Source: Halosimplex salinum
GTDB lineage: Archaea > Halobacteriota > Halobacteria > Halobacteriales > Haloarculaceae
Assembly: GCF_003730195.1 (NCBI RefSeq)
Contig: NZ_QWGG01000004.1
Span: forward strand, 124,001 to 188,000
Reading direction: 5' to 3'
Length of the DNA: 64,000 nt
Part shown: positions 1 to 64,000 of the stretch, in pieces
How positions within the stretch are numbered: position 1 is the stretch's first letter
How the letters are laid out: each line of letters opens with the position of its first letter
Translations under genes and position numbers: made by a program
Notes under the pieces: generated by a model
The model's database searches: none
What the model saw: the letters and a program-made list of their open reading frames with translations, nothing else
What the model was told of the DNA's origin: nothing

Positions 1-262
1 CCCCGGAGAACAACCTGAAAACGACGAACAGGTACACGGGGAGGCTGACTACGGTCAGGAGATCGACAACCCAGTAGTCCCGTCCGCCTTGTCCGCCGAG
101 GGCGTTCACGGCGAACCAGTCGATAGCGAACAGCACGACCACGAAGCCGCCGATGAGAGCGAGCAGTATCGCGGCGACGACAGCGAGCAATAGCGCTCTG
201 CGTAGCAGCCACTGGGCCGCACTCGAAGTCACTGAACGGACCCGCTGTCCTCGTTCCCCCAT
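1..262 (-). CDS. Membrane protein, C-terminus cut by window edge
   Basis: Reading from ATG at 262 towards the window edge gives an open frame of 87 codons with no stop. The product begins MGERGQRVRS, then has a long hydrophobic segment (about residues 19-50, WLLRRALLLAVV onward) and a second starting near residue 68, so at least two membrane helices are visible. No family is recognisable from this part. A TATA-like stretch at about 285-294 (AAGTAAATGT read on plus) sits about 27 bases upstream of the start, supporting a leaderless transcript and this start codon. The missing end makes the function unknown. Confidence 0.7.
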   Translation of the reverse strand, partial: MGERGQRVRSVTSSAAQWLLRRALLLAVVAAILLALIGGFVVVLFAIDWFAVNALGGQGGRDYWVVDLLTVVSLPVYLFVVFRLFSG

Positions 263-489
263 ACCGTAGCACCTCGTGTCAGCGAAGTAAATGTTGTGGT
301 GGAGAGAACGTCTCAAGCCTTCATATTGCGTGGCCGTGCTTCTCGTTTTGGACTCGATTCCGATTCGGGCGGGGACGGAGACTGCCGAAGCCTCGGTGGA
401 ACGACCTTCGAGTTCGGAGAGTTGATCGCCTATACTGAGCATTCGCGCGAGCGAACGGAGTGAGCGAGTCGTCCGGCCTTTTTCACCAC

Positions 490-510
490 CGGGAGAGCAA
501 AGCTCTCCCG
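490..510. repeat. Perfect 9-bp stem hairpin
   Basis: CGGGAGAGC, loop AAA, GCTCTCCCG. It lies in the same repeat-rich stretch as the 74-bp palindrome that starts 25 bases further on. Function unknown; it could be part of a composite repeat or of a transcription terminator, but no T-tract follows directly. Confidence 0.7.
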
Positions 511-535
511 AGCCTTGTCTCGCTTCGCTCGGCAA

Positions 536-609
536 GACCATGTTTTTGCCGGCCGGGTTCCCGCAGGGAGCGCAGCGACCGAGGAAACCCGGCCGGGAAA
601 AAGATGGTC
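536..609. repeat. 74-bp palindromic element, copy 1
   Basis: The left arm starts GACCATGTTTTTGCC and continues GGCCGGGTT; the right arm, read on the minus strand, starts GACCATCTTTTTCCC and continues GGCCGGGTTT. Arms of about 26 bp pair with only a few mismatches, around a loop of roughly 20 bases (GCAGGGAGCGCAGCGACCGAG). Each strand has a T5 tract inside its arm. A second copy of equal length lies at 7069-7142 with a matching loop pattern. This copy ends 38 bases before the siroheme decarboxylase start, so it probably lies in that gene's promoter or leader. Confidence 0.8.
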
Positions 610-647
610 CGAAAGGGATAGGGCGCTCTACTCCTAACCACCGTCGA

Positions 648-1697
648 ATGAGTCAGGGGACCGCGGACTGGCGGGCACAGGTGGACGCCGTGGACGCGGC
701 CATCGTGGACGGGTGGCAGAGCGGGTTCCCGGTCCGGGAGCGGCCGTTCGAGGCCGTCGCCGCCGATGTCGGCGTCGACGAGGCCGAGGCGCTGGAGCGG
801 GTCCAGCGTCTGTACGAGGCGGGCGTCTTCCGGCGGTTCGGGCCGGTGCTCAACCCGCCGGTGATCGGGAGTTCGACGCTGGCGGCGGTCAAGGCGCCCG
901 CGGGCCGCTTCGACGAGGTCGCGGCGGTGATAAACGAGTACGACCAGGTGAACCACAACTACGCGCGCGACCACGAGTGGAACATGTGGTTCGTCGTGAC
1001 CGCCGCCTCGAAGGAGCGACGCGACGAGATCCTCGCGGAGATCGAGGAGCGGACGGGCTGTACGGTGCTGGTCCTGCCGATGCTCACCGACTTCTACATC
1101 GATCTGGAGTTCCCGGTGGTCAACACCGACCGGTTCGCGCGGGAGAGTCTGGCGGAGACCGACGTGTCGGCGACGACGATCAGCGAGCGGGCCGCGGCGG
1201 ACCTGACGCCGCTCGACCGGCGCGTCCTCCTCGAGATACAGGAGGGGTTCCCGCTGACGGCGACCCCCTACGCCGACGTGGCCGCGGCGGTCGACGCCCC
1301 GGTGGCGGACGTGCTCGACAGCGTCGAGCGCCTGCTGGCCGACGGCTGTATCAAGCGGATCGGCTGTGTCGTCAACCACCTCGTGACGGGGTTCGACGCC
1401 AACTGCATGGTCGTCTGGGACGTGCCCGACGACGACCTCGACGAGTGCGGCGTCGCTGTGGGGCGGCTCCCCTACGTCACGCTCTGCTATCACCGGCCAC
1501 GCCGGCCGGACCAGGACTGGCCGTACAACCTCTTCACGATGATCCACGGGCGCGAACAGGACGCGGTCGACGAGAAGATCGACGAACTCGCGGACGAGCA
1601 CCTGCCGTACGACCACGAGCGGCTCTACTCCACGGAGACGCTCAAACAGACCGGGGCGCGCTACGAGGACCTCGTCGACGACCGGGCGGGAGAGTAG
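648..1697 (+). CDS. Siroheme decarboxylase, AhbA-AhbB fusion
   Basis: The 349-residue product contains two successive Lrp/AsnC-like siroheme decarboxylase modules. The first (about residues 8-165) has a winged helix followed by RRFGPVLNPP and the NHNYARDHEWNMWFV signature. The second (about 185-349) repeats the plan with IKRIGCVVNHL and VTLCYHRPRRPDQDWPYNLF. In other organisms AhbA and AhbB are separate chains that form a heterodimer removing two acetate carboxyl groups from siroheme to give 12,18-didecarboxysiroheme, in the alternative heme or heme d1 pathway. The start at 648 is chosen because upstream codons run through a palindromic repeat. No other heme gene is adjacent. Assignment by motif is strong; the exact activity is inferred. 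Confidence 0.88.
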   Translation: MSQGTADWRAQVDAVDAAIVDGWQSGFPVRERPFEAVAADVGVDEAEALERVQRLYEAGVFRRFGPVLNPPVIGSSTLAAVKAPAGRFDEVAAVINEYDQVNHNYARDHEWNMWFVVTAASKERRDEILAEIEERTGCTVLVLPMLTDFYIDLEFPVVNTDRFARESLAETDVSATTISERAAADLTPLDRRVLLEIQEGFPLTATPYADVAAAVDAPVADVLDSVERLLADGCIKRIGCVVNHLVTGFDANCMVVWDVPDDDLDECGVAVGRLPYVTLCYHRPRRPDQDWPYNLFTMIHGREQDAVDEKIDELADEHLPYDHERLYSTETLKQTGARYEDLVDDRAGE

Positions 1698-1829
1698 GGT
1701 CGAGGCCGGAGCGGGTCAGGTCCGAGCGGGTCGGGCGACGAGTCCGGCGCGTCTGGAGTGGTGTCGTCACGGGAACGGGAAACCGACGGAAGCTTTTTGC
1801 GCCCCGTTGTTCCATATGTCTACACTCGA

Positions 1830-2399
1830 ATGACGGGTCCTGAGCGGGCGGTGGTCCTGATCGTGGACGACGAGCCGGCGGTCGCCGACTCGTACGCCGC
1901 ACACGTCCGCGAGACGCACGCGGTCCGAACCGCCTACGGGGGGGAAGAAGCGCTCGAGAAGCTCGACGAGGACGTCGACGTGGTGTTGCTCGACCGACGC
2001 ATGCCGGATCTGGTGGGGGACGAAGTTCTGGAGACGATCCGGGAGCGCGGACTCGACGCCCGCGTCGCGATGGTGACCGCGGTCGACGCGGACTTCGACA
2101 TCGTCGACATGGAGTTCGACGACTACGTCGTCAAGCCCGTCACGGGGGCGGAGCTGCTCGAAACGATCGACCGCTTGCTCCGATGTGCGGAGTACGAGCG
2201 GACGCTCCGGGAGTACTACCGCGTCACTCGCACGTACGTCGCGCTGGAGTCGACGAAAGAGCAGGCGGAACTGGACGACAGCGAGGAGTTCAGGCAACTC
2301 GAGTCTCGGCGGGGGGAGTTACGCGACTCGCTGTCGACGGCCGCCGAGAGCCTCGCCGACGACGACTTCGAGGCGCTGTTTCGCGACCTCGAGGACTGA
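1830..2399 (+). CDS. HalX-domain response regulator
   Basis: The 189-residue product has an N-terminal receiver domain (about 8-115) with the acidic pair D13-D14, phospho-acceptor D55 in VVLLDRRMPD, T83 and K102 in the VKPV loop. The C-terminal part (about 120-189) is the helical HalX domain typical of haloarchaeal regulators (REYYRVTRTYVALES, then a coiled segment). No histidine kinase is adjacent, so the partner is unknown. HalX proteins have no classical DNA-binding domain, so the output is probably protein-protein interaction. The start at 1830 puts a T-rich AGCTTTTTGC box about 34 bases upstream. Confidence 0.9.
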   Translation: MTGPERAVVLIVDDEPAVADSYAAHVRETHAVRTAYGGEEALEKLDEDVDVVLLDRRMPDLVGDEVLETIRERGLDARVAMVTAVDADFDIVDMEFDDYVVKPVTGAELLETIDRLLRCAEYERTLREYYRVTRTYVALESTKEQAELDDSEEFRQLESRRGELRDSLSTAAESLADDDFEALFRDLED

Positions 2400-2528
2400 A
2401 CCGGTCGGAGAGAGCGCTCGAACCCGACTGGTCGGGATCGCTGGGGACGCTCCGTGGGGACTCGCCGTGAGCGGCGAGTACCCGTCCTTTCGAAAACACT
2501 ATTCGGGGAAAGTCCTAAGCCGGGCGCA

Positions 2529-3461
2529 ATGACTCCGCAACTGCCGGACGTCCAGGCGTCGAGCCCGGACGTGACCGTCGGCCTCAATCGCGTCGGCGTC
2601 ACCGGCGTCGAGAAGCTCGTCGAGATCGCGCGCGAGGAGAAACGCCCGTACGTCCTGATGGCCGAGTTCGAAGTGTTCGTCGACCTGCCCAGCTGGCGGA
2701 AGGGCGCGGACATGAGCCGCAACATGCAGGTCATCGACGAGACCCTGGAAGCGGCCGTCAGCGAGACCAACTACCGCGTCGAGGACATCTGCGGCAACGC
2801 CGCCGAGCGGCTCCTCGAGAAACACGACTACACCGAACAGGCGGAGGTCCGCATGGAGGCGGAGTTCGTCACGCGTGAGCGAACGCCCGAGAGCGACCTC
2901 CCGACGCAGTCGACCGCGGACGTGATCGCCTCCGCGACCGCGACCGAGGACGGCACGCACGAGGAGGTCGGCGCCCGCGTCACCGGGATGACCGTCTGTC
3001 CCTGCTCGCAGGGGATGTCCGCCGCTCGCGCCCGCGAGAAACTCCGCGACCAGGGCGTCGACGACCGGACCATCGAGGAGTTCCTCAAAGAAGTCCCTCA
3101 GCCCGGGCACTCCCAGCGCGGCCACGCCACGCTCACCGTCGAGAGCGAGGGCGGCCCGGACGTGGACCTGACGGAGCTCATCGAAGTCGCGCGCGACTCG
3201 ATGAGCGCGCGGATCTACAACCTCGCCAAACGGCCCGACGAGGACCACATGACCTACCAGTCACACCTCGACGCGAAGTTCGTCGAGGACTGCGTGCGCG
3301 CGATGGCCGAGGGCGTGATCGAGGAGTTCCCGGACCTCGACGACGAGGCCGTCGTCCGCATGGAGCAGTCGAACGACGAGTCGATCCACCAGCACAACGC
3401 CCACGCCGAGCGCGTCGCCGACGTCGCGACGCTCCGCTCGGAGGTCAACGGCGACGACTGA
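2529..3461 (+). CDS. mptA: GTP cyclohydrolase MptA (type IV)
   Basis: The 310-residue protein matches archaeal MptA, the Fe(II)-dependent GTP cyclohydrolase that makes 7,8-dihydro-D-neopterin 2',3'-cyclic phosphate. In haloarchaea this step feeds both folate-type pterins and the archaeosine tRNA modification. Recognisable parts are [17 protein letters not shown] near the start, [16 protein letters not shown], the [13 protein letters not shown] segment with its two cysteines, the [12 protein letters not shown] histidine segment and the end [16 protein letters not shown]. Length fits the family. The start at 2529 lies about 30 bases after a weak CACTATTCG box, so leaderless transcription is plausible. 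Monocistronic. Confidence 0.93.
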
Positions 3462-3474
3462 GGGGCTGACCTCG

Positions 3475-3942
3475 TCAGGACGCCGCCTCTTCCGACCCGT
3501 TCGCCCCGTCCTCGCGGTAGACCAGAAAGTAGAACAGCGGGAGCGTGACCAGCAGCGCTCCGAACGTGTTCCGCGGCTGTGCGAACACGTCCGGCGGCGA
3601 GAACACCGTTCCGGCCATCATCGCGCTCAGCAGCGCGAGCAACACCGTGAGCGTCAACCGCTCCTCGTCCGACTGCGGGCGCGCGCGCTCGGGCCGATAG
3701 TAGACGTACGCCACTAGTGCGGGCGGGAAGACGGCGACGGTCGCCGTGGAGCGGAGGACGTGGTCGCTGTCGCGGGCGCGAGCGTCCAGATACACCCAGA
3801 CGACCAGCGTGACCCACGTGAGCGCCGGGATCGTCGCCCCGGCGACCAGCGCCCCGGTCGTCTGGAGCGGCGCCGACGCGACCGCACCGAACGGTCCAGC
3901 GACCACATTGAGCGGTCCCGCGACCGCGAGTGGGGAGATCAT
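3475..3942 (-). CDS. Haloarchaeal membrane protein, unknown
   Basis: The 155-residue product has four or five predicted membrane helices: residues about 28-52, 68-83, 96-115 and 128-145 are strongly hydrophobic, including TWVTLVVWVYLDARAR, a pattern seen in small haloarchaeal membrane proteins. No catalytic motif is evident. It converges on mptA with 13 bases between the stop codons. ATG 3942 is preferred over upstream codons because a GGCTTAGGAC box lies about 29 bases before it. Function unknown. Confidence 0.75.
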   Translation of the reverse strand: MISPLAVAGPLNVVAGPFGAVASAPLQTTGALVAGATIPALTWVTLVVWVYLDARARDSDHVLRSTATVAVFPPALVAYVYYRPERARPQSDEERLTLTVLLALLSAMMAGTVFSPPDVFAQPRNTFGALLVTLPLFYFLVYREDGANGSEEAAS

Positions 3943-4080
3943 GGACTCGCGTAGTCGCGCGGGCGTCCTAAGCCTTCCCTGTCGACAGCGGCGCTCGACC
4001 GCCCCGGGATCGGCCCCGAGACCATGCGCCGAAGGCCGGACGCGGCGAAGATTGATGCCCCGTGCGATCGAATAGCAGGC

Positions 4081-4509
4081 ATGGCCAAGCGCATCCTCGT
4101 CCCGGTCGACCGGTCCGAGCAGGCCCACGAGGCGTTCGACTTCGTCGCCGAGGAGTTCGACGACGCCGAGGTCGTCCTCCTGCACGTGATCAACCCCGCC
4201 GAGGCCGGCTACAGCGCGCAGGCCTCCATCCCGACGTTCTCCGAGGAGTGGTACGAGGGCGAGAAGGCCGCCGCCGAGGAACTGTTCGGCGAGATCGCCG
4301 CCCTCGCGGCGGACACCGAACTCACGGTCACCCGCGAGATAGAGGTCGGCAAGCCCATCCGCGCCATCGTCGACTACGCCGCGGACCACGACGTCGACCA
4401 GATCGTCATGGGAAGCCACGGCCGGTCGGGCGTCACGAGGATCCTGCTCGGGAGCGTCGCGGAGGCCGTTGTCCGCCGGTCTCCCGTTCCGGTCACCGTC
4501 GTCCGCTGA
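4081..4509 (+). CDS. Universal stress protein (UspA family)
   Basis: The 142-residue protein starts MAKRILVPVDRSEQA and ends with the ATP-binding signature GSHGRSGVTRILLGSVAEAVVRRSPVPVTVV, which matches G-x2-G-x9-G-S/T of nucleotide-binding UspA proteins. A single Usp domain fills the chain. These cytoplasmic proteins bind ATP and accumulate under stress; the precise role here is unknown. It faces a second Usp gene (4545-5000) tail to tail. An AGATTGATG stretch about 33 bases upstream may be the TATA element. Confidence 0.9.
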   Translation: MAKRILVPVDRSEQAHEAFDFVAEEFDDAEVVLLHVINPAEAGYSAQASIPTFSEEWYEGEKAAAEELFGEIAALAADTELTVTREIEVGKPIRAIVDYAADHDVDQIVMGSHGRSGVTRILLGSVAEAVVRRSPVPVTVVR

Positions 4510-4544
4510 GCGGTCCTCCGTGCGGTTCCGGTCCGCGCTGCCGC

Positions 4545-5000
4545 TCAGTCGTCGCCCGCGTGTCTGACGATGTGGACATCGTAGCGGGGGTCCTCCGAGA
4601 CGGGTGCGCCGACGCTGGAGACCGGCGTCGAGACGCGACCCGCGTTCTCGCTGCCGATGAAGACGATCGTGGCGTCGGCCTCCTGCGCGACGGTCCGGAT
4701 CGTCCGAACCACGTCGGTCGTCACGGACGCCACGGAGCTCACGTCTTCGGGACGTTCACACTGGAAGGTCGCGTCGGGGGCGATCGCTTTCACCTGTGCT
4801 TCGAGGGCCGACGCGACGTCGTCGGGGTCGTAGCGGTCCGTCTCGTCGATCCAGCCGCGTTCGACCGCGAAATCCCGCTCGTCGAGGGGGACGACGGACA
4901 GCGCGAGGACTTCTTCGTCTGTGAGCGCCGCGAACTCGCGCGCTCGCTCCAGCGCGGCCTCGGCGAGGGCGGACCCGTCGAACGGAACCAGATAGGTCAT
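4545..5000 (-). CDS. Universal stress protein-like, degenerate ATP motif
   Basis: The 151-residue protein begins MTYLVPFDGSALAEAALERA, the Usp first strand and helix, and has an ADATIVFIGSENAGRVSTPV segment where ATP-binding relatives have G-S-H-G-R-S-G. The usual G-x2-G-x9-G-S motif is not intact, so it probably belongs to the non-ATP-binding branch. ATG 5000 is supported by a TCTATAAGATG box about 27 bases upstream. Convergent with the canonical Usp gene at 4081; they may be an old duplicated pair, but identity is low. Confidence 0.82.
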   Translation of the reverse strand: MTYLVPFDGSALAEAALERAREFAALTDEEVLALSVVPLDERDFAVERGWIDETDRYDPDDVASALEAQVKAIAPDATFQCERPEDVSSVASVTTDVVRTIRTVAQEADATIVFIGSENAGRVSTPVSSVGAPVSEDPRYDVHIVRHAGDD

Positions 5001-5146
5001 GTCTCGTCGTGCGGTCGCCCACATCTTATAGACGGCGGCGTCCCGGGACGACGGTCGCTGGTCGCGGGGCCGACCGGCCGACCGTCCGGTCGCCGTCGTG
5101 CGACGGAAACGACAGAGGAAAGGTCCGCTGGGACGAATCGCGTGGC

Positions 5147-5485
5147 ATGGCAGAGGACGGACCCGTCGATCCGAGCACGATCGGTGAGCGCGACGCGCCG
5201 CCCGTCGAGGAGAAACCGTACAAGATCATCTTCGAGGCGAACAAGTGCTTCGGCGCCGGGAAGTGCGCGGAAGTCTCCGACAACTGGAAACTCGACATCT
5301 CGACGGGCATCGCCAAACCGGAGGCGTACTTTATCGACGAATCGGACCTCGACGACAACGTCCGCGCCGCGGAGGTCTGCCCCGCGAAGAAAGACCGCGG
5401 CGTCATCCACGTCGTCGACCGCCGCACCGACGAGGAGATCGCCCCCGACCCGAACGGCGACGGCTCGCTCTCCGTCGACTGGTGA
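5147..5485 (+). CDS. Three-cysteine single-cluster ferredoxin
   Basis: The 112-residue product has a core around KIIFEANKCFGAGKCAEVSDNW and a later AAEVCPAKK segment. Only three cysteines are present, C34, C40 and C78, in the C-x5-C...C-P arrangement of small one-cluster ferredoxins. Three ligands suggest a [3Fe-4S] cluster, or a [4Fe-4S] cluster with a non-cysteine ligand. An acidic N-terminal extension of about 25 residues precedes the domain, as is common in halophiles. Such proteins pass electrons to oxidoreductases such as P450s; no partner enzyme is next to it. Convergent with the CNNM/CBS gene. Confidence 0.85.
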   Translation: MAEDGPVDPSTIGERDAPPVEEKPYKIIFEANKCFGAGKCAEVSDNWKLDISTGIAKPEAYFIDESDLDDNVRAAEVCPAKKDRGVIHVVDRRTDEEIAPDPNGDGSLSVDW

Positions 5486-5518
5486 GGGAGTCGGTCTCGG
5501 CTGTCGAGACGCCGCCGG

Positions 5519-6898
5519 TCAGTCGGTTTCGTCGTCGCCGGCCGAGGACTGCTCTTCGGCTGGTTCGACGGTGTCGACGGTCACCCGAGCTTTCTGGATA
5601 CGGCTGTCTTCCACCTGTTCGGCCCGTAGCGTCACGTTCTCGTAGTCGAACTCCTCGCCCTGTTCGACGAGGCGCCCGGCGCGGTTGAAGATGAAGCCCG
5701 CGATGGTCTCGAACTCCTCCCCCTCGGGGAGGTCGATGTCGAGCGTCTCGTTGACCTCGTCGATGGTGACCTCGCCGCGGACCAGCACCTCCGTTTCGGT
5801 GACGTACTCGAACGGGTGTTCCTCGTCGCCCACCAGTATCTCGCCGACGATCTCCTCGACGATGTCCTCTATCGTGATGAGCCCCTCGGTGGCACCGAAC
5901 TCGTCGACGACGATGACCATGTGCATCCGGTTCTCGCGCATCTCCAGGAGGAGTTCGTCCACGTTCTTGGATTCGGGGACGTGGAGCGTCGGGCTGACCA
6001 CGTCCGCGACAGCGAGATCGGGGGCGTCGGCGTTGGAGTCCCTGTCGAGGTCGCGGATGTCGAAGACGCCGATCACGTTGTCCAGCGACCCCTCGTACAC
6101 CGGCAGGCGGGCGTGGCCCGACTCCATACACTCCTCGATGGCCTCCTCGACGGTCGCGTCGCTGGATATCGCCTCGACGTCGAGGCGGGGAGTCATCACT
6201 TCCTTGGCGGAGGTGTTCTGGAACCGCAGGGTGCGCTGGATCATCTCGCGTTCCTCCTCGTCGAGGATCCCCTCGCGCTCGCCCATCTTGACCATGTTCC
6301 GGATCTCGTCACGACTGACGTACGACGACTCGATGGACGAGTCCCCGGGAGTGACCTTGTTGACGAGTCTCGTCAGGTAGTAGAATATCGTGATGAGCGG
6401 CCACAGCACCTTGCCGACGATACGCAAGAGCGGAGCGACGGTCCGCGCCCACGTCTCGGTGTTGTCGACGGCGTAGGACTTGGGTGCGCTCTCGCCGAAC
6501 AGCAGGACCATCGACGTGATACCGAGCGACGAGACGAGGACCGCCGTGCTCGCGTCGAAGTAGAAGCCGACGATGGTGGTCGAGATAGAGGACATCGTGA
6601 TGTTGACGAGGTTGTTCCCGACCAGAATCGTCACGAGCAAGCGGTGGGGGTCCTCCTTGAGGGATTTGACCGCCTGTGCGCCGCGCTTGCCGTGCTCGAC
6701 CATCGCGTCGATCTGGTGGTTCGACAGGGAGAACATCGCGATCTCCGACGACGAGAAGAAGCCAGACCCCATGAGGAGGAGCAGGATGAGGACGATACCG
6801 ATCGCGGTGATCCCCGTCTGGTCCAGTTCGATCCCGATCGGTACAGCGGACTGCGTGACACTGGCCACAGATACCGCTGTGAGCGGTGATAACCCCAT
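5519..6898 (-). CDS. CNNM/CBS-pair/CorC-type membrane protein (hemolysin C family)
   Basis: The 459-residue protein has an N-terminal CNNM (DUF21) domain with about four helices (roughly 25-195), containing GSGFFSSSEIAMFSLS and LVTILVGNNLVNI. A connecting segment with YVSRDEIRNMVKMGEREGILDEEE is followed by a CBS pair (about 235-355, VMTPRLDVEAI and MHMVIVVDEFGATEGLITIEDIVEEIVGEI) and a C-terminal CorC/HlyC transporter-associated domain (about 365-440). Bacterial and archaeal relatives are implicated in magnesium or sodium transport, with CBS domains sensing adenine nucleotides. Two boxes upstream, GGATTAACC and TCGTAAAATG, could act as promoter. Monocistronic. Confidence 0.92.
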   Translation of the reverse strand: MGLSPLTAVSVASVTQSAVPIGIELDQTGITAIGIVLILLLLMGSGFFSSSEIAMFSLSNHQIDAMVEHGKRGAQAVKSLKEDPHRLLVTILVGNNLVNITMSSISTTIVGFYFDASTAVLVSSLGITSMVLLFGESAPKSYAVDNTETWARTVAPLLRIVGKVLWPLITIFYYLTRLVNKVTPGDSSIESSYVSRDEIRNMVKMGEREGILDEEEREMIQRTLRFQNTSAKEVMTPRLDVEAISSDATVEEAIEECMESGHARLPVYEGSLDNVIGVFDIRDLDRDSNADAPDLAVADVVSPTLHVPESKNVDELLLEMRENRMHMVIVVDEFGATEGLITIEDIVEEIVGEILVGDEEHPFEYVTETEVLVRGEVTIDEVNETLDIDLPEGEEFETIAGFIFNRAGRLVEQGEEFDYENVTLRAEQVEDSRIQKARVTVDTVEPAEEQSSAGDDETD

Positions 6899-7012
6899 TA
6901 CTATCGCATTTTACGAGAGCGAAGGTTAATCCTTGTGTGAAGGAGCGATGATACGGTCGCAGGTGCGCCGTCGGTCGGCGCCACTAGTCGAGACGCACCC
7001 CACACCGAGCGT

Positions 7013-7067
7013 CCGGCGCCGGAGGCGCCGGTTCGCCGGTCGCGACCGCAGGAGCGACCGGTTTTTT
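7013..7067 (+). terminator. Two hairpins followed by T6
   Basis: CCGGCGCC GGA GGCGCCGG (7013-7031) is a perfect 8-bp stem. CCGGTCGC (7036-7043) pairs with GCGACCGG (7054-7061) and is followed directly by TTTTTT. The shape is that of an intrinsic terminator on the plus strand, yet no plus-strand gene reads into it. It abuts the second 74-bp palindrome, so it may instead be part of the same composite repeat. Confidence 0.5.
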
Positions 7068-7068
7068 C

Positions 7069-7142
7069 ACCCATGTTTTTGGCCCGGGGGTGCCCGCAGC
7101 GAACGAAGTGAGCGAGGACACCCCCCGGCGAAAAAGATGGTT
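7069..7142. repeat. 74-bp palindromic element, copy 2
   Basis: The left arm CCATGTTTTTGGCCC continuing GGGGGTGCC pairs with the right arm, which on the minus strand reads CCATCTTTTTCGCC continuing GGGGGGTGTCC. The loop GCAGCGAACGAAGTGAGCGAG matches the loop pattern of copy 1 (536-609). The right end overlaps the stop codon of the KaiC-like gene, so on the minus strand the T5 tract follows that stop within 10 bases and could end its transcript. Confidence 0.8.
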
Positions 7143-8343
7143 AGAAAATGTTGGCCTGCTCGTACACCGAGATGCCGTCCATCGTGATCTCGTAGGGTTT
7201 GGTCTCCCGGGAGTGGTTGGCGTTGCGTATCTTCTGAATCTCGACGGCCAGCCTGGTCTCCTGGGTCTCCGAGCGGACGTAGCGCAGGAGGAGGACGGCG
7301 TCGGTGAGGTACTCGATGATGCCGTGGCGTGAGGAGTAGGGGTTGTCCTCGTTGGCCTCGCTGGTGAGGACGGTGGTGACGCCGGCCTGCTTGAGACTCT
7401 GGGTGAAGTCGAACACCTCGGTGCGCCGCCGGGAGACGTCGTCGTACATCATCTCCAGCAGGGAGACGGAGTCGAGGACGAACCGGTCGGCGCCGAAGTC
7501 CTCGATGAGTTCCGGGAGTTCGCCGCGGATGTTGTCGAGGCTGTTGGCCATCTCGACGGGGTCGAGGTCGATGACCGCGAGGTTGCCGTCCTCCTCGTGG
7601 CGGTCGAACTCCCAGCCGCGCTCGTTGGCGGTGGCCATGATGTCCTCGTAGGTCTGTTCGAGGGTGATGAAGACGCCGCGGTCGGTGTCCTCCTTCTCGA
7701 GGCCGTGCTGGAGGAACTGGAGGCCGAACGTCGTCTTCCCGGTCCCGGCGCCGCCGACGATGACGATGAGGTGGCGAAGCGGGATGCCGCCCTGAACCAT
7801 GTTGTCCAGCCCTTCGATACCGATGTCGAGGCGGGGGATGTCCGACTCGAAGTCGTCGTCCTCGAAGTCGGCGTCGCCGCCGCTTCCGCCCATCGCGTCG
7901 GAGAAGTCCTCGTCGAACAGGCCGCCGCCGTCGCCGTCCGGGTCCGTGTCGGCCCCGAACTGACCACCGCCGCCCGCGTCGCCGAAGGGGCTCTCCTCAC
8001 CGGTCCCGACGTCGCCGAACGCGCTCGCGCCGTCGTCGCCGCCGGTCGGACCGCTCCCGGCACTGCCGGACCCGCCGAACGACGGTTCCTCCGCGTCCGT
8101 CCCGCCGAACGACGTCTCGTCGCCGTCACCGCCGAACGACGGTTCCGCGGTGTCCGCACCGCCGAAGGAGTCGCCGTCCCCGTCGCCGCCGGCGAACGGG
8201 TCGTCGGTGTCGCCACCGGCGAACGGGTCGTCGTCTCCGCTCTCGTCGTCGAACGACTCGTCCGCTCCGGCGTCTGTCGGCTCCTCGGACTCGTCGTCGC
8301 GGAGCGCGTCCTCGAACCAGTCGTCGTCTGCGTCGTCGCTCAT
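7141..8343 (-). CDS. KaiC-like RecA-fold ATPase with disordered FGG-repeat N-terminus
   Basis: The 400-residue protein has a C-terminal KaiC/RAD55-type domain (about 168-400) starting DIPRLDIGIEGLDNMVQGGIP, with Walker A GGAGTGKT at 197-204, a Walker B-like RFVLDSVSLLEMM and a KIRNANHSRETKPYEI end. Residues 1-165 are acidic, Gly/Ser-rich and probably disordered, with repeated F-x-G-G units (PFAGG twice, SFGG four times, then AFGD, PFGD, QFGA). The ATPase domain resembles haloarchaeal KaiC-domain proteins of unknown role. MSDDADDDW at 8343 is a typical acidic start. Divergent from nadK. Its stop overlaps a palindromic repeat. Confidence 0.88.
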   Translation of the reverse strand: MSDDADDDWFEDALRDDESEEPTDAGADESFDDESGDDDPFAGGDTDDPFAGGDGDGDSFGGADTAEPSFGGDGDETSFGGTDAEEPSFGGSGSAGSGPTGGDDGASAFGDVGTGEESPFGDAGGGGQFGADTDPDGDGGGLFDEDFSDAMGGSGGDADFEDDDFESDIPRLDIGIEGLDNMVQGGIPLRHLIVIVGGAGTGKTTFGLQFLQHGLEKEDTDRGVFITLEQTYEDIMATANERGWEFDRHEEDGNLAVIDLDPVEMANSLDNIRGELPELIEDFGADRFVLDSVSLLEMMYDDVSRRRTEVFDFTQSLKQAGVTTVLTSEANEDNPYSSRHGIIEYLTDAVLLLRYVRSETQETRLAVEIQKIRNANHSRETKPYEITMDGISVYEQANIF

Positions 8344-8432
8344 GCGTTCAGCACCCGGTTTTCGGGGAAACCATGGCCGAAGATGAGTCTCCCTACGGAT
8401 TAATGTTGCCCGCCGACTATCGGAGCTGATTC

Positions 8433-8474
8433 GAGCAGTCGGATGCGAGCGGTCGGGTGCGAGCGGTCGGGCCA
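8433..8474. repeat. 14-bp tandem repeat, three units
   Basis: GAGCAGTCGGATGC, GAGCGGTCGGGTGC and GAGCGGTCGGGCCA follow each other without a gap. They lie in the divergent region between the KaiC-like gene and nadK, about 40 bases before the nadK TATA box. They could be regulator binding sites at 14-bp spacing or slippage products. Confidence 0.75.
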
Positions 8475-8513
8475 CTCGCGGAGCTGTCCGTCCGGCGGAC
8501 GGCGAAGGCGTCG

Positions 8514-8519
8514 TTTATT
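8514..8519 (+). promoter_or_regulatory. TATA box of nadK
   Basis: TTTATT is centred about 28 bases before ATG 8545, the spacing expected for leaderless haloarchaeal transcripts. It decides the start of nadK in favour of 8545 rather than upstream in-frame codons. Confidence 0.65.
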
Positions 8520-8544
8520 GGGGTGGACTGCGAACACGCCGACG

Positions 8545-9399
8545 ATGCGAGTCGGAATCGTCGGGCAGCGGGGTAACAGTCGCGCCGCGGCCATCGTCGC
8601 TGATCTCTACGAGCGCCTGGACGGGATGGGCGTCGCGGTCGCCGTCGACGAGGAGTCGGCCAACGACCCGGCCGCCTGGCCGAGCGACCACCCCGACCCG
8701 GACGAACTGGGCGTGCCCGTCGACGAGTTCGTCGACTGCGACCTCGTGGTGAGCATCGGGGGCGACGGCACCTTCCTCTTCGCCGCCCGAGCGGCCGGGT
8801 CGACCCCGATCATGGGGGTCAACCTCGGCGAGGTCGGCTTCCTCAACGCCGTCAGACCCGAGAACGCGGTCGACGCCGTCGCCGCGGAAGTCGAGGAGTA
8901 CCAGACCCGCGGCGCGGTACAGACGCGGGACATGCCGCGCGTGCAGGCGACCGGCGAGGGGTGGTCGCTCCCGCCGTCGCTCAACGAGGTGGTCGTGCAG
9001 GGGCCGCGGCGCGGCCACGGCGGCGGCGCCGCGGTCGAGGTGCGCGTCGACGGTTCGCTGTACACCAGCGGGCACGCCGACGGCGTCCTCGTCGCCACGC
9101 CGACCGGAAGCACCGCGTACAACCTCAGCGAGGGCGGGCCGCTCGTCCACCCGAGCGTGTCGACGCTCGTCCTCACGGAGATGTGCGGCGAGGAGTCGAT
9201 GCCGCCGCTGACCGTCGGCGTCGACAGCACCGTCACCGTCCGACTCGACGACGCCGACGGCGGGTTCGTCGTCAGCGACGGTCGCGCCCGACAGGAGCTG
9301 TCGGTCCCGGCACAGGTGACGATCGAACGCGCGGACCAACCGATCCGGATCGCCGGACCGCCGCTGGACTTCTTCGCCGCGCTCGGGAAGATAGAGTGA
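8545..9399 (+). CDS. nadK: NAD kinase
   Basis: The 284-residue protein carries the NAD kinase hallmarks: the GGDGT motif at 72-76 (SIGGDGTFLF) with catalytic D74, an NLGEVGFL segment, the SLNEVVV strand, and the conserved glycine-rich ATPTGSTAYNLSEGGPLVHP loop that closes over the substrate. It phosphorylates NAD to NADP using ATP or polyphosphate. The enzyme is cytoplasmic and supplies reductant for biosynthesis. Length is normal. ATG 8545 follows a TATA box at 8514. Divergent from the KaiC-like gene, with three 14-bp repeats in the shared region. Confidence 0.95.
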   Translation: MRVGIVGQRGNSRAAAIVADLYERLDGMGVAVAVDEESANDPAAWPSDHPDPDELGVPVDEFVDCDLVVSIGGDGTFLFAARAAGSTPIMGVNLGEVGFLNAVRPENAVDAVAAEVEEYQTRGAVQTRDMPRVQATGEGWSLPPSLNEVVVQGPRRGHGGGAAVEVRVDGSLYTSGHADGVLVATPTGSTAYNLSEGGPLVHPSVSTLVLTEMCGEESMPPLTVGVDSTVTVRLDDADGGFVVSDGRARQELSVPAQVTIERADQPIRIAGPPLDFFAALGKIE

Positions 9400-9475
9400 G
9401 CGGCGGTCGGAGCACGCGCTCCGACACCGCGTCGTGAACTGGTGACTTGGGAGAGAACGAGGAGCGAGCGGCCGG

Positions 9476-9763
9476 TCAGTTCTGCGCGGTCGTGTAGAGG
9501 ACGGGCGAGACGACCACGAGGATCAGGCCGATCATCTTGTACTGGAGGATGCTGCCGAGGAGGCTCAGCTCGCTGGGTTCGTACATGCTACCGGGGACGA
9601 GGAGAAAGAGCGCGCCGAAGGTGATGAGGTGGAGCGTCAGCAGTTTCCGGGACCGCTGGGTGGCCACGGCGAACAGTCCCAGGACGAACCCGACGATGAG
9701 CGCGTCGCCCATGTTCACCTTGAGCAGGAACCCGTCGATGACCTGCAGTGGGATCGCGAACAT
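9476..9763 (-). CDS. Small four-helix membrane protein
   Basis: The 95-residue product is mostly hydrophobic, with about three helices (residues 21-38, 42-58 and 68-92). A short N-terminal amphipathic stretch MFAIPLQVIDGFLLKV comes first. No conserved catalytic residues are seen. A GGTTAAAGTC box about 33 bases upstream supports ATG 9763. Looks like a conserved haloarchaeal membrane protein; function unknown. Confidence 0.7.
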   Translation of the reverse strand: MFAIPLQVIDGFLLKVNMGDALIVGFVLGLFAVATQRSRKLLTLHLITFGALFLLVPGSMYEPSELSLLGSILQYKMIGLILVVVSPVLYTTAQN

Positions 9764-9816
9764 TCTTGTCTGGAAACTGGCCGTGATACGGACTTTAACC
9801 TTCCGTTCCCGCGCTG

Positions 9817-10398
9817 CTACCGTCCGGTGTCGTACTTGTAGGTGGCCTCGTCGGGGTCGATCCCGAAGTCCTCGGGGCCCTCCTCGGGTTCCGTGTCCTC
9901 TTCGGCGGCGGCAGCGCTCTTGAACGACTCGCGGAGGCGGTCGGGCACCTGGAATCGCTCGGGGTCGACGCGCATCGGTACGGCCTCGGGCGCGACGCCC
10001 GCCCGCTTCTCCTCCAGTCGCTCCTGCAGGCGCTCGGGCAGTCCCGACGTCTCGATGCGCTCGAAGCCGAACTGCGAGAGGTACTCCGGCTGGTCGGTCA
10101 GCGAGTAGACGGTGTCGAACCCCTCGTCCCCGGCGGTCCTGACGAGTCGCTCGACGACGTGCGCGCCAACGCCCTGGTCGCGCCAGCCGTCGAGGACGCC
10201 GATGCTCGTGAGCTCACACACCTCTCCGTCGTCGGTCTTGTGGACCCGGTAGCGGCCGAACCCCGCGCGCTCGTTGGACGCCTCGTCGATCGCGATGACG
10301 TAGTCGCGCGAACGGAACGCTGTCTCGTCTAACCCCATCGCCTCGATGTGGTCCAGCAACCAGGCCTCGTCGCGGTTTTTCGCGTCCCGAACGTACAT
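9817..10398 (-). CDS. GNAT-family N-acetyltransferase
   Basis: The 193-residue protein has a GNAT fold in its first 135 residues: CELTSIGVLDGWRDQGVGAHVVERLV is strand beta-4 and the acetyl-CoA pyrophosphate loop (Q/R-x2-G-x-G/A type), and YLSQFGFERIETSGLPERL is the usual C-terminal part. The remaining 55 residues are an acidic tail (AAEEDTEPEEGPEDFG). The acceptor substrate is not known. A GTACTTTTCAC box about 28 bases upstream supports the start. Its promoter region faces that of the acyl-CoA synthetase gene. Confidence 0.88.
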   Translation of the reverse strand: MYVRDAKNRDEAWLLDHIEAMGLDETAFRSRDYVIAIDEASNERAGFGRYRVHKTDDGEVCELTSIGVLDGWRDQGVGAHVVERLVRTAGDEGFDTVYSLTDQPEYLSQFGFERIETSGLPERLQERLEEKRAGVAPEAVPMRVDPERFQVPDRLRESFKSAAAAEEDTEPEEGPEDFGIDPDEATYKYDTGR

Positions 10399-10552
10399 AT
10401 GCTACTCTCAGACGGCCACGTGAAAAGTACTTGCGGGCCGGTGCGCCCACGCCCCCTCGCGGAACCCGACGGGCCGACGGGGCCGGCATCCGACCCACAT
10501 CCGACACGATCGTTCGGGAAAGTAACTTATGACAGCTGAGCGAAGTTCGGGT

Positions 10553-12607
10553 ATGGCGTCCGATTCACTCGAGGACATCGACGAGGTGGTCCACCGGCCC
10601 GACCGCGAGTTCGTCGAGTCGACGAACGTCTGGGCGTTCATGCAGGCGTACGATATCGACGACTACGAGGAGCTGATCGACAGGACGACGCGCGCCGACC
10701 CGGACGAGCCGGCGTCGGGGGTCGACTGGTTCTGGGACACGATGACCGAGTACCTCGACGTGGAGTTCTTCGAGCCGTACGACCGGGTACGAGACGACAG
10801 TGAAGGCCCGCAGTTCACCGACTGGTACCCCGGGGGAACGACGAACGTCGCGCACAACGTGCTCGACCGCCACGCCGCGAGCGACGTCGAGACGCGCAAC
10901 AAGGTCGCCTGCATCTGGGAGGGAGAACCCGTCGACGAGAACGGCGAGGCGACGGAGGTCCGCGAGGTCACCTTCCACGAGCTCCACCGGCAGACCGACG
11001 AAGTCGCGAACTACCTCGACTCGAAGGGTGTCGGCGTCGGCGACACGGTCGGGCTGTACATGCCGATGGTCCCCGAGGTCGTCTCGATCCTCTACGGCTG
11101 TTTCAAGGTGGGCGCAATCGCCGTCCCCATCTTCTCGGGGTTCGGCGTCGACGCGACCGCGACGCGGATCGACGACGCGGAGTGCTCGGTGCTGTTCACC
11201 GGCGACGGCTTCTATCGCCGGGGGAGCGAGGTCCGCCTGAAGACTACCGCCGACGATGCCATCGAGGAGGCCGGCTACGTCGAGGAGGTCGTCGTCTACG
11301 ACCGGCTCGGAACGCGGGGCGACGCGGACGGCGACGCCGAGGCGAGCGACCACGACATCCCGTGGACCGAGGGCCGGGACCGCTGGTGGGACGAGGCCGT
11401 CGCGACGCGGGACGACGAGTTCGAGACGCGCGAACTCGACGCCGACCGGGAGTCGATGCTCCTCTACTCGTCTGGCACCACCGGGGAACCGAAGGGCATC
11501 GTCCACACCCACGCCGGCGTGAACGTCCAGTGCGCCAAGGAACTGTACTTCGGGTTCGACCTGCAGCCCGCAGACCGCTTTTTCTGGGTCTCCGACATCG
11601 GCTGGATGATGGGCCCGTGGACCCTGATCGGCAACCACCACTTCGGCAACACCGTCTTCATGTACGAGGGGGCGCCGGACTACCCGGACCCGGACCGCTA
11701 CTGGGAGATGATCGACCGGCACGGGATCACGCAGTTCGGTATCTCCCCCACCGCGATCCGCGCGCTCCGCAAACACGGTGACGAGTGGGTCGAGGACCAC
11801 GACCTGTCGACGCTCCGCCTGCTCGGTTCGACCGGCGAACCGTGGGACCCCGAGTCGTGGCTGTGGTTCTACGAGACGGTCGGTGGCGGCGACGCCCCGA
11901 TAATCAACATCTCCGGCGGCACCGAGATCTGCGGCTGTTTCCTGATGCCGATGCCGATACAGGACCTCAAGCCCTGCACGCTCGGGGGACCGGGGCTCGG
12001 GATGGACGTCGACATCGTCGACGAGACAGGCGAGAGCATCGCCGACACGCACGAGCGCGGGTACCTCGTCGCTCGCGACTCCTGTCCCTCGATGACGAAG
12101 TCGCTGTGGTCAGGCGACGAGCGCTACCTCCGGGAGTACTGGTCGAGGTGGGAGGACCGCTGGAACCACGGCGACTGGGCCCAGAAGGACGAGGACGGGT
12201 TCTGGTTCCTCCACGGCCGGGCCGACGACGCGCTGAACGTCGCCGGTCGGAAGGTCGGCCCCGCGGAAGTCGAGGGCGCCGCCATCGAACACGACGGCGT
12301 CAACCAGGCCGCGGCCGTCGGCGTCCCGGACGACACCACGGGGACGGCGGTCGTCCTCTACGTCGTCGTCGAGGACGATTTCGAGGAGGGCGACGACCTG
12401 CGCGAGGAGATCCGACAGCTCGTCGGCGAGGAACTGGGCAAGCCGTTCCGCCCCCGCGAGGTGCTGTTCGTCGACGAGTTCCCCAAGACCCAGAGCGGGA
12501 AGATCATCCGCCGGGCCGTCCAGGGCACCTACACCGGCGAGGATCTGGGCGACATGTCCAGCATCGAGAACCCCGACGCGCTCGACGAGATCGACGCCGC
12601 GCGGTGA
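10553..12607 (+). CDS. AMP-forming acyl-CoA synthetase (acetyl/propionyl-CoA type)
   Basis: The 684-residue enzyme belongs to the ANL superfamily. The adenylate loop SSGTTGEPKGIVHTHAG lies near residue 306, the ISGGTEICG motif and the GYLVARDSCPSM turn follow, and the acyl-adenylate lysine is K650 in KTQSGKIIRR. It activates a short-chain carboxylate to the acyl-CoA through an acyl-AMP; acetate and propionate are likely substrates from its resemblance to Acs. ATG 10553 is preferred because a GTAACTTATG box covers the earlier ATG at 10529. The SDR gene downstream (3-hydroxybutyrate dehydrogenase-like) is separated by 85 bases and has its own TATA box. Confidence 0.9.
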   Translation: MASDSLEDIDEVVHRPDREFVESTNVWAFMQAYDIDDYEELIDRTTRADPDEPASGVDWFWDTMTEYLDVEFFEPYDRVRDDSEGPQFTDWYPGGTTNVAHNVLDRHAASDVETRNKVACIWEGEPVDENGEATEVREVTFHELHRQTDEVANYLDSKGVGVGDTVGLYMPMVPEVVSILYGCFKVGAIAVPIFSGFGVDATATRIDDAECSVLFTGDGFYRRGSEVRLKTTADDAIEEAGYVEEVVVYDRLGTRGDADGDAEASDHDIPWTEGRDRWWDEAVATRDDEFETRELDADRESMLLYSSGTTGEPKGIVHTHAGVNVQCAKELYFGFDLQPADRFFWVSDIGWMMGPWTLIGNHHFGNTVFMYEGAPDYPDPDRYWEMIDRHGITQFGISPTAIRALRKHGDEWVEDHDLSTLRLLGSTGEPWDPESWLWFYETVGGGDAPIINISGGTEICGCFLMPMPIQDLKPCTLGGPGLGMDVDIVDETGESIADTHERGYLVARDSCPSMTKSLWSGDERYLREYWSRWEDRWNHGDWAQKDEDGFWFLHGRADDALNVAGRKVGPAEVEGAAIEHDGVNQAAAVGVPDDTTGTAVVLYVVVEDDFEEGDDLREEIRQLVGEELGKPFRPREVLFVDEFPKTQSGKIIRRAVQGTYTGEDLGDMSSIENPDALDEIDAAR

Positions 12608-12692
12608 GCACCGACGCGCTCGGACGCTGGGGGCGTCCGGGGTGAACATGTCAACCCGCCCCTTTTCCGGGCTCGGAGTCGTCTCTCGTAGC

Positions 12693-13562
12693 ATGCCATC
12701 AAGTACCACACACGACCGGCTCGCTGTCGAGCCGATCACCGACGACGACCTGCTGTTCGTCGACGACGACCGCTTCGCGCCGGGGAACGTCGCCGTCGTC
12801 ACCGGTGCGGCCTCGGGCATCGGGCAGGCGACCGCGCTCGCGCTGGCCGCGAACGGGCTCTCCGTCGCAGCGACCGACGTGGACGAGGAGGGCCTGCGCG
12901 AGACGGTGGCCGAAGCCGACCGCCTCGGCGTCGACGGCAGCGTCGAGACGGTCGTCGCCGACCTCACCGCCGACGAGGACGTCGAGCGCATCGTCGAGCG
13001 GGCCGCCGACTTCGGGACGGTCCGCTACCTGGCCAACGTCGCGGGGCTCCAGCACATCGACGCCGTCGAGGACTTCCCGATGGACCGGTACGACCTGATG
13101 CACGACGTGATGCTCCGGGCGCCGCTGTACCTCTCGAAACTCGTCGTCGGTCGGGTCCGCCGGACCGACGACGGCGTCGGCGTCGTCGGGAACATGGCCT
13201 CGGTCCACGGCCACTACGTCACCGCCGACAAGGTGGGGTACAACGTCTCGAAGTTCGGCCTCCGGGGACTCACACAGTCTATCGCCGCCGAAGGCGGGAA
13301 CGGGCTCCGGGCGTTCTCCGTCTCGACCGGATACGTCAAGACCCCGCTCGTGACCGACCAGATACCCGACACCGCCGACCAGCGCGGTATCAGCGTCGAC
13401 GAGGTCATCGACGACGTGATGCTCGGTCAGTCGCGCGTGAAGGAGATGATGGACCCCGTCGACGTGGCGAACCTCTTCGTCTTCGGGTTCTCAGAGCACG
13501 GCGACCACCTCAACGGCGGCGATCTGCTGTTCGACGGCGGGATGACGCTCACCTACGAGTAG
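12693..13562 (+). CDS. Short-chain dehydrogenase, 3-hydroxybutyrate dehydrogenase-like
   Basis: The 289-residue protein is a classical SDR with the cofactor loop TGAASGIG at 37-44, ANVAG, catalytic serine in GNMASVHG and YNVSK holding the Tyr and Lys. The substrate-loop segment SVSTGYVKTPLVTDQIPDTADQRGIS and the DVMLGQSRVKEMMDPVDVANL region resemble D-3-hydroxybutyrate dehydrogenases, which convert 3-hydroxybutyrate to acetoacetate with NAD. An N-terminal extension of about 30 residues precedes the Rossmann fold. ATG 12693 follows a CCTTTTCCG box by about 28 bases. Position next to an acyl-CoA synthetase is consistent with C4 acid metabolism, but the exact substrate is inferred. Confidence 0.85.
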   Translation: MPSSTTHDRLAVEPITDDDLLFVDDDRFAPGNVAVVTGAASGIGQATALALAANGLSVAATDVDEEGLRETVAEADRLGVDGSVETVVADLTADEDVERIVERAADFGTVRYLANVAGLQHIDAVEDFPMDRYDLMHDVMLRAPLYLSKLVVGRVRRTDDGVGVVGNMASVHGHYVTADKVGYNVSKFGLRGLTQSIAAEGGNGLRAFSVSTGYVKTPLVTDQIPDTADQRGISVDEVIDDVMLGQSRVKEMMDPVDVANLFVFGFSEHGDHLNGGDLLFDGGMTLTYE

Positions 13563-13591
13563 CGACGGAACGGACGACGGCGGCGCACGAC

Positions 13592-14767
13592 TCAGTCCCG
13601 GTCGAGGACCGCGTTGCAGTTCGGACAGTTCGCGTGGCCGGCGTCGGCCGCGTACGTCTCCCCGCAGATCGGACAGAACTCGTTTTTCGTGGCGTTCGAG
13701 CGACTGGCCTCGGCGGTCACGTCGTCGGCGTCCTCCGGCGGCGTGTACACCCGGGTCTGGCCGGCCGGCTCGACCGAGCCGTCCGCCGAGGCGGGCGCCC
13801 CCTCACCGTCGGTCGCGGCCGGTCCGCCCGCGTCGGTGTCGGGGTCGGGGTCGGTGGCCGCCGAATCCGGCGTGTCCTCCGTCGACTCGGCGGCCTCGCT
13901 CTCGTCGCCGGAGGCAGTGCCCATCGCGAGGCGGTCCCGCGTCCCCGGCTGGACGACCTGCGGGTAGCGCTGGCCGGCGCGGATCGCCGACCGCGGCACG
14001 TCCGGCCGGCGGATCCTGACGAGCAGGCTGGCGAACAGCTGGACCCAGACGTAGGCGACTGCGAGCACGCCGGGGACGGCGACGGCTGCCAGCGGGAGCA
14101 CCGGGGCGGAGACGCCAGCCCGACTGACGGTGCCGAACGCAATCTCGGAGACGCCGTAGCGCGCGGCGGCCCCCTCCACGAGCGCCGCCTGGTTGGCGAG
14201 CGCCGCCGTGCGGCTGACCGCCGCGGTCGTCGCGACGACCGCCGAGACGAACAGCAGGAACTTGAGCAGGCGCGGCGTCGAGAAGGAGTACACCCGGTAG
14301 CCGTACGCGACGGTACGGACGAGCAGGAGGGTGTTGGCCACGCCGACCGCGGCGAGGACGTACCACGTCGCGGCGCCGCGGACCGCGGCGACGGCGACGC
14401 CGACGGCGAGGAGGGCGAGCGGCGGGACGAGCGCGACCAGCGGGCGGTCGAAGCGGTAACACTGCTCGACGTTGCCGCGGAGGTTCGTGAGGTTCCCGAC
14501 GACGTAGCGGACCGCAGCGAGCGACGGGACGAGGATCCAGAGCACCGCGAACGCGGCCGTGAGGGCCGTCGCCTCCGAGGACCAGGGGTCGACGGAGTAC
14601 GAGCCGACGGCGAGGTCCGCGATCTGCGAGACCGCGGCGCCGGTGCCGGCGAGCCAGATGAGGTAGCCGGCGGCGCCCAAAACCAGGCCGGCGAAGAGCC
14701 ACCGCTCCTCGTCCAGGAGGAGGCGGGCGGACCTGCCGAGTTCGCGTCTGGTGTCTCTGGTATCCAT
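13592..14767 (-). CDS. Polytopic membrane protein with C-terminal zinc ribbon
   Basis: The 391-residue protein has roughly eight membrane helices in residues 20-265, then an acidic linker (ESEAAESTEDTPDSAATD) and a C-terminal zinc ribbon CPICGETYAADAGHANCPNCN with two C-x2-C pairs. Zinc ribbons of this kind usually mediate protein contacts. It follows the FHA/zinc-ribbon gene with 24 bases between them, so the two are probably cotranscribed and form the end of the vWA-kinase-phosphatase cassette. No family name recognised. It could be the membrane anchor of that signalling system; this is inference from position. Confidence 0.8.
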   Translation of the reverse strand: MDTRDTRRELGRSARLLLDEERWLFAGLVLGAAGYLIWLAGTGAAVSQIADLAVGSYSVDPWSSEATALTAAFAVLWILVPSLAAVRYVVGNLTNLRGNVEQCYRFDRPLVALVPPLALLAVGVAVAAVRGAATWYVLAAVGVANTLLLVRTVAYGYRVYSFSTPRLLKFLLFVSAVVATTAAVSRTAALANQAALVEGAAARYGVSEIAFGTVSRAGVSAPVLPLAAVAVPGVLAVAYVWVQLFASLLVRIRRPDVPRSAIRAGQRYPQVVQPGTRDRLAMGTASGDESEAAESTEDTPDSAATDPDPDTDAGGPAATDGEGAPASADGSVEPAGQTRVYTPPEDADDVTAEASRSNATKNEFCPICGETYAADAGHANCPNCNAVLDRD

Positions 14768-14791
14768 GCTGGCCTGTCCGACCGGGGGGCG

Positions 14792-15985
14792 TCAGGGGGC
14801 CTCGACGCGGATGCTCGCGACGCCGGAGAGTTCGATCCGGTCGCCGGGCGAGACGGGGACGCGCTCGCCCTCGTCGAGTGAGTCGCCGTTCACGACGGTC
14901 GGGTTCTGCCCCAGCGCGACGAGGTGGAACTGCCCGCCCTCGCGGACGAACCGCACGTGCTCGCGGTGGATGCGAACCGCGTCGTCCTCGTCACCGCCGG
15001 TGTTCATCACGATACTTCGGATCGTTCGACCGACCGTATCCCCGTCCCACACTTGAACCTCGCGGTTGCGCACCACCAGCACCAGCGATTCCGGCGCCGC
15101 GTCCGTCGCTCCGGCCGACTCCTCGGACGCCGTACCCGTCGTTTCGGACGACTGGACGGAACGGTCGCCCGTGGATCCGCCGGCTCCGGCGGCCTCGCTA
15201 CCGCCCATGTCGGCGCTGCTCCCGTCCGCCGCGTCGTCCCCGTCGCTGGCGCCCTGTCGGTGGGCCGCCAGGTCCTCGCCACAGCTCGCACAGAAGTTGT
15301 CCTCGGGCTCCACGTCGGCGTCGCAGGCGGGGCACTCCGTCAGCGGCCCCGGTTCGAGCGCGGAGACGTCCTCCCCGCAACTCACGCAGAAGTTGTCCTC
15401 GGCGGCGACCGACTCGCCGCAGTTCGGACAGAACAGGTCGGCGTCGTCGGATCCGTCCGCCGCGTCTTCCCCCGCTTCGTCGTCTGTCGCAGCTTCGCCG
15501 CTCGCGTCCGACGACTCTTCTTCGGCCTCGTTCTCGGCTCCGGTCGCCGGTTCGCGTTCGGCCGCTCCGCCAGATTCGGCAGACTCTGCCGATTCTGCGC
15601 TCGCTTCGACCGAGTTCCCGGCGGTAGCGCCGGTCGCGCTCTCGTCGGTCACGCTCTCGTCGGTCGCGTTCTCACTGGTCGCGCTTTCGCCGGTCGCGTC
15701 CGCCTCCGCGTCCGGGATCGGGTCGTCCGCCCCTTCGAGCACGTCGTCGACTCGCTCCTCGGGATCGACTTCGGGTTCGCTCCCGCCGGTGACGGCCGCT
15801 TCGACGTCGTCCCCGGCGTCGTCGTCCCCCCGTGATTCGCCTCCTGTACCCGCTACTGCGTCCGCAGCGGCCTCGTGTTGCCACTCTCCGCAGTCTGAAT
15901 TCGTACACCAGCCCCCTGCCGCGGTCGGGTCGAACTCCTCCCCACAGAGGGGACATTCGACCGACTCGCCTGTGCTGTGCGACAT
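14792..15985 (-). CDS. Zinc-ribbon and FHA-domain signalling protein
   Basis: The 397-residue protein has three zinc ribbons: residues about 11-34 (CPLCGEEFD...CTNSDCGEW), about 185-207 (CPNCGESVAAEDNFCVSCGE) and about 216-238 (CPACDADVEPEDNFCASCGE). A long acidic Ser/Thr/Ala-rich linker separates the first two. The last 100 residues form an FHA domain (GDTVGRTIRSIV, HREHVRF, NPTVVNGDSL), a phosphothreonine reader. Next to a Ser/Thr kinase and PP2C phosphatase it is a good candidate for a phosphorylation-dependent scaffold; the linker may contain the phosphosites. An ACTGTTTTGG box about 33 bases upstream suggests a separate promoter. Confidence 0.88.
   Translation of the reverse strand: MSHSTGESVECPLCGEEFDPTAAGGWCTNSDCGEWQHEAAADAVAGTGGESRGDDDAGDDVEAAVTGGSEPEVDPEERVDDVLEGADDPIPDAEADATGESATSENATDESVTDESATGATAGNSVEASAESAESAESGGAAEREPATGAENEAEEESSDASGEAATDDEAGEDAADGSDDADLFCPNCGESVAAEDNFCVSCGEDVSALEPGPLTECPACDADVEPEDNFCASCGEDLAAHRQGASDGDDAADGSSADMGGSEAAGAGGSTGDRSVQSSETTGTASEESAGATDAAPESLVLVVRNREVQVWDGDTVGRTIRSIVMNTGGDEDDAVRIHREHVRFVREGGQFHLVALGQNPTVVNGDSLDEGERVPVSPGDRIELSGVASIRVEAP
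15631..15698. repeat. 15-bp in-frame tandem repeat inside FHA gene
   Basis: Four units of CGGTCGCGCTCTCGT-type sequence (15631-15690) and a partial fifth lie within the linker of the FHA/zinc-ribbon protein. On the coding strand they give repeated [A/V]-T-x-E-[S/N] pentapeptides (ATGES, ATSEN, ATDES, VTDES). The unit length is a multiple of three, so copy-number change would keep the frame. Confidence 0.75.
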
Positions 15986-16103
15986 AGTCTGTCGGCATAT
16001 ACAGGCGTGCCGCCAAAACAGTTGCCCCCGCTCCGTCCGGCGACGCGCGGCCGACCGTCGTGTGACGAACCGAGAGACCGCGGGCGATTCCGACGTCGGT
16101 CCG

Positions 16104-17252
16104 TCAGTCGCCGCCGACCAGCGTCTCCCGGTCCTCGACGGCCGCTTCCGCGCCGGCAGCCCGCGCCGGCGGGTCGTCCGGCGTCTCCGGGAGCGTCCCG
16201 TCGTGGAGGAGGAGCGCCGAGAGGTTGTCCTTCCCGCCGCGGTCGTTGGCCAGTTCGACCAGTCCGGCCGCCGCGTCGTCGAGCGACGGCGCCGAGAGGA
16301 CGTGGTCGCGGATCTCCTCGTCGGTCACCGCGCGGTCGCGGACCACGTCGGCCATCTCCTCGTCGCGACCGGCGTCGACGTACCACTCGTAGAGCTTCGC
16401 CGCCTCCGTCTGGGCGTCGAGGAGGCCGTCGCTCGTCACGAGCAGCACGTCCTCGCGGTACAGCGGGACGGTCGCCGTCTCGACCTCGACTGTCGCCGTC
16501 TCCGGGTCCGCCCGCCCGCTCCCGCCGACGGCGCGGGTGATCTCGTTCCCGCGCGGGTGGACCAGCGCCTCCACGTCGTCGATCTCTCCGGCCTCCCGGA
16601 GGCGCTGGACGACGGCGTGGTCCGTGGTGAGCGGGATGATCTCCTCGCGTGCCGCGTTGACGACGTAGGCTCGGCTGTCGCCGACCCACCCGTAGTGGAG
16701 TCGCCCGCCGGCGCAGACGCCGGCGACGACCGTCGCGTGGGCCTGTTCGCCCGCGCTCTCGGCGTAGGCGAGCACCTCCCGGTGGGCGGCGACGACCGCC
16801 TCGGCGACGGCCGACTCGAGGTCCGCGTCCCGCGGCGGACGGGGCAGCGGGTCGTCGACTGCGACGCCGAAGCCGCCGGGATCGCTCCGCGCGGCCGAGA
16901 CGGCCGTCCCCGCGAGGCGTTCGCAGACGGCCGTCGTCGCGATGTACGAGGCCGCGTCCCCCGCGTCGTGACCACCGGCGCCGTCCGCGAGCGCGAACAC
17001 CGCCGCGCTCCGGTTGGTCGGGTCGGAGTCGTCCGCCGTCGCGCGTTCGTCGGGGTCTTCCTCCGACCCAGACGACTCCGCGTCCCCCTCGGTCTCCTCG
17101 GCAGCGTCGTCCGCGTCGTCCGCGTCGTCCCAGTCGTATCCGAGGAACCCCTCGCGGTGGCCCTGTTCGAACACGGAGACGGCGACGCTGTCCTCGTTGA
17201 TTCCCCCGTCGCGTTTTCGGTCGCCAACGTCGTAGTGTGTCGCGTAATCCAT
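16104..17252 (-). CDS. PP2C-family protein serine/threonine phosphatase
   Basis: The 382-residue protein shows the PP2C metal motifs: DGGINEDSV near residue 16, FALADGAGGHDAGDAAS near 88, HYGWVGDSRAYVV near 190, VTSDGLLD near 270 and GGKDNLSALLLHDG near 348. An acidic insert of about 40 residues (DWDDADDADDAAEETEGD) separates the first two motifs. It should remove phosphate from Ser/Thr residues using two Mn or Mg ions. It follows the kinase stop codon by 2 bases, so both are translated from one message. It is the obvious antagonist of the adjacent kinase. Confidence 0.93.
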   Translation of the reverse strand: MDYATHYDVGDRKRDGGINEDSVAVSVFEQGHREGFLGYDWDDADDADDAAEETEGDAESSGSEEDPDERATADDSDPTNRSAAVFALADGAGGHDAGDAASYIATTAVCERLAGTAVSAARSDPGGFGVAVDDPLPRPPRDADLESAVAEAVVAAHREVLAYAESAGEQAHATVVAGVCAGGRLHYGWVGDSRAYVVNAAREEIIPLTTDHAVVQRLREAGEIDDVEALVHPRGNEITRAVGGSGRADPETATVEVETATVPLYREDVLLVTSDGLLDAQTEAAKLYEWYVDAGRDEEMADVVRDRAVTDEEIRDHVLSAPSLDDAAAGLVELANDRGGKDNLSALLLHDGTLPETPDDPPARAAGAEAAVEDRETLVGGD

Positions 17253-17254
17253 GG

Positions 17255-18484
17255 TCAGTCAGTCCCGAACTCGAACGTGACGCCGTAGCTGGGGTGGACG
17301 AGCGCGATCAGGTCCCCCTCGCGCAGCCCGTACAGCTCCGGCGGCACCTCACCGTTCCGGTCGGTGGCGTCCTCACCGCGTTCCTCGAGTCGCTCGCGTC
17401 CCGCCTCGCTGAGCACGCGCTGCCAGCCGCCACCCGTCTGGACGTACGTGCCGTTGAGGCTCCGGTCGCGGATGAACCACTCCCCGTCCGCGTCCGTGTC
17501 GAACTGCACCTGCACCGTCGAGATGTACTCGTCGTCGTCCTCGACGACGATAGAGGAGCGCGGCCCCTCTGCGTACCGGCGCCCGATCGTGTCGCCCGGG
17601 TAGACGGTGTACGTTTCGCCCGCCTGCGTGTACCGCACCGTCGCCGAGGGCGGCGGACTCGGGTCGCGATCCTCCAGCACGCGCTTCATCGCCGTCGCGT
17701 TGCGATACCGGTCCTCGTAGTCGGTCTGTGTCGCCTTCTCGACGATCTCCGCGAGATACGGCTCACAGTCCGCGCCGAAATCGCGCGGATCGACGCCGTC
17801 CTTCCGCGGGACGGTCCCCTTGAGCAGGTAGAGGAGGATCTTCCCGACGGAGTAGACGTCCGACCAGGGGCCCTGTCGCATCTCCGTCTGGTCGGCCTCG
17901 GCGACTTCCCGCGGCTTGTACGGACCGACGATCGTCGTCTGGTCGGCCGAGTTGCCGCCGGCGTCGAACCCCGTCGCCGTGTTGAAGTCGATGAGCACCG
18001 GCGTCACGGTCCCCCCGCGGTGGGTGATCATCACGTTGTCCGGTTTCAGGTCCCGGTAGACGATCTCGTTCTCGTGGAGGAAGCTCATCGCGTCACAGAG
18101 GTCGATGCCGATCTGGCGGACCTCGTCGATGTCGTCCAGCGGGCCGGTCCGCCGGATCGCGTCGTCGAGTTCGTAGCCGTCGACGAGTTCGACGACCACC
18201 ACGGGGGTCCCGCGGTCCTCCGTCACCTCGACGAGCGACATGATGCTGGGGTGTCCCCCCGCTTCTGCGATCGCCTCGAGCGTCTCCGCCTCCTTCTCGA
18301 AGTAGAGCGTGACGATGTCGCGGTCGTTCTGGCTCCCCTCGTAGTTGGGGTACTTGAGCGCGACGCGCTCGCCGGTCTGGACGTCGGTCGCGCCGAACAC
18401 CTTGGCGAACCCGCCCTCGCCGACCACCTCGCCGAGTTCGTACCGGCCGACGACCAGGTCCCCCGCCTCCGGCGACGCCGTCAT
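17255..18484 (-). CDS. Ser/Thr protein kinase with C-terminal FHA domain
   Basis: The 409-residue protein has a Hanks-type kinase domain (about 14-272): glycine loop VGEGGFAKV, VALK with K44, catalytic loop YRDLKPDN with D145 and N150, and D167 in LIDFNTAT, where the usual DFG is DFN. Residues about 290-409 form an FHA domain (TIGRR at 299-303, then the NGT loop at 344-346). Kinase and phosphothreonine reader in one chain suggest self-recognition or recruitment of phosphorylated partners. ATG 18484 overlaps the TGA of the vWA gene (ATGA), so translation is coupled. The PP2C gene follows within 2 bases. No transmembrane segment. Confidence 0.93.
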   Translation of the reverse strand: MTASPEAGDLVVGRYELGEVVGEGGFAKVFGATDVQTGERVALKYPNYEGSQNDRDIVTLYFEKEAETLEAIAEAGGHPSIMSLVEVTEDRGTPVVVVELVDGYELDDAIRRTGPLDDIDEVRQIGIDLCDAMSFLHENEIVYRDLKPDNVMITHRGGTVTPVLIDFNTATGFDAGGNSADQTTIVGPYKPREVAEADQTEMRQGPWSDVYSVGKILLYLLKGTVPRKDGVDPRDFGADCEPYLAEIVEKATQTDYEDRYRNATAMKRVLEDRDPSPPPSATVRYTQAGETYTVYPGDTIGRRYAEGPRSSIVVEDDDEYISTVQVQFDTDADGEWFIRDRSLNGTYVQTGGGWQRVLSEAGRERLEERGEDATDRNGEVPPELYGLREGDLIALVHPSYGVTFEFGTD

Positions 18485-19668
18485 TCTACCCGCGAGTCGT
18501 CGACGATCCGCGTGGCCTCGTTGCGCTCCTGCCGGCCGCCCTCGTCGACGAGGCGCGTCTGCTGTTTGGCCTCCTGGACGACGGCGGTGTCCTCGCCGTG
18601 GACGCGAGTCATCTTCTCCACCTCGGTCTCGGCGGCGGCGACGTTGCCCTTCCCGAGTTCCGTCCGCACGACCGTCTGGCGGTGGTCGAGCGACACGTCC
18701 TCGTTGTGCTCGGCGAGTCTGGTGTTGTCGTCGGTGTACTCGACGGCGATGCGGTCGGTCGCCTCGCGGCCCGACGCCGACAGCGTCACGTCGACGAGCG
18801 TCTCCTCGCCCGTCGTCTCCCGACTCGGCGCGTGGACCTTCAGGACGACGCGCTGGTCCTCGCGCTCGGCCAGGTCCGGGAGGGGAACCCGTGCGGCGTT
18901 GCCCCGCCAGTTCACGTCGACCTCCTGTGCCTGCGGGAGCGCGCGGTACACCTCGCTCACCTCGACACCGGCCGCCGCGTCGAGTTCGATGTGGGCGTCC
19001 GTGGCGACGACGGACTGGGCCTGCTCGACGGCTGCGCCGAAGAACGACTCGATGTCGCCGGGCGATTCGAGATGGGTCCACTCTCCGCGGGCGGTCGTCC
19101 CGAGGGTGCGGATGGTCTCCTCGTCGTAGTCGGTGCCGATACCCGCCGAGAGGATCCGGATGCCCGACTCGTCGATGTCCTTCGCGAGTTCGCGGAAGTC
19201 GCCGGGTTCGTGGGAGTTGTCCTTGCCGTCGGAGAGGAGGAGGATCCGGCGGACGGCGTCGTCGGTCTCCGGGCGGTAGCCCAGCGAGTCGAGGGCGGTT
19301 CTCGCGCTGTCGAGGCCGTCGTACATGTCGGTGCCGCCGCCGGCGCCGAGGTCGTCGACGCGGCTCATCGCCGCCTCGCGTGAGGTCTCGCTCCACTTCG
19401 TCGGGCGCATGACGACCGACGCGTCCGAGTCGAACGCCACGATCCCCACGTAGTCGTCGGGTTCGAGCAGTCCGAACACCCACGAGGCGCCCTCGCGGGC
19501 CTGGTCGAGTTTCGCGCCGTCCATCGATCCGCTCGTGTCCAGACAGAGGACGATGTGGCGCTCGCTCACCCCCGTCTGCGTCCCGGGCTCGACGTCGACC
19601 GTCGCCGTCAGCGTCGCCCCGTCCGCCGGGACGTACGGTCGGTTGACGTCAGTCTCGATCGTTACCAT
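18481..19668 (-). CDS. von Willebrand factor type A domain protein
   Basis: The 395-residue protein has a VWA domain at about 36-215 with a complete MIDAS: D-T-S-G-S at 44-48 (LCLDTSGSMDG), the threonine in GGGTDMYDG and the aspartate in LLLSDGKDN. A beta-rich segment follows (HIELDAAAGVEVSEVY onward), then a C-terminal helical part rich in charged residues. MIDAS domains bind ligand through a divalent metal. It is the first gene of the kinase-phosphatase operon and overlaps the kinase start by four bases. A GGATAAAAGTAC box about 35 bases upstream is the likely promoter of the operon. Confidence 0.92.
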   Translation of the reverse strand: MVTIETDVNRPYVPADGATLTATVDVEPGTQTGVSERHIVLCLDTSGSMDGAKLDQAREGASWVFGLLEPDDYVGIVAFDSDASVVMRPTKWSETSREAAMSRVDDLGAGGGTDMYDGLDSARTALDSLGYRPETDDAVRRILLLSDGKDNSHEPGDFRELAKDIDESGIRILSAGIGTDYDEETIRTLGTTARGEWTHLESPGDIESFFGAAVEQAQSVVATDAHIELDAAAGVEVSEVYRALPQAQEVDVNWRGNAARVPLPDLAEREDQRVVLKVHAPSRETTGEETLVDVTLSASGREATDRIAVEYTDDNTRLAEHNEDVSLDHRQTVVRTELGKGNVAAAETEVEKMTRVHGEDTAVVQEAKQQTRLVDEGGRQERNEATRIVDDSRVE

Positions 19669-19773
19669 ATGTCGCCCAGTCGCTCTCGCCCCGTATGTAC
19701 TTTTATCCGCTCCGGCGGGGACTCGCGGGCGCCACTGGGCCCCAACCGGGGCGCTACGCGGAGAACCAGTGCG

Positions 19774-19905
19774 TCACGCGAACACGCTCTGGATCACGTC
19801 GCCGAACCGCAGGAGCAGGACACCGCCCACCAGCATCGCCAGCAGCCACAGGAACGTGATTATCACGCCCTGCCGGACGTACGTGTCCTCGTCAGTCGTT
19901 GTCAT
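19774..19905 (-). CDS. 43-residue single-span membrane protein
   Basis: A short frame encodes MTTTDEDTYVRQGVI..., with an acidic N-terminus, one membrane helix at about residues 13-33 (ITFLWLLAMLVGGVLLL) and a short tail ending DVIQSVFA. Start support comes from an ACTTTTTGAGTC box about 30 bases upstream. It lies just upstream of the vWA operon on the same strand, 105 bases away, so it might be linked to it. Such tiny membrane proteins are common in haloarchaea and often unannotated; function unknown. Confidence 0.65.
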   Translation of the reverse strand: MTTTDEDTYVRQGVIITFLWLLAMLVGGVLLLRFGDVIQSVFA

Positions 19906-20008
19906 AGCTCACACTACGAACCCCGGGACTCAAAAAGTCTCCCCGTCCGCCGGGACAGGCCGCCACGCGCTCCGCTCGCTCCTCCGGGCCACGCGGCCTC
20001 CGGCCCGG

Positions 20009-20024
20009 ATATCGGTCGATATCA
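20009..20024. promoter_or_regulatory. Inverted repeat upstream of ABC operon
   Basis: GATATCG, spacer GT, CGATATC: a perfect 7-bp-arm palindrome located about 35 bases before the GCAAA/TTTGC array. It could be the site of a second regulator or part of the same control region. Confidence 0.6.
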
Positions 20025-20048
20025 CGCAGCTATCCCGGACTTTCCGAC

Positions 20049-20091
20049 GCAAATCTGACTTTGCATTGCAAAGCCAGTTTGCGACGCAAAC
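20049..20091. promoter_or_regulatory. Operator array with alternating GCAAA/TTTGC half-sites
   Basis: Five half-sites alternate in orientation: GCAAA at 20049, TTTGC at 20060, GCAAA at 20068, TTTGC at 20078 and GCAAA at 20086. They form two perfect 15-bp palindromes, CTTTGCA-T-TGCAAAG (20059-20073) and GTTTGCG-A-CGCAAAC (20077-20091), whose centres are 18 bp apart. The second abuts the presumed TATA element ACTTTATTGAG (20090-20100), so binding should block transcription. The winged-helix protein encoded at 22911-23198 in the same operon is the natural candidate ligand. Confidence 0.75.
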
Positions 20092-20128
20092 TTTATTGAG
20101 ATAGAAACCAACGGTTCGGATCGGACGC

Positions 20129-20209
20129 ATGATCGAACTGGTCCCCGATCGACGCGAACGGAATCGCCCTCCGAACACGGCAGGCCCTCCGGGGGTGACT
20201 CCCTCATGA
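20129..20209 (+). CDS. Possible 26-residue leader peptide
   Basis: An ATG about 33 bases after the presumed TATA box opens a 26-codon frame (MIELVPDRRERNRPPNTAGP then PGVTPS) whose TGA overlaps the ATG of the ABC ATPase (ATGA). The peptide has no recognisable domain. It might couple translation into the ATPase gene, or the overlap may be chance. Codon use does not decide. Confidence 0.35.
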   Translation: MIELVPDRRERNRPPNTAGPPGVTPS

Positions 20210-21207
20210 GCGCCGTCGAGATCGACGGGCTGACGAAGCGGTTCGGCGACGTGACGGCGGTCGACGACCTCTCGCTGACGGTCGAGCGAGGGGAGGTGTT
20301 CGGCGTCCTCGGCCCGAACGGCGCCGGGAAGTCGACGACGATCAACGTCTTGCTCGGGTTCCTCGAACCGACCGCGGGGTCGGCTCGCGTGCTCGGGACG
20401 GACGTGACCGAGGACGTCCAGCGGATCAAACGGCGCGTCGGCCTCCTCCCGGAGGCGTTCGACGGCGTGCCGAACGTCACCGCGCACGAGCACGTCGCGG
20501 CAGCTATCGAGACCAAGGACGCCGACGACGACCCCGCCGACCTCTTCGACCGCGTGGGCCTCGACCCGGAGGACGCCCGTCGCCCAGCCGACGACTACTC
20601 GAAGGGGATGCACCAGCGGATGGGGCTGGCGATCGCCCTCGTCGGCGAGCCCGACCTGCTGATACTCGACGAGCCCTCCTCGGGGCTGGACCCGAACGGC
20701 GTCCAGCTGGTCCGGGAGATCGTCCGCGAGGAGGCCGAGCGCGGCGCGACCGTCGTCTTCTCCTCGCACATCCTGGACGAGGTCGAGCGCGTCTCCGACC
20801 GGGTCGCGATCCTCCAGGACGGCGCGCTCACCGCGGTCAACTCCGTCGAGAACCTCCGCGCGGACCTGGGCATGGGCGCCGTGGTCGAGGCGACCGTCGA
20901 CGAACTGCCCGAAACCGATCCCCTCGCAGCCGTCGACGGCGTCACAGACGTAACCGTCGCGGACTCGACCGTTCACGTCGCCTGCGCCACGCCGCGCGCG
21001 AAGATGCCCGCGCTGCGCCTGATCGACCGGGCGACGACCGTCGCGGACGTGACGATCGAGGAGGCGTCGCTGGAGGACCTCTTCGAGGCATACACCGCGG
21101 GGGAGGGCAGGGCCGGTGGTCGCGGCGGCGACAGAAGCGGCGGCGAGGCACGGCAGACCCCGGGATCGGGCGAGCGGGCCGCGACCGCTGGAGGTGAGGG
21201 GGCGTGA
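20206..21207 (+). CDS. ABC-2 type transporter, ATP-binding subunit
   Basis: The 333-residue protein has all ABC motifs: Walker A GPNGAGKST near residue 40, the Q-loop region RRVGLLPEAFDGVPNVTAHEH, signature YSKGMHQRMGLA, Walker B LLILDEPSSGLDPNG and the switch FSSHILDEVER. The C-terminal 100 residues resemble the regulatory part of DrrA/NatA-like exporters, ending in a Gly/Arg-rich tail. It energises the permease encoded next, whose GTG start overlaps this stop (GTGA). The substrate is unknown; drug, lipid or sodium export are known for relatives. First main gene of an operon controlled by the GCAAA/TTTGC array. Confidence 0.93.
   Translation: MSAVEIDGLTKRFGDVTAVDDLSLTVERGEVFGVLGPNGAGKSTTINVLLGFLEPTAGSARVLGTDVTEDVQRIKRRVGLLPEAFDGVPNVTAHEHVAAAIETKDADDDPADLFDRVGLDPEDARRPADDYSKGMHQRMGLAIALVGEPDLLILDEPSSGLDPNGVQLVREIVREEAERGATVVFSSHILDEVERVSDRVAILQDGALTAVNSVENLRADLGMGAVVEATVDELPETDPLAAVDGVTDVTVADSTVHVACATPRAKMPALRLIDRATTVADVTIEEASLEDLFEAYTAGEGRAGGRGGDRSGGEARQTPGSGERAATAGGEGA
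21191..21198 (+). promoter_or_regulatory. Strong Shine-Dalgarno for ABC permease
   Basis: GGAGGTGA ends six bases before the GTG start at 21204, inside the ATPase coding sequence. It supports the GTG as the real start and translation of the permease from the polycistronic message. Confidence 0.7.
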
Positions 21208-22052
21208 GCGCGCCGACCGTCGCCCGGACGGACTTCCGGAGCATCCGGCGCTCGTACGTGGTCGTCGGCGTCGCCGCGACGTTCGTCGCTATCGTCGCCC
21301 TCGCGTTCCTGGGGTCGAGCGACGTCCACCCCCATCCGGTTCGGACGACGTTCGGCTTCTCGGCGCTGGTCGCGTGGGTGTTCCCGCTCCTGCTCGCGCC
21401 GCTCGCCTACCTCGCCGTCGCCGGCGACCGGGCGCGCGGGACGATCACCTACTACCTGGGGCTTCCGAACACCCGCGCGGACTACTTCGGCGGCAAGTAC
21501 GCCACCCGTGCGGCCGTCGGCGCCGCGACCATGGCGCTGGGCGTGGTCGTCGCGTTCGTCGTCGCGCTCGCGACCTACGAGCACGCGCCCGACGCCGGCC
21601 GATTCCTGATGCTCGGGGCGCTCTCGACGCTGTTCGCCCTCTCGATGGTCGGGATCTTCGTCGCAATCTCCGCCTCGGTCGGGTCCCGCTCTCGCGCGAT
21701 GATGGGCGTCCTCGCCGCGTACTTCGTCCTCTCGGCGTTCTGGATCGGGCCGCTCCCCGCCCTGAACCTCGATACCGTCCTCGACGCGGTCGCGTCGCTC
21801 CCCGGCGTGACCATCTCCGACTCGACGATGGCGCTGATCGGGGCGCTCTCCCCCGCCGGTGCGTACTTCAACACCCTGCCGGAACTCGTCTGGGCGGGCG
21901 CGCCCGGCCAGTACGAGGCGCTCGCGCAGTTCGACGACGCGCCGGACTACCTCGGTTACGAGCCGTGGTTCAACGTCGCGGTAATGGCCGCCTGGGCCGT
22001 CGGTGCGCCCCTCGTCGGCTACCTCCGCTTTCGCTCGGCCGAACTGGGGTGA
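21204..22052 (+). CDS. ABC-2 type transporter, permease subunit
   Basis: The 282-residue protein starts with GTG (overlapping the ATPase TGA) and has six membrane helices: residues about 20-38, 50-73, 97-120, 130-157, 166-185 and 255-275. The VFPLLLAPLAYLAVAGDRARGTITYYLGLPNTRADYFGGKY segment is typical of NosY-like ABC-2 permeases. It forms the channel for the adjacent ATPase. Substrate unknown. Confidence 0.9.
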   Translation: MSAPTVARTDFRSIRRSYVVVGVAATFVAIVALAFLGSSDVHPHPVRTTFGFSALVAWVFPLLLAPLAYLAVAGDRARGTITYYLGLPNTRADYFGGKYATRAAVGAATMALGVVVAFVVALATYEHAPDAGRFLMLGALSTLFALSMVGIFVAISASVGSRSRAMMGVLAAYFVLSAFWIGPLPALNLDTVLDAVASLPGVTISDSTMALIGALSPAGAYFNTLPELVWAGAPGQYEALAQFDDAPDYLGYEPWFNVAVMAAWAVGAPLVGYLRFRSAELG

Positions 22053-22143
22053 CGACGCCGCCGGCCCGCGCGGTCACGGTCCCCGCCGACGCTTCCGGAA
22101 TCGACTTACCGGCCCTCCGACAATATCGCCGCAACCCCCCTCG

Positions 22144-22275
22144 ATGGAACACATGAGAGACAGGAACGCACGTCGGCGCGCGCTGCAGGCCGTGACTCGG
22201 TCGGTCAGTCGTCGCCGGAGTGACACCGTCGCGACCGGTCCGGTAGCTGGTCGGGGAGGCGGTCGGGATGAGTGA
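22144..22275 (+). CDS. Possible 43-residue arginine-rich ORF
   Basis: An ATG about 22 bases after an ACAATATCG box opens a frame of 43 codons, MEHMRDRNARRRALQAVTRS onward, with 12 arginines. Its TGA overlaps the start of the next gene by eight bases (ATGAGTGA). Haloarchaeal proteins are rarely this basic, so it may be a leader ORF or noncoding, but a small nucleic-acid-binding protein is possible. It repeats the arrangement seen before the ATPase gene. Confidence 0.3.
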   Translation: MEHMRDRNARRRALQAVTRSVSRRRSDTVATGPVAGRGGGRDE

Positions 22276-22906
22276 CGCGACCGACGACGTCGACCCGGAG
22301 GAACTCCAGCGCCAGCTCTCGGAGATCAAGGGCGCGATGGGGCTGGCCGAGCAGTACCCCGGTCGGGCGCGCCTGTGGCTGTTCGCGGGACTGCTGATCG
22401 GCGTCGCGGCGCTGCTCGTCCAGGTGACATTCTTCTACTACGAGGCGCTGGGAGACACCGAGTACACCGCGGTGTGGCTCGGGTTCGTCGCCGTCGCCGG
22501 TGTGGCGACGTGGTGGATGTCGTCGCGCGTTCCGAGAGCGGCGGTCCCCGAGACGGCGCCCAGCTGGCGGGCCGTCTTTGGATCGCTGGCGGCCTTCCTC
22601 GTCGCCGCGGCCGGCGTCGTGGGCGAGGCCGCCACGCAGGTCGGCGGGCTCGACCGGGCGCTGGTGTACTTCGGACTCGTCATCGCGACCGTCGGCCTCG
22701 GGCTGCTGGTGACCGGCGCCGTGCTGTCGTCCTACCGCGTCCGGCGGCGCGACCGCCTCGTGTTCTACGCCGGGGGCGTGTGGGTGCTCGTTTACGCCTC
22801 CGTGCTCCCCTACCCCCAGATCCTCCGGTGGGTCGGCGTCGGACTTTTCGGTGTCCTCTTCATCGTGTACGCGATAGTCGCCTACGTGTATCTGACGCGG
22901 GCCTGA
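22268..22906 (+). CDS. Six-helix membrane protein of the ABC operon
   Basis: The 212-residue protein has a short soluble N-terminus (DPEELQRQLSEIKGAMGLAEQYPG) and six predicted helices in three pairs: residues about 36-58, 66-84, 99-121, 129-152, 161-181 and 188-209. No catalytic motif. It lies four bases before the winged-helix regulator gene, so both are translated together. Probably an accessory subunit or sensor of the exporter; this is inference from gene order. Confidence 0.8.
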   Translation: MSDATDDVDPEELQRQLSEIKGAMGLAEQYPGRARLWLFAGLLIGVAALLVQVTFFYYEALGDTEYTAVWLGFVAVAGVATWWMSSRVPRAAVPETAPSWRAVFGSLAAFLVAAAGVVGEAATQVGGLDRALVYFGLVIATVGLGLLVTGAVLSSYRVRRRDRLVFYAGGVWVLVYASVLPYPQILRWVGVGLFGVLFIVYAIVAYVYLTRA

Positions 22907-22910
22907 TGCC

Positions 22911-23198
22911 ATGGACTTCGACAAACTCGTCCACCAGCCGACGCGATTGCAGATATTCGCCTACCTGTATCAGCACGGCGAGACGAGTTTCCCTGACCTG
23001 AAGGACGCCCTCGACGTCACGGAGGGCAACCTCGCCAGCCACATCGGGAAGATGGAAGACGCCGACTGCGTCGCCGTCGAGAAGCAGTTCGTCGACCGGA
23101 AACCGCAGACCACCTACGAACTCACCGACCGCGGCCGCGAGAAGTTCCAGGAGCACATCGGCACGCTGGAGCGCCTGATCGACGATCTGGACGGGTGA
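22911..23198 (+). CDS. Winged-helix transcriptional regulator (HTH_27/ArsR-like)
   Basis: The 95-residue protein is one compact winged helix: HQPTRLQIFAYLYQHGETSFPDLKDALDVTEGNLASHIGKMEDADCVAVEKQF, followed by the wing RKPQTTYELTDRGREKFQEHI and a dimerisation helix. It resembles small archaeal and bacterial regulators in which recognition uses a short palindrome. It is the last gene of the ABC exporter operon and is the likely repressor binding the GCAAA/TTTGC array at 20049-20091; that link is inferred from position and site symmetry. Confidence 0.9.
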   Translation: MDFDKLVHQPTRLQIFAYLYQHGETSFPDLKDALDVTEGNLASHIGKMEDADCVAVEKQFVDRKPQTTYELTDRGREKFQEHIGTLERLIDDLDG

Positions 23199-23250
23199 GC
23201 GCGACGAACAGCCCGGTACGTATATCCGAACACGGTGCGTCCGGGTCGTA

Positions 23251-23424
23251 ATGGCACCCGACGAGTCTATCGAAGCGGCCCAGCAGACGCTCGCCGAACA
23301 CCTCGACGACGCGCTCGAACACGCGACCGACGAGACGGCGGTGTTCCACCTCCGACAGGCCAAACAGCTCACCGTCGACCTGCCGACGGTCGTCGACACC
23401 AAAACCCACGAACGCGCCGACTGA
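23251..23424 (+). CDS. Small helical protein, 57 residues
   Basis: A short frame gives MAPDESIEAAQQTLAEHLDD, then HATDETAVFHLRQAKQLT and VDLPTVVDTKTHERAD. It is acidic and predicted to be two helices. A CGTATATCC box about 29 bases upstream fits leaderless expression, and codon use is that of a normal halophile gene. No family is recognised with certainty. Its stop lies three bases from the stop of the convergent membrane gene. Confidence 0.7.
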   Translation: MAPDESIEAAQQTLAEHLDDALEHATDETAVFHLRQAKQLTVDLPTVVDTKTHERAD

Positions 23425-23427
23425 GTC

Positions 23428-23853
23428 TCACTCTCCCGGTTCAGCGTCTCTCGACGGTGCGTCGGGCAACAGCCCCCGAGCAGTCGCACCGAGCGGTCCC
23501 GCGACGAGCGGGACGGCGACGCCGAGAGCGAGTAACGGCCCCATCGCGAGCGACGCCGACAGGCTCCCGGCGAGCGCGAACTGCGCGGCGACGACGCCGA
23601 GCACGACGAGGCCGAACCCGAGTCCGGCCACGAGCGCCCGCCGGAGCGTCGGCTGGCAGAGTCCGACGAGCGCGCCGCCCGCCAGTAATCCGCTCCAGTG
23701 GACGGTCGCGAGCGCCAGCCCCGCGACGGTCGCGACGACGGTCAGGAGCCGCCGTTCGCGGGCAGCCGTCTGAGCGTCGTAGAGGCGGTCGACGACCGAC
23801 TCGTGGCCGGAACCCGATTCCGACTGCGACCCCAGCGGTGACGAATCACTCAT
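23428..23853 (-). CDS. Small hydrophobic membrane protein
   Basis: The 141-residue product (from MSDSSPLG) has a Ser-rich N-terminus and four hydrophobic segments between about residues 35 and 125, made largely of Ala, Leu, Gly and Val. It overlaps the 3' end of the penicillin acylase homologue by eight bases, so the two are cotranscribed. No known family; it may be a membrane partner of the acylase, but only gene order says so. Confidence 0.65.
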   Translation of the reverse strand: MSDSSPLGSQSESGSGHESVVDRLYDAQTAARERRLLTVVATVAGLALATVHWSGLLAGGALVGLCQPTLRRALVAGLGFGLVVLGVVAAQFALAGSLSASLAMGPLLALGVAVPLVAGPLGATARGLLPDAPSRDAEPGE

Positions 23854-26275
23854 CGGAACCGCCACCGTCGCTCGCCTCGCCGTCGTTCGGTTCGAACCGG
23901 ATCGTCGGGTCGCCGTCCGTGGTCGGGCGCATCGGGCGGTACTCCGCGTCGGCCCAGGCGCGCAGTCGGTCGCTGTAGTGGTCGGAGAAGTACTCGCCGT
24001 CGTTGCCGCCGGGGAGGCTCCCGAGCGAGGGCTGGCCGTCGAAGCGCGCGAGCAGGCGGAAACTGCTTCCGACGCCCGACTGCCGCCTGAAGTTGCGGAC
24101 CGTGGCGGGCGAGCCGTCCGTCGGGAGCCGCGGATAGTTCAGGAAGGACAGGTCGAACGGGTGGTCGATGACCGTCCGGTTGTAGTCGCCGTACGTCTCG
24201 TAGCCCTGTTCGTCGATTTCCGTCGCGGCGTCGCTCATCGCGGCGGCGATCACGTCCCGACGCGAACGGGGGCTCACGCCGTCGGCCGGTGGATCGGTGA
24301 ACCACGGGCTGTCCGAACCGAGCGTGAACAGGACCCAGTCGTTCGGGTAGTGGCCGTCGTCGAGCTCTGCCGCATCAAACACGGGGTCGAAGACGCCTCC
24401 CCGATAGTACTCGACGAACCGCTCGAAGACGAGGGCCGCCCGAGAGTCTCGGTCCATTCGGTAGTCCCACCCCTCCAGCCGGTCGGCAGCGGTCCGGGCG
24501 CGTTCGTCCATCGCGTCGCGGGCGTCCAGAATAGTGGGGACGAACAGTCGCGCACGCTCGTCGACCACGTCGCGCTGGAGGCGGCGCATAAGCGCGAAGT
24601 CGAAGGGGTCGTCGGCCGCCGCTCGGTCGTCGAGCACGTCGTAGATGCGCCGGGCGCGGAACGGAGCGGCGTACCCCTCCCCGACGTAGTGCTCGGTGTC
24701 GTCAGCGATGCGCTGATTGGCCGTCGCGACGTAGTCGGGGTCGAGCACGCCGGGTTTCTCGTCGAAGGGGATCCACCCGGTCTCCGTGTCCGGTTCGCCA
24801 TAGGGCTCGTAGCCGGGCCACTCGCCCTCGCGGGCGGAGCCGTCGAACACCCGGTCGCCCCGGACGGTCTCGCCGCCGGTCCGCCGGCGGGGTATCAGCC
24901 CGGTCACCCAGTAGGCGGTGTTCCCCTCGCGGTCGGCGTAGACGGCGTTCTGCGTGGGTGTGTCGAACTTCCTGATCGCAGCGAGGGCCTCCTCGCGGCC
25001 GCGACTCCGGTCGAGTTCGCGGACGGCCACGGCGGTCCGGGACGCCTGCAGGCCGGTCCAGGCGACGCCGACGCGCCGGCCCTCGCGTTCGATCACCGGG
25101 CCGTGGACGGTCTTGCGGACGGTCACCGAGCGGTCCTCGCCGCCCGACACCTCGATGGCCCGCTCCTCAGTGTCGAAGGCGCGCCACTCGTCGCCGTAGC
25201 GGTACTCGCCGTCCCGCGTCTCGTAGGTGTAGACGTCGAGCACGTCCGCGCCGGCGTTGGTGAACCCCCAGGCGCCTGCACGGTTCTCGCCGATCACGAC
25301 GAACGGGACGCCCGGGAAGGTGACGCCGGCGACCCGCATGCCCGGACTGCGCTGGTGCATCTGGTACCACACCGGCGGCGCCATCAGCGTCAGGTGGGGG
25401 TCGTTCGCGAGGAGCGGCCGGCCGCTGTCGGTGTGCTCGCCGGAGACGAGCCAGCTGTTCGAGCCGACCCCCGGGTCGGTCTCGAAGTCGGCGAGCCACG
25501 ACGTCAGCGGTGCGAAGTCGTCCTGCGCGGTATCGGCGTCGGTCGCGGTGACAGCCGCGTCCTCGGACGCGGGTCGGTCGGTCCCCGACTCCGCCCGGAG
25601 GACCGGGACGTCGTGGTCCAGTCGGTCGGGGTACAGCGTCGAGGCGGCGGACTCGCCGAGCGCGTCGGCGGCGACCGCCCGCCGGAGCGACCGGAAACTC
25701 CCGGTCAGCCCCCAGCTTATCTGTTTCTCGACGAGCATCGAGTCCACGGGCGTCCACGGCGCCGGCTCGTAGTCGAGCAGGCGAAACTCCAGGGGGAGCG
25801 GTTCCCCCGTTCGCTGGGTCTCGACGCCGGCGGCGTAGGCCCGCATCGCGTCGCCCGTCTCCGTGTCCTCGACCGTCCGCCAGTTCGCCTCGGCGGCGCC
25901 CTCGAAGTCCATCTGGGCGTGGAAGCGGTCGGACTCGACGGTCCGCTCGCCCACGGCCGCCGAGAGGGTCCCGCGCATCCGCCGGCGGATCAGGTCCATC
26001 TCGAACAGCCGGTCGGCAGCGTGGACGTACCCGACCGCGAAGTAGAGCGACCGCTCGTTCGCCCCCTGCACGGTCGGGATTCCCGCGTCGTCGTAGCGCA
26101 CCGTCGCCCGACCGTACGGTGTCGCGACCCGCTCGCGAGTTCCGGCGGTCGCGGCGTCCCACACGTCGCCAGAGAGCGGCGCGAAGCGGTCGAGATACGT
26201 CCGAACGTCCGTGAGCGACGCGGCGCCGACGCTCCCGCCGAGGAGCGCACCGATCACCGCTCGTCGGGACGGCAT
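23846..26275 (-). CDS. Penicillin acylase-family Ntn hydrolase, Tat-exported
   Basis: The 809-residue precursor begins MPSRRAVIGALLGGSVGAASL, a Tat-type signal (S-R-R-x-hydrophobic). An alpha-chain region contains YFAVGYVHAADRLFEMDLIRR. The autoprocessing site is GSNSW, which would make Ser272 the N-terminal nucleophile of the beta chain, followed by SGRPLLANDPHL and VWYQMHQ. Family members cleave amide bonds of penicillins, acyl-homoserine lactones or related compounds; the substrate here is unknown. It acts outside the cell or at the membrane. A CTTAAGTCC box about 27 bases upstream of ATG 26275 supports the start. It shares a transcript with the small membrane gene. Confidence 0.92.
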   Translation of the reverse strand: MPSRRAVIGALLGGSVGAASLTDVRTYLDRFAPLSGDVWDAATAGTRERVATPYGRATVRYDDAGIPTVQGANERSLYFAVGYVHAADRLFEMDLIRRRMRGTLSAAVGERTVESDRFHAQMDFEGAAEANWRTVEDTETGDAMRAYAAGVETQRTGEPLPLEFRLLDYEPAPWTPVDSMLVEKQISWGLTGSFRSLRRAVAADALGESAASTLYPDRLDHDVPVLRAESGTDRPASEDAAVTATDADTAQDDFAPLTSWLADFETDPGVGSNSWLVSGEHTDSGRPLLANDPHLTLMAPPVWYQMHQRSPGMRVAGVTFPGVPFVVIGENRAGAWGFTNAGADVLDVYTYETRDGEYRYGDEWRAFDTEERAIEVSGGEDRSVTVRKTVHGPVIEREGRRVGVAWTGLQASRTAVAVRELDRSRGREEALAAIRKFDTPTQNAVYADREGNTAYWVTGLIPRRRTGGETVRGDRVFDGSAREGEWPGYEPYGEPDTETGWIPFDEKPGVLDPDYVATANQRIADDTEHYVGEGYAAPFRARRIYDVLDDRAAADDPFDFALMRRLQRDVVDERARLFVPTILDARDAMDERARTAADRLEGWDYRMDRDSRAALVFERFVEYYRGGVFDPVFDAAELDDGHYPNDWVLFTLGSDSPWFTDPPADGVSPRSRRDVIAAAMSDAATEIDEQGYETYGDYNRTVIDHPFDLSFLNYPRLPTDGSPATVRNFRRQSGVGSSFRLLARFDGQPSLGSLPGGNDGEYFSDHYSDRLRAWADAEYRPMRPTTDGDPTIRFEPNDGEASDGGGSDE

Positions 26276-26407
26276 ACCCCCCGTATCGGCGCGGTAGGGA
26301 CTTAAGACTGGTCCGGCGGTCGGCCGCGGAGACGTCTCGGATTCAGTTCGACCGTCTCTCGGGTGTCGCACCCGGGACGAACTGGGTTCCGGGTACCGAA
26401 GAGCGGA

Positions 26408-26962
26408 TCAGCCCAGGAGATACCGCGTCCAGGGGTACCGTTCGACGAGCGGTTCGCCGCCGACGTCGTACTGTTCGATGTAGGCGTCGAGGCCGAGGAT
26501 GCGACCGGCGCCGAAGGCGGCGACCGAGAGGAAGACGAGCATGTACGCGAAGTCGCCGTTGATGTAGCCGTGATCGATCTCCCAGTTCCCGAGGTAGAAC
26601 AGCAGCATCATGAACGCGCCCCAGAACGCGGCGAGGCGGGTCAGCGCGCCGAACAGGAGACCGAGACCGATGAGGACCTCACCCCACGGGACGGCGACGT
26701 TCACGAAGTCGACGAACCAGCCGGTGCTCCCCATCGAGACGAAGAGGTCGGCCACGGGGCTCCCGTTCGCCGGCGGCGCGTTCTGGAGATACCCCGACGC
26801 GCTGAAACTCCCGGACAGCACTTTGTCGAGACCGCTCTGGAAAAACGCCAGTCCCATCATCAGTCGCAGTGCGAGGATGAACCAGACGCTGAGGGTGTGG
26901 AGTCGCCCCTCGGCAGTGAATCCCGCAACAGTGCTTCGTAGTCGTACCTCCTGTGAAGACAT
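26408..26962 (-). CDS. DoxX-family membrane protein
   Basis: The 184-residue protein has four membrane helices: about 22-45 (FILALRLMMGLAFFQSGLDKVL), 83-103 (GEVLIGLGLLFGALTRLAAF), 106-125 and 137-155. The R-x2-G-x3-F-x-G-x2-K pattern in the first helix and GxLLIGLGLLFG-like second helix are DoxX marks. DoxX proteins include thiosulfate:quinone oxidoreductase small subunits and many of unknown role. ATG 26962 follows an AGCTTTACCG box by about 30 bases. A PAPS-reductase-family gene lies 205 bases upstream on the same strand, which makes a sulfur role conceivable. Confidence 0.85.
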   Translation of the reverse strand: MSSQEVRLRSTVAGFTAEGRLHTLSVWFILALRLMMGLAFFQSGLDKVLSGSFSASGYLQNAPPANGSPVADLFVSMGSTGWFVDFVNVAVPWGEVLIGLGLLFGALTRLAAFWGAFMMLLFYLGNWEIDHGYINGDFAYMLVFLSVAAFGAGRILGLDAYIEQYDVGGEPLVERYPWTRYLLG

Positions 26963-27167
26963 ATCTGAACCAAGACACAGACCTGCGGTAAAGCTTCTTT
27001 GCCCGTTCACTGCGTACTCAGGGTCGATTCGTGATTCTAGTCGAGAATGATACGTTCGGAGCGAACTGCCCTTTCGTGCGACCGGCCACTCTGCCGGGAT
27101 GAGACGCGAGCGGCGTCCGCAGGCCGTTACGCGGACCGCAGACGCCGAGGCGAGACCCGGTCGTCTC

Positions 27168-28139
27168 CTACATGTAGCCGAGGTCGCGCAGGCGCTCCAT
27201 CAGGTCTTCCTTGTCCTGGGCGCGGCCGGCGCGTTCGGTCGTCGAGTCCAGATCCTGCAGCCAGGCGGGCTCCTGGGCCGCCTTGTCCGTGCTGACTTCG
27301 CTGCCGAGCGAGCGGAAGCCGGCGAAGTACTTCGGCGAGACCGGGACGTCTTCCTTCTCGATGCCCTCGGGGAGGTCGTCCTGGCCCTGCGGGACGTAGC
27401 CCTCCTCGGGGAAGCCCTCGACGGTGTCGGGGACCACGAAGTTCCAGAAGGCCTCCCAGACGGCGGCCTCGTCGAACTGGAGGATGGTCTGGACGCGGTC
27501 GTGGGGCGGGTAGATGTCCGGGTCGTGGCGCGGCGAGAAGAACGTCTCGTCCGCGCGGGACTCCTGCTCGTCCCAGCGGATGCCGGAGATGATGCCGTCG
27601 ACGTCGTGCTCCTCGATGGCGTCGTTGAGCGCGACGGTCTTGAGCAGGTGGTTGCCCACGTAGGTGTCGAGCAGGAACGGGAAGGTGTCCTCCTCGTACT
27701 CGAGGATGTCGCGGACGTGGTGCTGGTTGTGCTCCGAGAGCTCGTCGATCGGGATGTCGTCGCCCGGCTCGAGGCCGTGCTCGTCGACGTAGTCGCCGAC
27801 GTCCGTGTTACGCGCCCAGATGACTTCGAGGTCCCACTCGTCCGCCCAGTGCTCGACGAAGTCGATCAGCTCGTCGAAGTGCTGGTAGTGGTCGATGAAC
27901 ACGACCGGGGGAACCTCCAGGTCGAACTGCTCGGCGACCTCCTTGACGAAGTAGAGGGTGAGCGTCGAGTCCTTGCCGCCGGTCCACATGACGACCGGGT
28001 TCTCGTACTCCTCGAGGCCCTGCCGGGTGACCTCGATGGCCTTCTCGATCTTGTCGTTGACGTGCGGGTACTCGGCGGGGTCCTCGCCTTCGCCGTCCGT
28101 GTAGTCGACGTCCAGGTAGTCGGGGAAGTTCTCTGGCAT
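27168..28139 (-). CDS. PAPS reductase/CysD-family PP-loop enzyme
   Basis: The 323-residue protein has the PP-loop WTGGKDSTLTLYF near residue 53, the FIDHYQHFDEL strand, and GIISGIRWDEQESRADETFFSPRHDP, which corresponds to the nucleotide-binding R-x-D-E segment of PAPS reductases and CysD-type ATP sulfurylases. The C-terminal 100 residues are family-specific. No CysN or sulfite reductase gene is adjacent, so whether it reduces PAPS, activates sulfate or does something else is open. A perfect palindrome at 28141-28160 lies right before the start codon, and an AACTTATCCG TATA box lies about 30 bases upstream: repression by a dedicated regulator is likely. Confidence 0.88.
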   Translation of the reverse strand: MPENFPDYLDVDYTDGEGEDPAEYPHVNDKIEKAIEVTRQGLEEYENPVVMWTGGKDSTLTLYFVKEVAEQFDLEVPPVVFIDHYQHFDELIDFVEHWADEWDLEVIWARNTDVGDYVDEHGLEPGDDIPIDELSEHNQHHVRDILEYEEDTFPFLLDTYVGNHLLKTVALNDAIEEHDVDGIISGIRWDEQESRADETFFSPRHDPDIYPPHDRVQTILQFDEAAVWEAFWNFVVPDTVEGFPEEGYVPQGQDDLPEGIEKEDVPVSPKYFAGFRSLGSEVSTDKAAQEPAWLQDLDSTTERAGRAQDKEDLMERLRDLGYM

Positions 28140-28140
28140 C

Positions 28141-28160
28141 GGTAATTAGATGTAATTACC
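28141..28160. promoter_or_regulatory. Palindromic operator before PAPS-reductase-like gene
   Basis: GGTAATTA, GATG, TAATTACC: perfect 8-bp arms around a 4-base centre. It occupies positions -2 to -21 relative to the start codon, between the TATA element (about 28163-28173) and the start, where a bound protein would stop initiation. The AT-rich arms stand out against the GC-rich surroundings. Confidence 0.75.
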
Positions 28161-28238
28161 CGGTCGGATAAGTTCTTTTTGGAGGACGTATCGTTCGTGT
28201 CGTGAATGCATACCACACGGCGAGTCTCTCGCCGGTCG

Positions 28239-28311
28239 GGGGCCCGTTGGGGCCCGTCAGGTGCCGTCGGGAGCCCATCGGGAGTCCGCCGGGAACCGTC
28301 TGGAGCCTGTC
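28239..28311. repeat. Degenerate 11-bp tandem repeat, about seven units
   Basis: Units of GGGAGCCCGTC type follow each other: GGGGCCCGTT, GGGGCCCGTCA, GGTGCCGTC, GGGAGCCCATC, GGGAGTCCGCC, GGGAACCGTC and TGGAGCCTGTC. They lie between the divergent PAPS-reductase-like and SpoIIM-like genes. The unit is not a multiple of three and no gene covers it. Confidence 0.65.
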
Positions 28312-28356
28312 GTGTCAGTCGATGCACGGAAATGGGTCGGGGGCGAAGGACGGGGT

Positions 28357-29022
28357 ATGAGCGCGCGTGCCGACGAGGCGGCGGCAGAACAGCACGGGGC
28401 GGAGTCGCCGCGGTCGCTCCGCGGCGAGGTTCGCTTCAGACGATGGCTCGGGTGGCACCTGGCGGTGTCGGTGGCGATATTCTTCGCGAGCGCGTTCGCG
28501 GCCTACGCTGTCGTCGGGTCGGTCCCCGTCGCGCAGCTAGAGGCGCTGGTCGAGGAGGCGCAAGCGGGGATGCCGAGCGACAGTCCGCTCCCGGAGCTGT
28601 CGTTCGTGCCGCTCCTGCTCAACAACCTCCGGGCGCTGCTGTTGATCGGTCTCGGGGCGGTGACCGGCGGACTCCTCTCCCTGTTCGGACTGGTCGTCAA
28701 CGGCGCCATCGTCGGCGCCGTCGTCTCGTTCGTGGTCCGTCAGTCCTCGTGGGCCGTCGTCCTCGCCGCGCTCCTCCCCCACGGCGTGCTCGAACTCTCG
28801 GCGTTCTTCGTCGCCGCGTCCATCGGCCTGCGGATACCCCACCGGTTCCTCCGCTATCTGCTCGGGTGGGACGAGACGCCGCTGACCCGCGTCGAACTGT
28901 TCGAACTCGCCGTTATCTCCGTCGTCCTGGTCGTCATGATCGTCGTCGCCGCGTGGATCGAGGTGAACGTCACCCTCGACGTGGTCGAGTGGGTCGCCGG
29001 GCCGGACGCGCTCCCCGAGTAG
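28357..29022 (+). CDS. SpoIIM-like (DUF95) membrane protein
   Basis: The 221-residue protein resembles the stage II sporulation protein M family in its topology: five or six helices, with the marks LLLNNLRALLLIGLGAVTGGLLSLFGLVVNGAIVGAVV and LLPHGVLELSAFFVAASIGLRI. In bacteria SpoIIM takes part in engulfment; archaeal members are of unknown function and may act in membrane remodelling or transport. An acidic N-terminal stretch of about 30 residues precedes the first helix. ATG 28357 chosen because the upstream codons run through the tandem repeat. Confidence 0.88.
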   Translation: MSARADEAAAEQHGAESPRSLRGEVRFRRWLGWHLAVSVAIFFASAFAAYAVVGSVPVAQLEALVEEAQAGMPSDSPLPELSFVPLLLNNLRALLLIGLGAVTGGLLSLFGLVVNGAIVGAVVSFVVRQSSWAVVLAALLPHGVLELSAFFVAASIGLRIPHRFLRYLLGWDETPLTRVELFELAVISVVLVVMIVVAAWIEVNVTLDVVEWVAGPDALPE

Positions 29023-29190
29023 TCGGCGGGCGTTCCTCGATCGCAGAGTGGTCAACGACCGTTCCGGTCGGCGAGTAATCGACCGTCGTCCTCGTCGTCG
29101 GGAACTCCGCCGTCGTATCGGCCGGTGGTACGACGAACGTGGTACTGGCGTTCGGTGGAGTTTTACGTCGAACTGGCCTCGATTCGACCG

Positions 29191-29445
29191 ATGAGTGCGA
29201 CAGGCTCCGGCCACAGCGACGATCCGAACTCGCCGAGCGAAGCGGTCGTATCGGCGGTCGCGGCGCACAGAAACGTCGATCCGATGGCGTTGCCGCCGCT
29301 CTACGAGGTGCTCGACCCGGACGCGCTCGACGCGCTCTTCCGGTCGCCGGACGGAGAGCAGGGGACGGCAACCTTCGAGTACGCGGACTGTACGGTCGTC
29401 TATTCCAGCGACGGGAGCGTCGACGTCCGCGACTCCGGCGCGTAG
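29191..29445 (+). CDS. HalOD1 output-domain protein
   Basis: The 84-residue protein is a stand-alone HalOD1 domain: VVSAVAAHRNVDPMALPPLYEVLDPDALDALF, then GTATFEYADCTVVYSSDGSVDV. HalOD1 is a haloarchaeal domain found alone or fused to receivers, and is thought to be a signalling output; its ligand is unknown. A GAGTTTTACG box about 28 bases upstream fits ATG 29191. Related to a second HalOD1 protein at 36956-37243. Confidence 0.88.
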   Translation: MSATGSGHSDDPNSPSEAVVSAVAAHRNVDPMALPPLYEVLDPDALDALFRSPDGEQGTATFEYADCTVVYSSDGSVDVRDSGA

Positions 29446-29452
29446 GGACCTG

Positions 29453-29478
29453 TCGGTGTGAGCGGTCGGTGTGAGCGG
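29453..29478. repeat. 13-bp direct tandem repeat
   Basis: TCGGTGTGAGCGG occurs twice without a gap right after the HalOD1 stop codon. Probably a slippage duplication; no function suggested. Confidence 0.6.
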
Positions 29479-29556
29479 TCGTTCGGGGGGAACGAGGTCG
29501 CGAACGGTGTGGCTACTGGACGAACGTGAACGGAGACCGCAGGAGACGGCGGCGTG

Positions 29557-30162
29557 TTATCCGGAGATGAACTCGTTGTCGCGCCAGTTGACGCCCTCGG
29601 AGTCCTCGTCTTCGCGGGGGTCCTCGACGACGTTGATGGAGGCGGGTCGGTCCTCGCCGTCGACGATGCGGACGGCCTGAAGGTCGTCGTCCGGGCAGGT
29701 GATGGCGGTGAGCGTCCCTTTCTCGGCGATGCGAGCGATCTCGGTGAGGACGAGAAACATCTCGTACTGGAGGGTGCTGTTCTGGAGGACGGTCTCGCGG
29801 TCGCCCTTGAAACAGGCGTACTCGACGAGCTCCGAGGGCGGCTCCTCCTCTTCCTCCTCGAGGGCGCCCCACTGCGGGCCGCCGGCGGTGTCGGTGGTGT
29901 GGACCGGAGAACTGTCGTCTTCCTCGTCCTCTTCGATCTCCTCGTAGACGCGGTTCTCGGTCACGCTGGCCTTCAACTGCGCCGTGGGCGTGTACTTGCT
30001 GATGCTCTCGTCCACGGAGACAGCGCTGATGATGAGCGTGTTGTTCCGGCGTGTGATATCGACGTCTTCGATGGCCTCGGGCAGGTCCGCGTCATCGAAG
30101 AAGTCGTACACGTCCTCCAGGGGCAGTTCCAGTGTCGAGTGGAGTCTGTATACGCGGCTCAT
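29557..30162 (-). CDS. Conserved haloarchaeal acidic protein, unknown
   Basis: The 201-residue soluble protein has an N-terminal domain (1-75, MSRVYRLHSTLELPLEDVYDFF onward), an acidic linker (EEIEEDEEDDSS, EEEEEEPPSE) and a second domain (105-200) with YACFKGDRETVLQNSTLQYEMFLVLTEIARIAEKGTLTAITCPDDDLQAVRI. It looks well conserved in type and halophile-specific; I do not recognise a functional family. A CCTATATGG box about 62 bases upstream suggests a short untranslated leader. Divergent from the DUF5788-polX operon. Confidence 0.8.
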   Translation of the reverse strand: MSRVYRLHSTLELPLEDVYDFFDDADLPEAIEDVDITRRNNTLIISAVSVDESISKYTPTAQLKASVTENRVYEEIEEDEEDDSSPVHTTDTAGGPQWGALEEEEEEPPSELVEYACFKGDRETVLQNSTLQYEMFLVLTEIARIAEKGTLTAITCPDDDLQAVRIVDGEDRPASINVVEDPREDEDSEGVNWRDNEFISG

Positions 30163-30358
30163 ATTTGGGTAATCGCCGGCCGTCCGCTGACGACGGTGCT
30201 ACACAGCCGTAGGACGCCCAACCATATAGGGCCTACCCTTCTGGCCCGGGTCGAACGGCCACCCTACCGACGGGCGCCACCCGCCGTGAGCGACCGACAC
30301 AGCGTCGATGGGACGGGTATCGCGTGGGTTTTTCACCGTCGAGACCCGACACGGAGTC

Positions 30359-30808
30359 GTGAAAGAGTACGAGCGCAAACAGCTCCTGGAACGCATCGGA
30401 CGGGAGGGAGCCACCGTGGGCGCGGACATCCCCGAGCGCATCGACGTCCAGGGGGAGTCGATCGACCTGCGGGAGTTCGTCTTCGAGATCAAGCGTCGGG
30501 ACACGATCCCGGCCGGCGAACGCGAGCGCGTCGACCGGGCCAAGACGAACCTCCGACGCGAGCGCCGGGAGCGCAAGGACCTGATCGAGGACGGCGACAT
30601 CTCCCGCGCCGAGGGCGAGGACCTCGCCGAGGCGATCATCGGCATCGACCGCGCGCTCAACGCCCTGGAGAATCTCGGACCCACGAACCTGGAGGCGGAG
30701 ATCCAGGCGCAGGAGACCGCCGACAAGAAGCGCTGGATGAGCTTCCTGAAGAAGGCGCTGGGCCAGGACACGGACAGTCAGGGCTCGCACCGCTCGAGGT
30801 CGCCATGA
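30359..30808 (+). CDS. DUF5788-type protein, first gene of polX operon
   Basis: Starting at GTG 30359 the product is 149 residues, KEYERKQLLERIGREGATVG onward, mostly charged helices with a coiled-coil-like centre (RERVDRAKTNLRRERRERKDLIEDG). I recall this family as DUF5788, restricted to haloarchaea, function unknown. ATG 30308 would add 17 residues, but a GGTTTTTCAC box about 27 bases before the GTG favours the shorter form. The stop overlaps the polX start (ATGA), and polX overlaps the next gene the same way, so a role in DNA repair is a reasonable guess. Confidence 0.8.
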   Translation: MKEYERKQLLERIGREGATVGADIPERIDVQGESIDLREFVFEIKRRDTIPAGERERVDRAKTNLRRERRERKDLIEDGDISRAEGEDLAEAIIGIDRALNALENLGPTNLEAEIQAQETADKKRWMSFLKKALGQDTDSQGSHRSRSP

Positions 30809-32544
30809 GCCGGAACGACGAGATCGCCGCCCGACTCGAGGAGTTCGCCGACTTGCTGGCGGCCCAGGGCGTTGAGTACAAACCGCGCGCGTACCGCCGG
30901 GCCGCGGAGAACGTCCGCGAGCACACCGACGACGTCGCCAGACTCGCCCGCGCCGGCGAGGACGCGCTCGACGACATCGAGGGCGTCGGCGACGCCATCG
31001 CCTCGAAGATCGTCGAGTACGTCGAGACCAGCGAGATCGAGGAACTCGAGGAGCTTCGCGCGGAGCTCCCGGTCGACATGTCGGAGCTCACCCGGGTCGA
31101 GGGCGTCGGCCCGAAGACGGTCGGGAGCCTCTACGAGGCGCTCGGTATCGAGACGCTCGACGACCTCGAAGCGGCCGCCGAGGCCGGCGAGATTCAGGAG
31201 GTGAGCGGCTTCGGCGCCAAGACCGAACAGAACATCCTGGAGAACATCGAGTTCGCCCGCGAGGCGACCGAGCGGGAGTTGCTCGGCGAGGCCCGCCCCC
31301 GCGGCGAGGGCGTCGTCGACTATCTCGACGGGCGCCCGGGCGTCGAGCGGATCGACCTCGCGGGGTCGCTCCGGCGGTGGAAGGAGACGATCGGCGACGT
31401 GGACGTGCTCGTCGGGAGCGAGGAGCCCGGGGCGGTCGTCGACGCCTTCACCGACTGGCCCGAGGCCGACGCGGTCATCGAGGCGGGCGACCAGAAAGCG
31501 AGCGTCCGCTCGGGCGAGGTGCGTGTCGACCTCCGGGTCGTCGACACCTCGGAGTTCGGGAGCGCGCTCCAGTACTTCACCGGGAGCAAGGACCACAACG
31601 TCACACTCCGGAACGTCGCCATCGAGCGGGACCTGAAGATGAACGAGTACGGCGTGTTCGATATCTCCGAGGTCGACGACCCAGACGCCGACCAGCGGGC
31701 GGGCGACCGCGTCGCCGGCGAGACGGAGGAGGGGATGTACGAAGCGCTGGATCTCCCGTGGATGGCCCCCGAGATCCGGGAGAACAGGGGCGAGATAGAG
31801 GCCGCGCGAGCGGGGGAACTGCCGGACCTGCTCGCGCAGTCCGACGTGCGCGGCGACCTGCACGTCCACAGCGACTGGTCCGACGGCGGTCACACGATCC
31901 GCGAGATGGTCGAGGGGGCCGCGGCGTTCGGCCACGACTACGTCGCGATCACCGACCACGCGACCGGACCCGGGATGGTCGGCGGCGTCGGCGTCTCCGA
32001 CGCGGACCTCCGCGAGCAGATCGAGGCCGTCCACGCGGTAGCCGACGACGCCGAGATCGAGGTGTTAACCGGCGTCGAGGGGAATATCGGGACCGACGGG
32101 TCGATATCGGTCGCGGACGACCTGCTGGCCGACCTGGACGTGGTCGTCGCCTCGCCCCACGCGGGGCTCGACGGCGACGGGACCGACCGGCTCGTCGCCG
32201 CGGTCGAACACCCGGGGGTCGACATCATCGGCCACCCGACCGGTCGGTACATCAACCAGCGGTCGGGGCTGGACGTGGACGTGGAGCGACTGGCGACGGC
32301 CGCGGCCGACCACGACACCGCACTGGAGGTCAACGCCAACCCGGCGCGACTCGACCTCGGCGGCGGGCCGGTCAAGACGGCCGTCGACGCGGGCGCGACG
32401 ATCGCGATCAACACGGACGCACACAGCCCGCAGCGGTACGGACTCCTGCGATACGGCGTGCACACGGCGCGGCGGGGCTGGGCCGAGGAGACCGACGTAC
32501 TCAATACGCGAGGCGTCGAAGATCTGCGCGAGTTTCTCGAATGA
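30805..32544 (+). CDS. polX: Family X DNA polymerase with PHP domain
   Basis: The 579-residue enzyme has an N-terminal 8-kDa-like domain with two helix-hairpin-helix motifs (IEGVGDAIASKIVEY, VEGVGPKTVGSLYEALG), a polymerase beta nucleotidyltransferase core (AGSLRRWKETIGDVDVLV and GEVRVDLRVV supplying the acidic triad) and a C-terminal PHP phosphoesterase domain starting GDLHVHSDWSDGGHT, with TDHATGPG and later histidines. PolX enzymes fill short gaps in base excision repair; the PHP domain gives 3'-5' exonuclease or phosphatase activity. Overlaps both neighbours by ATGA. Confidence 0.95.
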   Translation: MSRNDEIAARLEEFADLLAAQGVEYKPRAYRRAAENVREHTDDVARLARAGEDALDDIEGVGDAIASKIVEYVETSEIEELEELRAELPVDMSELTRVEGVGPKTVGSLYEALGIETLDDLEAAAEAGEIQEVSGFGAKTEQNILENIEFAREATERELLGEARPRGEGVVDYLDGRPGVERIDLAGSLRRWKETIGDVDVLVGSEEPGAVVDAFTDWPEADAVIEAGDQKASVRSGEVRVDLRVVDTSEFGSALQYFTGSKDHNVTLRNVAIERDLKMNEYGVFDISEVDDPDADQRAGDRVAGETEEGMYEALDLPWMAPEIRENRGEIEAARAGELPDLLAQSDVRGDLHVHSDWSDGGHTIREMVEGAAAFGHDYVAITDHATGPGMVGGVGVSDADLREQIEAVHAVADDAEIEVLTGVEGNIGTDGSISVADDLLADLDVVVASPHAGLDGDGTDRLVAAVEHPGVDIIGHPTGRYINQRSGLDVDVERLATAAADHDTALEVNANPARLDLGGGPVKTAVDAGATIAINTDAHSPQRYGLLRYGVHTARRGWAEETDVLNTRGVEDLREFLE

Positions 32545-33104
32545 CCGGCGACGAGCCCGACACGACCGGCGACGAGTCCGACAGCGACGAGCGCGCCCTC
32601 GACCGGAGCCCGGGCGCCGTGACCGCCGAGGAGGCGATCCCGCGGGAGCCAGCCGTCGAGACGGCGCTCCTCCTCGACACGATGCTGGGCAAACTCGCGA
32701 CGTACCTGCGGATGTGCGGGTACGACGCGGCCTACGCGGGCGAGCGCGGCATCGAGGACGACGAGGACGTACTGGCAGTGGCTCACACCGAGGGGCGCGT
32801 GCTCGTCACGCGCGACCGCGACCTGGCCGCTCGGGCCGAGCGCTCGCAACTGCTCTCGACTCGCGAGGTGACCGAGCAACTGCGCGAGCTCCGTCGGTCG
32901 GGGTTCGACGTGGAGCTCGCCCCGGAACCGAGCCGGTGTAGCGCCTGCAACGGCCCGCTCGAACGGGTCGACCGGACGGAGCCGACGCCCGAGTACGCGC
33001 CCGAGACCCACGAGGAGACCGTCTGGCGCTGTCGCAACTGCGGGCAGCACTTCTGGAAAGGGAGCCACTGGGACGACGTGGCCGGCACGCTCGACGACCT
33101 CTGA
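32541..33104 (+). CDS. Mut7-C RNase-domain (PIN-like) protein with zinc ribbon
   Basis: The 187-residue protein has an acidic N-terminal stretch of about 30 residues, then the Mut7-C domain: LLLDTMLGKLATYLRMCGYDAAY, with the first acidic residue, VLVTRDRDLAARAE as the D-x-D segment, and a C-terminal zinc ribbon CSACNGPLERV...CRNCGQHFWKGSHWDD. This PIN-fold family is predicted to be a metal-dependent RNase. It overlaps polX by ATGA. The pairing of a predicted nuclease with a repair polymerase suggests nucleic-acid processing in a shared pathway; this is inference. Confidence 0.88.
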   Translation: MTGDEPDTTGDESDSDERALDRSPGAVTAEEAIPREPAVETALLLDTMLGKLATYLRMCGYDAAYAGERGIEDDEDVLAVAHTEGRVLVTRDRDLAARAERSQLLSTREVTEQLRELRRSGFDVELAPEPSRCSACNGPLERVDRTEPTPEYAPETHEETVWRCRNCGQHFWKGSHWDDVAGTLDDL

Positions 33105-33190
33105 TCCGTCGGCAGTCTCGACTCGCGCGAGCGCCGGCCGCGACCGGCAAGCAACACGGCTTAATAGCCCATGTCCCTACCGGCGGACGA

Positions 33191-33682
33191 ATGACGTTAT
33201 CGGACGAGGCCCGCGAGCGACTCGCGGACGTGGTGGCGCTCCAGCCGACGAAGAACGCGGAGCTACAGGCCCAGTGGGAGATGGACAGCGGGAGCGACGT
33301 CCACCAGTACCTCGAATCCGAGCTGAAAGACTTCTACTACCGCAACGAGGACAGCCTCATCTGCGCGACGCCCGAGGCCAACGAACTCGTCGGCGACGAG
33401 ATCGAGGGCGAGGTGAACGAACAGGTCGTCACCGCCCCGCCGCTCCAGGCGGCGACCATCGACGTCCTCCCCGACCACGACGCGGAGCCCCAGAGCGTCG
33501 TCGCGACGCTCCACGACCTCCGCGAGGAGGGCTTCGACCCCGAGGTGGACGACGTGCGTTCGGCACTGCGCTCGCTCACCGAGAAGGGCGTCGTCGAGCG
33601 CGTCCAGAAGACCGTCCCGACCTACCGGCTCGCCGTCGAGCGCGACGCGCTGGAGGTCGAACGCACCGACGGCGACGACTGA
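33191..33682 (+). CDS. DUF5797-type winged-helix protein
   Basis: The 163-residue protein begins MTLSDEARERLADVVALQPTKNAELQAQW, a helix-turn-helix-like start, has a central FYYRNEDSLICATPEANEL segment and ends with a second winged helix (VVATLHDLREEGFDPEVDDVRSALRSLTEKGVVERVQKTVPTYRL). I recall the family as DUF5797 of haloarchaea; probably DNA-binding, target unknown. A TTAATAG box at 33161-33167 lies 27 bases upstream, so the transcript is leaderless. A 14-base sequence containing the stop (GACGACTGAGCGAC) is repeated just downstream. Confidence 0.82.
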   Translation: MTLSDEARERLADVVALQPTKNAELQAQWEMDSGSDVHQYLESELKDFYYRNEDSLICATPEANELVGDEIEGEVNEQVVTAPPLQAATIDVLPDHDAEPQSVVATLHDLREEGFDPEVDDVRSALRSLTEKGVVERVQKTVPTYRLAVERDALEVERTDGDD

Positions 33683-33945
33683 GCGACGCGGACGACTGAG
33701 CGACACGTTCCACTCCCCGCTCGGTCGCGGAGAGCGGTCACCAACTGCGCTGGATCGCCCAGCGCCGGCATCGCTTCGAACGACACCGGAGAAGACCTCT
33801 GTGGCCGGCCGTCCAGTCAATCGGCATCACCTCACCGAATCGATCATGGAACCCGACTAATTCTTTAGGGGTCCCCCTTAAGCGGGTCGAGACCCTTACA
33901 TATTACCCATGAGAAGTCTCCGTTTTTCTTCCGATTCCGGCGCGA
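33683..33945. other. Intergenic region before the large regulator
   Basis: No gene seen. It contains the direct repeat of the preceding stop region, a near-palindrome AGGGGTCCCCCT around 33867, and two TATA-like stretches, TTACATATTAC at about 33896-33906 and CGTTTTTCT at about 33921-33928. The AT-rich part near 33850-33930 is the promoter of the PAS/GAF regulator. Confidence 0.6.
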
Positions 33946-36834
33946 ATGTCCCGTTCGACACGCCGTTCTACAGATCTCTGCGGACGGTCCGCTCGCATCC
34001 GGCCGGTCGAGAGCCGCCGATCGGAGGGGCGGGGACCGATCGCAGACCCACCGCGGTTCAGCCCCGGCGCCCGTCGGTCCTCGTCGAACAGTGAGACAGA
34101 TGGCACCCGGAGAGACGCCCCGTGGTGTCGAAGGCGACGCCAGCGCCTCTCCGCGGACGGGGTCTCGGTCGGAACCGGCGGCACTGCCGACGCGAGGACA
34201 GCGGTCGTGACGGCTCGCGGCTCGAAGGTAGAGCAGTACAGGTCGCTGGTCGAGACGGTCCCCGACGGCGTCTACATCCTCGACGCCGAATCCCGTTTCA
34301 CGTCGGTCAACGAGGGGATGGTCGACCTCACGGGGTACACGCGGGACGAACTGCTCGGCGCCTCCGTCTCTCTCATCCTCTCGGACGAGACGATGGATCA
34401 GGTCGCAGAGCGGCGGACGTACCTGGCGGAACACCCCGAGGACGTACTGACGGCACAGTACGATCTGTACACGAAAGCAGGGGCCGAGGTTCCGGTCGAG
34501 GTCCGGTTCAGGGCGCTCGAGTTCGACGAGGAGTTCTCGGGCACTGCCGGGGTGATTCGGGACGTCTCGGACCGCCTCGACCGACAGCGAGAGATCGAAC
34601 GCCAGCGGAACGAACTCGACGAACTCAACCGCATCAACGCTGTCATCCGGGACATCGATCAGGCGCTCGTCACGGCAGGGACGAGAGACGAGATCGAACA
34701 GGCGGTGTGTGACCGCCTCGCCGCCGCGGATCAGTACGTGTTCGCCTGGATCGCGGAGTACGGTCGGGACTCCGACGCGGTCGTGCCGCGTGCGTGGGCG
34801 GGAGCGGGCGCAGACGACTTCGGCGACGTCCTCGACGCCAGTGACACCCCTTCGGTCGAGCAGGCCAACGGTGCGACGGCGCTCCGTACGGAGACAGTCC
34901 AGACTCTCAAGGCGGTCCAGAACGCCCGTGCGTTCGCCCCGTGGCACGAGAGTGCGGGTACGCAGGACCTCCGGTCGATGGCATCGATCCCGCTCGTCTA
35001 CGGCGACGTCGAGTACGGCGTCCTCGCGGTGTACTCCGGGCGGTCCAGCGCGTTCGACGACCGCGAAACGGAGGTGCTCGGCGAACTCGGCGAGACGATC
35101 AGTCACGCGATCGCGGCGCTCGAAAGCGAGAAGCGGGAACAGTCGCTCACCGCCCTGCACGAGTCGACGCGAGGGCTGCTTCACACGGAGATGCACGACG
35201 ACATCGGCCGGCTAGTCGTCGAGCGGGCCGTCTCCGACCTCGCCCTCTCGGGCGCGCTGCTGTACCGCTTCGACGATACGGAGAACGCGCTGGTCCCGGC
35301 CGTCTCGGCGGGCGATTTCACGAGCGAGACCGACGTGCATCCGACGTTCCGACCGGGCGACGACTCGCCCGTCTGGACGGGATTCGTCGACGGGGAGTCG
35401 TCTACCGCCGACGACATCGAAGCCTTCGGGTTGGACTCGGTTTCCGCACCGATGCGGAGTGTGATAGCGGTTCCGCTCGGCGAACACGGCGTGTTCGTCG
35501 GCGCGTCGGAAGTCGGCGCGTTCGATCGGAGCACCCGGAAACTCGTCGATCTGCTGGCCGCGACGGCCGAAGCCGCGTTCGACCGCGTCGAGGGAGAGAC
35601 CGAACTCCGCGAACGGGACGAGCGGCTTCGAGAGCAAAACGAGCAACTCGTTCGCCTCAACCGACTCAACGAACTCATCCGCGACGTCGACCAGGGCCTC
35701 GTCCAGGCCACGACGCGCCAGGAGATCGAGACGGTCGTCTGCGACCGATTGACCGGGGCCGAGCGATTCCGATTCGCCTGGATCGGCGAACAGGACTCGG
35801 CGGCGGACCGGGTCGTTCCGAGGGCGTGGAGCGGGGCCGAGGGAGGGTATCTCGACAGCGTGTCGCTGGAGACGGACGGCGAGACGGGCGAACCGTCGGT
35901 CGAGACGATACGGACCGGCGAGGTGACGAGTGTTCCCAACGTCGCGACGGACCTCCGGTCCGCGCCGTGGCGGGCAGAGGCGTTCTCCCGCGAGTTTCAG
36001 TCCGTCGTCAGCGTTCCGCTGTCGTACGGCGAGTTCAGTTTCGGCGGGCTCACCGTCTACACCGACGAGGTCGGACTGTTCGACGAGGTGGGACAGGCCG
36101 TGTTCGCCGAACTCGGGCAGACGGTGGCGAACGCCATCAACGCCGTCGAGACGAAGGAAGCGCTGCTCACCGACCGCGTGGTCGAACTCGACTTCCGGCT
36201 CCACGACGACACCCAGAGTTTCCTCCCCCGGCTGGCCACCCAGATCGACGCCGAGATCGAGTTCGAGGGCATCGTCCCGGTCTCCGAGGAGTCGTCGCGA
36301 ATCATCTTCACCGTTCGAGGGGCGTCACCGGAATCCGTCCGGTCGGCACTCGACGCGTCGGTCTCCGTCGAGTCGTATCGACTGGTCGCCGAAGACGACG
36401 AGGCCCTGTACGAGGCGACCGTCGCCGGACCGACCATCGCGACGACGCTCGCCGAACACGGCGGGTCCCCGCAGACGATATCGGTCAGGGACGGGACCGT
36501 CCACATCGTCATCGAACTCCCCCAGAGTGCGGACGTCCGCGAATTCGTCGAGACGTTCCACGACAGATACGCCGGCGCGGAGTTCGTCGCCCGGCGCGAC
36601 CGCGAACGTTCGATGCAGACGCGCCAGGAGTTCCGGGTCGCTCTCGAGGAGACGCTCACCGATCGACAGCTGGAGGTTCTCAAGACGGCCTTCTACAGCG
36701 GCTACTTCGAGTCGCCCCGGCGGACCAGCGGCCAGGAGCTCGCCGAGTCGCTCCGCGTCTCCGCGCCGACGGTCTCGGGCCATCTCCGCGCCGCAGAGCG
36801 CAAATTCCTCTCTCTCGTGTTCGACCATCGGTGA
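33946..36834 (+). CDS. PAS-GAF-GAF-GAF-HTH_10 regulator (bacterio-opsin activator type)
   Basis: From ATG 33946 the product is 962 residues. A PAS domain (about 92-210) begins KVEQYRSLVETVPDGVYILD. Three GAF-like domains follow; the first and third are clear internal duplicates (LNRINAVIRDIDQALV... and LNRLNELIRDVDQGLV...). Then comes the BAT-type sensor domain (about 735-890) and the C-terminal HTH_10 (LTDRQLEVLKTAFYSGYFESPRRTSGQELAESL). It probably senses a small molecule or light/oxygen cue and activates transcription. The start is uncertain: residues 1-87 are unusually Arg/Ser-rich, and GTG 34207 just before the PAS domain overlaps the TGA of a 36-codon ORF. Confidence 0.85.
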   Translation: MSRSTRRSTDLCGRSARIRPVESRRSEGRGPIADPPRFSPGARRSSSNSETDGTRRDAPWCRRRRQRLSADGVSVGTGGTADARTAVVTARGSKVEQYRSLVETVPDGVYILDAESRFTSVNEGMVDLTGYTRDELLGASVSLILSDETMDQVAERRTYLAEHPEDVLTAQYDLYTKAGAEVPVEVRFRALEFDEEFSGTAGVIRDVSDRLDRQREIERQRNELDELNRINAVIRDIDQALVTAGTRDEIEQAVCDRLAAADQYVFAWIAEYGRDSDAVVPRAWAGAGADDFGDVLDASDTPSVEQANGATALRTETVQTLKAVQNARAFAPWHESAGTQDLRSMASIPLVYGDVEYGVLAVYSGRSSAFDDRETEVLGELGETISHAIAALESEKREQSLTALHESTRGLLHTEMHDDIGRLVVERAVSDLALSGALLYRFDDTENALVPAVSAGDFTSETDVHPTFRPGDDSPVWTGFVDGESSTADDIEAFGLDSVSAPMRSVIAVPLGEHGVFVGASEVGAFDRSTRKLVDLLAATAEAAFDRVEGETELRERDERLREQNEQLVRLNRLNELIRDVDQGLVQATTRQEIETVVCDRLTGAERFRFAWIGEQDSAADRVVPRAWSGAEGGYLDSVSLETDGETGEPSVETIRTGEVTSVPNVATDLRSAPWRAEAFSREFQSVVSVPLSYGEFSFGGLTVYTDEVGLFDEVGQAVFAELGQTVANAINAVETKEALLTDRVVELDFRLHDDTQSFLPRLATQIDAEIEFEGIVPVSEESSRIIFTVRGASPESVRSALDASVSVESYRLVAEDDEALYEATVAGPTIATTLAEHGGSPQTISVRDGTVHIVIELPQSADVREFVETFHDRYAGAEFVARRDRERSMQTRQEFRVALEETLTDRQLEVLKTAFYSGYFESPRRTSGQELAESLRVSAPTVSGHLRAAERKFLSLVFDHR
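34100..34210 (+). CDS. Possible 36-residue upstream ORF
   Basis: ATG 34100 opens a frame MAPGETPRGVEGDASASPRT onward that ends with TGA overlapping a GTG at 34207 (GTGA). That GTG begins the PAS-containing frame right before the conserved domain. If the real regulator starts at 34207, this would be its coupled leader ORF; if it starts at 33946 this frame is noncoding. Third-position GC is lower than in surrounding genes. Confidence 0.25.
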   Translation: MAPGETPRGVEGDASASPRTGSRSEPAALPTRGQRS

Positions 36835-36955
36835 CCTGCCGACGGGGACGGCGCGTCACTCCGGCCGCACACCCTAGATAGTTACCCCCCGCTCTCCTCG
36901 TACCCTCACTACCGACCCGCTCCGGCTATCGGGCCGAGCGGCCTACGAGTAATCG

Positions 36956-37243
36956 ATGAGCTTGAAAGGTACTCGCATCGAACGGGCGATCTACGATGAG
37001 GTGCCGTCCCTCGCGGTCGTCTCCGCAGTGGCAGACGTGACTGGAAACGAGCCGACAGAACTGGACCCACTCTACTGGACGGTCGACCCGGACGCGCTGG
37101 ACGCTCTCTTCGAGACGGACCCTGCAGGCCCGCACCGGACGGGCGGCCAGGTGAACTTCACGTTCCACGGCTGTGACGTCGTCGTCCACGAGGACCGGAA
37201 GGTAGTCGTGGAACGGCCCGAATCGAGCGGCACGATCGAATGA
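36956..37243 (+). CDS. HalOD1 output-domain protein
   Basis: The 95-residue protein has a short basic N-terminus (MSLKGTRIERAIYDEVPS) then the HalOD1 core LAVVSAVADVTGNEPTELDPLYWTVDPDALDALF and VNFTFHGCDVVVHEDRKVVVE. It lies 121 bases after the PAS/GAF regulator and before two other tiny genes on the same strand, with gaps of 46 and 27 bases, so it may form a small signalling operon. Ligand and partner unknown. Confidence 0.88.
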   Translation: MSLKGTRIERAIYDEVPSLAVVSAVADVTGNEPTELDPLYWTVDPDALDALFETDPAGPHRTGGQVNFTFHGCDVVVHEDRKVVVERPESSGTIE

Positions 37244-37289
37244 GCAGGGGGCACGAGTCGAGAGACGCCCGAGAGCGGATCCAATCGCA

Positions 37290-37502
37290 ATGTACGACAG
37301 GAACGACACAGCAGGCCCCGAGTCGACTGCCACCGGTGGGCAGCCAAACGAACAGTGCTCCGTCTGTGAGCACGCTATCGAGACCACCGAGTGGTATCCG
37401 ATCCGCGGCCAGGTCGAGGACGTGAACTTCAGTCTGTATACGTTCTGCAGCGAAGAGTGCCTCGAGACGTGGGAGAACAGCGAATCGAACGACGCGGAGT
37501 GA
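37290..37502 (+). CDS. TRASH/MYM-like small zinc-finger protein
   Basis: The 70-residue protein has CSVCEHAIETTEWYPI followed by YTFCSEECLETW: a C-x2-C ... F-C-x3-C arrangement, like TRASH or MYM-type zinc fingers, which in archaea often sense or carry metals. The N-terminal 20 residues are polar. Haloarchaeal relatives are annotated only as domains of unknown function. Its position between a HalOD1 protein and a 48-residue protein suggests a shared role. Confidence 0.82.
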   Translation: MYDRNDTAGPESTATGGQPNEQCSVCEHAIETTEWYPIRGQVEDVNFSLYTFCSEECLETWENSESNDAE

Positions 37503-37529
37503 ACCGAACCCGACAACCGACACCAACAG

Positions 37530-37676
37530 ATGGAACACCGAGACGGACAGGCTGACGTGCGAGAAACGTACACCGAATACGACGACGACCGCGGAACGAA
37601 AATCGCGGTCATTCAGGACCCGGAGAACGAGCGAGCGTGGATCGAGTCGACGGTGACTCGTCCGATCGAACAGTAA
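37530..37676 (+). CDS. 48-residue small protein (DUF7331-like)
   Basis: The frame encodes MEHRDGQADVRETYTEYDDD, then RGTKIAVIQDPENERAWIES and TVTRPIEQ. The pattern of an acidic start followed by KIAVIQDPENERAWI is one I associate with a haloarchaeal small-protein family (DUF7331), function unknown. It starts 27 bases after the zinc-finger stop. A 5-bp hairpin GCGGG/CCCGC follows the TAA stop codon and may be the terminator of the three-gene unit. Confidence 0.78.
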   Translation: MEHRDGQADVRETYTEYDDDRGTKIAVIQDPENERAWIESTVTRPIEQ

Positions 37677-37800
37677 GCGGGCGGACCCGCGGTTCGGCCG
37701 TCCCGGCTCGCGAGGACGTGGTCGCTGCGACCGCCGCTCGAGACGCCCGACTGATGCTGGCCCACCGAGACGCCCAACTAGGCTGGCCGCTGGATTCGAT

Positions 37801-39327
37801 TCAATCGTCGTCTCGAACCGTCTCCTCCCACTGACGGCGGGTCGCGTATTCGAGATACCGCTGCACGCGGAGTACGTCCTCGTTTTCGGAATCGGGACCG
37901 AGCAGACCGAGGGAGACGAACGTGACGACGTTGACGAGGAGCCCGTAGAACCCGGGGACGAACCCCGGCAGGCTCGCTGGCAGTGTGATGACGTCGAAGG
38001 TGAGCACGCACGTGACGGTGACGCCGAGCACGAACCCAGACAGCGCGCCGGACCGGGACGCCCGGGGCCAGACCAGCCCGCCGACGAGGATGGGGAACAC
38101 CTGTGCGGCGTTGTAGAGCGAGACGGCGGCGAGGTCGAGGATGAACCTGACCTCCTGAACGGCGATGACGTACGAAATCGCGCCGAGCAGGGGGACCAGC
38201 AGTCGGGCCGTGCGAGTCACGGTCCGCTCGTCGACGTCGCTGCCGGCGAGGGGCTCGTACCAGTCACGCGTGATCAGCGTCGAGACGGCGTGGAGCTGTG
38301 AGTCGGCCGTACTCATCGCGGCGGCGACCGCGCCCGCCACGACGACGGACGCGAACCAGACCGGTGTGAACTCGAACAGGACCGCCGGGATCGCGGAGTC
38401 GGGCCGCGCCAGGTCCGGGAAGGCGACGACCGCACCGAGGGCCAGAAACGCGGTCGGGACGTAGAAGAGGATCAGATAGCCGGTGCCGAACGCCGCGGTC
38501 CACCTGAGGACTCGCGGCGAGCGGGCGGCGACGTACCGGAGAAACAGGTGTGGCAGCATCATGATACCGAGTGCGAACGTGAGCCACAGCGTCGTGTAGT
38601 ACGCCGGGGTGAACAGGCCCGCCGGCCCCGGGAGGGCCAGGTACGCGGCGAAGTTCTCCGAGAGCCGCGTCCAGAACGACGCGGGGCCCCGGAACGCGGT
38701 GAAGACGAAGACCCAGCCGGCGAGCCACATCGCGGCGAAGAGGAACACGCCCTGGATCGTGTCCGTCCACGCCACGGCACGCAGGCCACCGAGCCACACG
38801 TAGAGGACGCCGACGAGCAGGAGGAGCGCCGCACCGACCTCGAAGCTCACGAGGCCGCGGGTGGCGGTCTCGAAGACGAGTCCGCTCCCGATCAGCTGGA
38901 TGGCCACGTACGGGAACGTGACGACGACGAGCGTGAGGCTGACGAGTCGCGCCAGCAGGTCGGAGTCGTAGAGGTCGCCGACGAGGTCCGCGGGCGTGAT
39001 GTACCCGTACTTCTTCCCGAGCAGCCAGACGCGGGTTCCGAGCACCCAGAGGATGAGCCCCGACAGCGCGACCCAGAGGAACGCCGCTCCGAAGATGCCG
39101 ATCCCGTTGTCGTAGACGAACCCCCCGATACCCAGGAACGCGAACGCGGAGTGATAGGTCGCCGTATAGGTGAACAGGAGCACGACGAGGCCGAGGTCGC
39201 GACCGGCGGCCATCCAGTCGTCGACCTCGAGCGTCCCGATCTGCCACCCGCGGTACCCCACGGCGAGGACGACGAGGAGGTAGACGCCGATGGTGGTCAG
39301 CGCGACAGTCGCCTGCAGGGAGACCAT
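37801..39327 (-). CDS. Sodium:solute symporter (SSS family)
   Basis: The 508-residue protein has about 13 membrane helices. Marks of the SSS family are DDWMAAGRDLGLVVLLFTYTATYHSAFAFLG, WLLGKKYGYITPADLVGDLY, the GGLRAVAWTDTIQGVFLF segment and VAAAMSTADSQLHAVSTLITRDWY, which is the sodium-site helix. It imports an organic solute, perhaps a carboxylate or amino acid, with sodium. Its start overlaps the stop of the DUF3311 gene by one base (TGATG), the usual pairing in many prokaryotes, so the two are translated together. Confidence 0.93.
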   Translation of the reverse strand: MVSLQATVALTTIGVYLLVVLAVGYRGWQIGTLEVDDWMAAGRDLGLVVLLFTYTATYHSAFAFLGIGGFVYDNGIGIFGAAFLWVALSGLILWVLGTRVWLLGKKYGYITPADLVGDLYDSDLLARLVSLTLVVVTFPYVAIQLIGSGLVFETATRGLVSFEVGAALLLLVGVLYVWLGGLRAVAWTDTIQGVFLFAAMWLAGWVFVFTAFRGPASFWTRLSENFAAYLALPGPAGLFTPAYYTTLWLTFALGIMMLPHLFLRYVAARSPRVLRWTAAFGTGYLILFYVPTAFLALGAVVAFPDLARPDSAIPAVLFEFTPVWFASVVVAGAVAAAMSTADSQLHAVSTLITRDWYEPLAGSDVDERTVTRTARLLVPLLGAISYVIAVQEVRFILDLAAVSLYNAAQVFPILVGGLVWPRASRSGALSGFVLGVTVTCVLTFDVITLPASLPGFVPGFYGLLVNVVTFVSLGLLGPDSENEDVLRVQRYLEYATRRQWEETVRDDD

Positions 39328-39623
39328 CAGTTTACCCGCGAGTCACCCGGAGCATCGGCAGGCCCCTCCGGCGTCGGGTCGGTCTGTTCGAGTTCGGGCG
39401 GTACCTGGTCCGCTCCCAGACCGAACGCGTTCTCGTGAGCGGCCCAGGCCAGGACGAGGGACACGAACACGCCCCAGAACACGAACCAGACGTACAGTGG
39501 GGCGAACCCCGCGACGGCTGGACCACTGCCGATCGCTGTCACGACTGGTGGATTCATCGCGACGAAGAAGAGACCGAGCAACGCGGCGGCGACTTTCCCG
39601 GACGCCGAAGCAGGAACGAGCAC
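39327..39623 (-). CDS. DUF3311 small membrane protein, symporter partner
   Basis: Starting at GTG 39623 the product is 98 residues with two membrane helices (about 10-28 and 38-60, the latter FAPLYVWFVFWGVFVSLVLAWA) and a proline-rich polar tail. DUF3311 proteins usually stand directly before SSS symporters and are thought to be accessory subunits. The stop overlaps the symporter ATG. The GTG start is inferred: an AATAGATTAG box lies about 40 bases upstream and upstream codons read into the promoter. Confidence 0.75.
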   Translation of the reverse strand: MLVPASASGKVAAALLGLFFVAMNPPVVTAIGSGPAVAGFAPLYVWFVFWGVFVSLVLAWAAHENAFGLGADQVPPELEQTDPTPEGPADAPGDSRVN

Positions 39624-39706
39624 AGTTCCCCGTTCGGCGGAGCGGTACTTCGGTCGTTTGTCTAATCTATTCGATGCGAGAGATCCGGACCGGTCGGAGA
39701 GGGACG

Positions 39707-40783
39707 CTACGACTCCCCGTCCAGTCCAGGGCGTTCGCGCCGCCGCTGTCGCTCCAGCAACCGCTTGATCCCCTTCCCCGGCCCGCCGGTGATCGGCCAG
39801 TCGCCCGACCGCCAGACCGGCGGCTCCGGTTCGAAGTCGGGGCAGGAACCCGAACACTGGCCGGCGGTCTGGTGGCACTCCTTGGCGTCACAGTACGGCA
39901 GGAACCCGGGCGTCTCGTCCGAGAGTCGGAACTGCCGGCAGTCCGGGCGCATCGTGTCGGCGTAGGCGCGCCAGCCCCGGCCGTATGCCCGCTCGGCGAG
40001 TTCGAGGCGCTTGTCGGCCTTCCACTCGGCGTCGGCGTACTCGAAGCGTGCGGCGGAGGCGTCGTGCTCCCCGCCGGCGGGCCGTTCGAGGATCCGGGTT
40101 CCCGGGTCGTCGACCGAGAGCGAGCGCGGGTGCCAGGAGACGCTCGCGTCGCCGTCGGCGTCGACGGTCAGGACGCCGGCCTCGACGGGCACGTCCTCGA
40201 TCAGCGCGGGTTCGACCGTGTCGCCCGTCTCGGTGGTCGCGACCCACACCTCGTCGGCGAGCGCGAGCGCGACGTCGCGTTCGAGTTGCGGGGCCAGCGC
40301 CCGCGCCGCGCTCGCGTCCAGGTCCGGCTTGTTCTCGATGGCGACGATCCGCCGGACCCAGTCGGGGTACTCCCACTTGCGGCGGAGTTCGATCCGGTTG
40401 TTCGACAGGCGTCGGCGCTCGACGAGCCCGCGGTCGGCCGCCTCGTGGACCGCCTCGCGGACGTAGCGCCAGGGGTACCCCGGGTCGGGCAGCGCGTCGC
40501 GGTACCACGTCCACTCGGCGGGCGCGTTGCGGACGACGTGCAGCAGATCCGAGTCGAGTTCCGCGAGCCCGAAGTTCGCGCGCTGACGGAGTCCCTCGGG
40601 GTCGCACTCGACGACGACGGTGTCCCACCGGCGTCGCTTCGTCCCGATCTGCCGGGCGACGACGAGCGCCGAATCGTCCGTATCGACCCCCTCCGGCGGC
40701 CACGCTCGCTCCGCCCACTGGCACACGCACAGCTCGAAGACGAACTCGGACCCGTCGATGGGGGCGCCGTCCACGGATGACAC
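39707..40783 (-). CDS. DUF5787-type protein, PD-(D/E)XK-like fold suspected
   Basis: From GTG 40783 the product is 358 residues. The N-terminal part has FELCVCQWAERAW, and WDTVVVECDPEGL. A winged-helix-like stretch (REAVHEAADRGLVERRRLSNNRIELRRKWEYP) precedes VRRIVAIENKPDL, whose E150-N-K152 on a strand looks like the E-x-K of restriction-endonuclease-fold proteins. The C-terminus has a cysteine cluster, YCDAKECHQTAGQCSGSCPDF. I recall the family as DUF5787 (haloarchaeal). The GTG start is supported by a TATA-like CCTAAACG box 27 bases upstream. Nuclease activity is a hypothesis. Confidence 0.75.
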   Translation of the reverse strand: MSSVDGAPIDGSEFVFELCVCQWAERAWPPEGVDTDDSALVVARQIGTKRRRWDTVVVECDPEGLRQRANFGLAELDSDLLHVVRNAPAEWTWYRDALPDPGYPWRYVREAVHEAADRGLVERRRLSNNRIELRRKWEYPDWVRRIVAIENKPDLDASAARALAPQLERDVALALADEVWVATTETGDTVEPALIEDVPVEAGVLTVDADGDASVSWHPRSLSVDDPGTRILERPAGGEHDASAARFEYADAEWKADKRLELAERAYGRGWRAYADTMRPDCRQFRLSDETPGFLPYCDAKECHQTAGQCSGSCPDFEPEPPVWRSGDWPITGGPGKGIKRLLERQRRRERPGLDGES

Positions 40784-40955
40784 GACCGAGGGAGGGGGCG
40801 GCAGGCGTTTAGGTGTTGCGCGAATCGATCTCGGCACCGTTCGAAGCCATCACCCGAGAACATATCTGCCTCGTTATATTATTTCAGTACCCATCGGAAG
40901 CACAGATTGGGACGTTGAGATACACACACGTCCGAACTACGGAACATAGTAGTTG

Positions 40956-40970
40956 TATTTCGCCGAAATA
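40956..40970. promoter_or_regulatory. 15-bp palindrome in AT-rich promoter region
   Basis: TATTTCG-C-CGAAATA, perfect 7-bp arms. It lies about 35-50 bases before the TATA box of the membrane protein at 41035, in a 200-bp stretch (40838-41034) much richer in A and T than its surroundings. A likely activator or repressor site. Confidence 0.65.
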
Positions 40971-41004
40971 ACGCTGCGCGTGACGTGTTTGTAGTTCAAT
41001 AGGA

Positions 41005-41013
41005 TTTAAATAG
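41005..41013 (+). promoter_or_regulatory. TATA box of DUF5684-type gene
   Basis: TTTAAATAG preceded by AGGA (a BRE-like stretch), centred about 26 bases before ATG 41035. One of the best-formed archaeal promoters in the window, implying a leaderless and probably strong transcript. Confidence 0.75.
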
Positions 41014-41034
41014 TATGCGGTAACACTTGGGCAC

Positions 41035-41445
41035 ATGGCTGGGAACATGATACCCGGGATTGGAACGGTAGCACTGCAGGGAGACGGCGCGGGCGCGATC
41101 GCCGCGCTCGGACTGATGTTCTTCGTGATTCCGATGGTCCTGGCGCTGCTCGCGGTCGCGGGGATGTGGAAGACGTTCACGAAGGCTGGACAACCGGGCT
41201 GGGCCGCCATCATTCCGATCTACAACATCTACGTGCTCGTGGCGGAGATCGCGGGCCGGGACATGGTGTGGGTGCTGTTGAGCATCTTCGTGCCGTTCGC
41301 CGTCATCGTCCCGATGATCGACGTGGCGAAGGCGTTCGGGAAGGGAGCGGGCTACGGGATCGGTCTGTTCTTCCTCGGATTCGTCTTCTTCCCGCTGCTG
41401 GGCTTCGGCGACGCTCGATATCGCGGGAGTTCCTCGGCGATATAG
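41035..41445 (+). CDS. DUF5684-type small membrane protein
   Basis: The 136-residue protein has three or four helices: about 20-45 (GAIAALGLMFFVIPMVLALLAVAGMW), 57-73, 78-97 and 108-125. The centre WKTFTKAGQPGWAAIIPIYNIYVLVAEIAGRDMVWVLL matches a widespread family (DUF5684), often linked to signal peptidase I or signalling genes, function unknown. Strong promoter at 41005-41013 with an upstream palindrome suggests tight regulation. ATG 41047 is also possible. Confidence 0.88.
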   Translation: MAGNMIPGIGTVALQGDGAGAIAALGLMFFVIPMVLALLAVAGMWKTFTKAGQPGWAAIIPIYNIYVLVAEIAGRDMVWVLLSIFVPFAVIVPMIDVAKAFGKGAGYGIGLFFLGFVFFPLLGFGDARYRGSSSAI

Positions 41446-41636
41446 GCCGGTCACCGGGACGCCGTTCTCTCGACGACAGCGCCGGAGAGTGCCGACAGTA
41501 GCGGTCGCCGCGAGGCGAGTACCGAGCGGTCGCTCGGCGTCGAGGAATCGGTGGCTCTCGCGGTGGCCGACAGATTCGACCTGCCGGAGGGCGTGGCAGT
41601 CGCTGACGGGGCGGCCGACGGAGGGCGTGGCCGTCC

Positions 41637-42098
41637 TCAGGCCTCTTCGGCCTGTTCCTCGTTCTCCGCTTCCTCCTCGGCGAGTTTCTCGTCGAGGAAC
41701 TCGTGGGCCTGTTCGAGGATCTCGCGGGGGCCGTCCTGCGTGACGGTGTTGACGGCCTGTTCGTAGTCGCGCCACTGGAGGTCGCGGTGCTCGTGAGAGA
41801 GCTCCGCCGACGCCTCGAACGAGCGGGCGATGAACAGGTGTACGGTCTTGTGGATCGTGTTGCCGTTGGCTTCGAACACGTAGTCGTAGTCTTCTCGGAA
41901 GCCGTCCAAGAGCCGGAAATCACCGATTCCGGCCTCCTCTTTCACTTCGCGGATGGCGGTCTGTTGCAGTTCCTCGTCGCCTTCGACGCCCCCTTTCGGG
42001 AACTCCCAGTCGCCCGGGCGGCTCTTGAGGAGCAGGTACTCCCGCCGGCCACGCGTGTCGCGAAAGAGGATGGCTCCCGCGCTCGTGGCCTCTATCAT
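41637..42098 (-). CDS. Nudix hydrolase, diadenosine tetraphosphatase type
   Basis: The 153-residue protein carries a complete Nudix box, GGVEGDEELQQTAIREVKEEAG, preceded by LLKSRPGDWEFPKG, the pattern of bis(5'-nucleosyl)-tetraphosphatases (Ap4A hydrolases). A C-terminal acidic tail of 25 residues (EEEAENEEQAEEA) is typical of halophiles. It probably clears Ap4A or related nucleotides. ATG 42098 follows an ACTTAAGT box by about 27 bases. Monocistronic. Confidence 0.9.
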   Translation of the reverse strand: MIEATSAGAILFRDTRGRREYLLLKSRPGDWEFPKGGVEGDEELQQTAIREVKEEAGIGDFRLLDGFREDYDYVFEANGNTIHKTVHLFIARSFEASAELSHEHRDLQWRDYEQAVNTVTQDGPREILEQAHEFLDEKLAEEEAENEEQAEEA

Positions 42099-42226
42099 TG
42101 CGGATACGTACTCGATCACAACTTAAGTGAATATCGGAGCGTCGGTCCGGTGACTTCTCACAGCTTCGACAGGAGACCGCGGCGCCAAACGCATCGCTTA
42201 TCCCCGTCGCTGGCGACCGGACGGAC

Positions 42227-42541
42227 ATGCCCTTCGTCACGAAACTCACGTTCACGAGCGGCCGTCGGCGCCTCCTCGACGACATCGTCGACGGCGTCAA
42301 GACGACCGCCGAGCGCAAGGGCGTGGAACTGAAAGGGCCACACCCGCAGCCGCCGACCGACCACCGCGTGCCCCAGAGCAAGCGGCTCGCGGCCGACGGC
42401 GGCGAGTTCGAGCCCTGGCAGTACACCGCCTACACCCGAACCGTCGAGATCCACGGCCACGACGAGTTCGCCCGGTCGGTCGCCGGCGACGACTACCCCG
42501 ACCGCATCCACGTCGAAGCCGAGATAGAACAGGTCCGATGA
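42227..42541 (+). CDS. Ribosomal protein uS10-family paralogue
   Basis: The 104-residue protein has the S10 fold signature: MPFVTKLTFTSGRRRLLDDIVDGVKTTAERKGVELKGPHPQPP, then PQSKRL and a strand YTAYTRTVEIHG. It differs from the normal haloarchaeal ribosomal S10 (which lies in the translation gene cluster with EF-1 alpha), so this is a second, divergent copy. It could replace S10 under some condition or act outside the ribosome. A CGCTTATCCC box about 27 bases upstream gives a leaderless transcript. Confidence 0.82.
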   Translation: MPFVTKLTFTSGRRRLLDDIVDGVKTTAERKGVELKGPHPQPPTDHRVPQSKRLAADGGEFEPWQYTAYTRTVEIHGHDEFARSVAGDDYPDRIHVEAEIEQVR

Positions 42542-42717
42542 GCTCGAGTCGTCTCGTCGCCCGCCGTTTCTGAAGGCGCTGGCATTCCAGCGACCGCCAC
42601 CGCTGGAGAGACCGAAATCACGCCGTTCACTGCGGTCACTATCTTCTCTCCGACGGCACCCACTCGACAGGCACGGACGTCGAAACCGTCACCTTCCCGC
42701 GGCACCCACCACACGCC

Positions 42718-43998
42718 ATGAGTCAGCCGAGTCGCGAGCGCCTGGTCGAGTTGCGCCGCGCGTTCCACCGACGACCCGAACCCGCCTGGCGGGAGTTCTG
42801 GACGACCGCCCGCATCGTCGCGGAACTCGAATCGCTCGACGTGGACGAGATCCGCGTCGGCCCCGAGGTGCTCGCCGAGGGCGAGCGCTTCTCAGTCCCC
42901 GACGAGGCGGAACTCGACCGCTGGTACCGACAGGCCGAAGACGCCGGCGCGAACCCGGAGACGCTGGAACGACTCCGCGGCGGGTACACGGGCGCGATGG
43001 CGACTATCGAGGGCGGTGACGGCCCGACTGTCGGCCTGCGCGTCGATATCGACGGCCTGCCGCGCGCGGAGTCGTCCGACGAGACGCACGTGCCCGTCAG
43101 CGAGGGCTTTCGCTCCGAACACGAGGGCGCGATGCACGCCTGCGGCCACGACGCGCACGCCACGATCGGTCTGGGCGTGCTAGAAGCGATCGCCGACAGC
43201 GACTTCGACGGGACGCTGAAGGTGTTCTTCCAGCCCGCCGAGGAAGCCATCGGCGGCGGCAAGCCGATGGCCGAGAGCGGCCTGCTCGACGACGTGGACT
43301 CCCTGCTCGCGGTCCACGTCGGCCTCGACCACCCGACCGGCGAGGTCGTCGCCGGCGTCGAGGGGTTCCTCGCGGTCCACCAGTTCCGCGCGGACTTCAC
43401 GGGCGAACCCGTCCACGCCGGCGGCCGCCCCGCACAGGGCCGCAACGCCGTGCAGGCGATGGCCGCGGCCGTGCAGAACCTCTACGCCATCCCGCGCCAC
43501 GAAGACGGTGCCACGCGGGTCAACGCCGGGAACGTCGGCGGCGGGAGCGCGACGAACGTCGTCCCCGAGGACGCGTACATCGAGGGCGAGGTCCGCGGCG
43601 AGACGACCGAACTGATGGAGTACATGCGCGAGCGGGCCGCGTCGGTGGTCGACGGAGCGGCCGCCATGCACGACTGCGAGGTCGAGTTGACGCCCGAGGG
43701 CGAAGCGCCCGGCGCCGAGAGCGACGCCGCCGTCGTCGACGTGGTCGAGTCGGTCGCCGGACGGACCGACGGCGTCGATTCGGTGGTGCGCCACGCCGAC
43801 CTCGGCGGAAGCGAGGACGCCACGTTCCTGATGCGACGCGTCCAGGAGACGGGCGGGCAAGCGGCGTACGTCGGCGTCGGTACAGACCATCCCGGCGGTC
43901 ACCACACCGCCACCTTCGACGTCGACGAGGACTCGCTGGTGATCGGCGTGGACGTGTTGACCGAGACGATACGCAACCTCGCCAGGCACGGTCCCTGA
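42718..43998 (+). CDS. M20-family amidohydrolase (AbgB-like)
   Basis: The 426-residue protein is an M20D peptidase/amidohydrolase: VGLRVDIDGLPRAES, GAMHACGHDAHATIGLGVLEAI with metal ligands, FFQPAEEAIGGGKPMAESG with the catalytic glutamates, and a dimerisation domain starting FRADFTGEPVHAGGRPAQGRNAVQA. Relatives cleave N-acyl amino acids, indole-3-acetyl conjugates or p-aminobenzoyl-glutamate; the insert before the metal site (RWYRQAEDAGANPETLERLRGG) is like AbgB. The substrate is not determined. No clear TATA box near. Confidence 0.9.
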   Translation: MSQPSRERLVELRRAFHRRPEPAWREFWTTARIVAELESLDVDEIRVGPEVLAEGERFSVPDEAELDRWYRQAEDAGANPETLERLRGGYTGAMATIEGGDGPTVGLRVDIDGLPRAESSDETHVPVSEGFRSEHEGAMHACGHDAHATIGLGVLEAIADSDFDGTLKVFFQPAEEAIGGGKPMAESGLLDDVDSLLAVHVGLDHPTGEVVAGVEGFLAVHQFRADFTGEPVHAGGRPAQGRNAVQAMAAAVQNLYAIPRHEDGATRVNAGNVGGGSATNVVPEDAYIEGEVRGETTELMEYMRERAASVVDGAAAMHDCEVELTPEGEAPGAESDAAVVDVVESVAGRTDGVDSVVRHADLGGSEDATFLMRRVQETGGQAAYVGVGTDHPGGHHTATFDVDEDSLVIGVDVLTETIRNLARHGP

Positions 43999-44029
43999 GC
44001 CGGCGGGCGTCTCCCGACGAGGTGCCCGG

Positions 44030-44512
44030 TCAGGCCGCCGGTCCGCGCCAGCGGTAGAGGACGGTCCCGTCGGTGCTGCCGCTCCGGAGCCAGGAGACGG
44101 TGACCTCCGTCCGTGAGAGTTCGAGTTGGCTCGCCGACGGCGGACAGACGGTCCCGGCCGTCACTTTCGCCCGGGTCCCGGCCGCGACGGTGGATCCCGA
44201 GACCCCGAGCTGGCTCACGTCGAAGCGCTCGCTGACGATGCCGGCACCGCGACAGTCCGCGTTGGTGACGTACACCTTCACGTTCTCGCTGTCGGCCACG
44301 TCGCCGCTCTTGAACCTGAGCGTCAGTTCGTGCCCGCTGCTGTCGACGTTGAAATCGCCCTGTACGGCGATGGTCGGCGCCCCCGTCCCCGTCAGTGAGT
44401 CCTCGAAGCCGACGAAGAACGTCGCCGCCGTCGCTGCCAGGAGGACGGTGATCGCGACCATCAGGACGACCCCGATAACCGGTGATACGGCTCTTGTGTC
44501 TGTTGCGAACAT
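44030..44512 (-). CDS. Type IV pilin-like protein
   Basis: The 160-residue protein starts MFATDTRAVSPVIGVVLMVA, the type III (prepilin peptidase PibD) signal of haloarchaeal pilins: a short charged leader, then the SPVIG motif and a 20-residue hydrophobic helix. The rest is a beta-rich secreted domain with conserved cysteines at DCRGAG and TVCPPS. It is expected to be cut by PibD and assembled into a pilus, or stay as a surface protein. The gene has no TATA box near its start; a TTTATGTAC box at about 44645 suggests a leader of roughly 100 bases. No assembly genes are adjacent. Confidence 0.9.
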   Translation of the reverse strand: MFATDTRAVSPVIGVVLMVAITVLLAATAATFFVGFEDSLTGTGAPTIAVQGDFNVDSSGHELTLRFKSGDVADSENVKVYVTNADCRGAGIVSERFDVSQLGVSGSTVAAGTRAKVTAGTVCPPSASQLELSRTEVTVSWLRSGSTDGTVLYRWRGPAA

Positions 44513-44791
44513 GGTTTCCTTCCCCACGCGCGTCTGTCCGATCCGAAGCCACCCCACGTCGACTCCGACACCCCTTCTGTCGAGTCGACTGGCCCGGACC
44601 GCGCCCACACCGCGCGCTTTCGGATCACTTGACTGTCATTGTACATAAATGTTTGTCAAATATACGCCAGTTTGTGTCCAGTGACCGCTTCTGACGCTCG
44701 TGCTCGGGCGTCTCGGGGGACGAACCGGACCGGGAGAAGTGGGCTGGCGAAGGGAGGAGTGAGAGTGAGAACGGAGCGGACGGCGGACCCG
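44513..44791. other. Pilin leader and promoter region
   Basis: No gene is visible in these 279 bases. Sequence around 44628-44680 is AT-rich (CATTGTACATAAATGTTTG) and probably holds the pilin promoter. The adjacent geranylgeranyl reductase ends at 44792 on the same strand, so a terminator is also expected here; none is obvious. Confidence 0.5.
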
Positions 44792-46162
44792 TCAGTACTT
44801 GGGGTCGGCGCCGGTCGTCGCGTACACGTCGTCCATGATGTCGTCGCGCCGGGCCTGCCACTCGGCGAAACCGGCGCGGCTGTCGGGGTAGTCCTCGTAA
44901 TGATCGAGGACGCGCTCCGCGAGCTGTTTCGTCTCGTAGAGGTCGTAGATAGTGCCCCAGTGACCGACGGACTTGACGGCGGTCTTGAGTTTGAGCCAGA
45001 GTCCGATCTCGGTCTCGCCCTCGTAGAGCCCCTCGGCGATCTTCTCGGCCGGCAGGGCCGCCAGCATCCCCATCAGGCTGTCGATGTCGTAGGCCGTCAC
45101 GAAGATGTTGTACACGTCGAGCGTGGCGAATCGCGCCCCGAAGTGGTCCATGACGTTCTTGTTGTACTCCCAGAGGCGCTCCTCGCTCACGTCGTCGGCC
45201 TCGATCGCCTCGATTGCCTGCTCGCCGGCGTACTGACCGGAGTAGGCGGCGCCGCCGATGCCGCCCCCGGTGGTGGGGTTCACGAGCCCGGCGGCGTCGC
45301 CCGCGGCGAGGAAGCCCGGTGCGACGGCGGAGTCGTAGGGTCGACGGGTCGGGAGGGCGGCGCCGAGTTTGTCCTCGACGGTGGCGCCCTCGAACTCCTC
45401 GCGGTCGCGGAGGTCGCGCTTGAGGTCGTCGACGAGTTCCATGGGTTCCTCGGTCATCTGGAAGCCGAGGCCGGCGTTGATCTCGGTGTCGGTCCGCGGG
45501 AAGTACCACAGGTAGCCCGCGGCGCGCTCGGTCGGCTTGAACACGAGCGCGTCGTCCCACTCGACCGGTTCGTCGACGGTGACGACCTCGCGGTAGGCCG
45601 AGCAGAACTGCTGGTAGCTGACGTTCGTGTCGAAGGTCGCCCCGTCGAAGTCGATGTTGTCCTGCAGGATGGAGAGCGCGCCCGCGCCGTCGATGACCAT
45701 CTCGGCCTCGTAGTCGACGGGGTCCCCCTCCTGGACCGCGCGGACGCCCGTGACCGTCCCGTCGTCGTCCTGATGCACGTTCTGGACGACCGTGTCGAAG
45801 TGGATCTCGGCGCCGGCATCGGTCGCCCCCTCGATGATGCGTTTCCCGTACTCCCAGCGGTCGATGACGGCGAGTTCGCCGGGCACCGGGATCTCGAGGA
45901 CGGTGTCCTCCTGTGGGATCTCGAAGCGGCCGTGGTCGACGTCGGTGTTGGTCATCGCGGGCTCGATCTGCGACTTCGGGATGGCGTCCGGGAAGGAACT
46001 GGCTCCCTTGAGGGCGTCGCCGCAGGCGATGTGGCCCCCTTCCTCCTCGGGCTTGCGCTCGAGGAGCGCGACGTCGTAGCCCTCGCGGGCGACGGTCGCC
46101 GCGGCGTAACAGCCCGCAGTCCCCGCCCCGACGACGACGACGTCGTACTCGCGTGTGGTCAT
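44792..46162 (-). CDS. Geranylgeranyl reductase-family flavoprotein
   Basis: The 456-residue protein begins with the FAD-binding motif VVVVGAGTAGCYAAATVAREG (GxGxxG at 12-17), has HIACGDALKG, the PxxYxWxFP-type YLWYFPRTDTEINAGLGF and the GFLAAGDAAGLVNPTTGGGIGGAAYSG flavin segment. Such enzymes reduce the geranylgeranyl double bonds of archaeal lipids, quinones or related isoprenoids. ATG 46162 is chosen over an upstream TTG. Its promoter contains TAAAGAGTTT about 32 bases before the start, the same decamer as in the divergent 2Fe-2S ferredoxin promoter, so the two are probably coexpressed, with the ferredoxin as electron donor. Confidence 0.88.
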   Translation of the reverse strand: MTTREYDVVVVGAGTAGCYAAATVAREGYDVALLERKPEEEGGHIACGDALKGASSFPDAIPKSQIEPAMTNTDVDHGRFEIPQEDTVLEIPVPGELAVIDRWEYGKRIIEGATDAGAEIHFDTVVQNVHQDDDGTVTGVRAVQEGDPVDYEAEMVIDGAGALSILQDNIDFDGATFDTNVSYQQFCSAYREVVTVDEPVEWDDALVFKPTERAAGYLWYFPRTDTEINAGLGFQMTEEPMELVDDLKRDLRDREEFEGATVEDKLGAALPTRRPYDSAVAPGFLAAGDAAGLVNPTTGGGIGGAAYSGQYAGEQAIEAIEADDVSEERLWEYNKNVMDHFGARFATLDVYNIFVTAYDIDSLMGMLAALPAEKIAEGLYEGETEIGLWLKLKTAVKSVGHWGTIYDLYETKQLAERVLDHYEDYPDSRAGFAEWQARRDDIMDDVYATTGADPKY

Positions 46163-46188
46163 GGTCAATCTTTCGCGGGGGAGGGGGG

Positions 46189-46278
46189 AAAACTCTTTAC
46201 CAACGTCGCGACCCTCTGTGGAGGGTTTCCGACCCGCTACCGGCGACCCGACGGCGACCGACGGGCATAAAGAGTTTA
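46189..46278. promoter_or_regulatory. Paired divergent promoters sharing TAAAGAGTTT
   Basis: The decamer TAAAGAGTTT occurs at 46268-46277 on the plus strand, about 31 bases before the ferredoxin ATG (46304), and on the minus strand at 46190-46199, about 32 bases before the reductase ATG (46162). Both sit at TATA-box distance. The identical sequence and spacing suggest coordinated control of the two genes. Confidence 0.65.
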
Positions 46279-46303
46279 GGCGGAGAGCGTCGAACCCGCG
46301 GCC

Positions 46304-46639
46304 ATGACCGAGTACACCGTCGAGTTCGTGGGGACCGGCGAGGAGATCACGGTCTCCGACAAGGAGACCGTCCTCAGCCGGTGTATCGAGGAGGGCATCG
46401 CGCAGGAGTACTCCTGTCGCGTGGGGATGTGTCTCGCCTGCTCGGCGAAGATCGAAGCGGGCGAGGTGACCCAGCCGGCCGCCCGCGGCCTCACCGAGGA
46501 GGAGGCCGAGAACTACGCCCTGACCTGCATGGCCCGCCCGCAGTCCGACCTGAAACTCGACCGCGGCAAGTACCCGCCCAGCATCGAGGGCGACGTGGCC
46601 GAAGCCGCCGGCGCCGATCCGGCCTCAGCCGACGACTGA
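46304..46639 (+). CDS. Plant-type [2Fe-2S] ferredoxin
   Basis: The 111-residue protein has the cluster cysteines C38, C43 and C46 (YSCRVGMCLACSAK, C-x4-C-x2-C) and C75 (LTCMARPQSD), as in plant-type ferredoxins. It lacks the large N-terminal extension of the well-known haloarchaeal ferredoxin, so it is a different form. It probably donates electrons to the divergently transcribed geranylgeranyl reductase. A small membrane gene follows after 10 bases. Confidence 0.92.
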   Translation: MTEYTVEFVGTGEEITVSDKETVLSRCIEEGIAQEYSCRVGMCLACSAKIEAGEVTQPAARGLTEEEAENYALTCMARPQSDLKLDRGKYPPSIEGDVAEAAGADPASADD

Positions 46640-46649
46640 GGGCGCCCCG

Positions 46650-46946
46650 ATGAAGGCCCTCCGCGCGGTCGGCGTCGCCCTCCTGAGTCTCGTCGACGCG
46701 CTGGTTCCGTCCGTGCTCGCCGCGCTCGCGACCCTGTTTTTCACCGCGGACGCGACTGTCGGCGCCGAGAACCCCCTGCTCCTGTCGGCCGCCGCGGGCG
46801 GGGTGGTGTTCGCCGGAACCCTCACAGTGGGATTCGTCGCGACACTGCTCGGCCACGGGCCGTTCCCCGCGACGCGCGCGACGAAACGAATCTGGCAGTG
46901 GTGGCACCGACCGTGGTTCACCGGCCGACGGGGTCGCGGTCGATAG
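46650..46946 (+). CDS. Small two-helix membrane protein
   Basis: The 98-residue protein has two or three hydrophobic segments (about 3-34 and 44-69) and a C-terminal basic tail with KRIWQWWHRPWFTGRRGRGR. It starts 10 bases after the ferredoxin stop and is probably cotranscribed with it. No family recognised; a membrane-side partner of the ferredoxin is possible. Confidence 0.68.
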   Translation: MKALRAVGVALLSLVDALVPSVLAALATLFFTADATVGAENPLLLSAAAGGVVFAGTLTVGFVATLLGHGPFPATRATKRIWQWWHRPWFTGRRGRGR

Positions 46947-47036
46947 CCCGTGCCGCCGGGGCCGCGGCCGGTGGTCCGTGCCACTGCACCCCACGGCGGC
47001 GCAAACGCTTTTCGCGCGGGGCCGGAGCTATCGGAT

Positions 47037-48119
47037 ATGAGCGACAGTGTCGGCGAGTTCGTCACACCGCCACCCGCCGAACCGGGCGATCGGGTCGCCG
47101 TGATCGCACCGTCCAGCGGCGCGGCGACGGTATACCCGGACGTGTTCGACCTCGCGCTCGAACGCCTCCGCGACCGCTTCGACCTCGACCCCGTCGTCTA
47201 CGAGACCGCGGAGGCCGACCCGGATCGGCTCCGCGAGAACCCCGAGATGCGCGCCGCGGACGTTCACGAGGCGTTCCGCGATCCCGACATCTCGGCCGTG
47301 TTCGCCACCATCGGCGGCGACGACCAGATCCGGGTGCTGAAGCATCTCGACGGCGATATCCTCCGGGAGAACCCGACCCGCTTTTTCGGCATGAGCGACA
47401 ACACCTGCCTCGCGAGCTACCTCTGGACTCGCGGCGTGGTCTCGTTCTACGGCGGACAGTTACTCAACCAGGTCGGGGTCTCCGGCGAGTTCCCTGAGTA
47501 CACCGATCGATACCTCCGGCGCGCGCTGTTCGAGGAGTCGGTCGGGGAACTGGAACCGGCCGCGGAGTGGACCGACGACGCGGTCGAGTGGGGTCGCGAC
47601 GACTACCGCGAGGCGAGCCCCGAGTACGAACCGACCGACGGCTGGCACTGGGACCTACCAGACGAGCAGAGCGGTGAGACAGTCTCCGGCCGGCTCTGGG
47701 GCGGTTGTCTCACCGTCCTCCAGTGGGTGCTGGCGACGAATCGGGGACTGCCCGACCCCGAGGCGCTCGACGGCGCGGTCCTCGCGCTGGAGACCTCGGA
47801 GGAACTGCCGAGCGACGACGAGGTGCGGCGGATCCTCACTTGCGTCGGCGAGCGCGGCCTGACAGAGCGGTTCGACGCCGTCCTCGTCGGCCGCCCGCAG
47901 ACCAGGAATCGGGAACGAGAGTACAGCGACGAGGAACGCGAACGGTACCGCACCGACCAGCGGACGGCAATCAGGGAGTGGGTGCGGGCGTACAACCCCG
48001 ACGTACCGATCGTCTTCGACCTGGACTTCGGCCACACGAACCCGACTGCGCCCGTTCCGATCGGTGGATGCGTCGAGGTCGATACGGACGAGCGGTCTGT
48101 CCGGTTCCCCGGAGCGTAG
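47037..48119 (+). CDS. S66-family serine peptidase (LD-carboxypeptidase/MccF-like)
   Basis: The 360-residue protein has the S66 plan: RVAVIAPSSGAAT at the N-terminus, VFATIGGDDQIRVLKHLD, the nucleophile S120 in FFGMSDNT, and the likely E252 (LALETSEE) and H333 (FGHTNPT) of the Ser-Glu-His triad. Members cut murein tetrapeptides or, in the MccF branch, detoxify aminoacyl-nucleotide antibiotics. As haloarchaea have no murein, a MccF-like role is more likely. A CGCTTTTCGC box lies about 31 bases upstream. Monocistronic. Confidence 0.9.
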   Translation: MSDSVGEFVTPPPAEPGDRVAVIAPSSGAATVYPDVFDLALERLRDRFDLDPVVYETAEADPDRLRENPEMRAADVHEAFRDPDISAVFATIGGDDQIRVLKHLDGDILRENPTRFFGMSDNTCLASYLWTRGVVSFYGGQLLNQVGVSGEFPEYTDRYLRRALFEESVGELEPAAEWTDDAVEWGRDDYREASPEYEPTDGWHWDLPDEQSGETVSGRLWGGCLTVLQWVLATNRGLPDPEALDGAVLALETSEELPSDDEVRRILTCVGERGLTERFDAVLVGRPQTRNREREYSDEERERYRTDQRTAIREWVRAYNPDVPIVFDLDFGHTNPTAPVPIGGCVEVDTDERSVRFPGA

Positions 48120-48154
48120 CCCTCCTGCGCGGCGGTCGGTCGGCCGCGGGGCCG

Positions 48155-48985
48155 TCAGTCCTCGTCGACCGGGTCGAAGGCGTTGTCCCTCGTGGGAAAC
48201 TCGCCGGACTCGACCTCTTCGACGTACTGCTCGACGGCGTCCCGGATCTCCGCGTCGAGGTCCGCGTACTGCTTCGAGAGGCTGTACGGCTCCGGGCTGA
48301 GCCCGAGCACGTCGGTGAGGACGAGCACCTGTCCGTCGACGTAGCGGCCCGACCCGATCCCGATGGTGGGCACGTCGACGCTCTCGCTGATCTCGCGGGC
48401 GACGCCCTCGCTGACGGTCTCGAGGACGATGGAGAAGGCGCCCGCCTCCTCCAGTCGCTGGGCGGTCTCGACGAGCGCCTCGCCCGTCGATGAGGTGTCG
48501 GTGTCGCGGCCCTGGACGTAGGCACCGCCGATCTCGTTCTTGCGCTGCGGTGTCAGGCCGATGTGTCCCTGAACCGGGATCCCGAGTTCGGTGAGCCGAT
48601 CCACTATCTCGATGGTCGTCTCGCCGTAGGGTGCGGTCTCGAGTTTCACGGCGTCGGCGCCGGCCTCCTTGAGGAAGCGACCGGCGTTCTCGACGGACTC
48701 CGCCATCGACGTGCCGTATGTGAGGAAGGGCAGGTCGGCGATCACGAACGCCTCGTCCGTGCCGCGGACGACCGCGCCGGTGTTCGAGAGCGCCTCCTCC
48801 AGCGTGACCGGGAGGGTGTCGTCGTAGCCGAGGTGGTTGTCGCCGGCGCTGTCGCCGACGAGGATCATGTCGACGCCGCCGCGGTCGATCTGCCGAGCGA
48901 TCGGCGCGTCGTAGGCGGTCAGCATCGTCAACGGCTCGCCCGCGTCGTACTTCTCGTAGAGGTCCGGAATGCTGTTGCGAGACAT
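48155..48985 (-). CDS. panB: 3-methyl-2-oxobutanoate hydroxymethyltransferase
   Basis: The 276-residue protein is PanB: LTAYDAPIARQIDRGGVDMILVGDSAGDNHLGYDDTLPVTLEE near the start, LPFLTYGTS, GADAVKLE, VQGHIGLTPQ and GIGSGRYVDGQVLVLTDVLGL. It transfers a one-carbon unit from methylenetetrahydrofolate (or a pterin analogue) to 2-oxoisovalerate, giving ketopantoate for coenzyme A. Length is normal. A TATA-like ATACATAAAC box lies about 35 bases upstream. GlyA, which produces the one-carbon donor, is encoded nearby (50575-51840). Confidence 0.94.
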   Translation of the reverse strand: MSRNSIPDLYEKYDAGEPLTMLTAYDAPIARQIDRGGVDMILVGDSAGDNHLGYDDTLPVTLEEALSNTGAVVRGTDEAFVIADLPFLTYGTSMAESVENAGRFLKEAGADAVKLETAPYGETTIEIVDRLTELGIPVQGHIGLTPQRKNEIGGAYVQGRDTDTSSTGEALVETAQRLEEAGAFSIVLETVSEGVAREISESVDVPTIGIGSGRYVDGQVLVLTDVLGLSPEPYSLSKQYADLDAEIRDAVEQYVEEVESGEFPTRDNAFDPVDED

Positions 48986-49115
48986 CGCGAGTGTCCGTAC
49001 TTCGGCCGCCTCCGGTTTATGTATTGCCGGAGCGCGGCCCGACGTCGACGGGCGGAACGGGGTCGGTACTCACCGACCGTGTCAGGCGCCGCTCACAGAC
49101 TGTGCCAGCCGCCGC

Positions 49116-49946
49116 TCACGTGAGGACCGACGACGCCCGGTCCCCCAGCCGGTCGAGAACGTCGCGGCTCAGCGCCTCGTCGGTGCGGTGTGCCCCGAAC
49201 ACGACGCCGTCGGCGTGCGCCTCGACCTGTCGCGCGAGCCCCACCAGCCGGTCCGGCTCGACACCGGAGGCCGAGAGCTGGACGGTCAGCGAGGCGTCCA
49301 GCCCGTCGACCTCCGACGCGAACCCGCGAGCGAGCGATTCGACCCAGTAGGTAGTCTCGTAGCCCGCGCCACAGAGCGGCACGAGGAACCCGTCGACGTG
49401 GTCGGCGAGCGCCGCCGGATCGAGCCCCGCACGCTCCCGCAGGGCCCCGGGATAGGGGTCGGGATACAGCGTCGCCATGACGTCGCCGTCGGCGCTCTCG
49501 GCCGCTTCGGCAGTGAAATCGGTGATCACGGCGGTGCGCCAGTCCGTCCGGTCGTCGTGCTCGCTCTCGGCGAACAGCCGGTCACAGCGGTCGCAGTGGC
49601 AGAACGAGTCGCCGGGGAACCCGAGCGTCGTGAGGCGCACGTCCCCGACCGCGCCCGCGGCCTCGACCCGGTCCAGTGTGGTCGCGCGGTAGTCGGAGTC
49701 AGTCGGGCAGACGGTGCCCCAGTGGTGGCCCTCGGCCTCGGGCGTCGCGCGGGTACCGTCGGCGTCGACGGCGGCGCGGTCCGGCGACTCCCGGACAGTC
49801 GCGGTGTCGCCCCAGCAGGCGACGGAGTTGACGACGCCGGGGAGCGGGTCGCGGCGCGCGCCCGACACCCGGTCGGCGAAGTAGTAGGTTCGGTCACCGA
49901 CGCCCTCGCGGGCGAGGTCGGCGTCCGCCGTGAGGATACCGTACAT
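49116..49946 (-). CDS. Putative TIM-barrel glycosidase-like protein
   Basis: The 276-residue protein has an N-terminal part with MYGILTADADLAREG and VVNSVACWGDTATVRES, a cysteine motif FCHCDRCDRLFAESEH seen in some glycoside-hydrolase-like TIM barrels, then VMATLYPDPYPGALRERAGLDPAALADHVDGFLVPLCGAGYETTYWVESLARGF, fitting later barrel strands. The catalytic residues and substrate are not known. An ATTTAAGTC box about 28 bases upstream gives a leaderless start at 49946. Conserved haloarchaeal protein, functional call tentative. Confidence 0.7.
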   Translation of the reverse strand: MYGILTADADLAREGVGDRTYYFADRVSGARRDPLPGVVNSVACWGDTATVRESPDRAAVDADGTRATPEAEGHHWGTVCPTDSDYRATTLDRVEAAGAVGDVRLTTLGFPGDSFCHCDRCDRLFAESEHDDRTDWRTAVITDFTAEAAESADGDVMATLYPDPYPGALRERAGLDPAALADHVDGFLVPLCGAGYETTYWVESLARGFASEVDGLDASLTVQLSASGVEPDRLVGLARQVEAHADGVVFGAHRTDEALSRDVLDRLGDRASSVLT

Positions 49947-50032
49947 GACTATCCGTCCGAGGGGGCGTGACTTAAATCCGGTTCGAGGGGTGGCCGGTCT
50001 GGTTCGACGGTCAGATCTGTTCGACGGCGGTA

Positions 50033-50569
50033 TCAGCCGTCGAGTCGGCGCCAGTACAGCGCCAGGTCGAGTTCTGCCTCCTCGAACTCGACGGTCTCCT
50101 CGCGGACACAGGAGTAGCCGAGCGACTCGTAGAAGCCGCGCGCCTGTTCGTTCTCGACGCCGGTGTTCAGCACGATGGCGCGATACCCGACCCGGCGCGC
50201 CCGGTGCTGGAGCGCTTCGACGAGTCGAGTGCCGAACCCGTGGCCCTGGTACTCGGGTGCGACGCGGAGTCGGGTCAGTTCGGCCGTCCCCGCACGGGCG
50301 TCGAACTGCTCGGCCATCCAGCCGTCGAGCGGGCAGTACGCGCCGGTCGCGACGATCCCGCTATCCGGTTCCCGGGTCGCTCCTCCCCGCTCGACCTCGC
50401 CTACCAGAAACTCACCGGCGGCATCGATGTAGTGGCCGCGTACGTCGGCGAGATCAGGGTCGGGAGCGTCGGGCACCCACTCCGGCGTCTCGCGCATCGC
50501 CACGCGGTTCAGTTCGCGGACGCGCTCGGCGTCGTCGGGCCGGTACCGGCGGACGGTCAGCTCCGGCAT
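50033..50569 (-). CDS. GNAT-family N-acetyltransferase
   Basis: From ATG 50569 the product is 178 residues: TVRRYRPDDAERVRELNRVAM, then the acetyl-CoA motif LTRLRVAPEYQGHGFGTRLVEALQHRA, IVLNTGVENEQARGFYESLGY and a final EAELDLALYWRRL. It is a classical small-molecule or protein acetyltransferase with unknown acceptor. GTG 50578 is an alternative start that would overlap the glyA stop (GTGA); either way it is cotranscribed downstream of glyA. Confidence 0.88.
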   Translation of the reverse strand: MPELTVRRYRPDDAERVRELNRVAMRETPEWVPDAPDPDLADVRGHYIDAAGEFLVGEVERGGATREPDSGIVATGAYCPLDGWMAEQFDARAGTAELTRLRVAPEYQGHGFGTRLVEALQHRARRVGYRAIVLNTGVENEQARGFYESLGYSCVREETVEFEEAELDLALYWRRLDG

Positions 50570-50574
50570 GACAC

Positions 50575-51840
50575 TCACGCGGAGGCCACCGCCAACTCGC
50601 CGTACACCGGGAACGTCTCACAGAGGTCCGCGACCGTCTCCGCCGCCTCGGCGGCGACGGCCTCGTCCTCGGGCGCGTCGATCACGTCGGCGACGGCGTC
50701 TGCGAGGCGCACGGTCGCCGCGGTGTCGAACCCGCGGGTCGTGACGGCGGGCGTCCCGATCCGGAGTCCGCTCCCGACTTTGCCCGAGCGGTCGTCGCCC
50801 GGCACCGTCTGCTTGTTGGCGACGAGGCCGACCGCCTCCAGCGCCGCCTCCGCCTCGGCGCCCGTGAGATCGGGGTGGGTCTCCCGGAAGTCAACCAGCG
50901 CGAAGTGGACGTCAGTCCCGCCGGAGACGAGTTCGAACCCGCGCGCCTGCAGTCGGTCCGCGAGCGCCTGTGCGTTCTCGACGACTTGCCGGGCGTACGC
51001 GTCGAACTCCGGCGCGAGCGCCTCGGCGAAGCCGGCGGCCTTGCCGGCGATATTGTGCACGAGCGGCCCGCCCTGACAGCCCGGCATCACCGCCGTGTCG
51101 ACGCTGTCGGCCAGTTCCTCGCCGCAGAGGACCATCCCGCCGCGACCGGCGCGGACCGTCTTGTGCGTCGAACCCGTGACCAGATCCGCGACGCCGACAG
51201 GGGAGGGATGGACGCCCGCGGCGACGAGGCCGGTGAGGTGTGCGATGTCCGCGACGTGGTGCGCGCCGACCCCATCGGCGATGGCCTGCATCCGCTCCCA
51301 GTCGACCTGCCGCGGGTACGCGGAGAACCCGGAGACCACCAGGTCCGGGTCGGTCTCCGCGGCGCGGGCCTCGACGGCGTCGTAGTCGAGTCGCCCCGTC
51401 GCCTCGTCGACGCCGTAGTGGACCACGTCGAAGTGCTCGTCGACCGCCGTGTAGGGCTGGCCGTGGCTGAGGTGGCCGCCGTGAGTCATCTCCAGCGAGA
51501 GGATCCGGTCCCCCGAGTCCAGCAGCGCCTGATACGCCGCGAAGTTGGCCTGCGTCCCCGAGTGGGGCTGGACGTTGGCGTGCTCGGCGCTGAAGAGGTC
51601 GCAGGCGCGCTCCTTCGCGAGGCGCTCGACCGTGTCGGCGTGCTCGCACCCGGCGTAGTAGCGCTCGCCGGGGTTCCCCTCGGCGTACTTGTTCGTGAGC
51701 ACCGAGCCCTGCGCCGCGAGGACCGCCTCGCTCGCGTAGTTCTCGCTGGCGATCAGCGACAGCGTGTCGCGCTGGCGCGACCGCTCCGACTCCAGCGCCT
51801 CGGTCAGGGCGCTGTCCACGGGGGAGAGATCCGTTGGCAT
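50575..51840 (-). CDS. glyA: Serine hydroxymethyltransferase
   Basis: The 421-residue enzyme has SLIASENYASEAV, GYPGER-equivalent NPGERYYAGCEHAD, the PLP lysine in VTGSTHKTVRAGRGGMVL, HLTGLVAAGVHPSP and SGLRIGTPAVTTRG. It converts serine and tetrahydrofolate to glycine and methylenetetrahydrofolate, using PLP. ATG 51840 lies 27 bases after an ATCTATACA box. The promoter region upstream contains tandem repeats (51897-52011). The gene is followed by an acetyltransferase gene. Confidence 0.95.
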   Translation of the reverse strand: MPTDLSPVDSALTEALESERSRQRDTLSLIASENYASEAVLAAQGSVLTNKYAEGNPGERYYAGCEHADTVERLAKERACDLFSAEHANVQPHSGTQANFAAYQALLDSGDRILSLEMTHGGHLSHGQPYTAVDEHFDVVHYGVDEATGRLDYDAVEARAAETDPDLVVSGFSAYPRQVDWERMQAIADGVGAHHVADIAHLTGLVAAGVHPSPVGVADLVTGSTHKTVRAGRGGMVLCGEELADSVDTAVMPGCQGGPLVHNIAGKAAGFAEALAPEFDAYARQVVENAQALADRLQARGFELVSGGTDVHFALVDFRETHPDLTGAEAEAALEAVGLVANKQTVPGDDRSGKVGSGLRIGTPAVTTRGFDTAATVRLADAVADVIDAPEDEAVAAEAAETVADLCETFPVYGELAVASA

Positions 51841-51896
51841 ACCCGGAGGGTGGCCTGAAGCCTGTATAGATACTGTGCTGACAGGGACCTGTTCGT

Positions 51897-52011
51897 TTCG
51901 ACAGTCGACACAGTCGACACAGTCGGCGCCGCCGTGGTCGTCGCGGCTGCCGATCGTCGGGGTTGTCGGTCGTCGCGGCTGCCGATCGTCGCGGCTGTCG
52001 GTCGTCGCGGC
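51897..52011. repeat. Two tandem-repeat blocks upstream of glyA
   Basis: Block one: 9-bp CAGTCGACA-type units at about 51900-51925. Block two: four 16-bp units CGTCGCGGCTGCCGAT, CGTCGGGGTTGTCGGT, CGTCGCGGCTGCCGAT and CGTCGCGGCTGTCGGT at 51939-52002, then a partial unit to 52011. Units one and three are identical. They lie in the 190-bp gap between the Nudix-like gene and glyA. Confidence 0.85.
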
Positions 52012-52030
52012 ACGCAACGCGGACGGACCG

Positions 52031-52540
52031 TCAGTCCAGGAAGTACTCGATGTCGTCGACCGCGTCGCCGTGTGCGTGGTACGCGTCGTCGGGAACCTCG
52101 GTGAACCATCCGAGTTCGAGATCCGACCACTCGCCGAAGGTCGGGTCGTCGGCGACGGGTTCGCCCTCGACCGGTTCCGTCCCGACGACGGCGTCGAAAC
52201 TCGTGGCGGTCCGGTCGGAGTCCGTCCGCAGTTCGTGCGTGATCTCGTTGACCCTGAGGACTTCGGCGGTGGTCACCGCGACGCCGGTCAGGATCTCGCC
52301 GATCTCGGCCGCCCTCGCGAGCCAGTCCGCGTCGGCGTCGACGTGCCCGTACGGCAGTCGCCAGCCGTGCGGGCTGTTCATGAGCAAGATCCCGTTCGCG
52401 TCGTTCGTGACGCCCACCGCGACGAGTCCCGCCACGCCCGCGAAGTACTCGAAGGCGTCCTCGCCGTCCGTCGTCCGCGTCGCCACGTACTCGACCCCGG
52501 GTTCGCCTTCGAGCGTCGCCGGGTCGTGCAAGGCGTCCAT
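52031..52540 (-). CDS. Nudix-like protein with degenerate catalytic box
   Basis: The 169-residue protein has a Nudix-like core: AVGVTNDANGILLMNSPHGWRLPYGHVDADADWLARAAEIGEILTGV, in the place where active enzymes have G-x5-E-x7-R-E-x2-E-E. The catalytic glutamates are not all present (AAEIGEILTG replaces REVREE). It could be a regulator or binding protein rather than a hydrolase. A CACAAATACC box about 28 bases upstream of ATG 52540 fits a leaderless start. Confidence 0.75.
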   Translation of the reverse strand: MDALHDPATLEGEPGVEYVATRTTDGEDAFEYFAGVAGLVAVGVTNDANGILLMNSPHGWRLPYGHVDADADWLARAAEIGEILTGVAVTTAEVLRVNEITHELRTDSDRTATSFDAVVGTEPVEGEPVADDPTFGEWSDLELGWFTEVPDDAYHAHGDAVDDIEYFLD

Positions 52541-52765
52541 GACGAGGGCGTTGTGGGCGGCGGTATTTGTGCGTTCGTACCTCCGCCCGGGACCGGACGA
52601 ACGCGCCCACTCTCCCCTGTGACCCCCGGTCCGGCGTAGCAGAGTGGTAGATAATTGGTAACAAGTCGCATATCCGAGCGTCTGTTACGTATACCCGTAC
52701 GCGAGACGCGTGACCGTCAACAGCGCAGTTCGGCGAGCTCATCGACTGGCCGCCAGAGACCGACG
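52541..52765. other. Divergent intergenic region
   Basis: It contains the promoter of the Nudix-like gene (TATTTG at 52564-52569 on plus) and the presumed promoter of the small zinc protein; AT-rich stretches at 52652-52665 (GATAATTGGTAA) and 52684-52694 are candidates. A tRNA-like start (GTAGCAGAGTGGTAGA) at 52637-52652 has no matching tRNA 3' half. Confidence 0.5.
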
Positions 52766-52912
52766 ATGGCTGAGATAACAGAGATACCCGAGAACCGCGG
52801 CAAAACGTACGTCTGCAAGACGTGTGAGGTACAGTTTATCATCCCGGACGACGAGACGGCCGTCTGTTGCCCGATCTGTCGGATGAACCGCATCTATTCG
52901 CCGGGGTGAGTC
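52766..52912 (+). CDS. 47-residue zinc-finger protein
   Basis: The frame from ATG 52766 encodes MAEITEIPENRGKTYVCKTC, then EVQFIIPDDETAVCCPICRM. Two C-x2-C pairs (CKTC and CPIC) form a small zinc ribbon. Its stop overlaps TGAGTC after SPG near 52907-52909, so the coding part is 144 bases. Such mini zinc fingers are numerous in haloarchaea and some influence biofilm or stress behaviour. Role here unknown; expression seems to start some 60-80 bases upstream. Confidence 0.78.
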
Positions 52913-52970
52913 GTTCGGCCGTTCCGACCGGACACCGCCTGCACGACCCGCCCGAGAGGTGCGTGGCGGC

Positions 52971-53594
52971 TCACTCCCAGAACCCGTCGAACGGGTCGTC
53001 GGCCTCGAAGTCGTCCCAGAAGTCGTCGGCGCGGAACTCGTTTTCGGGGTGCATCCGCGCCGGCGGCTCGGCGAACCACGCGGCGCCGTTGAGTTCGCCG
53101 GGCTGGACGGCGACGTGACCGCCGGCGTACGCGGCGTCGAAGAAGACGAACAGCGTGTGGAGCCGCTCGTCGTGGTCGCCGGCCGAGTCGGTCCTGACCC
53201 GGCGGTAGAGGAACGGGTCGCCGAGTTCGCACTCGACGCTGGTCTCCTCGCGAACCTCCCGAACGGCGGCCTCCTCGTAGGTCTCGCCGTCCTCGCGGCC
53301 GCCGCCGGCGAGGCCCCAGCGACTGCTCCCGCGGCCGAGGATCATGAGGACGCGTCGGCCGTCCTCGACGGAATCGGGCATCGACTCCGTGAGCGCGGCC
53401 GTCTGGTCGGGGCCGCGGACGACCCACGCGTATCCGCCGCCGGTGTACCCGTCACGGGTAACTTCGAGAAGGTCCTCGAACGTCTCTGCCGACACCTCCT
53501 CGTCGACTTCCTGGACGTACGCGCCGCCGTACTCGTCCCGGAGTCGCTCCAGTCGACGCTCGACCGTCTCGCGGTTGACGTGCTCGGAGGGCAT
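52971..53594 (-). CDS. Nudix hydrolase with N-terminal extension
   Basis: The 207-residue protein has a helical N-terminal part (about 1-45, HVNRETVERRLERLRDEYGG) and a Nudix domain with an intact box GGREDGETYEEAAVREVREETS and the preceding SSRWGLAGG. The tail EFRADDFWDDFEADDPFDGFWE is acidic and aromatic. It probably hydrolyses a nucleoside diphosphate derivative; the exact one is unknown. ATG 53594 is 27 bases after a GTTTTTGACC box. Downstream of it lies the small zinc-finger gene on the other strand. Confidence 0.88.
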   Translation of the reverse strand: MPSEHVNRETVERRLERLRDEYGGAYVQEVDEEVSAETFEDLLEVTRDGYTGGGYAWVVRGPDQTAALTESMPDSVEDGRRVLMILGRGSSRWGLAGGGREDGETYEEAAVREVREETSVECELGDPFLYRRVRTDSAGDHDERLHTLFVFFDAAYAGGHVAVQPGELNGAAWFAEPPARMHPENEFRADDFWDDFEADDPFDGFWE

Positions 53595-53693
53595 CGGTCT
53601 CGACCGTCGAGCGGGCCGGTCAAAAACGTATCCCGAGAGAAACCCATCGGCGCTCCTGGCCATCAGCCGTCGATTCCCGTGAAACTCCCCGGA

Positions 53694-53855
53694 TCACCCG
53701 ATCTCGCCGAGCGAGTCGAACTCGCTCCAGCACTCGCAGTCGAGGTCGTCGATGGAGGTCACCTCGTCCGGCAGGTTCGAGATCGGCATCCCGTCGTCGA
53801 ATCGGTCACAGTCCTCCCTGTGGACCGAGAAATCGTCGCTCGCCATGACCGGCAT
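53694..53855 (-). CDS. 53-residue acidic Cys-containing protein
   Basis: From ATG 53855 (or 53846) the frame encodes MPVMASDDFSVHREDCDRFD, then DGMPISNLPDEVTSIDDLDC and ECWSEFDSLGEIG. One His and three Cys (HREDC, CEC) could bind a metal. A GGATTTTTGCC box about 28 bases before 53855 supports expression. Not assigned to a family. Divergent from the CARF-like regulator. Confidence 0.6.
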   Translation of the reverse strand: MPVMASDDFSVHREDCDRFDDGMPISNLPDEVTSIDDLDCECWSEFDSLGEIG

Positions 53856-53987
53856 GCGCCGACGGAGGACGGATACCGGCAAAAATCCACCGTACCGGTT
53901 TCGCGCCGTGAAGTCGGCCGCGAGCCGACGAACTATGTCAACTGTGTCGGGACAATAGTTATGTCGGCGGGCCGAGATGCGGCGGGT

Positions 53988-54719
53988 ATGGAAGTCGCCG
54001 AGCGAGTCCACGTCATCCCCGTGGGTTACGAGAACGACCGGATCGTCCTGCCGGCGGTCCGGTTGCGCGCCGACCGCGTCGTCCTCCTGCGCTACGAGGA
54101 CGAGACAGACCACCCCTCCTACGTGGAGACGGTCCGCGAGCGGCTCGCCGACGAGGGAATCGACCACGAGACGGTGTCGTGCAACATCTTCGACTTCTAC
54201 GACTCCATCGGGACCGTGGCCGAACTCGCCACCCGTTTCGCCGACCACGAGGTGTACGTCAACCTCGCCTCCGGGTCGAAAGTCACCGCCATCGGCGGCA
54301 TGATCGCCTGCATGGCGACCGGTGCGACCCCCTACTACGTCCGCGCCCAGCGCTACGCCGCCGAGACCGACGGCGACGTGGCAGAGGGAATCCGCGAGAT
54401 CACGGAGCTCCCGACCTACCCGATGGAGAGCCCGGAACCCCAGCACGTCGCGGTCATGGACTACCTCGACCGCGAGGACGGCACGCGCAAGCGCGACCTC
54501 ATCGACTTCGGCAAGAGCGAGGGCCTGCCGTTCATCGCCGAGCGCGACGCCGCGAACAGGAAGAGCGAGTACCGACTCCTCGACAGCCACGTCCTCGGCC
54601 CGCTCGAGGGGAACGGCTACGTCGCGCTCGAAGAGGTCGGCCGGTCGACCCGCGTCTCGCTCACCGAGAGCGGCCGCAACACGCTCCGGGCCTTCCGCTA
54701 TCTCGTCGAGGATAACTGA
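53988..54719 (+). CDS. HFX_2341-type CARF-like transcriptional regulator
   Basis: The 243-residue protein has an N-terminal Rossmann-like domain (about 5-125): RVHVIPVGYENDRIVLPAVRLRADRVVLLRYE as the first half, and VYVNLASGSKVTAIGGMIACMATGATPYYVRA as the ligand loop at 90-120, reminiscent of CARF domains of Csa3-type proteins. The C-terminal part (about 145-243) is a winged helix. Family known as HFX_2341 (DUF6293) in haloarchaea. It may sense a cyclic oligonucleotide or other small ligand. No CRISPR genes are near. ATG 53988 is about 30 bases after an ACAATAGTTATG box. Confidence 0.83.
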   Translation: MEVAERVHVIPVGYENDRIVLPAVRLRADRVVLLRYEDETDHPSYVETVRERLADEGIDHETVSCNIFDFYDSIGTVAELATRFADHEVYVNLASGSKVTAIGGMIACMATGATPYYVRAQRYAAETDGDVAEGIREITELPTYPMESPEPQHVAVMDYLDREDGTRKRDLIDFGKSEGLPFIAERDAANRKSEYRLLDSHVLGPLEGNGYVALEEVGRSTRVSLTESGRNTLRAFRYLVEDN

Positions 54720-54761
54720 CCGAACGCCAACAGTTTTGACCCCGCCGGTCGGACTCCGGGC

Positions 54762-55166
54762 ATGCGCGCCGCCATCTCTCGCGTCGTCTCCGCACCGCCG
54801 GAGACGGTCGCAGACCGGCTCACGCCGGAAGCGGTCGTCGAAGCCGAGGGCGACTTTCGGGTGAAGTCGGTCGAGACCGAACTCGGCCGGACCGTCGTCA
54901 CCGTGTGGCCGAACGGTCGGATCCTCGCCCCCGAGTTCGTCTTCGAGGAGCGCCCCGACGGCTTCGCCTACCGGCGTTACGGCGAGGGGCAGGGCATCGT
55001 GACGGCGGAGACTACTGTGACGCTTCGCCCCGCCGGCGACGGGACCCGAGTCGAGATCGCCTCCGAAGTCGAGACGCCGCTCCCGCTGGTCGGCCGCGTC
55101 GCCGCCCGGCGACGCCAGCGCGCTGTCGAACGGATCGCCGGCCGACTCGACGCGATCGTCGGGTGA
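54762..55166 (+). CDS. SRPBCC-superfamily (START-like) protein
   Basis: The 134-residue protein has the pattern of a helix-grip SRPBCC domain: MRAAISRVVSAPPETVADRLTPEAVVEAEGDFRV, an antiparallel sheet (TVVTVWPNGRILAPEFVFEERPDGFAYRRYG, TVTLRPAGDGTRVEIASEVETPLPLVG) and a final long helix with RRRQRAVERIAGRLDAIV. These bind hydrophobic ligands or act as cyclases. Ligand unknown. A CAGTTTTGACC box about 30 bases upstream. Confidence 0.8.
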   Translation: MRAAISRVVSAPPETVADRLTPEAVVEAEGDFRVKSVETELGRTVVTVWPNGRILAPEFVFEERPDGFAYRRYGEGQGIVTAETTVTLRPAGDGTRVEIASEVETPLPLVGRVAARRRQRAVERIAGRLDAIVG

Positions 55167-55241
55167 CGAGCGCGGCGTCGCGGTCCCGGAACGACCGACC
55201 GAAGCCGGAACCTTGTTGACCGACCTGTGTGATGCGAGCGT

Positions 55242-57587
55242 ATGCCAACCGACGCAGAGCCGTCAGAGGAGCACCGACGAACGCGTCGCCTGGAGACCGA
55301 CTGGCGCTTCCAGCGCGGCGACGTCGAGGACGGCGCCGACCCCGCACTCGACGACGGCGACTGGGAGACGGTCGACGTCCCGCACGACTGGAGCATCGAG
55401 GGGCCGTTCGACCCCGACAACCCCGGCGGCGCGTCGCAGGGCTACGCCACCGAGGGCGTCGGCTGGTATCGCCGCGACCTCCCCGAGGACGTCGACGGCC
55501 GGCCGACGCTCCGGTTCGACGGCGTCTACCGCAACTTCGACGTGTACGTCGACGGCGAACACGTCGGCAGTCGCCCCTACGGCTACTCGACGGTCACCTA
55601 CGACCTCTCCGAGTACGGCGTCGACGGCGGCGAGACCCTGGCCGTCCGCGTCGCCAACGACGAACAGCCACACAGCCGCTGGTACTCCGGGTCGGGCATC
55701 TACCGCGACGTCCATCTGACCGAGACCGACTCGGTGGCCGTCGCGCCCTTTGGCACCGACGTGCGGACGAACGCCGTCAACCGCCAGCGCGCCGAGGTGC
55801 AGGTGCTGACCGAGGTCGAGAACGCCGAGGCGGCGCCCGTCGACGTCGCCCTGGAGACCGACATCCTCGACGCCGAGGGCGAGGTCGTCGCGACCGCGGG
55901 GAGCGAAGCGACGGTCGAACCCGGTTCCCCCGAGAGTTACGAGTTCGAACAGCGCCTCTCCGTCGCCGACCCCGACCGCTGGACGCTCGACGACCCGACC
56001 CGCTATTTCGCGCGAAGCGTCGTGTACAGAGGGGGCGAGCCCGTGGACGACTACGTCACGCCGTTCGGGATCCGCACCTTCGAGTGGACCGCCGACGCGG
56101 GCTTCTTCCTCAACGGCGAACCCGTCGACATGAAGGGCGTGAACCTCCACCACGACGCGGGCTGTCTCGGCGCGGCCGTCACCGAGCGTGCGCTGGAGCG
56201 CCGCCTCGAGACCCTGCAGGAACTGGGCTGTAACGCCGTTCGGACCGCGCACAACCCGCCACAGCCCGAGCTGCTGGACCTCTGTGACCGGATGGGCTTC
56301 CTCGTGATCGACGAGGTGTACGACAAGTGGCGCCACGTGGGCGCCGACGAGTGGTTCGACGAGTGGTGGGACCGGGACCTGGCGGCGATGATCGACCGCG
56401 ACCGCAACCACCCCTCGGTCGTCCTCTGGAGCGTCGGCAACGAGAACTTCGACCAGGGCGAGGACCAGATGATCGATGACCTCGCGATGCTCACGGAGGC
56501 CGCCAGCGAGATGGACCCGACGCGGCCCGTCACCTACGGCAACCCGCCGTGGGGCGACGGCACCGAGGGCGTCGTCGACAACATCGAGCGGGTCGCCGAA
56601 CACGTGGACGTGCTCGTCGGCAACTACCAGGAGCACTGGTACGACGACTACCGCGAGGCGGGCATCGACCTGCCCGTCCTCGGCTCCGAGAACCGCCGCT
56701 TCTTCCGCGGGTCGGGCGACGACCCGCTCGCGTTCGTCCCGCGGAACCCGTGGTACGACGTGGAAGAACGCGACGACGTCTGCGGGCAGTTCCTCTGGCC
56801 GGGCATCGACTACCTCGGCGAGGCCCGCGACTGGCCGAGCAAGGGCTGGCCCACCGGCCTGATCGACACCACCGGTGCGATCAAGCCCTCGGGGCGGTTC
56901 CACCAGGCCGCCTGGTCCGAGGAACCGACCGTGTTCGCCGCCGCCGTCGACCACGAGCGCGACCGGCCCGCCTGCCGACCGGCCTGGAGCGGCCCCCCGT
57001 TCTCGGCCCACTGGAACTTCGCGGACCGCGAGGACTCGCAGGGCTTCGTCGACGTCTACACCTTCACGAACGCCGAGACCGTCGAGCTCTACCAGAACGA
57101 CGAACTGCTGGGCGCACAGCGGTCCGACGACTACGGCCCGCGCCCGATGGAGTGGTGGGTCCCCTACGAGCCCGGGACGCTCCGCGCAGTGGCGAAAGAC
57201 GACGGCGAGGTCGTCGCCGAGCACGAACTGGAGACCGCCGGCGACCCCGCACGCGTCGAACTCGAAGCGGACCGGGAACGCGTCGCGGCGGACGGCCGGG
57301 ACCTGGTCTACGTCGAGGCGACCGTCACCGACGACGAGGGGGTGCGCGTCCCGCGCGCAGACCACGAGGTCCGCTTCACAGTCTCCGGTGCGGGCGAGAT
57401 CGCCGGCGTCGACAACGGCGACCTCGACAGCGACGAGTCGTGGGTCGGCGACACGCGTTCGGCCTACCACGGCACCTGCATCGCGGTCGTGCGGGCGGGC
57501 CGGGAGGGCGGAACGGTCGAACTCGCGGCCGAGGCCGACGGGCTGACCGGCGACAGCGTCAGCGTCGCGGTCGAGTCGCACAACTGA
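55242..57587 (+). CDS. Glycoside hydrolase family 2 (beta-galactosidase-like)
   Basis: The 781-residue enzyme has a GH2 sugar-binding jelly roll (about 10-165, ETDWRFQRGDVED...VDVPHDWSIEGPF), an immunoglobulin-like domain (about 170-265), a TIM barrel (about 270-555: MKGVNLHHDAGCLG, RTAHNPPQPELLDLCDRMGFLVIDE, SVGNENFDQG with the acid/base Glu, LGSENRRFFRGS near the nucleophile) and C-terminal beta domains with a Big-1-like segment (VEATVTDDEGVRVPRADHEVRFTVSGAGEIAGVDNGD). It removes terminal beta-galactose, glucuronate or similar units. No signal peptide, so it acts in the cytoplasm. An isolated gene, possibly gained by transfer from bacteria. Confidence 0.92.
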   Translation: MPTDAEPSEEHRRTRRLETDWRFQRGDVEDGADPALDDGDWETVDVPHDWSIEGPFDPDNPGGASQGYATEGVGWYRRDLPEDVDGRPTLRFDGVYRNFDVYVDGEHVGSRPYGYSTVTYDLSEYGVDGGETLAVRVANDEQPHSRWYSGSGIYRDVHLTETDSVAVAPFGTDVRTNAVNRQRAEVQVLTEVENAEAAPVDVALETDILDAEGEVVATAGSEATVEPGSPESYEFEQRLSVADPDRWTLDDPTRYFARSVVYRGGEPVDDYVTPFGIRTFEWTADAGFFLNGEPVDMKGVNLHHDAGCLGAAVTERALERRLETLQELGCNAVRTAHNPPQPELLDLCDRMGFLVIDEVYDKWRHVGADEWFDEWWDRDLAAMIDRDRNHPSVVLWSVGNENFDQGEDQMIDDLAMLTEAASEMDPTRPVTYGNPPWGDGTEGVVDNIERVAEHVDVLVGNYQEHWYDDYREAGIDLPVLGSENRRFFRGSGDDPLAFVPRNPWYDVEERDDVCGQFLWPGIDYLGEARDWPSKGWPTGLIDTTGAIKPSGRFHQAAWSEEPTVFAAAVDHERDRPACRPAWSGPPFSAHWNFADREDSQGFVDVYTFTNAETVELYQNDELLGAQRSDDYGPRPMEWWVPYEPGTLRAVAKDDGEVVAEHELETAGDPARVELEADRERVAADGRDLVYVEATVTDDEGVRVPRADHEVRFTVSGAGEIAGVDNGDLDSDESWVGDTRSAYHGTCIAVVRAGREGGTVELAAEADGLTGDSVSVAVESHN

Positions 57588-57709
57588 CCGGCGAGAGGGA
57601 GTCTCGACGGCGAGATCTCGGAATTTTCGGATGGCGACACTCTGCCGTCGAGGGCGGATAATCCCTCTATTACAATGCTCGCGTGGGTCGACGCTCCGGC
57701 CAGCCACCC

Positions 57710-59698
57710 ATGCACACGGGTAACTCCGCGCCCGACGGCCCGGACGACCGACAGACCGAGACCGAGGGGGAGTACGCGGTCTCCAGACGAACCGTTCTGA
57801 AGGGGGCCGCGGCCGCCGCGCTCGGCGGACCCCTCCTTCGGACCGCGACGCGGCCCGGCCGCGCGCGCCACGCCGACCGGGTAGACTGGACCGCCGCAGC
57901 ACTCGACGCCGACGGCGCGAGCGCCGAGTTCGGGAGCGCGCTCGCGCTCGATGCCGAGGGGGAACGGCTCGTCGTCGGCGACCCGATGCGACGGGACGGC
58001 GCCGTCCGCCCCGGCGGCGTGTCGGTCTACCGCCGCGAGGACGGCGACTGGACGCGCGAAGCCCTGCTCCTGCCACCGTATCGAGCGCGTCTCGACGAGG
58101 TCGGGGACGCCGTCGCGATCGACGCGGCGGGCGAGACGATCGCCGTCGGCGTCCCCGGCGAGGACGCGCGGGCGGGCCAGTGCGGGACCGTCTCCGTCTA
58201 CGTCCGCGAGGACGACGAGTGGGCCCACGAGACGAGACTCTTCGCCGAGGACGCCTCGAACCGGGACAGACTGGGACGGGCCGTCGCGCTCGACGACGCC
58301 GGCGAGCGGGTCCTCGCGGGGGCACCCGGCGACAGCGTCGGCGGGGAGACTTCCGGCGCGGCGTACGTCTTCGACAGAACCGACGAAGACGGCGACGCGT
58401 CGTGGTCCCAGACGCAGAAACTGGCGCCGCCGGACGGGAGCGCCGGGGACAGAGCCGGCGCGGCGGTCTCGCTCGCCGGCGACGGCAGGACGGCGCTGGT
58501 CGGCGCGCCCGGCGCGAACGACGGCGAGGGAGCGGTCATCGTCTTCGCCGACGATCCCTGGGGTCGGACCGACCGCGTCGACGCGCCGGACGACGGTGGT
58601 GCCGCGTTCGGGCACGCCGTCGCGACGAACGGGCGCGACGCCGTCGTCGGCGCGCCGGACCCCTCGCAGACCGGGAGCGACTCCGACACCGACTCCGACT
58701 CCGACTCCGACTCCGGGGTCGCCACCGGAGAGACCGCGAGCGTCGCGAGCGCGCTCACCGCGGGCGCGTGGCACTCGGCACAGCGGCTGGTCGCCGACAG
58801 CGGACCGGCCGGCGAACGCTTCGGCACCGGTGTCGGCCTCGCCGCCGACGGCGACAGCGCCGTCGTCGCCAGCATCTTCGACGGCGAGAGCGACGGCGAC
58901 GAGGGCGAGAGCGACTCCGACGACGGCGAGTCCGATGGGGACGACGACTCGCCGCCGTCGACCGGGTGTGTGCGGGTCTACGTCCGCGACGAGGACGGCT
59001 GGACGCAGTCGCACAGGCACACGCCGGACGACCCCGCCGCAGTGACGCGGTTCGGGCGGTCGGTCGCGGTCGACGGCGACGGGTACCTCGTCGCCGTCGC
59101 GGGTCAGCGAGACGACGCGGCCGACGGCAGCTCCATGGCCGCGATGCCGAGACGGCCCGAGGAGTCCGCCGCGCCGACCGGGACGGTCACCGTCTTCCAG
59201 CGGGAGTCGCCCGAGATCTCCATCGACATCGAACCCGACGAGGAGTGGCCGGCGAAGATCCCTCGCGGCGGTCCCGGAGCGATCGCGGTCGGGATCGAAC
59301 ACACCGACCGTTTCGACCCCGCGCTCGTCGACGTCGAGACGCTCCGATTCGGCCCACCTCGGGTGGTCGACGAGGGCGGCGGCGCCCGAGCGGTCGGCGA
59401 CGGTCGCTGGACCGACTTCGATACGGATGGCGACGAGGACCTCGTCGTCGACTTCCCCGCGGACGACACCGGGTTCGCCGCCGACGACTTCGCCGCGCGA
59501 CTGGTCGGCGAGACCGTCTACGGGACGCCGGTCTCCGACCACGACTTCGTCATCACGACCGACGGTGACGGGACCGGCGGCGACGACGGCGACGATAGCG
59601 GTGACAGCGGAGAGGGCGACGAGGGGACCGGAGATGGCGGCGACGGTGAAAACAGCGACAGCGGCAGCGACGGCGACAGCGACGGAGACGCGAGCTAG
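57710..59698 (+). CDS. Tat-exported FG-GAP-like repeat protein
   Basis: The 662-residue precursor has a Tat signal at about 28-60 (AVSRRTVLKGAAAAALGG), then repeats of the form FGSALALDAEGERLVVGDP, a beta-propeller-like FG-GAP pattern, through about residue 480. Acidic Ser-Asp stretches (SDSDTDSDSDSDSG) are inserted. A further domain (about 495-630, ISIDIEPDEEWPAKIPRGG) leads to a C-terminal tail rich in Gly, Asp, Ser (GDGTGGDDGDDSGDSG). No membrane anchor is seen. It is probably an extracellular or surface protein; the role may be adhesion. The Ser-Asp stretches are unusual. Confidence 0.85.
   Translation: MHTGNSAPDGPDDRQTETEGEYAVSRRTVLKGAAAAALGGPLLRTATRPGRARHADRVDWTAAALDADGASAEFGSALALDAEGERLVVGDPMRRDGAVRPGGVSVYRREDGDWTREALLLPPYRARLDEVGDAVAIDAAGETIAVGVPGEDARAGQCGTVSVYVREDDEWAHETRLFAEDASNRDRLGRAVALDDAGERVLAGAPGDSVGGETSGAAYVFDRTDEDGDASWSQTQKLAPPDGSAGDRAGAAVSLAGDGRTALVGAPGANDGEGAVIVFADDPWGRTDRVDAPDDGGAAFGHAVATNGRDAVVGAPDPSQTGSDSDTDSDSDSDSGVATGETASVASALTAGAWHSAQRLVADSGPAGERFGTGVGLAADGDSAVVASIFDGESDGDEGESDSDDGESDGDDDSPPSTGCVRVYVRDEDGWTQSHRHTPDDPAAVTRFGRSVAVDGDGYLVAVAGQRDDAADGSSMAAMPRRPEESAAPTGTVTVFQRESPEISIDIEPDEEWPAKIPRGGPGAIAVGIEHTDRFDPALVDVETLRFGPPRVVDEGGGARAVGDGRWTDFDTDGDEDLVVDFPADDTGFAADDFAARLVGETVYGTPVSDHDFVITTDGDGTGGDDGDDSGDSGEGDEGTGDGGDGENSDSGSDGDSDGDAS
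58675..58720. repeat. Six-bp microsatellite GACTCC within the FG-GAP gene
   Basis: GACTCC-type hexamers (with GACACC variants) are repeated about six times and encode alternating Ser-Asp residues. Expansion or loss of units would keep the frame and change the acidic linker length. Confidence 0.7.
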
Positions 59699-59775
59699 TG
59701 GTCGAGAACGGCCACCGAGCCCGCCGCTCTGTTCGGACGTGCAACACTTTTCAGCGGGGCGGACGGACAGCGGGT

Positions 59776-60186
59776 ATGCACCCCGCTCTGTACTGGGCCT
59801 TCAGCGTCCTCCTCGGCGTCGCCGTCGGCGCCGTCGCGTGGGAGTTCGCCGGGTGGCACTTCGGAGCCGTCGGGCTCGGAGCCGTCTACGCGCTCGGGTT
59901 CGGACTCCTGTTCAGAGCCCACTACGACCTCACCGCCCGGATCGCCTCGTGGAACACCCCGTCGCTGTCGAGCGGCGCGTTCGGTGGACTCGTGTCGTTC
60001 ACCGCGCTGCTCGTGTTGAACGCGAGTGGAGCCTCCGACGGGGAGTCGCTGGCCGTTGCGCTCGCCGTCTTCGGTGCCGGGGTCGTCGGCCTGGCCGCCG
60101 GGACCGGCATGGTGCTCGAGAACGTCGACCAGTTGGCGGAGGGTCCCCGCGACGACGAATCGAACGCGACACCGAGCGACGGCTGA
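59776..60186 (+). CDS. Small four-helix membrane protein
   Basis: The 136-residue protein has four hydrophobic segments (about 3-24, 29-48, 70-87 and 94-116) and an acidic C-terminal tail. No motif. A CACTTTTCAG box about 28 bases upstream of ATG 59776. It precedes methylmalonyl-CoA mutase by 97 bases, which has its own promoter. Function unknown. Confidence 0.7.
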   Translation: MHPALYWAFSVLLGVAVGAVAWEFAGWHFGAVGLGAVYALGFGLLFRAHYDLTARIASWNTPSLSSGAFGGLVSFTALLVLNASGASDGESLAVALAVFGAGVVGLAAGTGMVLENVDQLAEGPRDDESNATPSDG

Positions 60187-60283
60187 CCGGGCGCGAGACG
60201 GTCGAGTGTTCGCTCCCCGTTCACGTGAACGAACCGTCGAATCGCCGCCAACGGCTAAGGGGCCGCCGCGCTAACCGTGGGGT

Positions 60284-61969
60284 ATGTTCGACCCCGACGA
60301 CCTCGCGACCATCCGGGAGGGCCGCGAGGAGTGGGAGGCCGAGACGTACGGACCGACCGTCGACAGGTTCGGGGAGCGCGAGGACCCCTTCGAGACCGAC
60401 ACCGGCGGCCAGGAAGTCGACGCGCTGTACACCCCGGCCGACGTCGCCGACCTCGACTACGAGGAGGATCTGGGCTTCCCCGGCGAGGAACCGTACACGC
60501 GCGGCGTCTACTCCACGATGTACCGCGGGCGCCTGTGGACCATGCGCCAGTACGCCGGCATGGGCACCGCCACCGAGACCAACGAGCGCTTCAACTACCT
60601 CATGGACGAGGGGCAGACCGGCCTCTCGATGGCGTTCGACCTCCCAACGCAGATGGGCTACGACTCCGACGCCGGCATGGCCGCCGGCGAGGTGGGGAAA
60701 GCGGGCGTCGCTATCGACTCGCTCCGGGACATGGAGACGGTGTTCGACGGGATCCCGCTGGACGAGGTGAGCACGTCGATGACGATCAACGCGCCCGCGA
60801 GCGTCCTGCTCGCCATGTATATCGCCATCGGCGACCAGCAGGGAGTCCCCCGCGAGGAGCTTCGCGGGACGATCCAGAACGACGTGCTCAAGGAGTACAT
60901 CGCCCGGAACACGTACATCTACCCGCCGGAGCCGTCGATGCGCATCATCACGGACATCTTCGAGTACTGCGCCGCGGAGGTTCCCAACTTCAACACCATC
61001 TCTATCTCGGGGTATCACATCCGCGAGGCCGGGTCGACCGCCGCACAGGAGATCGCCTTCACCCTCGCCGACGGCATCGAGTACGTCGAGGCCGCACAGG
61101 AGGCGGGCCTCGACGTCGACGAGTTCGCCCCACAGCTCTCCTTTTTCTTCGCCTCCTACAACAACATCCTCGAAGAGGTCGCGAAGTTCCGGGCCGCCCG
61201 CCGGATGTGGCAGTCGATCATGACCGAGCGCTTCGACGCCGAGAAGCCCGCCTCCCGACAGTTAAAATTCCACACCCAGACGGCCGGGTCGACGCTGACC
61301 GCCCAGCAGATCGAGAACAACGTCGTCCGCGTCGCCTACCAGGCGCTCGCCGCAGTCCTCGGCGGGACGCAGAGCCTCCACACCAACGGCAAGGACGAGG
61401 CGCTCTCGCTCCCAACCGAGCAGTCCGTGCGGACCGCGCTGCGGACCCAGCAGATACTGGCCCACGAGTCGGGTGCGGCCGACACCATCGACCCGCTCGG
61501 CGGGAGCTACTACGTCGAGTCGCTCACCGACGAGGTCGAGGCCGAGGCGCGCGAGATACTGGAAGCGATCGATTCGCGCGGCGGGATGCGCCAGGCCATC
61601 GAGAGCGGGTGGGTCCAGCGGGAGATCCAGGACGTGGCCTACGAGCGCCAGGAGGCCATCGAGTCGGGCGAGCGGATCATCGTCGGCGTCAACGAGTACA
61701 CCGTCGAGGAGGACGCACAGGACGCCGACATCGAGGAAGTGCCCGAGGAGCAGGAACGGAACCAGATCGAGCGCCTGGAGTCCGTCAAGGCGGAGCGCGA
61801 CGACGAGGCGGTCGAGGCCGCGCTCGCCGCCCTGCACGACGCCGCCGAGGGCGACGAGAACCTGATGCCCTCCCTCGTCGACGCGGTGAAGACCTACGCG
61901 ACGACCGGCGAGATCTGCGACGTGTTGCGGGACGTCTTCGGCGAGTACCAGCCCGGCGCGGCGATGTGA
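60284..61969 (+). CDS. Methylmalonyl-CoA mutase, large subunit
   Basis: The 561-residue protein is the catalytic half of the acyl-CoA mutase without the B12-binding domain: [57 protein letters not shown], the substrate barrel, then [19 protein letters not shown] and [30 protein letters not shown]. The B12-binding small subunit should be encoded elsewhere. It converts methylmalonyl-CoA to succinyl-CoA in propionate degradation; isobutyryl-CoA or ethylmalonyl-CoA mutases are near relatives. A weak CGGCTAAGG box lies about 32 bases upstream. Confidence 0.92.
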
Positions 61970-62119
61970 GCGGGTCTCGATACGGCCACGTGCCCGGCCC
62001 TCTGCCCGTCGCGGCCTCGGTCGGCCGAGCGCGCGTTCGGCGCGGGCCGCCACGTGCCGACCAGTTACGATTTCCTCCCGACCAGTTGCTTTTTCCTCGG
62101 GGCGGGCGCACCCGGCCGT

Positions 62120-62737
62120 ATGGCCCAGTCCCAGTACGACCCCGCCCTCCCGCGGGTCCCGCCCGTCGTCGGACTCGCCGCCGTCGTCGTCGCGTTCGGC
62201 GGCGTCTCCTACGCGATGATCGCCGCGCCCTGGTTCTCGCCGTTCGTCAACGCCCTCTCGGATCTCGGCGCTCGCGGCGCTGTCACGGCCCCGATCTTCA
62301 ACGGTTCCCTCCTCGTCGGCGGCGCGCTCGGCGTCGGCTTCGTCGTCTCCGTCCTCGCCGACACCGACCACCCGATCCGCACCGCCGGCGCTCTCTTCGG
62401 CCTGCTCGCGATGGCCTTCATGGCCCTCGTCGGCGTGTTTCCGCTCCCGCATCCCCTCCACGGCGTCGTCGCCATCCCCTTCTTCCTCTTCCTGACGCTC
62501 GCCGTCCTCCTCTGGGGCGCCGGCGACTACGCCGACGACCGGCCGGTTCGAGGGCTCGTCCTCGTGCTCGCCGGCGTCCTCCACCTCGTCTCGTGGGCCT
62601 GGTGGGCGCTCTTCCCCTGGTTCCCGCCCGGTATCGCCATCCCGGAACTCGTCGGCTCCGTCGCGTTCGCGCTCTGGGGCGGCTGGATCGCCGTCGACGA
62701 ACTCCGCCGGTTGCGCGTCGAGCGCGACCGACTCTGA
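62120..62737 (+). CDS. DUF998-family membrane protein
   Basis: The 205-residue protein has six helices, with VNALSDLGARGAVTAPIFNGSLLVGGALGVGF and ALFGLLAMAFMALVGVFPLPHPLHGVVAIPFFLFL, the pattern of DUF998 proteins. Their role is unknown; some are near lipid genes. A GCTTTTTCC box about 29 bases before ATG 62120. Convergent with the Nudix gene that follows. Confidence 0.85.
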   Translation: MAQSQYDPALPRVPPVVGLAAVVVAFGGVSYAMIAAPWFSPFVNALSDLGARGAVTAPIFNGSLLVGGALGVGFVVSVLADTDHPIRTAGALFGLLAMAFMALVGVFPLPHPLHGVVAIPFFLFLTLAVLLWGAGDYADDRPVRGLVLVLAGVLHLVSWAWWALFPWFPPGIAIPELVGSVAFALWGGWIAVDELRRLRVERDRL

Positions 62738-62752
62738 GCCGCGTGCGTCGGT

Positions 62753-63190
62753 TCAGTTCCGCTCGCGGACGGCGTCGGCCCGCTCGACGTAGCGCTCGGT
62801 GAACGCAGGCACGTCCTCCCGGGCTCGGAGTTCGTCTTCGGTGAGCCAGTGGACCGCCGCGACTTCGTCCGTGGCCCGTGGGGTGGCTTCGCCGCTCTCG
62901 TACTCGCAGAGCGTGACGATGTTGAGACACTGGTCGCCGGTGTCCGTCTCGAAGGTGCTGCTGCAGACGTACTCGACGGCGCCGACGTCGACACCGACCT
63001 CCTCGTGGATCTCGCGTCTGACCGTCGCTTCGAGCGCGTCGTCGGTTCCCGGCGGCGCTTCGAGTTTGCCACCGGGGAGGCCGAGGACGCCGGGTGCGTG
63101 GTCCTCGTCCGCTCCGCGCTCGATCAGGAGATACTCGTCGCCGCGCGCGACGACACCGTCCACGTTGACGACGTAGGCGTAGTCTTCCAT
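62753..63190 (-). CDS. Nudix hydrolase
   Basis: The 145-residue protein has a full Nudix box, GGKLEAPPGTDDALEATVRREIHEEVGVDVG, with YLLIERGADEDHAPGVLGLP in front. The box is longer than the classic one because of an insert (APPGTDD). Likely substrate: nucleoside diphosphate derivative or NADH; unresolved. ATG 63190 has a GATTATCG box about 31 bases upstream. Confidence 0.87.
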   Translation of the reverse strand: MEDYAYVVNVDGVVARGDEYLLIERGADEDHAPGVLGLPGGKLEAPPGTDDALEATVRREIHEEVGVDVGAVEYVCSSTFETDTGDQCLNIVTLCEYESGEATPRATDEVAAVHWLTEDELRAREDVPAFTERYVERADAVRERN

Positions 63191-63396
63191 CTCGTCCCTC
63201 GTCTGGTATGTGGTCGATAATCGCTCTTGTGTGTTCGCGCCGAGTGTGCCCATTTATTACGGCCGTTCACGGTCGTTTCGCCCGCTCTCGGGGGCTGTAA
63301 TCGAGGAACTACTCCGACCTGCTCTCGCAGGCTGGTGGAGACTCGCACGATGCCGGCGCGGCACGAGAGGGGCGACAGCGCGCGCCGGTTCCGAAG

Positions 63397-64000
63397 TCAG
63401 AGCGCGTCGAGCAGTGCGTCGATATCGTCGGCGGTGTTGAACACGTGGACGGAGACGCGGACGGTCCCGGTCGGCGGGATGTCTCGCACGCGGATCCCCT
63501 CGTCGACGAGTCGCTGGGCGACCTCGATCGGGTCGTCGGCCCTGAACGAGACGAGGCCGGACTCGTAGGACTCCGCGGAGACGAGGCGGTCGCCCAGTCC
63601 GTCCTTGAGGCGGTCGGTCAGTCGCTCGACGCGGTCGGCGATGGTGTCGAAGCCCACGTCCTCGATGGTCGCGATGCCCTCGCGAAGGCCGGCGTACGGC
63701 ACCGGCGAGACGCTCCCGATCTCGAACCGCCGGGCGTCGGGCTTGAGCGGTGCCGGGTCGGCCTCGGGATCCTCGACGCCCATGTAACCGACCTGTGCGG
63801 GTTCGAGGGGCTGTGCGAACTCGTCGTCGACGTGGAGGAAGCCGGTGCCGGTGGGGGCCAGCAGCCACTTGTGGCCGGCCGCCGCGACGGCGTCTGCGCC
63901 CCAGGCCTCGACGTCGACGGGGCGCTGACCGACCGACTGGACGGCGTCGACGAGCACGCGTGCGCCGGCATCCTGCGCGACGTCCGTGAGCTCGGTGACG
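63397..64000 (-). CDS. Class V aminotransferase, N-terminus outside window
   Basis: The visible C-terminal 200 residues show RVLVDAVQSVGQRPVDVEAWGADAVAAAGHKWLLAP, where the lysine of AGHKW is the PLP-binding residue and the aspartate of LVDAVQS contacts the cofactor. A GTGF turn, then FEIGSVSPVPYAGLREGIATIEDVGFDTI follow. The family includes cysteine desulfurases, isopenicillin-N epimerase-like and serine-pyruvate aminotransferases; this looks closest to the SufS/epimerase-like branch. The open frame runs off the window, so the start is not seen. Confidence 0.85.
   Translation of the reverse strand, partial: VTELTDVAQDAGARVLVDAVQSVGQRPVDVEAWGADAVAAAGHKWLLAPTGTGFLHVDDEFAQPLEPAQVGYMGVEDPEADPAPLKPDARRFEIGSVSPVPYAGLREGIATIEDVGFDTIADRVERLTDRLKDGLGDRLVSAESYESGLVSFRADDPIEVAQRLVDEGIRVRDIPPTGTVRVSVHVFNTADDIDALLDAL

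Follow-up and report, generated by a model that had tools for sequence, protein, structure and literature searches.

A haloarchaeal gene cluster related to the Sulfolobus ArnA/ArnB pair may encode a phospho-switch with its own kinase and phosphatase

Introduction

Little is known about which archaeal proteins are phosphorylated on Ser or Thr, and by what logic. An FHA-phosphothreonine switch has been established in Sulfolobus, where a scaffold with vWA domain, beta-sandwich and helical bundle (ArnB) is joined by a zinc-finger and FHA partner (ArnA), and where a Hanks kinase (ArnC) and a phosphatase act on the pair. ArnA uses its zinc finger to bind ArnB in the unphosphorylated state; once ArnC has phosphorylated the C-terminal bundle of ArnB, binding is by the FHA domain of ArnA, and the phosphatase reported is PP2A (PMC12852372, PMC6509490).

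The TerY-P triad comprises a vWA protein, a PP2C phosphatase and a kinase fused to a zinc ribbon or an OB-fold, and this trio is used in antiphage systems (PMC11090510). A kinase, a PP2C and an FHA protein also make up the Fha-PpkA-PppA set of type VI secretion systems (T6SS). In the Actinobacteria, GarA/OdhI, which operate with PknB/PknG, carry an FHA domain near a conserved phospho-Thr motif, ETTS; with the VF that comes after it, this would fit T-x-V-F.

We analyzed a window of 64,000 nucleotides from Halosimplex salinum (the whole stretch of DNA studied, to which all positions refer) containing five genes that a first-pass annotation had interpreted as a possible stand-alone haloarchaeal phospho-signalling system. 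All features given below with window positions lie on the minus strand.

Results

Organization and distribution of the cluster

Five ORFs, all on the minus strand, occupy positions 13592-19668 and show third-position GC values of 0.82-0.94, which are of the coding type. ORF and Pfam analyses confirmed that these are real genes of one direction with the domains previously named, and both the ATGA overlap between the vWA and kinase genes and the 2-nt gap between the kinase and PP2C genes had been described correctly. The overlap is found in Halosimplex only, with 7-144 nt separating these two genes in other genomes; the kinase/PP2C junction is tight in every genome measured (−4 to +3 nt). Between the PP2C and FHA genes there is a gap of 118 nt, with conserved DNA immediately upstream of the FHA gene (15986..16035; GGGGCAACTGTTTTG..) that could be a second promoter, and at locus L073 (one genome) the FHA and membrane-protein genes are placed apart and inverted. 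Because of this gap and this rearrangement, a single message for all five genes is not established. The conserved DNA ahead of the vWA ATG (19669..19711; GATAAAAGTACATACGGGGCGAGAGCGA) is a probable promoter. Further upstream, an ORF for a 43-residue protein with a single TM helix (19774..19905) is possibly an additional member, as it is kept with 64-74% identity at four other loci (L072, L032, L033 and L079); at L073, a 60% match is encoded about 3.7 kb away from the vWA ORF. The genes around the cassette in the window resemble those for acyl-CoA synthetase, SDR and ABC transporter proteins, and no Rfam family was found in the region.

Matches to the PP2C were obtained in 43 of the 292 Halobacteria genomes sampled, and the cassette was present in 34 of the 38 of those that were fetched. 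Gene order, on which the first-pass annotation had made its proposal depend, is conserved across Halobacteria, in support of a stand-alone system; the core genes remain together while their neighbours vary and the flanks are not shared, and the distances of the five proteins correlate with r values of 0.93-0.98. In a scan with the vWA protein, the cassette was seen in Halobacteria only, the other loci encoding generic vWA proteins; at one bacterial locus (L147), a kinase and a PP2C are encoded 6 kb away. The kinase profile, run against 345 genomes of the phylum, likewise detected Halobacteria only.

The vWA protein and the FHA protein are related to ArnB and ArnA

The vWA protein (18481..19668, 395 aa; Pfam VWA 3.5e-19) consists of a vWA domain with MIDAS, a beta-sandwich, a C-terminal helical bundle and a short tail, and the MIDAS residues DxSxS..T..D are kept across its homologues. 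Its AF2 model (pLDDT 91.5) was compared by VIA with ArnB (8s05_A, a chain of 381 residues), giving a Z of 34.5 with 351 residues aligned, and with ArnE (5a8j; Z 30.3); matches restricted to the vWA domain reached at most about 24. A bacterial vWA protein, 4fx5, is closer in structure than ArnB (Z 37.1), so that the three-domain fold by itself is no proof of Arn function. When the profile of the vWA family was run against the PDB, ArnB (8s05_A) was the best match (E 3.1e-22), ahead of a second match at 8.6e-17. Pfam ArnB_C (PF18677) is absent from the families listed for vWA-family members, and its one match in this genome is sub-threshold and located elsewhere than the cassette.

The FHA protein (14792..15985, 397 aa; Zn_ribbon_3 8e-15, FHA 4.5e-7) behaves as an ArnA-like adaptor in the profile comparison, where its family matched ArnA (8s05_C) with an E of 4.1e-6 across both ribbon and FHA. 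It contains three zinc ribbons, namely ribbon 1 (15890..15955, CxxC-x12-CxxxxC) with nearly invariant Cys residues, ribbon 2 (15368..15433, Pfam Zn_Ribbon_1) with its Cys kept, and ribbon 3 (15269..15340, Pfam Zn_ribbon_3). In its FHA domain (14828..15004) Arg and Asn are retained; the canonical Ser is replaced by His in type I adaptors (IHREH) and kept in most type II members, a few of which lack the Arg of the GR pair.

Kinase and PP2C phosphatase

The 409-residue Hanks-type Ser/Thr kinase (17255..18484; Pkinase 1.6e-30, FHA 8.9e-7) is the sole strong Pkinase match of the genome (107.9 bits, the next one scoring 36.4). In its C-terminal FHA domain (17435..17590) the phosphate-contact residues G301 R302, S322 and N344 G345 are invariant in 24 of 24 sequences, with Gln in place of the SxxH His. 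The PP2C phosphatase (16104..17252, 382 aa; Pfam PP2C_2 2.7e-11) is the only PP2C_2 match in the genome.

The membrane protein

The fifth gene (13592..14767) encodes a protein of 391 aa with about six TM helices, a disordered linker (residues 264-359), a tag and a zinc ribbon, the tail being predicted as cytosolic. The linker holds the tag T338-R-V-Y-T-P-P (13736..13756), a candidate phosphothreonine site; across 11 sequences, no linker positions other than T338, R339, V340 and P343 are invariant. The C-terminal double-CxxC ribbon (13616..13675) is sub-threshold in Pfam and the protein's only Pfam match, with its four Cys (C365, C368, C381 and C384) invariant in 11 homologues. The AF2 model has a pLDDT of 65, no PDB match was obtained below E 0.001, and the protein was not found at L042, L043, L068 and L050.

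A threonine motif in the cassette proteins and in island-encoded proteins

Candidate phosphothreonine sites are also present in the tails of the vWA protein (T386-R-I-V, 18502..18513; T386 nearly invariant in 27 sequences) and of the PP2C (E376-T-L-V, 16116..16127). A second vWA motif, T371-R-L-V (18547..18558), lies in the last helix and is kept as [QE]T-x-[ILM]-V in type I sequences, and the activation loop of the kinase carries T183-T-I-V (17927..17938), which resembles the tail motifs and belongs to a [QGE]TTI[VL]GP sequence present in every type I kinase. A first version of the motif, T-x-[IVLM]-[IVLMFY], caught just 19 of 36 PP2C tails; as this strict form lost many of them, the cassette tails are given here as T-x-[IV], to which the kinase loop also conforms, and the client tag as the tighter T-x-[VIL]-[FY]. 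T-x-[IVLM] occurs in 34 of 37 vWA tails (shuffle mean 9.3) and in 36/36 PP2C tails (shuffle mean 17.4, maximum 27), with control linkers at or below shuffle level. Membrane-protein linkers all contain the motif (17/17), a count that is weak alone (shuffle mean 11.3) and draws its strength from the fixed TRV[FY]. As for the FHA ligands suggested by the first-pass annotation, the vWA protein holds up as a candidate phosphothreonine source given the motif in its tail; the linker of the FHA protein does not, the motif being rare there (2/10 and 2/30).

Islands that surround the cassette in related genomes code for proteins whose folds are unrelated (PQQ propellers, HEAT, cold-shock, TBP, winged helix and UBA) and which have a zinc ribbon and T-x-[VIL]-[FY] at their ends. 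This tag was found in 32 of 42 ribbon ORFs of the islands against 2.8 expected from shuffling, the remaining 10 being without it, and in 19 of 24 in a held-out part (1.5 shuffled). None of eight ribbon ORFs from cassette-free haloarchaea carried it (Fisher p 8e-5). The Thr variant was counted 72 times against 3.4 expected, and the Ser variant stayed at chance level (6 against 3.9). FHA domains bind phosphothreonine, and this preference for Thr is what is expected if they are the readers. The motif is often situated within or close to the last residues of the chain, and this includes proteins without a ribbon. The membrane protein is the sole tagged client found in the window, and the best zinc-ribbon matches checked elsewhere in the genome were all untagged.

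Comparison with described systems

The likeness to T6SS and TerY-P modules noticed earlier is real as far as the shared sets go (kinase, PP2C and FHA protein; vWA, kinase and PP2C), but the closest relatives are Sulfolobus ArnA/ArnB. Unlike in Sulfolobus, the kinase and the phosphatase are encoded inside the same cluster, PP2C replaces PP2A, the kinase has an FHA domain of its own, the adaptor has three ribbons, and there is a tagged membrane protein, to which relatives add islands of tagged clients. Compared with TerY-P, the vWA protein is a three-domain ArnB-like one, and the C-terminal fusion of the kinase is an FHA domain, not a zinc ribbon or OB-fold. TerY-P or defence membership was rejected, as PADLOC gave no match for the vWA protein and PP2C (E up to 10) and a generic Hanks match only for the kinase. 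That secretion and Ter genes are missing proved correct for the whole genome, which has neither the T6SS sheath gene VipB/TssC nor a TerD-family protein; a Ter stress system was thus discarded, as was a T6SS relation, for which the scaffold also differs. In GarA, the FHA protein carries the motif in its own chain, and metabolic enzymes are controlled by it, whereas here it is on partners and clients.

Discussion

The ArnB architecture of the vWA protein and the ArnA likeness of the adaptor point to an ArnA/ArnB-like phospho-switch with kinase and PP2C in one cluster, and we regard such a switch, carrying its own writer and eraser, as the probable nature of the cassette. The vWA protein would be the scaffold, onto which zinc ribbons may dock the ArnA-like adaptor as well as tagged clients, represented in the window by the 6-TM membrane protein. 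The Hanks kinase would phosphorylate the Thr of T-x-[VI]-hydrophobic sites, both in the client tag and within the cassette enzymes and scaffold (vWA tail, PP2C tail and the kinase's activation loop); the FHA domains of kinase and adaptor would then bind phosphothreonine and tighten the complex, and the PP2C would remove the phosphorylation. Since the membrane protein is the only tagged client found in the window, assembly of the complex would take place at the membrane; relatives encode many soluble proteins that this tag may recruit. Some observations fit this reading less well: the FHA domain of type I adaptors lacks the canonical Ser and that of a few type II adaptors the GR Arg, the vWA and PP2C motifs are looser than the client tag, Pfam ArnB_C goes undetected, 4fx5 is nearer in structure than ArnB, 10 of the 42 ribbon ORFs of the islands are untagged, and the membrane protein was not found at four loci.

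Several other readings account for part of these data. The T-x-[VIL]-[FY] motif and ribbon tail might be a docking, sorting or turnover signal to which either the vWA protein or a protease system binds directly, with no phosphosite. vWA domains bind peptides, and a position close to the C terminus, even in ribbon-less proteins, is that of many degrons and docking peptides; the strict choice of Thr over Ser, the kinase, phosphatase and FHA genes of the cluster and the similar motifs in the kinase loop and PP2C tail nevertheless make this reading unlikely. We give lower probability still to a role in conflict or defence, as a TerY-P or vWA-effector type of system whose variable effectors would be the clients, in spite of the shared vWA, kinase and PP2C trio (PMC11090510), the patchy distribution and the variable client islands. 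The membrane protein, like the vWA protein and PP2C, is without a PADLOC match even at E 10, the FHA protein has chance-level ones only, just cold-shock and HEAT-type models matched when ten island proteins were compared, no nuclease or toxin domain occurs among the clients scanned, and the window neighbours are of the kinds listed above.

It is just as improbable that the cassette is a true haloarchaeal Arn system, specifically repressing archaellum genes in nutrient-rich conditions. Homology to ArnA/ArnB would agree with this, as would two archaellins encoded about 37-44 kb off on the same contig, a proximity examined in this one genome; on the other hand, most Halobacteria sampled are without the cassette, and the PQQ propeller and cold-shock clients suggest wider roles. 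Post-translational activation of some large machine whose genes lie elsewhere, in the manner of T6SS PpkA/PppA/Fha, has the same kinase, PP2C and FHA-protein trio in its favour; it is largely refuted by the lack of T6SS genes, VipB/TssC among them, and by the match of vWA fold and adaptor to ArnB/ArnA, and we consider it very improbable.

Within the ArnA/ArnB-like switch, the tag may have a meaning of its own. We judge it about evenly balanced whether haloarchaea use T-x-[VIL]-[FY], in most cases combined with a C-terminal zinc ribbon, as a portable phosphothreonine recruitment tag, which kinase and PP2C would write and erase and FHA domains would read, the ArnB-like scaffold collecting clients into one switchable assembly. 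The sequences suggest DnaJ-TM, PQQ propeller, HEAT, TBP, cold-shock, winged-helix and UBA proteins as tagged clients. We know of no comparable modular client code in archaea.

The cassette offers a kinase, a phosphatase and candidate readers, together with a sequence rule for predicting substrates, in the culturable genera Haloarcula and Halosimplex. Work on the ArnA/ArnB switch has so far been confined to Sulfolobales; the cassette would bring this switch to Halobacteria in a self-contained form and, if the tag works as proposed, would represent a portable recruitment code and a potential tool for regulated protein assembly.

Gene organization and distribution of the cassette

The five minus-strand genes at 13592-19668 encode a vWA protein, a kinase, a PP2C phosphatase, a zinc-ribbon/FHA protein (the adaptor) and a membrane protein with about six transmembrane (TM) segments. 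ORFs, codon-position composition (coding-like in all five) and domain searches bore out the genes and domains proposed in the first-pass annotation, and the ATGA overlap it described between vWA and kinase genes, as well as the 2-nt gap between kinase and PP2C, are both exact in the window. With the ORF-based gene calls used here, the kinase/PP2C junction was tight in all relatives measured (-4 to +3 nt), whereas overlapping vWA and kinase genes are peculiar to Halosimplex. The FHA and membrane genes may have their own promoter, since a 118-nt gap and conserved DNA immediately precede the FHA gene start and, in locus L073, both genes are separate from the rest and inverted. Upstream of the vWA gene, a single-TM protein of 43 amino acids (19774-19905, minus strand) is conserved in Halosimplex and two MAGs. 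The contig also carries two archaellin genes outside the window (G000:C23:93860-100492), at a distance of some 37-44 kb from the cassette.

No other Pkinase match in the 5.07-Mb genome comes near that of the kinase (17255-18484) in strength, and the phosphatase is the sole PP2C_2 match there. The kinase carries DFN instead of the canonical DFG and KPRE instead of APE. Phosphate-contact residues are invariant in the kinase FHA domain; in the type I adaptor FHA domain a Ser is replaced by His. Kinases of related cassettes (L047:8903-10273; L059:8776-10092 and 10993-12249; L062:5754-7043) have a zinc ribbon of two Cys pairs inserted between the DFN and KPPE/KAPE motifs of the activation segment, a feature through which zinc or redox state could affect their activation.

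Sampling of 292 Halobacteria genomes from 77 genera turned up PP2C relatives in 43 genomes, belonging to 18 genera. The cassette was present in 34 of the 38 genomes fetched, being absent from the four weakest matches (L063-L066). Detailed examination covered about 40 cassette loci plus four islands of client genes, in which sequences of one genus are not independent. Two arrangements were observed: type I, vWA-kinase-PP2C-FHA-membrane (Halosimplex, Haloarcula, Halomicroarcula), and type II, FHA-vWA-kinase-PP2C (Halobiforma, Halovivax and others). The latter frequently includes a second kinase, along with a PP2C that has its own C-terminal FHA-like domain, located after an ET-x-I motif in L049, L051-L058, L060 and L061. 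Type II loci have a divergent neighbour that matches no Pfam family; it, too, is a 6-TM protein carrying the TRIF tag and a zinc ribbon. The vWA protein is 87% identical to its Halosimplex pelagicum counterpart. The five proteins show correlated pairwise distances (r 0.93-0.98), although common ancestry alone would also give high r, and flanking genes vary from locus to locus. In two Haloarculaceae genomes, the type I locus has plastocyanin/azurin-type copper proteins on its flanks (L036:1289-4807, L041:3520-4359), joined in L036 by a COX1 gene.

A threonine tag in unrelated proteins

In four genomes (G229, G285, G174 and G112) the cassette lies amid proteins ending in a double-CxxC ribbon with an adjoining T-x-[VIL]-[FY] tag. 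Three such islands (G229 C1 2388796-2426650, G285 C64 8800-50282 and G174 C5 169180-194142; L228-L236) each hold 7-12 ribbon-plus-motif proteins of unrelated folds; clients include PQQ propellers, cold-shock domains, an HrcA-type winged helix, TBP-like, HYPK UBA and HEAT proteins, pentapeptide repeats and a DnaJ-TM protein. The motif stands before or after the ribbon and is therefore not part of its fold; some proteins carry a bare tag at the C terminus. A TBP-domain protein with a zinc ribbon and a C-terminal SNTQVYNP tag (L236:3364-4143) suggests a link to transcription. Three islands contain members of one family in which a long N-terminal region precedes a C-terminal FHA domain and T-x-V-Y motifs are often present (L229:17429-18556, Pfam FHA 2.3e-8; L047:4524-5714; L049:5262-6386).

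Among C-terminal ribbon ORFs, the tag was present in 32 of 42 in islands (2.8 expected from shuffled flanks), 17 of 18 in type I loci and 10 of 13 in type II loci (0.2 expected in each), in comparison with none of 8 in cassette-free haloarchaea and none of 6 in bacterial vWA loci. Islands differed from cassette-free genomes with a Fisher p of 8e-5, the control comprising only 8 such ORFs. In the island part not looked at when the motif was noticed, enrichment persisted (19/24 vs. 1.5 expected, at most 6 in 500 shuffles). The Thr is required: T variants numbered 72 vs. 3.4 expected, and counts of S, D, A and G variants lay inside or near the shuffle range.

Related motifs occur within the cassette itself. 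The membrane-protein linker (residues 264-359) is long, disordered and freely diverging, and T338-R-V-[FY]-x-P is nonetheless kept; its counterparts are [AN]T-x-[IV]-V in the tail of the vWA protein, [ED]T-x-[IVL] in that of PP2C and TTI[VL] in the activation loop of the kinase. T-x-[IVLM] was found in 17/17 membrane linkers, 36/36 PP2C tails and 34/37 vWA tails (shuffle means 11.3, 17.4 and 9.3), vs. 2/20 in PP2C and 2/10 and 2/30 in FHA-protein control linkers. The stricter T-x-[IVLM]-[IVLMFY] was retained in 8/8 membrane linkers (0.6 expected), 32/37 vWA tails (1.7) and only 19/36 PP2C tails (4.1).

Relation to ArnA/ArnB and proposed mechanism

For the vWA protein, AF2 predicts (pLDDT 91.5) a beta-sandwich that houses an inserted vWA domain and is followed by a helical bundle. 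Among solved structures the model was closest to 4fx5 (Z 37.1), Sulfolobus ArnB as present in the ArnAB complex 8s05 (Z 34.5 over 351 residues) and ArnE/vWA2 5a8j (Z 30.3); vWA-only structures reached Z of about 24. ArnB was the top match of the vWA family sequence profile (3e-22), and the zinc-ribbon/FHA profile matched ArnA (4e-6) as well as the GarA and Rad53 FHA domains. The likeness to ArnA/ArnB extends to vWA fold, sequence homology and a zinc-finger/FHA partner; Pfam ArnB_C was not found in the cassette vWA protein.

In Sulfolobus, unphosphorylated ArnB is loosely held by the ArnA zinc finger, ArnC phosphorylates Thr in the ArnB C-terminal bundle, the FHA domain binds tightly afterwards, and PP2A is the reported phosphatase of this switch (PMC12852372; PMC6509490). 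The window cassette therefore holds counterparts of all four activities. For Halorubrum, ArnB-like structures are mentioned as occurring, with nothing further (PMC12852372). The cassette probably works like ArnA/ArnB: the kinase would phosphorylate the tag, FHA domains would read the phosphorylated form, PP2C would reset it, and zinc ribbons would dock on the vWA scaffold as the ArnA finger does on ArnB. In the window, no tagged client other than the membrane protein was found, and the tail of this protein is predicted to be cytosolic; assembly of the complex would therefore be expected at the membrane.

The first-pass annotation had likened the parts to type VI secretion, Ter and TerY-P modules. 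Searches of the window genome for T6SS sheath (VipB/TssC) and TerD genes found none, which argues against the first two, and TerY-P membership was rejected on the kinase fusion and the PADLOC models. Neither the tag nor the cassette was described in any of the papers searched. The cassette represents a novel form of Arn-type module, and its portable tag, if confirmed, would introduce a new principle.
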